Virus record (IMG/VR): IMGVR_UViG_3300021403_000055
Coordinates: 1 to 22,506 of that record
DNA length: 22,506 nucleotides
Origin: a virus
Direction: 5' to 3' (one strand)
In this document: positions 1 through 22,506 of the stretch, piece after piece
Numbering within the stretch: position 1 is the first letter of the stretch
Layout: the number at the start of each line of letters is the position of its first letter
The notes under the pieces: model-generated
Told to the model about the DNA's origin: nothing
Database searches by the model: none
Seen by the model: only the letters and a program-made list of their open reading frames with translations
Position numbers and translations under genes: made by a program

Positions 1-94
1 GTTGCATGGTTGGTCTCTTTTGGCCTACGTAGTAGGAGGAACCAGCGGATCGTTGTTTGCAATATGGGTCACGAAACATCTGTACGGAACCTAG
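1..94 (+). CDS. C-terminal end of a small membrane protein (partial)
   Basis: Reading from base 2, an open frame runs in from the left edge and stops at TAG (92-94). The visible 30 residues are hydrophobic and glycine-rich (GWSLLAYVVGGTSGSLFAIW), followed by a short basic tail, which looks like a single transmembrane helix ending on a polar C-terminus. The start lies outside the window, so the family cannot be named. A small phage membrane protein such as a holin-like or exclusion protein would fit, but that is only a guess. It uses TAG, a rare stop in this window. Confidence 0.45.
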   Translation, partial: LHGWSLLAYVVGGTSGSLFAIWVTKHLYGT

Positions 95-120
95 ACTATT
101 ACATAATTCTTCGCTATCAT
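92..120 (+). promoter_or_regulatory. possible sigma70-type promoter
   Basis: TAGACT (92-97, four of six matches to the -35 consensus) is separated by exactly 17 bases from TATCAT (115-120, five of six matches to -10). Initiation would fall about at 126-129, the A of the phosphoesterase ATG. That gene also has no visible Shine-Dalgarno sequence, so a leaderless or very short leader transcript is possible. Weak evidence only. Confidence 0.3.
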
Positions 121-128
121 AATATGCT

Positions 129-734
129 ATGAATACATATTTTACATCCGATGTCCATTTTGGGCATAACAACATTCTAAAGAAATTCTGCCCAGATACG
201 CGCCAAGGTGTTGATGTGGATGATATGAATCGAATTATCATCCATAATTGGAAGAAACAAGTTCGACCAGAAGATCATGTTTGGCTTCTTGGTGATATAT
301 TTTTCATTAATGATGTGAATATTTGTGCCAATATTTTGAGACAATTGCCTGGAATTCTGCATTTGGTTTATGGGAATCACGATAAGATTATCCGAAACAA
401 CCAATATCTGCAAGATTTTTTTACTGAATGTGTGGAATGGGCAGATATTATGTTGAAGCCTCCTGGAATGTATTCCAATACCAGAGACCAAAGAGTGATT
501 CTTCATCATTATCCGACCTACGAGTGGAAAGACATGCATAAAGGCGCGTTCCATCTTTATGGTCATATTCACTCCAAATATGGTTTGGAGGAACATCCAT
601 TTGTAACAGGTCGAGCAATGGATGCGGGAATTGATTCCAGACCAAATAAGGATATGACGCTTTGGTCTTGGGAAGAAGTTTACCAGAATTTGATCCAGCG
701 GAAAATTCGTGGCCATCATGAGGCTGAATTGTAA
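129..734 (+). CDS. calcineurin-like metallophosphoesterase
   Basis: A 201-residue protein with the full set of calcineurin-like phosphoesterase metal-binding blocks in order: D8-x-H10, G54-D56 region (LLGDIF), G82-N-H-D85, H126-H-Y-P, and G145-H-I-H148. These residues normally hold two metal ions that activate water to cut a phosphoester. The length is that of the compact stand-alone phage and bacterial members. The natural substrate is unknown; nucleotides, DNA 3' ends or phosphoproteins are all possible. The ATG at 129 lacks a clear ribosome binding site, but the catalytic D8 lies so close to it that the start is unlikely to be further in. The next gene starts at the A of its TAATG junction, indicating co-translation. 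Confidence 0.85.
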   Translation: MNTYFTSDVHFGHNNILKKFCPDTRQGVDVDDMNRIIIHNWKKQVRPEDHVWLLGDIFFINDVNICANILRQLPGILHLVYGNHDKIIRNNQYLQDFFTECVEWADIMLKPPGMYSNTRDQRVILHHYPTYEWKDMHKGAFHLYGHIHSKYGLEEHPFVTGRAMDAGIDSRPNKDMTLWSWEEVYQNLIQRKIRGHHEAEL

Positions 735-970
735 TGGGAAGATTGTTGTTTGACGAATTAAGAGGAATTCAGAACGATACAACTCCTCCAAGAGGATTGG
801 AGAATTGTATTCCTGCAGACGAGGTAAAGACCAGGCCTGCTGTAGCAAAACCAAACTGGTTTGAAAGACTTATGTGTTGGTTCAGTATTCACGATATTGA
901 ATTAAACACGAATCGTTCCGAGTTCTATTGCCGGAATTGTACGTACAATAAAAAGTTGAGGGAATATTGA
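734..970 (+). CDS. small hypothetical protein with C-terminal Cys pair
   Basis: A 78-residue protein whose ATG overlaps the preceding stop by one base. The N-terminal half is polar and proline-containing. The C-terminal half (from about residue 42) is WFERLMCWFSIHDIEL... followed by YCRNCTY near residues 66-72. One Cys, one His and a CxxC pair could form a small zinc site, but the spacing matches no family I recognise. It is co-transcribed with the phosphoesterase and the phosphatase-like gene. Function unknown. Confidence 0.6.
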   Translation: MGRLLFDELRGIQNDTTPPRGLENCIPADEVKTRPAVAKPNWFERLMCWFSIHDIELNTNRSEFYCRNCTYNKKLREY

Positions 971-1383
971 TGCAAATGATAGATGATGGTGAACGAATGT
1001 ATGTTTGTAAAAACCCATACCAGGGTAGATATAAGCGAGTTTTAGCTATTTGTTCGGCTGGACTTCTCCGTTCACCAACAACAGCGCTTGTTCTTTCTCA
1101 ACCTCCATTCAGTTATAACACGCGTTCTGCTGGAATCGATAGCTATGCATTGATTCCTGTGGATAAGGTTTTGTTGCACTGGGCCGATGAAATCGTTTGT
1201 GTTGAGCAATCAATAACTGATAAATTACGTGATCGTCCTGGTGTACTTGGGGATGAAATTGAATCCAAGATCGTGACGTTGGATATTCCAGATCAATATC
1301 CTTACAGATCTGATGTTCTACAGCTTATCATCAAAGAACAATATACAAAATATTTGGAGGGAAAGAGCGCGTCCAAAGGTTGA
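970..1383 (+). CDS. low-molecular-weight protein tyrosine phosphatase-like protein
   Basis: A 137-residue protein. Residues 24-37 (VLAICSAGLLRSPT) form a C-x5-R-S phosphate-binding loop, with C28 as the expected nucleophile and R34 as the phosphate-binding arginine, preceded by a hydrophobic strand. D108 in IPDQYPY sits where the family has its general acid. The loop is near the N-terminus, which is the arrangement of low-molecular-weight phosphatases. The family hydrolyses phosphotyrosine or phosphoarginine; some relatives are arsenate reductases. The start at 970 (TGATG overlap) is preceded by GAGGG at a good distance and is preferred over the TTG three bases upstream. A phage copy could act on host signalling proteins, which is inference. 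Confidence 0.75.
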   Translation: MQMIDDGERMYVCKNPYQGRYKRVLAICSAGLLRSPTTALVLSQPPFSYNTRSAGIDSYALIPVDKVLLHWADEIVCVEQSITDKLRDRPGVLGDEIESKIVTLDIPDQYPYRSDVLQLIIKEQYTKYLEGKSASKG

Positions 1384-1391
1384 TTATTTCT

Positions 1392-1607
1392 ATGACGAGG
1401 ATGGGTATACTTATGAAGCAGTATCTGGTTGCAGCTCTATCTGTCGCCGCCCGCGACACTACTAAGTTCCTTCATTGGGAGATGAGAAAAATTCCGCATT
1501 CGTTTAATCAATCAGATTTTGTTGGTGTTATGGAAGGACGGATGTTATTCCTGAAGGATCATTTTGAATATCACGTTCCACCTGAATTTGTTCGAGTTGT
1601 TGTTTGA
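1392..1607 (+). CDS. small hypothetical protein
   Basis: About 71 residues. The frame is open from 1380 but would need TTG there. ATG at 1392, 1401 or 1413 are the options; 1413 has GGG about seven bases upstream and 1392 has AAAGG twelve bases upstream, so the start is uncertain. The product is rich in aromatic and basic residues (KFLHWEMRKIPHSF) and ends in hydrophobic VRVVV. No motif is recognisable. It sits between the phosphatase-like gene and the winged-helix gene on the same strand with very short gaps, so it is probably a genuine small phage gene of unknown function. Confidence 0.5.
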   Translation: MTRMGILMKQYLVAALSVAARDTTKFLHWEMRKIPHSFNQSDFVGVMEGRMLFLKDHFEYHVPPEFVRVVV

Positions 1608-1616
1608 GAGGTTTCT

Positions 1617-2051
1617 ATGGCGTTGAAGATTACACAAAATTATAAATTGGCTACTCTACTCCAGAGTGGTGAGCAAGTCACAGTAGAAAAGATTATGGAA
1701 ACTTTGGGTATTTCCAAAATTTCTGTGGCGGTATACATATTTGATCTTCGTAAGAAGCACAAAGCTGATATTGAGAATATTAAGGATGGTAATAAGGTTG
1801 TTGCCTATCGTCTGAAGAACAAGATTGACGTTCCTCAATATCGTTCCAATAACAACCAAATTGAAAAGAAGGTTGATGGTAATACTGTTACCGTTGTAGC
1901 CGATTCGTCTAAGGATGGAGGTGGTGCACCATTCAACACTCCAATCTTGGATCAGGATAACGTGGTCACTACAATTTCGGATCGTGACATGGCTGATTTA
2001 CATGATCAGTTAGGTTTGAACGAGAATGGTTCCAATTTCAATCTGGATTAA
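1617..2051 (+). CDS. winged helix-turn-helix DNA-binding protein
   Basis: A 144-residue protein with a good ribosome binding site (GAGAGG upstream of ATG). Residues about 10-67 look like a winged helix: a first helix (YKLATLLQSG), a helix-turn-helix (VTVEKIMETLGISKISVAVYIFDLR) and a wing (IENIKDGNKVVAYRL). This layout is common in phage proteins that resemble archaeal or bacterial transcription factors. Residues after 70 are polar, rich in Asn and Asp, and probably unstructured with an acidic tail. A regulator of phage or host promoters is likely, but the target is unknown. Confidence 0.65.
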   Translation: MALKITQNYKLATLLQSGEQVTVEKIMETLGISKISVAVYIFDLRKKHKADIENIKDGNKVVAYRLKNKIDVPQYRSNNNQIEKKVDGNTVTVVADSSKDGGGAPFNTPILDQDNVVTTISDRDMADLHDQLGLNENGSNFNLD

Positions 2052-2054
2052 TCA

Positions 2055-2339
2055 ATGACATACACATGGTTGATATTAAGGGATAGCGATTGGGGCAAGA
2101 AAGACGAGATTATTGAAATCCAAATGCCTATGAGTGAGTATGATGGATTTAAGGAACAGAACAAAGAAACGCTAGAACGATATCTTGATGTTGTTCCGAT
2201 GTTGACTGGTGCCTTTGGAACCTATGCAGCCAAACTTCCTGTAACCTTTGCTAATCGTTTGCGCCAAATAGAGCAAAATTATCCAGGCGCAAAAGGTATG
2301 TTGGATAATAGTAAATTCAATATTCCAAGGGAGTGGTAA
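2055..2339 (+). CDS. hypothetical protein, 94 residues
   Basis: A soluble, mostly polar 94-residue protein. It begins with a beta-strand-like stretch (TYTWLILRDSD) and ends with a helical part (FANRLRQIEQNYPGAKGML). No cysteine cluster or catalytic motif is visible and I do not recognise the family. It starts three bases after the winged-helix gene and its stop overlaps the start of the DUF3307-like gene (TAATG), so it belongs to the same operon. Confidence 0.6.
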   Translation: MTYTWLILRDSDWGKKDEIIEIQMPMSEYDGFKEQNKETLERYLDVVPMLTGAFGTYAAKLPVTFANRLRQIEQNYPGAKGMLDNSKFNIPREW

Positions 2340-2689
2340 TGTTTCATCCAACTGTTCCGTTCGTCATTTATGTTTTTTGGATTCATTTCGTTAGTGATTT
2401 TGTTCTTCAAACAGATCAAATGGCGAAAAGTAAGAGTACATCTAATGAATGGTTAACAAGACACGTATTGACTTATGGAGTTTTCTTTTTCATTTATTTG
2501 GGACCAGTTTACGCTATAGTCAATTGTGTTTTGCATTGGATTACTGATTACTTCTCGTCTCGCGCTTCTTCAAAACTTTGGAAAGAAGGACGGGTTCACG
2601 ATTTCTTTGTGGTGATTGGTTTGGATCAGGCAATTCATATGACTTGTTTGATTCTTACTCTTCCTTTGGTATGGTGGCCATTCTTATGA
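2339..2689 (+). CDS. DUF3307-like polytopic membrane protein
   Basis: A 116-residue hydrophobic protein with about four membrane segments. It shows the spaced signature I associate with DUF3307: H-F-V-S-D-F-V-L-Q-T-D-Q near residues 17-27, a central H41 after WLT, H66-W-I-T-D70, and L95-D-Q-x-x-H100. The conserved His and Asp residues facing the membrane core suggest an enzymatic or metal role, which is undescribed. Preferred start is the ATG at 2339 in a TAATG overlap with GGGAG upstream, not the GTG at 2333. The stop overlaps the next start (ATGA). Confidence 0.65.
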   Translation: MFHPTVPFVIYVFWIHFVSDFVLQTDQMAKSKSTSNEWLTRHVLTYGVFFFIYLGPVYAIVNCVLHWITDYFSSRASSKLWKEGRVHDFFVVIGLDQAIHMTCLILTLPLVWWPFL

Positions 2690-2889
2690 CAATTTCAATA
2701 ATTACGCCAGGTAAACTTAAAATTAATAGGATTTATCGTGGTAGATGTAAAGATTGTGGATGTGAATTTGATTTTGAATGGAAAGACGCGAAACTTAGAA
2801 CTGATTCAACTGGAAGGAGGGATTCTGATTATTTGGAAATAAATTGCCCTCAAGATGGTTGTGATAATATTTTATGGATATCAATATGA
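2686..2889 (+). CDS. small zinc-ribbon protein
   Basis: A 67-residue protein starting at the ATG of an ATGA overlap; the longer open frame upstream is only overlap with the membrane protein. It contains CKDCGCEF and, after about 30 residues, CPQDGCDN, a paired cysteine layout typical of a zinc ribbon. The segment between is charged (FEWKDAKLRTDSTGRRD). It could bind nucleic acid or protein; no more specific family can be named. Confidence 0.6.
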   Translation: MTISIITPGKLKINRIYRGRCKDCGCEFDFEWKDAKLRTDSTGRRDSDYLEINCPQDGCDNILWISI

Positions 2890-3092
2890 ATATTTGGTTA
2901 TTGATATTTCTGGGTTTGGTTTTATGGATTTTTGCTAGCGGTATATGGCTTTATAATGGTATTGGGAATAAGTCTAAACCAGGACCAAAGAAATGGACCA
3001 TTCGATGGTGGTTGCAGGGATTTGAAATTATTCTTGCGGCTCCAATTTTCTTTTTGATTTGGATAATCGGATTCTTTCCAAGGAAATATTGA
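2886..3092 (+). CDS. mini membrane protein A
   Basis: A 68-residue protein (72 if the in-frame ATG at 2874 is used; the ATGA overlap favours 2886). It has two membrane helices, about residues 3-23 (LLIFLGLVLWIFASGIWLYN) and 45-62 (FEIILAAPIFFLIWIIGF), joined by a basic, tryptophan-containing loop. The next gene encodes a protein of the same architecture, and the two may be old paralogs. Location is presumably the inner membrane. Function unknown. Confidence 0.55.
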   Translation: MNIWLLIFLGLVLWIFASGIWLYNGIGNKSKPGPKKWTIRWWLQGFEIILAAPIFFLIWIIGFFPRKY

Positions 3093-3268
3093 TGATAGAA
3101 TATATTGTAATAGGATTATTGGTTTGGATTTTGATTGGTTCTATACGTTTTCTGTTTTCCTTGGAAGACTTGGTAGCGTTGAAGGTTCAATTGACTGGAA
3201 TTGACTGGGTTATTTCTGGACCATTTTATCTTCTGCTATTAATAGTGACGAAGATCAAAGGTTCATGA
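3092..3268 (+). CDS. mini membrane protein B
   Basis: A 58-residue protein starting at ATG in a TGATG overlap, with AAGGA upstream; the longer frame to 3059 overlaps the preceding gene and is not needed. It has two membrane helices, residues about 3-25 (EYIVIGLLVWILIGSIRFLF) and 39-54 (WVISGPFYLLLLIV), with a short acidic loop between. Size, topology and position resemble mini membrane protein A. Its stop overlaps the start of the nuclease gene. Function unknown. Confidence 0.55.
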   Translation: MIEYIVIGLLVWILIGSIRFLFSLEDLVALKVQLTGIDWVISGPFYLLLLIVTKIKGS

Positions 3269-3951
3269 AAATATTCAATCATCAACTCGTAACGCCACCT
3301 GAATTGATCCAAATAAATGATCCTGTAACTGGAAAACGTTGTTATGGACTTCCGGATGGGACAACTTTTCCATCCGTGACCACTGTTCTTAAGGAATTAC
3401 CATCCAAAGGATTGGATGCTTGGAGAAAACGTGTTGGCGATAAGGAAGCGGATCGAGCTACGCAACACGGTGCCAATCGTGGTTCGGCACTTCATAAAGT
3501 TTTGGAACAATATGTCAGAAACGAAAAACCAGAAATTGAACATCCAATTGTAAAAACTTTATTTAGCCAGGTTCGCGCTAGTTTTAATGCTCTTGATAAC
3601 ATTAAGGTGATCGAATCTCCTTTATTTTCAAGACGCTTGTTTATGGCAGGAACTCCAGATATTATTGGAGATTATTCCGATTTGTTGAGCGTCGTGGATC
3701 TTAAAACTTCTACCAAAGTAAAACAGGAAAAATATATTTGGAGTTACTATTGCCAAGTTGCTGCGTACGCGGTTATGTATGAAGAGTTGTATGGAATTCG
3801 ACCAAAACAAGGTGTAATCATTATTGCCGTGGAACAATCACCAGTACCCCAGATATTCAAGAAATCTATCTCAGAGTGTTTTGATTTATTGGTTGATTAT
3901 GTTCGGAAAGTAAATGATTACAAAAAGAGCTTGAAAAAACAAGGAAAATAA
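3265..3951 (+). CDS. PD-(D/E)XK exonuclease, RecB/MGME1-like
   Basis: A 228-residue protein with the ordered motifs of the RecB/Cas4-type PD-(D/E)XK nucleases. These are a helical RGSALHKVLEQY (H77), the metal-binding GTPD (D132), the central D145-L-K147, and a Q164-x3-Y168 helix (CQVAAYAVMY). The N-terminal PSVTTVLKEL and the W53-x3-VG element are typical of the mitochondrial genome maintenance exonuclease (MGME1) branch, which is common in T4-like phages. It probably trims single-stranded DNA ends during replication or recombination. It is the last gene of the left operon, and the next promoter's -35 lies in its last codons. Confidence 0.8.
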   Translation: MKIFNHQLVTPPELIQINDPVTGKRCYGLPDGTTFPSVTTVLKELPSKGLDAWRKRVGDKEADRATQHGANRGSALHKVLEQYVRNEKPEIEHPIVKTLFSQVRASFNALDNIKVIESPLFSRRLFMAGTPDIIGDYSDLLSVVDLKTSTKVKQEKYIWSYYCQVAAYAVMYEELYGIRPKQGVIIIAVEQSPVPQIFKKSISECFDLLVDYVRKVNDYKKSLKKQGK

Positions 3952-3959
3952 GATATAAT
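3931..3959 (+). promoter_or_regulatory. strong sigma70-type promoter
   Basis: TTGAAA (3931-3936) and a perfect TATAAT (3954-3959) are separated by exactly 17 bases. The -35 lies inside the last codons of the nuclease gene. Transcription should start near 3966 and run into the cell-wall hydrolase gene (ATG 3995). It is the best promoter match in the window and should be read by unmodified host RNA polymerase, so it is probably an early promoter. Confidence 0.7.
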
Positions 3960-3994
3960 GAACGCTCCCATAATACAACCCATCGAGGATGGTC

Positions 3995-4576
3995 ATGCGG
4001 AACGTACATTGGTTTCTGATTACATTTTTTGTAGCGATTGTTGGTAGTTTATTAATTTTTCGTGAGGTTGATTCAACTTCAACAAGAATTGAACAACCAA
4101 TAACATATAGAGAATTTTCCGAACAATTGGGAGAACACTACAAACCAATTTTTGAAAAGAGAATTAAAGCTCATAATCTTGCATTAGAATTGGCTTGTAT
4201 GGCGGATAATATCTATAACGAGGCTGGTTTTGAATCTATCGAAGGGCAATTGGCTGTAGCAACTGTTGTATGGAATCGCGTCAAGAGTCCTGATTATCCA
4301 AAGACAGTTTGTGGTGTGGTATACGAAAGACATGTGGATTTTAGAAATCATAAGGTTGTGTGTCAATTTAGTTGGACCTGTAAACCAAAAAGGAAACTTA
4401 ACAAAAAGAAATATAAGCAATCGCGAGAAATAGCCAGAGAAGTCTTATTGAAACATAGACTATTGGCTGATGTATCTGGAGCGACGCTTTATCATGCGGT
4501 TTACGTTCATCCGGATTGGGCGGATAGAACTGAACAAATAGGCCAAATAGGAACGCATTTGTTTTATCGAGAATAA
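3995..4576 (+). CDS. cell wall hydrolase, SleB/CwlJ type, membrane-anchored
   Basis: A 193-residue protein. Residues 6-22 (WFLITFFVAIVGSLLIF) form an N-terminal signal anchor. From about residue 62 it matches the Hydrolase_2 (SleB/CwlJ) family: MADNIYNEAGFESIEGQLAV with the catalytic glutamate E76, VVWNRV, a C123-Q-F-S-W motif, SGATLYHA and G186-T-H-L-F-Y at the end. Family members cut peptidoglycan glycan strands. GAGG lies at good distance from the ATG at 3995, whereas the ATG at 3989 is directly against it, so 3995 is preferred. It is the first gene behind a strong promoter. Expression from an early-type promoter is odd for a lysis endolysin, so a role in infection or wall remodelling should be considered. 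Confidence 0.8.
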   Translation: MRNVHWFLITFFVAIVGSLLIFREVDSTSTRIEQPITYREFSEQLGEHYKPIFEKRIKAHNLALELACMADNIYNEAGFESIEGQLAVATVVWNRVKSPDYPKTVCGVVYERHVDFRNHKVVCQFSWTCKPKRKLNKKKYKQSREIAREVLLKHRLLADVSGATLYHAVYVHPDWADRTEQIGQIGTHLFYRE

Positions 4577-4577
4577 T

Positions 4578-4724
4578 ATGGAAATTTATATTGTATCTCA
4601 TGATGATTTACAAAAATTGGTAGACTTGGTTTGGAATGAAGCAACGGAAAGTCAAGAAGTCCCAGATTATTTTTGGTCAGATGAAATAATTGAGAATTGG
4701 ATTTCTGATTTAGAAGGTGAATGA
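4578..4724 (+). CDS. small acidic hypothetical protein
   Basis: A 48-residue frame (MEIYIVSHDDLQKLVDLVWN...) fills the gap between the hydrolase stop and the exonuclease start. The product is strongly acidic with three Trp and predicted helices, and resembles the small acidic proteins typical of T4-like early regions. There is no clear ribosome binding site; it starts one base after the upstream stop. Function unknown. Confidence 0.55.
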   Translation: MEIYIVSHDDLQKLVDLVWNEATESQEVPDYFWSDEIIENWISDLEGE

Positions 4725-4725
4725 T

Positions 4726-5340
4726 ATGGATCAGTTTATGTTTGATGTTGAAACTCTTGGTGTTGAAAGTAACGCGGTTGTTCTTTCGTTCGCTTGTATT
4801 CCATTCACCTTTGATGAGGATATGTCTGAAGGTCCGGATATTCTTTATCAACGATTATTGGATCGTGCATTATTCGTGAAATTCAATGCAAAAGAACAAT
4901 TCCGGATGGGACGTGCATCTGATAAAGGAACTATGCAATTTTGGTCCGAGCAGACTCCACAAAGCAGAACAAAGTCTTTCAATCCTAATCCTGATATTGA
5001 ATTGAACGCTATTGGTGGATTAACAGAATTATTCAAATTTGTTAACAAAGAAATGGGTGGATCAGATGGAAATCTGACTATTCCAAATGGATACACATTT
5101 TGGCAGCGTGGCGGATTGGATCAAATAATGCTTGATAGTTTTGCAGTTCACGCTGGTATGAAACCGTTTGTTAATTTTTGGTGTTGGCTTGACGTTAGAA
5201 CTATGTTAACCATCACTAAGGATACGGTGGTTCGCGGTTATGCATCAGTTCCTGATTTTGATTTTCGCACCAAAGTGATCAAACATGATCCAGTTCATGA
5301 TTGCGCGTACGATATTCTTATGATGGTTGCTGGAAAATGA
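4726..5340 (+). CDS. dexA: 3'-5' exonuclease, DexA-like (DEDDh)
   Basis: A 204-residue protein related to T4 exonuclease A. The N-terminal FDVETLG carries the D-x-E pair (D7, E9) of DnaQ-fold exonucleases. Further motifs are ESNAVVLSFACIPF, a FWQRGGLDQIMLDSF segment holding the second acidic residue, and a C-terminal H-D-C-A-Y-D (near residue 195) giving the His and Asp of the DEDDh set. The fold removes nucleotides from 3' ends; in T4 this helps host DNA breakdown. GAAGG eight bases upstream supports the ATG at 4726 over the GTG at 4717. Confidence 0.75.
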   Translation: MDQFMFDVETLGVESNAVVLSFACIPFTFDEDMSEGPDILYQRLLDRALFVKFNAKEQFRMGRASDKGTMQFWSEQTPQSRTKSFNPNPDIELNAIGGLTELFKFVNKEMGGSDGNLTIPNGYTFWQRGGLDQIMLDSFAVHAGMKPFVNFWCWLDVRTMLTITKDTVVRGYASVPDFDFRTKVIKHDPVHDCAYDILMMVAGK

Positions 5341-5435
5341 ATGTTGCGGAAATTTAGTTGTATTAGCGAAGCGGTTGTTTATTACCAAAACAAAGTTATG
5401 TTTATCATAGCGTGTTAACGGTTTCGGAACAATTT

Positions 5436-5573
5436 ATGCTTGGCGATAAATATAGAGTTGAAGTCTATATTAATCCCAACTTAAAAGGTGACGAGCATTG
5501 TGGAAATCTTGGAGCAATCATCCGTCAACGAATTCGAAAAAATTCTTTAGTTGTTTGGGCAGAGGAAATTTAG
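5436..5573 (+). CDS. small hypothetical protein ending on the tRNA
   Basis: A 45-residue frame (MLGDKYRVEVYINPNLKGDE...) with GGAA about eight bases before ATG 5436; a GTG at 5412 would add eight residues. The sequence looks like a small beta-rich fold (YRVEVYI...GNLGAIIRQRI...LVVWAEE). Its TAG stop ends on base 5573, which is also G1 of the tRNA, so gene and tRNA overlap by one base. The frame stays open beyond that TAG apart from one more TAG at 5580 and joins the next gene in frame. The 95 bases upstream hold only a doubtful 25-codon ORF (5341-5418). Confidence 0.5.
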   Translation: MLGDKYRVEVYINPNLKGDEHCGNLGAIIRQRIRKNSLVVWAEEI

Positions 5574-5647
5574 CGCGTATAGCTCAGAGAAAGAGCAGCG
5601 GTCCCTAAAACCGTGTGTCGTGGGTTTGAGTCCCACTGCGCGCTCCA
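5573..5647 (+). tRNA. tRNA with predicted anticodon CUA (suppressor-like), CCA encoded
   Basis: A full cloverleaf can be drawn. Acceptor GCGCGTA pairs with TGCGCGC (one G-U), discriminator T5644 is followed by encoded CCA, the D-stem is GCTC/GAGC, the anticodon stem is GCGGT/ACCGT, there is a five-base variable loop, and the T-stem is GTGGG/CCCAC. The seven-base anticodon loop is CCCTAAA, which places CTA at 34-36, i.e. a reader of UAG. Position 33 is C instead of the nearly universal U. The D-loop AGAGAAA lacks the usual GG and the T-loop is TTTGAGT: G19 is replaced by A and C56 by T, a compensated swap of the elbow pair. It is probably functional as a folded tRNA; the decoding assignment is less certain. 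Confidence 0.8.
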
Positions 5648-5657
5648 AAGGACAATC

Positions 5658-5831
5658 ATGAATATAGAGATATTGGAAGACGAAAATTGTGCAATGGTTG
5701 AAATCCATAAGGATGGAGAGGCTATCTTTATCGGTAACTATTGGGATTTACCAACCGATCCAAAAGCGCTTTCCCAACTGTTGAAATCCTTGGGAATAAA
5801 TCACACGGTCAAACCATATAACTACAAATAA
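5658..5831 (+). CDS. small acidic hypothetical protein
   Basis: A 57-residue protein with AAAGGA placed six bases before the ATG at 5658, ten bases after the tRNA. The frame is open upstream through the tRNA but that part is not coding. The sequence (VEIHKDGEAIFIGNYWDLP) looks like a small beta sheet followed by a helix (DPKALSQLLKSLG). No family recognised. It lies in a run of small phage genes. Confidence 0.6.
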   Translation: MNIEILEDENCAMVEIHKDGEAIFIGNYWDLPTDPKALSQLLKSLGINHTVKPYNYK

Positions 5832-5843
5832 TTCAAATTGAAT

Positions 5844-6056
5844 ATGAATATTAAGGAAATGGTTTCTGATAATAAGAAGGCTCGATTTGTATATTACAAA
5901 CTTAATGAGCTTTGGTACGAAACGGAGACTGGTTTCAGATTTCCAGTTCCGATTGCAGATACAGGTGATGGAACATTCCAAGCAGAAGAGAAAGCGTTGC
6001 TTCTTATGAGATACATACGAAAGCACATTAAATACATTGAGTCAGCCAGAGAATAA
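5844..6056 (+). CDS. conserved small phage protein
   Basis: A 70-residue protein. The core ARFVYYKLNELWYETETGFRFPVPIADTGDGTFQAEEKALLLMRYIRKH resembles a small protein found in many T4-like phages next to accessory genes, recalled from family knowledge and not verified. It is beta-strand rich, then helical, with no catalytic motif. The ATG at 5844 has no clear ribosome binding site, and the TTG at 5838 is the only alternative. It is followed after two bases by a membrane-protein gene. Confidence 0.65.
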   Translation: MNIKEMVSDNKKARFVYYKLNELWYETETGFRFPVPIADTGDGTFQAEEKALLLMRYIRKHIKYIESARE

Positions 6057-6058
6057 GC

Positions 6059-6244
6059 ATGAGCATCGCAAATTTGATATTTTCATTCTTATTTATTTTA
6101 ATTGGAGGAATTGGTACATCATTATCCTTCTTTGTTCCACATTATTGGAAATTTTCTGGAGATCATTCAACAGGAGCCGCTTTAGTTGGAGTATTATGGC
6201 TGATATCTTGTTCAGCCATATCAATAATCATATTGAACCATTAG
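6059..6244 (+). CDS. small two-helix membrane protein
   Basis: A 61-residue hydrophobic protein with two membrane helices, about residues 4-26 (NLIFSFLFILIGGIGTSLSF) and 39-58 (AALVGVLWLISCSAISIIIL), separated by a polar loop with His, Tyr and Trp. This size and hairpin topology fit a holin-like or inner-membrane accessory protein, but there is no specific evidence. It ends with TAG; readthrough would add only one residue before TAA. It lies just before the PagL-like gene. Confidence 0.55.
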   Translation: MSIANLIFSFLFILIGGIGTSLSFFVPHYWKFSGDHSTGAALVGVLWLISCSAISIIILNH

Positions 6245-6253
6245 GAGTAAATT

Positions 6254-6844
6254 ATGTGGTCGAAATTTAAAGCTTGGATTATTGCTCATGCGCCGTTCAA
6301 TTTGGCGCCAGGAGCTATTTTTGCAGTTTTGACATTGATTTTTCTGATTCTTGTTGGTCTTTGGGTCAATAGGGCTCATTCGGCCACAGTATTCGACGAG
6401 AAGCCATACGTCCAATTTAATGTTGGTTCAACAGTAATTCGCGGAGTTACTCCAACATTCGGTATTGATTTGGTTGAACCAACAAATTTGGTAAAAGGTT
6501 CTGATATAGTGATTGGTATGTTTGCTGTTGGGCGTTCTACTTGGAAGAACTGTCCTATAGACGGAGCCGGTAATCACCAATGTGAATCCAATTTGGCTTG
6601 GCGAGCCATTTTTGAAGATACTGTGTATGGTAATAAATTTGGAGCGGTTCGGGCAGGTATTGGTATTTCTTACATGACCAATTATCTACCTTATAATGGT
6701 GGAAATGTCAACGCGAATCTTCAATTGGCGTACGAATTCTACAAGGCTCCATTGACCATTACGTATACTCATTTTTCTTGTGGAGGTTCTTGTAGTCCTA
6801 ATGCTGGTCGGGATCTTTTGTTACTTGGATGGAGATTCAACTAA
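6254..6844 (+). CDS. PagL-like lipid A deacylase / outer-membrane beta-barrel protein
   Basis: A 196-residue protein with a good ribosome binding site (AGGAG). An N-terminal hydrophobic segment (about 20-38) ending at AHSA is probably a signal sequence. The rest alternates short amphipathic strands, as in a small beta-barrel. The C-terminal block YTHFSCGGSCSPNAGRDLLL ends in WRFN with a terminal aromatic region. H173, S175 and D187 line up in order and spacing with the His-Ser-Glu triad of PagL lipid A 3-O-deacylase (H126, S128, E140), with Asp in place of Glu, and PNAG matches the family's PN-x-G. It may remodel lipopolysaccharide in the infected cell, for example to alter receptors or resist other phages. 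Strand count and activity are unproven. Confidence 0.65.
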   Translation: MWSKFKAWIIAHAPFNLAPGAIFAVLTLIFLILVGLWVNRAHSATVFDEKPYVQFNVGSTVIRGVTPTFGIDLVEPTNLVKGSDIVIGMFAVGRSTWKNCPIDGAGNHQCESNLAWRAIFEDTVYGNKFGAVRAGIGISYMTNYLPYNGGNVNANLQLAYEFYKAPLTITYTHFSCGGSCSPNAGRDLLLLGWRFN

Positions 6845-6846
6845 AT

Positions 6847-7005
6847 ATGAACGCTCCAGATAAATGTCTTGTGGATGACCTATTAGGTTTTGAAAGAGAT
6901 GTTAGAAGTGGAACTTATTGCGAAGTGTCAGAACGGCTAGATTTGGCTGATCTTCTAAAACGGGCTAGACTTGAAATATTGAGATTGCGAGATCCAAATG
7001 ATTGA
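6847..7005 (+). CDS. small helical hypothetical protein
   Basis: A 52-residue frame (MNAPDKCLVDDLLGFERDVR...) begins two bases after the PagL-like stop and ends at TGA 7003-7005. The product is charged and almost entirely helical (RLDLADLLKRARLEILRLRD). There is no strong Shine-Dalgarno sequence, so translation is probably coupled to the preceding gene. Many T4-like phages carry such short helical proteins in early regions. Function unknown. Confidence 0.5.
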   Translation: MNAPDKCLVDDLLGFERDVRSGTYCEVSERLDLADLLKRARLEILRLRDPND

Positions 7006-7066
7006 CGATTACGAAGGCTTGTAGATTTTACCAGACATATAGGTATATTATGAAATTCGTGGGCCG

Positions 7067-7114
7067 CCCTTTACAGTTATTTTTGAATCTATTTCAATCA
7101 AACAACTGTAAGGG
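7067..7114 (+). promoter_or_regulatory. hairpin masking the ribosome binding site of the Pth2-like gene
   Basis: CCCTTTACAGTT (7067-7078) pairs with AACTGTAAGGG (7104-7114), giving eleven pairs with one bulged T. The 25-base loop can itself form a five-pair hairpin (TTGAA 7083-7087 with TTCAA 7093-7097). The 3' arm contains AAGGG, the likely Shine-Dalgarno sequence for ATG 7122, so the structure would hide it. This suggests translational control, but only if translation starts at 7122. Confidence 0.45.
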
Positions 7115-7121
7115 TAATCTA

Positions 7122-7826
7122 ATGTTGAATCTAAATAAAACGTGGAAGAATCTCCACAAAAATAAAATGTTGACTTCAGCTCACGTTGTAGAGCGTGCTA
7201 TTCTACGCGTGATGCATAAATCTGATGATGAAAATAAATGTATTGATTTGGTACTTCGTGACCTTTTGAAAGCATTTGTTCCAAGAACCAATAAAAATGC
7301 GTTGGATAATGGTTATAAACCGCTACAAGGTCTTAAACAGGCTATTGCACTGGCTCGACATGATACTTGTAAAGGAACCGTTCTGGGAGTGCCAATAGCC
7401 AGTCTTGGGATAGATAGAAAAATAAAATACGAAAGGTTGATGTTATCACTTTGGATTGATAGTAATAAGTGTGACGAATATTTCAATAGGAAATACGTTT
7501 ACATTTTTGTTCGCCAGGATATTTCACCAGAGTATCAAGCGGTTCAAGGAATGCACGCGGCTTTTCAATTAGGATACGATTTGCGTGATCAAAATAGAAT
7601 TGATTGGGAACAAAGTCGTGAATTGTATTTCACGGTGATTGGTGTTAAGGACGAAGACGCCTTGATAGAGACGCAAATTCATCTTAGAGAACGGAATATA
7701 CATGGAATAGGGTTTCGTGAACCTGATTTGGGAAACCAAATCACTGCAATTGCAACAGCACCAATTCCTATTCGTGAAAGGGGTGATTTACTCCAATATA
7801 GACTTCTGAGATTTAGTGCTTGTTGA
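7122..7826 (+). CDS. peptidyl-tRNA hydrolase 2 (Pth2)-like protein with extra N-terminal domain
   Basis: A 234-residue protein from ATG 7122 (AAGGG upstream; an ATG at 7050 is the alternative). Residues about 124-220 follow the Pth2 fold. There is a first strand KYVYIFVRQD, the helix ISPEYQAVQGMHAAFQLGYD corresponding to the family's GKxAAQxxHA, FTVIGVKDEDALIE, and the final strand region GNQITAIATAPI corresponding to the xxTxxxIGP end. The family frees tRNA from peptidyl-tRNA that drops off ribosomes. The lysine normally found in the GK-x-A-A-Q helix is missing (YQAVQ), so activity may differ. Residues 1-120 are a helical, basic region I do not recognise. The tmRNA gene follows directly. Confidence 0.65.
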   Translation: MLNLNKTWKNLHKNKMLTSAHVVERAILRVMHKSDDENKCIDLVLRDLLKAFVPRTNKNALDNGYKPLQGLKQAIALARHDTCKGTVLGVPIASLGIDRKIKYERLMLSLWIDSNKCDEYFNRKYVYIFVRQDISPEYQAVQGMHAAFQLGYDLRDQNRIDWEQSRELYFTVIGVKDEDALIETQIHLRERNIHGIGFREPDLGNQITAIATAPIPIRERGDLLQYRLLRFSAC

Positions 7827-7853
7827 TTACAGAAATCGAGTCTAAACTATATA
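7823..7853 (+). promoter_or_regulatory. possible promoter for the tmRNA gene
   Basis: TTGATT (7823-7828) overlaps the stop codon of the Pth2-like gene and lies 18-19 bases from CTATAT/TATATA (7847-7853). Each box matches the sigma70 consensus at about four of six positions. Initiation near 7860 would give an acceptor RNA of about 63 nt. Co-transcription with the Pth2-like gene and later processing is the alternative. Confidence 0.35.
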
Positions 7854-7922
7854 AGGTTGAATGGTAGTAAACTTCTGACTAAAGGTGTTCAAGACGCGGG
7901 TTGCGATACCCGCCAGGTCCAC

Positions 7923-7989
7923 CAAAAGTGCACGAGCCTGGAGATCATATGTCGGGTCGTTTCTTGATAATCAATGGCGTGCACTTTTG
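7923..7989 (+). repeat. inverted repeat closing the tmRNA spacer
   Basis: CAAAAGTGCACG (7923-7934) and CGTGCACTTTTG (7978-7989) are perfect 12-base complements. Between the seven-pair acceptor stem and this stem lie only an A-T pair (7921/7991) and one C-A mismatch, so the precursor forms one long, nearly continuous hairpin with a 43-base loop. This would present the CCA junction and the coding-piece 5' end to processing nucleases. It is strong independent support for the permuted gene. Confidence 0.8.
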
Positions 7990-8075
7990 ATGGGCCTGAA
8001 CAGTTTCGATTGGGCGCGGCATAACTCATTGGCTACCGGATTGGTGACTGCCCTAAGCAGCACAAAACGTTAAAT

Positions 8076-8129
8076 GCAAACGATAGCGCATTCGATGAAG
8101 GGTTTGTAGAGCTTGCTCTAGCAGCCTGA
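8076..8129 (+). other. tmRNA tag reading frame
   Basis: From the resume codon GCA to TGA the frame encodes ANDSAFDEGFVELALAA (17 codons). It begins with AND, like most bacterial tags, and ends in LALAA, the signal read by ClpXP and similar proteases. TAGAGC and GCTCTA inside the frame (8106-8119) form a perfect six-pair stem. It is longer than the usual 10-14 residue tags and its middle part is unlike any tag I recall. Confidence 0.85.
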
Positions 8130-8145
8130 TTTCGTCTGGGGTTTC

Positions 8146-8184
8146 GGTGGGTGTCCTTATTATCCAATCATCCACCAATCTTTT
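8146..8184 (+). terminator. hairpin at the tmRNA 3' end, terminator-like
   Basis: GGTGGGTG (8146-8153) pairs with CATCCACC (8169-8176) over eight positions with one G-U, enclosing a 15-base loop. AATCTTTT follows, a weak T tract. It probably marks the 3' end of the coding RNA and may act as an intrinsic terminator. It could alternatively be the last helix of the tmRNA itself. Confidence 0.5.
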
Positions 8185-8198
8185 CCCAAGGATACATT

Positions 8199-8438
8199 AT
8201 GTCATTTGCGATTATCCTCTCTTGTAAGAAACACCCAAGATATCAAGGCAAACGTCCATCGAAAGATTGTTTGGATTGTATGGACATATATAATACGAGG
8301 TGGCGTGCTGAAACGGTAACCGTAAGACGTGGTAGTCACAGCGATAATTGTGCTGGAACGATTCTTATGGATAATGATAGATTGAAAATACTTGTCAGAA
8401 ATGTCGAATGCGGTAAAGATTACTATGACCAAAATTGA
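8199..8438 (+). CDS. small putative zinc-finger protein
   Basis: A 79-residue protein with AAGGA at good distance from ATG 8199. The upstream extension of the frame lies in the tmRNA gene and is not coding. The N-terminal part holds C-K-K-H and, eleven residues later, C-L-D-C, a C-x2-H ... C-x2-C set that could bind zinc, followed by a basic stretch (YNTRWRAETVTVRRGSHSDN). DNA, RNA or protein binding is possible. It is the first gene of a five-gene cluster with the gp33-like, PilZ-like, ATPase and lipoprotein genes. Confidence 0.6.
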   Translation: MSFAIILSCKKHPRYQGKRPSKDCLDCMDIYNTRWRAETVTVRRGSHSDNCAGTILMDNDRLKILVRNVECGKDYYDQN

Positions 8439-8658
8439 CGATAAAACCAAATTCTCCCAAGCAGTCGAAAGTCTTGCCAATACCCAAAACATATCTCATC
8501 TCGAAGCTCTGGTTCAGTATTGTGAAAAAACCGGAGTTGAAAGCGATGTAGTTAAGAAACTCATCACTCCATCGCTTAAAGCCAAACTTAAAGTGGAAGC
8601 ACAGGCGCTTCATTATTTGCCTGGAGGTAGAGATTCTAGATTGCCGACTGGAGATTGA
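8425..8658 (+). CDS. gp33: gp33-like late promoter transcription accessory protein
   Basis: A 77-residue protein. The core ISHLEALVQYCEKTGVESDVVKKLITPSLKAKLKVEAQ resembles the centre of T4 gp33 (MSYLEATTAFLEENSIPETQFAKFIPSGIIEKIQSEA), recalled and aligned by eye. In T4, gp33 binds RNA polymerase and links it, with gp55, to the sliding clamp at late promoters. ATG 8425 is favoured because it begins just before the conserved part and overlaps the preceding gene by 14 bases. ATG 8401 is an alternative. Late-type promoters in the window fit the presence of such a protein. Confidence 0.65.
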   Translation: MTKIDDKTKFSQAVESLANTQNISHLEALVQYCEKTGVESDVVKKLITPSLKAKLKVEAQALHYLPGGRDSRLPTGD

Positions 8659-8660
8659 TA

Positions 8661-8984
8661 GTGGAAGAAAACAAAGATAGTAATAGAAGACAGCATGTAA
8701 GAGGAAAGGTTCCAGAAAATACGGTTGCATATTTAATCAATGAAGCTAATGGGAAAAAGGTTCGTACCAGGCATAAAATTGTTGATCTTTGTCCAAGTGG
8801 AGTTTGCTTAGAGACAGGAAAATTACCAATAAGAATAGCTGCCAAATATCATTTAGTGGTAGTGATCTATCTGGATAGAGTTCCAAATGTAATCAAAATT
8901 TACCATATGGACGCATACGCCCGTCATAATACAAATGGTAAGACTGGTTTTTTCATGATTAGAAGAGTTAAGGAAAATAAATGA
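8661..8984 (+). CDS. PilZ-like domain protein
   Basis: A 107-residue protein starting at GTG 8661 with GGAG upstream. Residues 9-14 (RRQHVR) give the R-x3-R motif of PilZ c-di-GMP receptors. Residues 42-47 (DLCPSG) stand where the family has (D/N)-x-S-x-x-G, with Cys replacing the first Ser. The remaining strands (KYHLVVVIYL, VIKIYHMDAYARH, KTGFFMI) fit the beta-barrel. PilZ proteins change shape on binding c-di-GMP and control motility and surface properties. The phage may sense or compete for host c-di-GMP. The altered serine makes binding uncertain. Confidence 0.6.
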   Translation: MEENKDSNRRQHVRGKVPENTVAYLINEANGKKVRTRHKIVDLCPSGVCLETGKLPIRIAAKYHLVVVIYLDRVPNVIKIYHMDAYARHNTNGKTGFFMIRRVKENK

Positions 8985-9940
8985 GTTTATTGAAAGCGTT
9001 GACTGCGCCATCCAGTATTTACGATGATGACACTCCTGGATTCAAAGATTTTAATAACAGAGATTTCTTGGATGAAGCTGTTAATGGAAAACACAAGATG
9101 TGGTCCGTTTCTGGCGATTATTATTTCCCTTGTGAAAAGACTGTTGAACAAGTTCCTTCAGGCCAATATCTACCAACAATAAGTGATCAACGTGGGCCGT
9201 TTTTGGTTAGAAAGAAAGTTGATTTAGATCAACTGATAGTTCTTCCAGATTCCAAAACAACCGAAATTTTGAGTTCAATTAAATTTTTCTGGACTCGTGA
9301 GAATGTTTTCCGCCAACATGGGTTTCTTTGGAAACGTGGTATTCTTCTTTGGGGACCACCTGGGTCGGGAAAGACGGCTTGCCTTCAACAAATTTCTTTG
9401 GAAATTATCGCGTTGGGTGGAGTTTCTTTCTATTGCACCACACCAAACGTAACAGCAGAAGTTTTGCGAATATTTCGTCGAATTGAACCAAAAAGACCTG
9501 TTGTTGTGTTGATTGAAGATATTGATGCGATTCTGGATAATCGCGGTGAATCGGATATGTTGGCTCTTTTGGATGGAGAGCTGCAGATTGATAATGTGGT
9601 TTTCATAGCCACAACCAATTATCCCGAAAAATTGGATAAGAGATTTTCTAAAAGACCCTCAAGATTTGATGAAGTGGTATATATTGGAATACCTAGTGAT
9701 GAATCACGGCGCCATTATCTCCAGAAGAAGAATCCACGCCTGAATGATAATCAGGAAGATTTGGAACTTTGGGTAAGATTGACTAAGAATTTTTCATTAG
9801 CTTTCCTGAAAGAAGTAATTGTGGCTGTTGAATGTCTTGGACAGGATCTTAATTCAGTTATTGAACGACTGAAAAAAATGCAAGATTCTAAGGCTACCTC
9901 CGAAGACACGCCTGATAAACCTACAGTGGGATTTACATGA
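8981..9940 (+). CDS. AAA+ ATPase
   Basis: A 319-residue protein with one AAA module: Walker A G125-PPGSGKT-132, Walker B VVVLIEDID (about 174-182), sensor 1 ATTN (N213), and a SRF-type arginine finger region KRPSRFDEV (R225/R228). Residues 1-100 form a separate N-terminal domain with no recognised motif. The module resembles the classic AAA branch (FtsH, BCS1, proteasomal ATPases) more than clamp loaders. Such stand-alone ATPases occur in many T4-like phages and may unfold or remodel protein complexes. The start is an ATGA overlap with AAGGA upstream. The C-terminus is polar and probably flexible. Confidence 0.8.
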   Translation: MSLLKALTAPSSIYDDDTPGFKDFNNRDFLDEAVNGKHKMWSVSGDYYFPCEKTVEQVPSGQYLPTISDQRGPFLVRKKVDLDQLIVLPDSKTTEILSSIKFFWTRENVFRQHGFLWKRGILLWGPPGSGKTACLQQISLEIIALGGVSFYCTTPNVTAEVLRIFRRIEPKRPVVVLIEDIDAILDNRGESDMLALLDGELQIDNVVFIATTNYPEKLDKRFSKRPSRFDEVVYIGIPSDESRRHYLQKKNPRLNDNQEDLELWVRLTKNFSLAFLKEVIVAVECLGQDLNSVIERLKKMQDSKATSEDTPDKPTVGFT

Positions 9941-10212
9941 AAGATTTAATTGGTTTTATTTTGATAATTTGGTTGATATTCGAATTGATATATTTAACTG
10001 GATGTGAAGCCCAATTAGATTATCCTAAGAATAGACTAAACAATCAAATAGTAAATGCTCAAAATCTTTGTTTAGATCATGGAGGAGTTGATCAATATCG
10101 ATTTCATATCAATGAAGATAAACCATTTATTGGTCCTTTGATCGGTGTCAATTGTATGGATGAAAAATATTTTGTCGTAGACAAAGAACTGCAACAAATC
10201 GCGACTAAATAA
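9937..10212 (+). CDS. small lipoprotein
   Basis: A 91-residue protein starting in an ATGA overlap with the ATPase gene. A hydrophobic signal (about 4-19) is followed by LTGC (20-23), a good lipobox, so C23 should be lipidated and exposed in the periplasm. The mature part has two further Cys (C45 and C74), able to form a disulfide, and no catalytic motif. Small phage lipoproteins often serve in superinfection exclusion or lysis (Rz1-like), but this one is not proline-rich as Rz1 proteins are. Function unknown. Confidence 0.6.
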   Translation: MKDLIGFILIIWLIFELIYLTGCEAQLDYPKNRLNNQIVNAQNLCLDHGGVDQYRFHINEDKPFIGPLIGVNCMDEKYFVVDKELQQIATK

Positions 10213-10225
10213 CAAGTACATTATG

Positions 10226-10278
10226 AATCGGCGCAAGGCCGAATTGATTTACACAAAATATTAAAGTACACATAGATA
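10226..10278 (+). promoter_or_regulatory. leader of gene 32: hairpin and weak promoter-like boxes
   Basis: TCGGC (10228-10232) pairs with GCCGA (10238-10242) around a GCAAG loop, followed by an AT-rich but not T-rich tail. TTTACA (10248-10253) and TAGATA (10273-10278) are weak promoter boxes with a long 19-base spacing. The stretch may separate gene 32 from the upstream operon. In T4, gene 32 leader RNA is bound by gp32 for autoregulation; no such pseudoknot is evident here. Confidence 0.3.
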
Positions 10279-10291
10279 CGAGGATACAAAA

Positions 10292-11230
10292 ATGGTAGAT
10301 TTTGCAAAACTACGCAAAGGCAATTCAGCCGAAAGACTTCAGAAAGCTCTGGAGCAACAAAACAGAAAATTCGTCCGCGATGAACGCTATTGGCAACCAA
10401 CTGTTGATAAAGCAGGTAATGGTTTTGCTGTAATTCGTTTTTTGATGGGTCCAGCCATTGATATGGCTGACGACATTCCACCACCAGATTATTCAACTTT
10501 GTGGACTCATGCATTTCAAGGTCCAGGTGGATGGTATATTGAAAACTCTTTGACGACTATTGGTCTTGATGATCCGGTTTCTGAAATCAATAAGGCGCTT
10601 TGGGATACTGGAGTGAAGGCAAATCGAGAAATTGCTAGCGCACGTAAGCGTAAGTTGAATTATATCAGCAATATTTGGGTTGTGAAGGATGCTGGTAATC
10701 CAGCCAACGAAGGAAAGCATTTCTTGTATTCGTATGGCACCAAGATTATGGATAAGATCAAAGATAAGCTTGGTATGGAAACCAATAGAGAAGAAGGATC
10801 ATATGTGGATCCAGATGAAGTTAAATTCAATGCGTTTGACTTCTGGGAAGGAGCGGATTTCAAGCTTAAGATTCGTAAAGTTGGAGATTTCCGAAATTAC
10901 GACAAGTCTGAGTTCGCAGCGCCGTCTCCTATATTTGGAGGCGATGATGCTAAGATCGAAAAACTTTGGAAGGATCTTTACAGTCTCAAGGCAGAAGTAG
11001 CTCCAGATAAGTTCAAGACTTATGATGAGTTAAAGAAGCGCTTGGATAAGGTTTTGGGTGCGGCTGGAACAACTGGTGCGCCAGCCAGAGCGGCTCAAGC
11101 CAAAGTGGAAGATGACGTTCCACCAACCGAAGCTGAAATGGACCGAGAAATCAAGGATGCAATTTCAGAGACTCCTGGAGAAGATGGAAGCGCTTACGCA
11201 GAGTTCGCAAGGCTTGCTGAAGCAGAATAA
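10292..11230 (+). CDS. gp32: single-stranded DNA-binding protein, gp32-like, without zinc ligands
   Basis: A 312-residue protein collinear with T4 gp32 (301 residues). It has a basic N-terminal LAST-like part (KLRKGNSAERL), then W-x-P-x-VDKAGNGFAVIRFLMG, THAFQGPGGWYIENS, NYISNIWVVKDAGNPANEGKHFLYSYGTKIMDKI, FWEGADFKLKIRKVGDFRNYDKSEF and an acidic C-terminal tail that would bind replication partners. It coats single-stranded DNA in replication and recombination. The T4 zinc set (H64, C77, C87, C90) is gone: the region reads ENSLTTIGLDDPVSE and the whole protein has no cysteine. GAGG precedes the ATG. A strong terminator follows, indicating a high-level, discrete transcript. Confidence 0.92.
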   Translation: MVDFAKLRKGNSAERLQKALEQQNRKFVRDERYWQPTVDKAGNGFAVIRFLMGPAIDMADDIPPPDYSTLWTHAFQGPGGWYIENSLTTIGLDDPVSEINKALWDTGVKANREIASARKRKLNYISNIWVVKDAGNPANEGKHFLYSYGTKIMDKIKDKLGMETNREEGSYVDPDEVKFNAFDFWEGADFKLKIRKVGDFRNYDKSEFAAPSPIFGGDDAKIEKLWKDLYSLKAEVAPDKFKTYDELKKRLDKVLGAAGTTGAPARAAQAKVEDDVPPTEAEMDREIKDAISETPGEDGSAYAEFARLAEAE

Positions 11231-11271
11231 TCAGCTGGTGGAGGCGCAACCTTAATTGGTTGTTCCCAAAT

Positions 11272-11308
11272 AAGGCCAGGCGAGAAATCGCTTGGCCTTT
11301 TCTTTTCC
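11272..11308 (+). terminator. intrinsic terminator after gene 32
   Basis: AAGGCCAGGCGA (11272-11283) and TCGCTTGGCCTT (11288-11299) form a 12-pair stem with a single G-U, closed by a GAAA tetraloop and followed by TTTTCTTTT. This is a textbook Rho-independent terminator and the strongest in the window. Its right arm contains TTGGCC, which may double as the -35 box of the next promoter. Confidence 0.9.
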
Positions 11309-11319
11309 CATAGTATAAT
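11292..11319 (+). promoter_or_regulatory. sigma70-type promoter overlapping the terminator
   Basis: TTGGCC (11292-11297) and a perfect TATAAT (11314-11319) are 16 bases apart. Initiation near 11326 gives a short leader with AGGAGG before ATG 11340. The -35 box lies in the 3' arm of the gene 32 terminator, so one transcript ends where the next begins. Confidence 0.6.
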
Positions 11320-11339
11320 AGCTCCAGGAGGTAATTAAA

Positions 11340-11828
11340 ATGCGTCTAATATCTGAAGACGAGTTCTTCGTCAGACTTCGCAGCGTTAGCAAAGCGCGTC
11401 CGGATGGACGCATAGAGAGTTTCGAATGGATTCAAGAAAGTATTGAGAGATGTTGGAATAACTCTGCCAAAGCCAATAATTTGAGCGAAGTTCATAATTG
11501 TCCAGGCGTAGTTTTGTTTGGTGAACCAAACGAAGAACGAAATTACAATTGCTACAATTTTGATAATTGGGTCTGGGATCGCCCCACCGGCCTTTTTATA
11601 ATCAATATCAATCGCGGATACCACGAACGTCTATTGGGTGATCTATATCTTCTTCATACAGGCCTGACTCATTCCGTAGCAGATCGAGACGATGCTGGAT
11701 CGTATATTCGCGAAGGTTTTGGTTTTGCGCTCTCAAGTATTGCCCAATACCCGATTAAAGGTCTGAAAACGGAATTGACTGACCACGAACATATCATATT
11801 TGAAAATATGGATTTTCGTGGTTTGTAA
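11340..11828 (+). CDS. hypothetical protein, 162 residues
   Basis: A 162-residue protein with a very strong ribosome binding site (AGGAGG) and its own promoter. It is soluble, rich in aromatic residues and Asn (NYNCYNFDNWVWDRPTGLFIININRGYHERLLGDLY), with an LLHTGLTHSVADRDD stretch containing two histidines. Predicted mixed alpha/beta; I do not recognise the family. Strong initiation signals suggest a highly made early protein, perhaps a host take-over factor, but that is inference. Confidence 0.65.
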   Translation: MRLISEDEFFVRLRSVSKARPDGRIESFEWIQESIERCWNNSAKANNLSEVHNCPGVVLFGEPNEERNYNCYNFDNWVWDRPTGLFIININRGYHERLLGDLYLLHTGLTHSVADRDDAGSYIREGFGFALSSIAQYPIKGLKTELTDHEHIIFENMDFRGL

Positions 11829-11844
11829 CCAAAAGAGGTGACTT

Positions 11845-12009
11845 ATGTTTTCTACAATATATCTTTTTGGTCTTGGATTTTTCATTTCTTATTTTCGCGA
11901 TGAGATTTTCTCACGAGGCAAACCAATTCACACTAGACTTATTGGAATTGCTCTTTGTCTTCTTTGGCCAATTGTTTTTCTTATTCGGTTGCTTTTTCTT
12001 TTCATTTAA
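11845..12009 (+). CDS. small membrane protein, 54 residues
   Basis: A 54-residue frame starting at ATG 11845 with AGAGGTG upstream. It has two hydrophobic stretches, residues about 3-16 (STIYLFGLGFFISYF) and 31-54 (RLIGIALCLLWPIVFLIRLL and on), split by a charged loop (RDEIFSRGKPIHT). The frame is distinct from the longer overlapping frame starting at 11867, which lacks a ribosome binding site. It is probably an inner-membrane protein. Function unknown. Confidence 0.6.
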   Translation: MFSTIYLFGLGFFISYFRDEIFSRGKPIHTRLIGIALCLLWPIVFLIRLLFLFI

Positions 12010-12345
12010 ACGCTTTACTTTTGCGTCGGATAGGAGTAAACTTTTTACGCTCGATAGGTAAATAAAATGATTCTCTAAAAATGAACCAGAGGGTTGAACT
12101 ATGAAGCGCTAATCTTTCGAATCAAATTAAATTATACTTGATAATAGAAGTAAGGTGCTTGGTTCTGGGTTGTTAAGGTTAAGCTGACTACAACTCCGGA
12201 TAGATGCGAAACAGAACCGGATGGAGCTAAGGTGAAAATATCCTGATCAGATATGAGTAATCCAAAGCGTTGAAGTCTCACGGCACAAAATGTTGTTATG
12301 AATGCGGGCCACCCTAATGTCCGAGTCTGGGTGGCCCATTCATTT
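12010..12345. other. 336-base stretch without a secure gene; possible small RNA or minus-strand ORF
   Basis: No well-supported gene lies here. On the + strand GGTTCTG (about 12158-12164) can pair with CAGAACC (about 12209-12215), enclosing GGGTTGT/ACAACTCC, and a strong hairpin ends the stretch; together this could be a structured small RNA, though no good promoter is seen. On the - strand an ORF of 88 codons (12132-12398) covers most of it, with a possible 78-residue product from an internal ATG that overlaps the end of the tail protein gene; its sequence is protein-like (LLISDQDIFTLAPSGSVSHL) but it has only a weak ribosome binding site. Confidence 0.4.
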
Positions 12346-12346
12346 T
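12298..12346. terminator. terminator between converging transcripts
   Basis: GGGCCACCC (12306-12314) pairs with GGGTGGCCC (12329-12337) over nine perfect pairs, extended by ATGAATG/CATTCAT outside a two-base bulge, with a 14-base loop. A short T run (12343-12346) follows on the + strand. The gene to the right ends on the - strand exactly here, so the hairpin probably stops transcription from both sides; the T run on the - side is poor. Confidence 0.65.
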
Positions 12347-14130
12347 CAGATACGATACATTGCTCCATAGCCTTGTGGAGCATCAAAAAGTCCTGCATTC
12401 AAAGAATCAGCAGAAGGTTCTGGATTACGCGGACTTACTACAACCCCAATTGGACTCTGAGACGGCGTAGGGACAACCGTAGTCTTGTTTCCACCTTTCA
12501 CCACTACAACCTGTGGGGATGAATCTTTATCAGATTCTAGTGTGTTATTTGTTTCGGTAGCTTTGGAAAGCGCTGTTGGGAGTGCTCTTGGAGGTTGAGT
12601 AGGTTTTACTTTCAACGCCTCAAATTCGGCTTCATGTTTTTGGATATACTCCTGAGCTCGTTTCGACGTTCCACCGCGCGTATCTCCCGTCTTGGCATTG
12701 ATAAGTGTCTTATATTCTTCTGGAAGATCATCATTGCCCTTTACTTCGCTATCTCCATAATTGTGATACTTTTTACCTTTTAATTCAAAATTACCATTAC
12801 CAAGAGCCTTTAATCCGTAATCCTGTTCCAATTTCTTGAATGGACTTGCGGCACGATCGTATTCATATTTGGCCATACGGTCGATGGCTAAGGCCTGACC
12901 AGCCGTAAGAACAGCTGCACCAAGAGCGGCTCCCGTTTCGGCAAAACCAGCGCGAGCCAATATAGGTTTGAGTTTTGACCAAACGTTACTAAAGATTGTG
13001 CTTGCGAGCTTACCTAATTGAGATAGAACTTTTCCCACATTGGCGCCAATAGCTCGAATAGCCTTCCAAGCTAATCCTAGCATTTGTAAGATTGTTCCTA
13101 GCATACTTCCAAAATTATTTTTTCCACTTCTACCCAACAACGTATCCAATTTCTTTTTCATATCGTCTATGGATGTTTGGATTTTATCGATACGTTGATG
13201 AAGGGCTTTTGCGTCTTCTTCTTTTTGTACAAATTCTTTGGTGTGTTGTGCTTGCGCCTGATCAGAATTACCCATTTGAATATTGCTGAGAGCGTTTGGA
13301 ACGTTTTCTGTTGGCACGCGTTCAACAGTAGATGGCGTCTTATTTTCTGTTGGTTTGGCACGTTCAAATTTTGGTAATCCACCAGAAAAAACTTTCTCGG
13401 CAAATCGATCTGTCGTCAATCCACCTACAAATGATTTTAAAAATCCTCCTTGACGTCGTCTGCTCTTTATAAGATTAGAACCCAAAGGTTTCTTCTTACC
13501 AAACAAATACTCATGAATTTCATCAACGCTAGCACGAATAGCCTTGATATCTGCAGACGTAGCAGGAACTTTCTTTTTTTCTTTGTTGTTTAATAATTCA
13601 GGAAGATTTTGTAAGGATACAGATTCTGTTCCTGGAGTATTCGGATGTTGTTTTATGAGTTTTTTGGCTGTGTCTTTTCCTAGGAAATTTTGTAATGATG
13701 AATGAACGCGTTTTCCTTCGTTTTTTGGTGATTCTTCGTATTTTGTTTGGGATTGGTTTGTGAAATCGTCCTTCTCAATTTTATTCAGTAATTCCTGTGC
13801 CACAGGTCGGCTGATGGAAAGACGGTATGCAAGAATTCTTGCGTCCATCTTTCCTTCCTGTTCTATAAGTTCACGAGCGCGTTCCAACAAATCTTCTTCT
13901 GATTCGTTTTTAATCTTTCCTTGTTTTGAAGCTCCTTTTACAGAAGCTTTGGGTTTTTTAGCCGGAAGCTTTGGTGGTTCTGGTGTTTTTGCCTTTGGTT
14001 TTTCATTTGGAGCAACCCTTTGATCCAATTCGTGTTGGATTTCTGGTGGTATTGGTAGGTTTTTTTCCTTGAGAACTTTGACAAAGTCCTCAAGATTTAA
14101 ACCCGCTGGTGTTTTCTTCTTAGCTGCCAT
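12346..14130 (-). CDS. gp29-like tail protein (hub subunit / tape measure candidate)
   Basis: A 594-residue protein, close to the 590 residues of T4 gp29. The N-terminal 200 residues are lysine- and proline-rich and probably extended. Residues about 295-345 form a coiled coil (EEDAKALHQRIDKIQTSIDD). Next comes a hydrophobic helical region (about 350-420) with LGAAVLTAGQALAIDRMA that could be stored in the tube or inserted into the host membrane, then a polar C-terminus with PSADSLNAGLFDAPQGYG. It is the last gene of the minus-strand baseplate operon, with GAGG before the ATG and three bases after the gp51-like gene. The gp29 identity rests on size, composition and context, not on clear residue similarity. 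Confidence 0.55.
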   Translation of the reverse strand: MAAKKKTPAGLNLEDFVKVLKEKNLPIPPEIQHELDQRVAPNEKPKAKTPEPPKLPAKKPKASVKGASKQGKIKNESEEDLLERARELIEQEGKMDARILAYRLSISRPVAQELLNKIEKDDFTNQSQTKYEESPKNEGKRVHSSLQNFLGKDTAKKLIKQHPNTPGTESVSLQNLPELLNNKEKKKVPATSADIKAIRASVDEIHEYLFGKKKPLGSNLIKSRRRQGGFLKSFVGGLTTDRFAEKVFSGGLPKFERAKPTENKTPSTVERVPTENVPNALSNIQMGNSDQAQAQHTKEFVQKEEDAKALHQRIDKIQTSIDDMKKKLDTLLGRSGKNNFGSMLGTILQMLGLAWKAIRAIGANVGKVLSQLGKLASTIFSNVWSKLKPILARAGFAETGAALGAAVLTAGQALAIDRMAKYEYDRAASPFKKLEQDYGLKALGNGNFELKGKKYHNYGDSEVKGNDDLPEEYKTLINAKTGDTRGGTSKRAQEYIQKHEAEFEALKVKPTQPPRALPTALSKATETNNTLESDKDSSPQVVVVKGGNKTTVVPTPSQSPIGVVVSPRNPEPSADSLNAGLFDAPQGYGAMYRI

Positions 14131-14133
14131 CTA

Positions 14134-14364
14134 TTAGCCTCTTTTCATTCTTGGTCGTCTTGGTCCCTTTGCCGAAGCTCGTTTAGCAGCTTCTTGGAGT
14201 TGCAATTTCAAATTTTCTTCTTCTACAGCCTGAACCATCATAGCCAAATACACATCCTTTTCCCAGGGTACCATGGAGTCAAATATCCTTATGTCTAACT
14301 TATGATGGTATAACAAATTAAAATTGGTTTCGAAGTGCTGCCTAAGTGCTTGCTCAGGCAGCAC
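14134..14364 (-). CDS. gp51: gp51-like baseplate hub assembly protein
   Basis: A 76-residue protein starting with GTG at 14364, whose G is also the last base of the gp26 TAG stop. It contains ETNFNLLYHHKLDIRIFDSM and PWEKDVYLAMMVQAVEEENL, then a basic tail. This pattern (a helix with YHH, then PWE-x-x-x-Y) is that of the short gp51-type proteins of T4-like phages, which assist hub assembly without being structural. Being directly behind gp26, as in T4 where 26 and 51 are neighbours, supports this. It ends with TAA followed at once by TAG. Confidence 0.55.
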   Translation of the reverse strand: MLPEQALRQHFETNFNLLYHHKLDIRIFDSMVPWEKDVYLAMMVQAVEEENLKLQLQEAAKRASAKGPRRPRMKRG

Positions 14365-15083
14365 TACGCGAAAAAATCCTCCAAACCCTCCAACTTGATT
14401 TCATGGTTATAACCACATTTAACACAAGTTGTATTTACTTTATGACTAATGTTTGGTATAGAATCCAAGAATTTTTCAATTTCATTATATTTTGATATCT
14501 CTATCTGTTGGACAAATTCTAGAAGTTCTTCTGGAGTAGCATCATCCGATCTGGTCACTGTTTGCTCATCAAATATGTAATCAATACACATAGCAGCCAT
14601 CATGTGATCTTGTAAGGATTGTTCAACCATAAGAGCCTTTTGTGTGGATTCAAATGTTGGAAGACGTAATTGGACACCAATTGTTTCATTCAACATTATT
14701 TTTCCAAATCCCTTTTCTGGAATTTCGAGTTTGATTTGATTCAAATCCACATCACATTGCAGAATCATTCCACAAGCGTTATTTTGGTATGTATTGGTGC
14801 ATTTGAAGTGAACTGGTATTTTTTCACCACTAGATTTCATGTAGATTTGAAGGAAAAGCCATTCCAAATCCACCATAGGAAGTTTATTAATATCAAGCTT
14901 GTCCACCAAACAATTGGTTAGAACTTGCTTCAAAGCATCAACCATTGATTTCACTTCGCCACTTTCTTTTGCCATCATTAAAACAGTGCTTTCTTTTACT
15001 GTAAATGGCGTAAATCTAACGGAAGCTTTTTGTGAACAAATGTTGGTGGTATAGATAGGTAAATCAATTCTTGGTAAAGTCAT
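14364..15083 (-). CDS. gp26: baseplate hub subunit gp26-like
   Basis: A 239-residue protein similar in plan to T4 gp26 (208 residues). It has N-terminal strands with RFTPFTVKEST, a helical EVKSMVDALKQVLTNCL, a first cysteine patch (FKCTNTYQNNACG), LRLPTFE, a conserved AAMCIDYIFDEQTV, and a C-terminal CVKCGYNHEIKLEGLEDFF that matches the CxCGxxH...GLKEFF end of gp26. The cysteines probably bind zinc. The T4 protein is needed to build the central hub. Start ATG 15083 has AAGGA six bases upstream. Confidence 0.75.
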   Translation of the reverse strand: MTLPRIDLPIYTTNICSQKASVRFTPFTVKESTVLMMAKESGEVKSMVDALKQVLTNCLVDKLDINKLPMVDLEWLFLQIYMKSSGEKIPVHFKCTNTYQNNACGMILQCDVDLNQIKLEIPEKGFGKIMLNETIGVQLRLPTFESTQKALMVEQSLQDHMMAAMCIDYIFDEQTVTRSDDATPEELLEFVQQIEISKYNEIEKFLDSIPNISHKVNTTCVKCGYNHEIKLEGLEDFFA

Positions 15084-15092
15084 AATGAATCC

Positions 15093-15794
15093 TTATATAA
15101 TATTGCTTAATGAATTGCGACCGATAATTTGACTAAGTTGTTTTGTGGAAGATGAGCCGTTCAAAAATTGAGCACCAACATTGAGAAGTTGATTGGTAAA
15201 ATTGTTAATTGGTAAATCAAGATCAGAAGTCTGCAGTAATTGTGATTGCCATTTGGTAAAGACGAATGTTACTGTTACTCGATGTGTGCTATCATCAGAC
15301 CAATTGGTTGGTAGAGAACTAATCGAGACAGGCATACATTCTTCTGCTTGTACAACATAAGTTGTATCACCTTGTTGGTTATATTGACGTATTTGTATGG
15401 TTCCTTCGTATTGGAGATTGCCTTGATTATCTTGACGATAATTAATCAAACCAGCGGAATTCCCTCCTACATTGATACAGGTATTAATCCAAGCATCAAA
15501 TAAACTCTTTTCAATCATCTGACCGGTGCAATAGAAAGTCAATGAGATTGGAGAATAGTTGATGTGGTGAGGAATTCGACGAACAAAGCCATAGTGTCGA
15601 TATTCAATAGGAATCAATTCCACTCCAGGAAATTCAGCAGATTCACATTGTAACGATAATTCTCTTGAACCATATGAACCTGATGTATTGATAAGAGTTG
15701 TGGGTAATGCAACCAATACATCAAATTTATCTACAGCTGCTCGTTCGTTATAGGCAGCAAAGTGTTGTACGAATTCGTTAATATCAAATGGCAT
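15093..15794 (-). CDS. gp54: baseplate tail-tube initiator, gp54-like
   Basis: A 233-residue protein from ATG 15794, which overlaps the preceding stop (TAATG); the frame is open a little further upstream. The middle part (ELSLQCESAEFPGVELIPIE, INYSPISLTFYCTG, SLFDAWINTCIN, GTIQIRQYNQQGD, EECMPVSISSLPTNW, HRVTVTFVFTKW) has the layout of tail-tube-fold proteins. In T4, gp54 forms the first ring on which the tube polymerises, and its ISVSAPELSYD resembles VSISSLPTNWS here. The C-terminus is polar and helical. A tail tube protein itself is the alternative, but the baseplate-gene context favours gp54. Confidence 0.65.
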   Translation of the reverse strand: MPFDINEFVQHFAAYNERAAVDKFDVLVALPTTLINTSGSYGSRELSLQCESAEFPGVELIPIEYRHYGFVRRIPHHINYSPISLTFYCTGQMIEKSLFDAWINTCINVGGNSAGLINYRQDNQGNLQYEGTIQIRQYNQQGDTTYVVQAEECMPVSISSLPTNWSDDSTHRVTVTFVFTKWQSQLLQTSDLDLPINNFTNQLLNVGAQFLNGSSSTKQLSQIIGRNSLSNII

Positions 15795-16228
15795 TAGTAA
15801 GGTCTCTTGCCGGCCCATTGGGCAGTAGGCATTTTTATGATTTTGTTGTAATAGATAGGATCAATATTAATGAAGACGCTTTCTATGTGTGTCGTGAGAT
15901 AGCGTTTGATACAAGGTTTTACATCGTTGAAATTTGAAGCGTGCTTTAGGAACATATAATCAACCAAAATTCTGGTTTTAGGGTTCCGTTTGTATATCTT
16001 AGCATGTTTCATAAGTTGATCAAGAATGATCTTTCTGGTTCTTTGTGGAACGTAATGAAGATTGAGACCTAGAAAACCGTCCTTGTATGGATGTATTGGT
16101 AAACACAAAGGAAATTTATCCCATGTTGGTAATATATCCTTCAATTTGGCGTCATATACAAAATGAGTTAAAACTCCAATTGTAGGACGATTGGCGGGAG
16201 TACCAAATTTCTTTACATCATTGATCAT
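15794..16228 (-). CDS. conserved baseplate-operon protein of unknown function
   Basis: A 144-residue basic protein, first gene of the minus-strand virion operon. It contains LPTWDKFPLCLPIHPYKDGFLGLNLHYVPQRTRKIILDQL and KPCIKRYLTTHIESVFINIDPIYYNKIIKMPTAQWAGKRPY. I recall similar proteins next to tail genes in many T4-like phages, annotated only as structural or hypothetical. No catalytic motif is visible. It lies 42 bases from the divergent gp4 gene with a late-type promoter between. A minor virion component or assembly factor is likely. Confidence 0.6.
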   Translation of the reverse strand: MINDVKKFGTPANRPTIGVLTHFVYDAKLKDILPTWDKFPLCLPIHPYKDGFLGLNLHYVPQRTRKIILDQLMKHAKIYKRNPKTRILVDYMFLKHASNFNDVKPCIKRYLTTHIESVFINIDPIYYNKIIKMPTAQWAGKRPY

Positions 16229-16233
16229 TGTGG

Positions 16234-16241
16234 CTAAATAG
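16234..16241 (+). promoter_or_regulatory. late-type promoter for the plus-strand gp4-gp5 operon
   Basis: CTAAATAG on the + strand is close to the late box TATAAATA (TAAATA core kept). Initiation near 16248 would give a 20-base leader to ATG 16270. It overlaps the transcribed start of the opposite operon, so the two late promoters face away from each other within about 30 bases. Confidence 0.45.
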
Positions 16242-16249
16242 CATGAGTC

Positions 16250-16263
16250 TATATGTATTTATC
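16250..16263 (-). promoter_or_regulatory. late-type promoter for the minus-strand baseplate operon
   Basis: Read on the - strand, GATAAATA (16263-16256) followed by CATATA matches seven of eight bases of the T4 late box TATAAATA and continues AT-rich. Start of transcription would fall near 16250, about 20 bases before the ATG at 16228. It needs gp55/gp33-type factors; a gp33-like gene is in this window. Confidence 0.55.
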
Positions 16264-16269
16264 TCCATC

Positions 16270-16737
16270 ATGGCCAAATATCTTCAAGGTCTCTTTAAAC
16301 CAATTCATCCTCAAAAATATCGTGGTGATTTAACAAATATTGTTTTTAGAAGCTCTTGGGAAATGGCATACATGTGCCGCTTGGATAAGGATCCAAATAT
16401 CGTGGAGTGGTCATCAGAAGAAACAGTTATACCATATGTATCGCCAGCTGATGGTGGAATACATAGATATTTTGTAGATTTCCAATATAAAACCAAAGAT
16501 AATAGAATATTTTTGATAGAAATAAAACCAGTTGCTCAAACAAAACAACCTCCTGTTCCAAAGTCTAAGAGAGTATCCAAACGATATATGAGAGATATAC
16601 AAATATTTGCTGTGAATAAGGCTAAATGGGAAGCTGCATTAAATTTTTGTGAAGAACGTGGTTGGGTTTTTAAGGTTTTAACAGAAAAGGACTTGGGATT
16701 TGGTACCCTAAATACCAAGAGAATCAAGAGAAAATAA
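16270..16737 (+). CDS. gp4: head completion protein gp4-like (TnsA-type nuclease fold)
   Basis: A 155-residue protein clearly related to T4 gp4. The shared blocks are KYRGDLTNIVFRSSWE, DPNIVEWSSEETVIPYVSP, GGIHRYFVDF and VNKAKWEAALNFCEERGWVF. E31, D70 and E84-I-K86 form a TnsA/restriction-nuclease-like active site. In T4 the protein completes filled heads before tail joining. ATG 16270 is chosen because the T4-like sequence begins there and because the late promoter would start transcription near 16248; upstream ATGs at 16228 and 16243 would lie before or at that point. It heads the plus-strand virion operon. Confidence 0.88.
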   Translation: MAKYLQGLFKPIHPQKYRGDLTNIVFRSSWEMAYMCRLDKDPNIVEWSSEETVIPYVSPADGGIHRYFVDFQYKTKDNRIFLIEIKPVAQTKQPPVPKSKRVSKRYMRDIQIFAVNKAKWEAALNFCEERGWVFKVLTEKDLGFGTLNTKRIKRK

Positions 16738-17952
16738 ATGGCCGGAACACCAGCAGATCCTATCATTTCACAAGGCCCAAATCCACAAGGACAAGGTCCA
16801 CTTGCCGCATTAGATACTGGTTCAACGTATAACCTCAGCATGTTGAAATATCCAGATAATGTTGGATCAGCAGACGTACCCCATTACGTTGTATTTAATA
16901 TATACCTTCCTGATAACGATCCATACATAAAAAACGGAACGGTTCCTAGCTCAAACGTTCAAAGTCGTAGTCAGAATAACATTGATTACGTATCTTCTCC
17001 TGGCGGAAAACAACAATCAGCAAATATAACAGCTAGCGGCGTAGCAACTGCCGCAACAATTAATGGTACTAAAGCTGCTGTCGAACAATTCAGCTCCTCT
17101 GGTAGTGGATTTATTGATTCTTTAGGAGAAGCAGCAGGTAAAGGATTGGGCACAGCAACAAAAACGGCAATTGGTGGTGCGGCAATCTCAGAATTATCCG
17201 ACACTATCAGCTTTAAACCAAGAATTAAACGTATCCAAACATCCATTGCTATTTACATACCCGATACGGTTATGACATCATTTAACCACGATTATGGGAC
17301 TGTTAGTGCAACGGAAGCTCTTGGTAAACTTGGTTTAGCATCAGCGTTGGGAACAGATATTACTAGAGGAATGTCTAGTGATGGTTGGGAAGTCGCGTAT
17401 CAGGTATTGCATGGCGGCTTATTCAAACAAGCGTTTTCCAATCTTAAGAATTCTGATGCTGGACGGGAAACGGCAGGCGCTTTGACCGAAGCAACAGGAT
17501 TGGTTGGACCAGGCTATACAGATTTGCTATTGAAGAGTTCTGGTGTTGCCGTCAATCCCCAAGTGGAATTGATTTATCGTGGAACACAAAATCGTTCCTT
17601 CATATTTGAATTCAAATTCCAACCAAGATCACCAGCAGAAACCCAAGCTATTTGGAATATTATTCATACATTTAAGATGTATAGCAGTCCTTCCATCAAT
17701 AACACAGGACTAGGACGTTATTTTATTGTTCCAGGTCAATTTGATATCACTTTCAAATTTGGTAATGTTGATAATCAATACATAAGCCAGATCAGCACTT
17801 GTGTTCTTGAAGCAATTGATATTAACCATGCTGGAGCGGGTCAATTTGCTTCTATGATTGATGGTGCTCCTGCGGATATAACCGTACAACTTCGCTTTAA
17901 GGAAGGTGAGATTATTACCAGAGAACTTATTGCGGCCAAGAACGGATTTTAA
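16738..17952 (+). CDS. gp48: baseplate tail-tube cap, gp48-like
   Basis: A 404-residue protein (T4 gp48 has 364). The N-terminal third is low-complexity, with Ser/Gly/Ala-rich stretches (about residues 80-155). The C-terminal half carries the gp48-like part: NPQVELIYRGTQNRSFIFEF, FQPRSPAETQAIWNIIHTFK, then FIVPGQFDITF and APADITVQLRFKEGEIITRE, comparable to RTKVFTWDLTPRSTEDLMAIINIYQ and STFTLEITMREIITLNR in T4. With gp54 it caps the baseplate and nucleates the tail tube. It starts directly at the gp4 stop. Confidence 0.8.
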   Translation: MAGTPADPIISQGPNPQGQGPLAALDTGSTYNLSMLKYPDNVGSADVPHYVVFNIYLPDNDPYIKNGTVPSSNVQSRSQNNIDYVSSPGGKQQSANITASGVATAATINGTKAAVEQFSSSGSGFIDSLGEAAGKGLGTATKTAIGGAAISELSDTISFKPRIKRIQTSIAIYIPDTVMTSFNHDYGTVSATEALGKLGLASALGTDITRGMSSDGWEVAYQVLHGGLFKQAFSNLKNSDAGRETAGALTEATGLVGPGYTDLLLKSSGVAVNPQVELIYRGTQNRSFIFEFKFQPRSPAETQAIWNIIHTFKMYSSPSINNTGLGRYFIVPGQFDITFKFGNVDNQYISQISTCVLEAIDINHAGAGQFASMIDGAPADITVQLRFKEGEIITRELIAAKNGF

Positions 17953-17954
17953 CA

Positions 17955-18617
17955 ATGAAGTATTTTGAACAATTTCCGCAGATTCTTTACACATTTTCAG
18001 ATCCATCGCTTAATGATTTCCAACAAGTGACAGACATTTTTACGCGTGTTCGTATGTTGGATTCTATTATAAGCAATATATCTGTGTATTACACGTATGA
18101 TGTTAAGGATGGAGATACGCCGGATTCTATTGCATCGAAATATTACAGTGATCCAAATAGAGCTTGGATTATTCTTTTTACCAACAAAATTATTGATCCA
18201 TATTTCCAATGGCCAATGAATCAGGATTCTCTTGAAACTTTGATGATCAATAATTATGGTTCTGTTGCTAATACACAAATAACCACAGATCATATTGAGA
18301 AGCAATTAATCATAACATCAACAAAATTTCAAAGCTCTAATACACAAATATACACCAGCGTTATATCAAATTCTGTAATATCAATTGATGGATCAAACGT
18401 TTTACCTACATTGGATAATCCTATCATCCAAGTTGGAGCGAATTCAGTTGCAATATTTGATGATGGGACAAAGGTTGATAAATCAGTTTTGTTGGTTTGG
18501 ATTTCTACTTATGAACAAATCATTAATACCAACGAGTCCTATCGTTCAATCAAATTAATCCAACCAGGATACATTCAACAGATCGAGACAGAATTACAGA
18601 ATTTGCTAAATCAATAA
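17955..18617 (+). CDS. gp53: baseplate wedge subunit gp53-like
   Basis: A 220-residue protein (T4 gp53 has 196). The region TDIFTRVRMLDSIISNISVYYTYDVKDGDTPDSIASKYYSDPNRAWIILFTNKIIDPYFQWPM matches the LysM-like core of gp53 in order, including D-P-x-x-x-W and the DPY-x-W turn. The C-terminal SIKLIQPGYIQQIETELQNLL corresponds to the final IKII...I.SFMNDLI helix. The middle (about 100-170) is a strand-rich insertion. It is a wedge part of the baseplate. Start is two bases after gp48; the stop overlaps the next ATG. Confidence 0.85.
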   Translation: MKYFEQFPQILYTFSDPSLNDFQQVTDIFTRVRMLDSIISNISVYYTYDVKDGDTPDSIASKYYSDPNRAWIILFTNKIIDPYFQWPMNQDSLETLMINNYGSVANTQITTDHIEKQLIITSTKFQSSNTQIYTSVISNSVISIDGSNVLPTLDNPIIQVGANSVAIFDDGTKVDKSVLLVWISTYEQIINTNESYRSIKLIQPGYIQQIETELQNLLNQ

Positions 18618-19939
18618 TGGATACAAATACTACAAATCCTGGTCTTGCTCCTTCAAATCAAGCAGGATTAATTTATTCTGGTGATTACCAAATTAAAGCT
18701 TTGACTATTATTACTTCCGATGGTCAGGTTGTTGATATTAAGAACAATTATGTGGAATTGAATATATATGAGGATTTGTTTGGAGCTTGTATGACCGGCA
18801 CCGTTCTTATGGGTGACGCTTTGGATCTTATAGCAAACTTCAAAATTCATGGTAATGAATGGCTTCAAATTGATATTGATAAACCTACTTTAGACAAACC
18901 AATCCAGAAAGTTTTTCGTGTTTATAAGGTATCCAACCGCGAATTTAAAACTGCTAGTTTACAGAACTATATCCTTCATTTTTGCTCTGAAGAACTTGTC
19001 CTATCCAGCCAGAGATTTCTTTCCAAATCGTATAAAGGGATGATTATTAGCGATATGGTAAAGGACGTTATGTTGAATCAACTGGGAGTAAGCGGTCCAA
19101 AATCTTCAACAGGCTTATGGGATAAAACAACAGGGCTATTCAACATCATTATACCAAGAATGAATCCATTGGAAGCAATTCAGTGGTTATCTACGCGTGC
19201 TTACTCTTCTGATGGAACTTTATTCATGTTCTTTGAGAATCGTGATGGATTCAATTTTGTGGCATACGAAACCTTGTTGAAAATTCCAATCTATCAAAAA
19301 TACTTTAAAACGCCAAAACTTTCTACAAGCGCGCAAGATAATATCAACAGCGTTAATTTTCTTCGGATTATACAAGATTTTGATATTTTGGCTTCCGGAC
19401 GATATGGAGCATTCGGAAGTTCATTATTATCGTACGATTTTGTCAATAGAAAATTTAGTGGAACTACCTTTGATCCAAACAATTTTACGTTGTTGAATGA
19501 TAATCTGCCCATTAATTCAACCAAGAATCGTTTCAATGTACCTTTGTTGGGTAATTCGGACTATTTGTTGAAGTTCTATCCTACGTCTGATAGTGATCCA
19601 AAAATTAATGGTTCCCATCCTGAGAATTGGTTACAAAAGAAGGCTATGAAATTGGCGCAACTTTTCCAATTTAAGATGGTTATTTCAATTCCTGGGGATA
19701 TACTAATGAAGGTGGGAAGGATTGTTGACGTTGAATTACCCAAAGCTGTTCCTCAGAATTCTGCTGGTAATCAGGTGAGCGAAACGCGTTCTGGTTCGTA
19801 TTTGGTCAGCGCAGTGCACCATATATTCATCAACGATACATCCACAACGGTAATGGAACTGTTAAGCGATTCTGTGAGTGGAACGCTCAACGCTCCATTG
19901 GATAATTCGCCAACAATGAAAGCGGTGAAACAGAGATGA
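18617..19939 (+). CDS. gp27: baseplate hub protein gp27-like
   Basis: A 440-residue protein. The N-terminal barrel segment (YQIKALTIITSDGQVVDIKN, VELNIYEDLFGACMTGTVLM, GNEWLQIDI) and the following FRVYKVSNREFKTASLQNYIL, PRMNPLEAIQWLSTRA and GTLFMFFENRDGFNFV are the pattern of gp27/VgrG-type hub proteins. The C-terminal barrel (GDILMKVGRIVDVELPKA, GSYLVSAVHHIFINDTSTTVME) also fits. It would form the trimeric torus below the tail tube that carries the gp5 needle. Next to gp53 and gp5, as expected. Start TAATG overlap, stop ATGA overlap. Confidence 0.85.
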   Translation: MDTNTTNPGLAPSNQAGLIYSGDYQIKALTIITSDGQVVDIKNNYVELNIYEDLFGACMTGTVLMGDALDLIANFKIHGNEWLQIDIDKPTLDKPIQKVFRVYKVSNREFKTASLQNYILHFCSEELVLSSQRFLSKSYKGMIISDMVKDVMLNQLGVSGPKSSTGLWDKTTGLFNIIIPRMNPLEAIQWLSTRAYSSDGTLFMFFENRDGFNFVAYETLLKIPIYQKYFKTPKLSTSAQDNINSVNFLRIIQDFDILASGRYGAFGSSLLSYDFVNRKFSGTTFDPNNFTLLNDNLPINSTKNRFNVPLLGNSDYLLKFYPTSDSDPKINGSHPENWLQKKAMKLAQLFQFKMVISIPGDILMKVGRIVDVELPKAVPQNSAGNQVSETRSGSYLVSAVHHIFINDTSTTVMELLSDSVSGTLNAPLDNSPTMKAVKQR

Positions 19940-20463
19940 TTAGATTTAGACAATTTTTATTGAGTGAATGCGTGACCATAAACGCGCCAAATGGTATTTT
20001 TATTAAGGTAACTCCTACAAATAACACAATTAGAAAACTTTGCGGTTATTTTTATCAATTTGAGGAAATTATTCCTTTGTTGGATGATTTCCACTGTACT
20101 TTACTATACAGTAATACACCAGCCTATAATATAGACCTACCATATATAAGTTCAGACGAAAGATTTTCGGCTATTGGAACCGGATTATCACATTGGGCTG
20201 GTCAGGAAGGTAAAGGTTATATTGTATTGAATTTGGTATCGCCAGAACTTGCAGCTTTAAATAAGAAATTTTCTGATGCTGGATTCAAAGGAACCTTTCC
20301 AGACTACCACCCACATGTGTCGTTAATACATCCTGTACCTGATTTTGAAAAAATCAAACCAATCTTTGATTCAATAAACGAGGCTTTACAATCGAAAAAT
20401 CCTCCTTTAAGTTTGAGTTTTTATTATGGTGGTTATACTATTGCAGATCCTGAGGAAAAATAA
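19936..20463 (+). CDS. acb1: Acb1-like 2H phosphoesterase (probable anti-CBASS protein)
   Basis: A 175-residue protein with two H-x-(T/S) motifs of the 2H phosphoesterase fold: H53-C-T55 in DDFHCTLLYS and H127-V-S129 in YHPHVSLIHP. A central GTGLSHWAGQEGKGYIVLNL segment resembles T4 57B/Acb1, which cleaves the cyclic nucleotides made by CBASS defence; this is by-eye similarity. The first residues MIRFRQFLLSE match the pattern of T4 capsid-targeting sequences (M-x-x-aromatic-x-x-F-(I/L)-x-E) and end in L-x-E, the gp21 protease site. The enzyme may thus be packed in the head and injected. It lies inside the late baseplate operon with ATGA and TAATG overlaps. Confidence 0.75.
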   Translation: MIRFRQFLLSECVTINAPNGIFIKVTPTNNTIRKLCGYFYQFEEIIPLLDDFHCTLLYSNTPAYNIDLPYISSDERFSAIGTGLSHWAGQEGKGYIVLNLVSPELAALNKKFSDAGFKGTFPDYHPHVSLIHPVPDFEKIKPIFDSINEALQSKNPPLSLSFYYGGYTIADPEEK

Positions 20464-22343
20464 TGGCTGGTCCTTTTGAGAAAAATGTTGCAGGATTTGA
20501 TGGATTCATATGGTTTATGGGAATTGTTGAATCGCGCCAGGATCCATTGGCGCTTAGTCGAGTCCAAGTGCGTTGTTTTAATGTTCATAGCGCTTCTCTG
20601 ACTGATATACCATCTGTAGATTTACCATGGGCTACAGTCATGCAGAGTGCTCTCAGTGCACCACCATTGGCTCTTAAAGAAAATGATGTTGTATTTGGAT
20701 TTTTTGCTGATGGTCGTTCATGTCAAACCCCAGTCATTTTGGGAATTCTTCCTGGATTCCAAGTAGAAACGGCGCGCCAAGGTTTAGGATTCAGCGATCA
20801 AAGATCCAATACAGATTTACAATCTGCACCAAGAAAGCCTCAAAAGATCACTTATAATGTTGATGGATCGGGTGTGGTCATCACAAACTCTAATACAGCT
20901 TCTCTTTATCCAATAAACGCTGATCTTGATAAACCAAGTCTTTCGGGAGCCACCCGTTACGATATAGCAAATACAGTAATCAATACCAGAAAAACAAATT
21001 TGGATAAAGGCGTGGTGACCGCAACAGGCTTGACCTGGGACGAGCCATATCCAGCATACAATCCTCTTTATCCATACAATAAAGCTTATGAAACAGAATC
21101 AGGCCATCTTATCGAATACGATGACACGCCTAACCAAGAACGAATCACGTTTACTCATCGGAGTGGTTCTTTCCTTGATTTTTACCCAACTGGAACCCGC
21201 GTTGAAAAAATCACCAGATCAGGATATTCCATAACAATGGGCGACGATTTCGTTCATGTTATGGGGCGTTGTTTAATTACAGTTGGTGAAGGAGCTTATG
21301 TAAAGATTCTTGGTGACGCGAATATTGAATGCGGTAATAATTTAAATGTTGGCGTTGCTGGAGATGCAAATTTTTCTGTTGGAGGCTCATTCAATATCAA
21401 AGCGAAGTCTTATAATGCTAATATTGATGATACGGCAACAATGGTCACCGGTTTCAAACAATTCTTTACAAGTCAAGGCGATGTTCATATCAATGCCCAG
21501 GGAACAAATTTTCTAACAGCCGCAGGCCAATTGGAATTATTTTGTTCTGGTGCAGTAGACATTCAAGGCTCGGAAATCAATTGTGAGCTTGGGGCCCAAG
21601 AAGCCCAGATTGGAACTGGTAATAGTATTGCCGCAGCCCCAGCAGTTGCAACACCAAATAAGGGACAAGCTCCACTTGAAACAACTCCTGTTCCATTTCC
21701 TCAGAATTTCACACAATTGGATTCGGATACCGGAGTGGCTTATAAACAAAGTCAATTCCTAGATAATGGACAACCTCCAGATAGCAACGCAAATGGTACT
21801 TCCATGACATGTAATTTCGATCCAAATACCAAAACTTTTCTTCCTTCTGATAGTTGGACTATTTCATCAGATGGATTGGATAAACTTCAGATAAGAGAAG
21901 GACTTGCTAAAGTTCTAGCGAATGGTATGGTGCAATGTTATCCTGATCCAGCAACCGGTTCGGAACCTATTACAGTAGGTTTTGGAACTACTCAATCTGT
22001 TCTTACAACTATTGATCCAAATGTTGTTCTCACGCTTCAATTTGTTACAACCAAACAACAGTGTTCAACTTGGTTAGAAAACGCCTTGGACCAAATCTTT
22101 ATTCCAAAATTAAAGGAATATATTACTGTTGATTTAACCCAGAATCAAGTGGATGCGTTACTTTCTTTCATGTATAATGTTGGTGTAGGTAATTTTGCTT
22201 CCAGTACGCTTCGTAAGGATGTGAATACCCAAAGCTGGTGTAAGGCTGGAGACGACTTTCTAATGTGGAACAAAGCGGCTGGTAAAGTTGTTCCTGGGAT
22301 CGTAAAACGTCGCGAGGATGAGAGAACTCAATTCCTTGGCTAA
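20463..22343 (+). CDS. gp5: baseplate central spike gp5-like with C-terminal lysozyme
   Basis: A 626-residue protein. Residues about 14-100 form the OB-fold (FIWFMGIVESRQDPLALSRV, NDVVFGFFADG, TPVILGIL). Residues about 205-385 are repetitive strands (GHLIEYDDT, ITVGEGAYVKILGDANIEC, NVGVAGDANFSVGGSFNIKA) forming the needle's beta-prism. After a polar linker, residues about 465-626 are a phage lysozyme (GH24): REGL with E479, YPDP with D495, PITVGFGTT with T504, then NQVDALLSFMYNVGVG, FLMWNKAAGKVVPGIVKRREDE. The protein pierces the envelope and cuts peptidoglycan on entry. In T4 gp5 the lysozyme lies between the OB fold and the needle; here it is last. Confidence 0.88.
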   Translation: MAGPFEKNVAGFDGFIWFMGIVESRQDPLALSRVQVRCFNVHSASLTDIPSVDLPWATVMQSALSAPPLALKENDVVFGFFADGRSCQTPVILGILPGFQVETARQGLGFSDQRSNTDLQSAPRKPQKITYNVDGSGVVITNSNTASLYPINADLDKPSLSGATRYDIANTVINTRKTNLDKGVVTATGLTWDEPYPAYNPLYPYNKAYETESGHLIEYDDTPNQERITFTHRSGSFLDFYPTGTRVEKITRSGYSITMGDDFVHVMGRCLITVGEGAYVKILGDANIECGNNLNVGVAGDANFSVGGSFNIKAKSYNANIDDTATMVTGFKQFFTSQGDVHINAQGTNFLTAAGQLELFCSGAVDIQGSEINCELGAQEAQIGTGNSIAAAPAVATPNKGQAPLETTPVPFPQNFTQLDSDTGVAYKQSQFLDNGQPPDSNANGTSMTCNFDPNTKTFLPSDSWTISSDGLDKLQIREGLAKVLANGMVQCYPDPATGSEPITVGFGTTQSVLTTIDPNVVLTLQFVTTKQQCSTWLENALDQIFIPKLKEYITVDLTQNQVDALLSFMYNVGVGNFASSTLRKDVNTQSWCKAGDDFLMWNKAAGKVVPGIVKRREDERTQFLG

Positions 22344-22346
22344 ATA

Positions 22347-22400
22347 TCCCATAATCCAGGTCTTGATATGGGACACAACCATATTCCAGAAATTGTGTCC
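22347..22400 (+). promoter_or_regulatory. two mutually exclusive hairpins downstream of gp5
   Basis: TCCCATA (22347-22353) pairs with TATGGGA (22367-22373), and GGACACAA (22371-22378) pairs with TTGTGTCC (22393-22400). The arms overlap at 22371-22373, so both stems cannot be complete together. There is no T tract after the second stem. This may be a weak transcription-end or switch element. Confidence 0.35.
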
Positions 22401-22430
22401 GCTAATTTATTGATTTTACAACAAAAATAA
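22368..22430 (+). CDS. possible 20-codon ORF after gp5
   Basis: An ATG with AGG eight bases upstream opens a 20-residue frame (MGHNHIPEIVSANLLILQQK). A CTAAATA late-like box (22340-22346) precedes it. It is short and overlaps the hairpins, so it may be no gene at all. Confidence 0.25.
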   Translation: MGHNHIPEIVSANLLILQQK

Positions 22431-22448
22431 ACCACTTACTGAAACAGA

Positions 22449-22506
22449 ATGATTCACGTCCTATACAAAACCACTAACAAAATCAACGGAATGTATTATA
22501 TCGGCG
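22449..22506 (+). CDS. GIY-YIG endonuclease, N-terminal fragment
   Basis: Only the first 19 codons are in the window: MIHVLYKTTNKINGMYYIG. The VLYKTTNKINGxYYIG pattern is the start of a GIY-YIG nuclease domain (the GIY position reads GMY). In T4-like phages such stand-alone genes are mostly homing endonucleases (Seg type) between virion genes. The frame is open to the right edge. No strong ribosome binding site is seen. Confidence 0.75.
   Translation, partial: MIHVLYKTTNKINGMYYIG

Follow-up and report, generated by a model that had tools for sequence, protein, structure and literature searches.

An Acb1-family enzyme with a putative capsid-targeting propeptide encoded among the baseplate genes of a T4-superfamily myovirus

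The window, which is the whole 22,506-base virus record analysed here and derives from a T4-superfamily myovirus, encodes an enzyme of the Acb1 family whose first eleven residues are probably a capsid-targeting tag. In the reading preferred here, this Acb1-type enzyme would be made with a capsid-targeting propeptide, cut by a gp21-type protease, packaged in the head, and injected together with the DNA; the chances of packaging and injection are about even. The parts of such a system are known, and the combination of an Acb1 with a packaging tag was without precedent in the open literature searched. Likewise, no virion-borne or injected Acb1 was found in the open-licence literature.

Table 1. 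Positions of features in the window, and tagged proteins of related phages (the propeptide and its cut are predictions)
Feature	Position	Strand	Description
Upstream gp27-like hub/tail protein gene	18617..19939	+	phrog_350 (2e-73); same place as the gp27-like gene of phiM12
acb1-like gene	19936..20463	+	175 aa, Acb1-family 2H phosphodiesterase; PF23474, phrog_755, structural matches
Putative capsid-targeting propeptide MIRFRQFLLSE	19936..19968	+	Codons 1-11; F4, F7, L9-S-E11
Predicted propeptide cut	between 19968 and 19969	+	After E11
First 2H motif, H53-C54-T55	20092..20100	+	Aligned with T4 H44-x-T46; no variation at H53 or T55 among 11 Acb1 proteins
Second 2H motif, H127-V128-S129	20314..20322	+	Aligned with T4 H113-x-T115; H127 invariant in 11 Acb1 proteins
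Downstream gp5 baseplate hub gene with lysozyme domain	20463..22343	+	phrog_430 (9e-68), PF00959 (2.5e-29)
Operon		+	gp4 (phrog_218), gp48-like cap (phrog_230), gp53 (PF11246), hub (phrog_350), acb1, gp5-lysozyme (phrog_430, PF00959)
G001 tagged protein MSFKKFLAEQ			423 aa; encoded between portal and protease
G001 tagged protein MGSFLEFLTE			91 aa, highly basic; gene lies between the portal and protease genes; weak head-scaffolding PHROG match
G001 tagged DUF6267 protein			MSFRKFITES
S16 tagged acb1 neighbours			MKTYQEFINEA; MKSFKEFVNES one gene further
SJ_PmiM tagged acb1 neighbour			MKTFDEFLNES

The acb1 frame opens with an ATG, is translated as MIRFRQFLLSECVTINAPNGIFIKV, and is tightly joined to both of its neighbours (Table 1). 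Its ATG overlaps the stop codon of the hub gene (ATGA), and its stop codon overlaps the ATG of gp5 (TAATG). No start codon 5' of this ATG is present in the open reading frame listing for the acb1 frame. The ATG is favoured as the start because codon 13 is Ile in a homologue with 68% identity, for which reason the main alternative, GTG13, was rejected, and because the ATGA overlap fits translational coupling. A TTG at codon 9, kept in the same homologue (L003), is compatible with the sequence as a start but has no support. The remainder of the window encodes gp32, gp2, a gp19-like tube protein, and a T4_baseplate protein in a gene order resembling that of Sinorhizobium phage phiM12, and head genes were not found within its 22.5 kb. 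The initial annotation placed the gene in a late virion operon; the same-strand neighbours are virion genes, and late transcription is deduced from these neighbours, since the T4 late promoter TATAAATA has no match anywhere in the window.

The assignment to the Acb1 family is firm. PF23474 (Acb1) matches the open reading frame with 51.1 bits against a curated cut-off of 27 and is the sole Pfam family above its cut-off, no LigT model reaching that level. Furthermore, phrog_755 ('RNA ligase') matches at 8e-17; NCBIfam and PADLOC returned no match. The structure model, built from 3 sequences with a pLDDT of 75.9, is closest among solved folds to the phosphodiesterase of Burkholderia phage BCSR5 (9q2g; Z 18.4 over 151 residues, 20% identity), for which the literature search found no paper, followed by 7t26 (Z 14.9) and the next family (11.9). 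The 2H motifs and the Acb1-like layout recognised in the initial annotation are thus borne out. T4 Acb1 (gene 57B), FBB1 Acb1 (7t26/7t27), and the window Acb1 have in common the family, the fold, the two H-x-T/S motifs, and the stacking aromatics. The window protein differs from T4 Acb1 in its sequence (~25% identity), in a tail that is longer and includes an L-x-E site, and in gene location, which is next to 57A and ipI in T4 and between hub and gp5 in the window.

In T4, the ten N-terminal residues of IPIII are enough for packaging; targeting depends on positions 4 and 7, cleavage is governed by positions 8 and 10 and carried out by gp21 after L/I-x-E, and an Asp at position 10 of IPIII prevents cleavage while leaving targeting intact (PMC9026906). 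The tail of the window Acb1 follows this rule, with aromatics at F4 and F7 and a cleavage site at L9-S10-E11, so that the likeness to a T4 capsid-targeting signal proposed earlier holds. T4 IPI, IPII, and IPIII similarly carry aromatics at positions 4 and 7 and then L/I-x-E within the first eleven residues; compared with IPIII, the site is placed one residue later, with the Glu at 11 rather than 10. In the model, residues 1-16 have a pLDDT under 50 and are located outside the fold, and the first strand spans residues 21-27. The predicted cut after E11 would leave ~8 residues before the G-I-F strand, and T4 Acb1 has nine before the corresponding G-L-Y. The PDB chain of FBB1 Acb1 begins with SGLYV, past the stretch matching the T4 tail, which places this stretch outside the fold in FBB1 Acb1 as well.

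How often such a tag arises by chance was gauged with the strict pattern M.{1,3}[FY]..[FYW].?[LIV].E. In a 50-kb stretch of T4, the only hits of this pattern are ipII and ipIII, and after internal ATGs of nine T4-like sequences it occurs in 5/2,945 cases (0.17%). The probability of at least one strict tag among the 44 candidate starts of the window is ~0.07, or 0.16 at the upper confidence limit, and for the acb1 gene alone it is ~0.2%, the gene having been chosen after inspection. A tag on acb1 by chance is therefore unlikely for the single gene, and the case is not overwhelming post hoc. The claims made here rest on the strict pattern because a much looser one, applied genome-wide to the related record G001, gave a weak contrast (p=0.27). 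Not every genome is significantly enriched for the strict pattern, which is missing from Ah1 and, at start ATGs, from Mosig.

G001 (176,865 bp) is the closest near-complete relative found, its gp5 being 60% identical to that of the window over its length. It encodes a gp21-type prohead protease (PF03420 at 7.5e-42), and three of its start ATGs carry the strict tag, versus 0/725 internal ATGs (p=0.02); two of the three tagged proteins belong to the head module (Table 1). In cyanophage ACG-2014b, the strict tag MKKFSAFLNEA is carried by a cytidylyltransferase adjoining the DUF6267 gene, and in phiM12, MKSFKQLVE begins a protein encoded between portal and gp21. On account of the tagged proteins in these three phages, the motif is a mark of head-module proteins in the T4 superfamily. 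The protease and the further proteins with the same N-terminus to which the initial annotation had pointed are both absent from the 22.5-kb window, the head module lying outside this fragment, and both present in G001. In addition, the DUF6267 protein of G001 clusters (140033-144676; L068 33-4676) with a 376-aa histidine-rich protein, MKSFKQLREN, that has a tag-like start; the tag-like proteins of this cluster and the ACG-2014b cytidylyltransferase are possible packaged enzymes.

Scans of viral contigs yielded only three distinct close relatives of the window Acb1, one of them 100% identical, and a scan of genome contigs yielded no further close homologue. L-x-E is situated just before the fold in 3/3 close homologues (LSE, LNE, LKE), with L9 and E11 invariant. 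The contig of the 68% homologue starts inside codon 7 (nTT) and reads LLNEC, the aromatic pair being unreadable there, and relative to the window it has synonymous codon changes at L8 and E11. In the Acb1 of G001 (L004, 41% identical), the tail is MKYIDTLKNLQRKKLTKVFSLKEQ, in which the L-x-E is aligned and the aromatic pair is absent; its start codon is uncertain, no Shine-Dalgarno-like sequence being present upstream. Of the N-terminal motif, whose loss in homologues had been raised against the proposal, the cleavage site is thus kept in G001 and the F-x-x-F is missing. Matches L058-L060 were left out, as the matched stretch has no spanning open frame in the aligned frame.

The reading that competes most closely takes the protein as a cytoplasmic Acb1 of the usual kind, whose late synthesis from an accessory slot is coupled translationally to that of the baseplate proteins and which degrades CBASS signals when CBASS fires late; its tail would be an unconstrained extension, tag-like by chance. 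This is a serious possibility that falls short of an even chance. T4 Acb1 follows such a late schedule, its activity being detectable from ~15 min of infection and coinciding with the late onset of CBASS (PMC9117128), so a late acb1 would be useful without packaging, and the readiness before the start of CBASS signalling that the initial annotation predicted is not required. Furthermore, the slot between hub and gp5 is a general accessory slot, which is empty in most relatives, contains cp12 and cpeT in ACG-2014b, and contains untagged ORFs in Mosig and L007. Because relatives carry untagged or metabolic genes there, the slot alone is no argument for packaging, and operon position, on which the initial annotation had leaned, was rejected as proof of it. 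The wide variation of Acb1 tails, several phages having none, also suits a cytoplasmic enzyme, and the lack of the aromatic pair in the G001 Acb1, together with the T4 timing and a window without a protease or a second tag, counts against packaging. However, such an enzyme would leave to coincidence a strict pattern found after only 0.17% of internal ATGs, one that in G001 marks head-module proteins, and an L-x-E at the fold boundary of all three close homologues.

The same slot is occupied in four marine T4-like contigs (L027, L028, L032, and L033), just upstream of gp5, by a 68-aa ORF that starts MKKFSQYLEEANSKY (MKKFSQYLEEA). This start is tag-like; the ORF is unrelated to Acb1 and has no Pfam or PHROG match.

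For a packaged enzyme, the preferred reading, we infer the following course of targeting, cutting, and injection. F4 and F7 would dock Acb1 into the prohead core, and a gp21-type prohead protease would cut behind L-S-E11, so that the mature enzyme would begin at C12 with its catalytic fold intact. Some Acb1 would in this way be packaged, would exit with the DNA at injection, and could open cyclic oligonucleotide alarm signals before any phage gene is expressed; newly made late Acb1 would act as in T4. Precedent comes from internal proteins that serve as counter-defence cargo and in which the targeting sequence is the only conserved part (PMC3012670, PMC9391042). Compared with the T4 internal proteins, the cargo in the window phage is an Acb1 enzyme, and its packaging is putative. 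If it is packaged, the phage would arrive with a signal-destroying enzyme in place, in contrast to T4, whose Acb1, the member studied most, becomes active no earlier than ~15 min, and Acb1 would join those internal proteins of T4 that disable defences on entry.

CBASS signals are the presumed substrate of the window Acb1. A 2H phosphodiesterase, packaged or cytoplasmic, that acts on something else, such as a different cyclic oligonucleotide or RNA ends that are 2',3'-cyclic or 2'-5' linked, is improbable. Such an enzyme would be in keeping with a 2H fold common to Usb1 and LigT (Z 10-12, 11.9 or less), with the low identity to T4 Acb1 (only 25%), and with the replacement of Glu141, the adenine contact of T4 Acb1, by Pro156 in the alignment. 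However, the Acb1 entries of BCSR5 and FBB1 are better structural matches than Usb1 and LigT by a clear margin, PF23474 and not LigT is the only Pfam family to exceed its cut-off, and the base-stacking aromatics Y12, W74, F107, and W147 of T4 have counterparts by alignment in F22, W87, F121, and F162. Glu141 is a specificity residue and no hallmark of the family; owing to its replacement, the nucleotide preferred by the window Acb1 may differ from that of T4 Acb1.

Among other Acb1 proteins, several tails of the Straboviridae type contain an aromatic pair near the Met, namely those of T4 (MMEFKDF), S16 (MMKFQDF), D479 (MKFQQFLEN), Ah1 (MLKSFSEFTEA), and EniLVp02 (MSGFLDYINQ). The pair is absent from the tails of Acj9, 44RR, SJ_PmiM, and others. 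With the window left out, it occurs in 3/10 Acb1 lineages versus 5.7% of starts (p=0.016), an enrichment that is only suggestive, the lineages being related. Its distance to the fold ranges from ~3 to 13 residues and its distance to the Met is near constant, which fits a signal read from the N-terminus. That the pair is instead a conserved Acb1 element, for instance one touching the fold or a partner, rather than a packaging signal, would accommodate T4, S16, D479, and EniLVp02, where it is not followed by a clean L/I-x-E site, but is very improbable, given the fixed spacing to the Met instead of the fold and an FBB1 crystal protein that starts past the stretch and still folds.

The acb1 gene adjoins genes of tagged internal proteins in T4 (ipI), S16, D479, and SJ_PmiM (Table 1). 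In D479 (L037 4004-6721), acb1 is followed by four tandem capsid-targeting-like starts, namely MEFRTFLTEA, MNDFKQFMVEA, MKTLQTYMVEA, and MGFMDFYSEA. A more general reading, in which Acb1 of the T4 superfamily is, or derives from, an internal head protein and would act at injection to remove alarm nucleotides ahead of phage gene expression, is tentative and rather unlikely. The tag would be complete and cleavable in the window phage, nearly so in Aeromonas phage Ah1, and degenerate in T4 and others. The comparison of tails and neighbours opens the idea to tests in T4, Ah1, and Vibrio phages, and it offers a sequence rule for other injected counter-defence cargo.

Carriage of an Acb1-like domain by a head protein is not without precedent, because such domains are fused to portals or to a DUF2213 protein in other phages. 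The PF06381 portal protein of Pseudomonas phage phiPSA1 (L085 1139-2941) ends in an Acb1 domain (PF23474, 148 bits), and in the head gene cluster of IMGVR_UViG_3300037418_000560 (L057 2788-4611), a 607-aa ORF combines an Acb1 domain (PF23474, 143 bits) with DUF2213, a domain of the head-maturation type. The Pam3 portal structure (8hds) has a weak sequence match to T4 Acb1. The PF06381 portals of phiPSA1 and Pam3 and the DUF2213 protein likewise pair an Acb1-like domain with a head protein; these are covalent fusions in other phage lineages, whereas the window Acb1 carries a short and putatively removable tag.

Elsewhere in the window, a tRNA with a CTA anticodon (5573-5647, +), labelled tRNA-Pyl by ARAGORN, is a possible amber suppressor. 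The product of 6254-6844 (+) has a marginal match to the PagL lipid A 3-O-deacylase (23.3 bits, cut-off 23) and possibly alters the host surface. On the other strand, a 594-aa protein (12346-14130, -) is encoded adjoining the T4_baseplate gene and has no Pfam or PHROG match; by its position, compared with phiM12, it may be a tape-measure-like protein.
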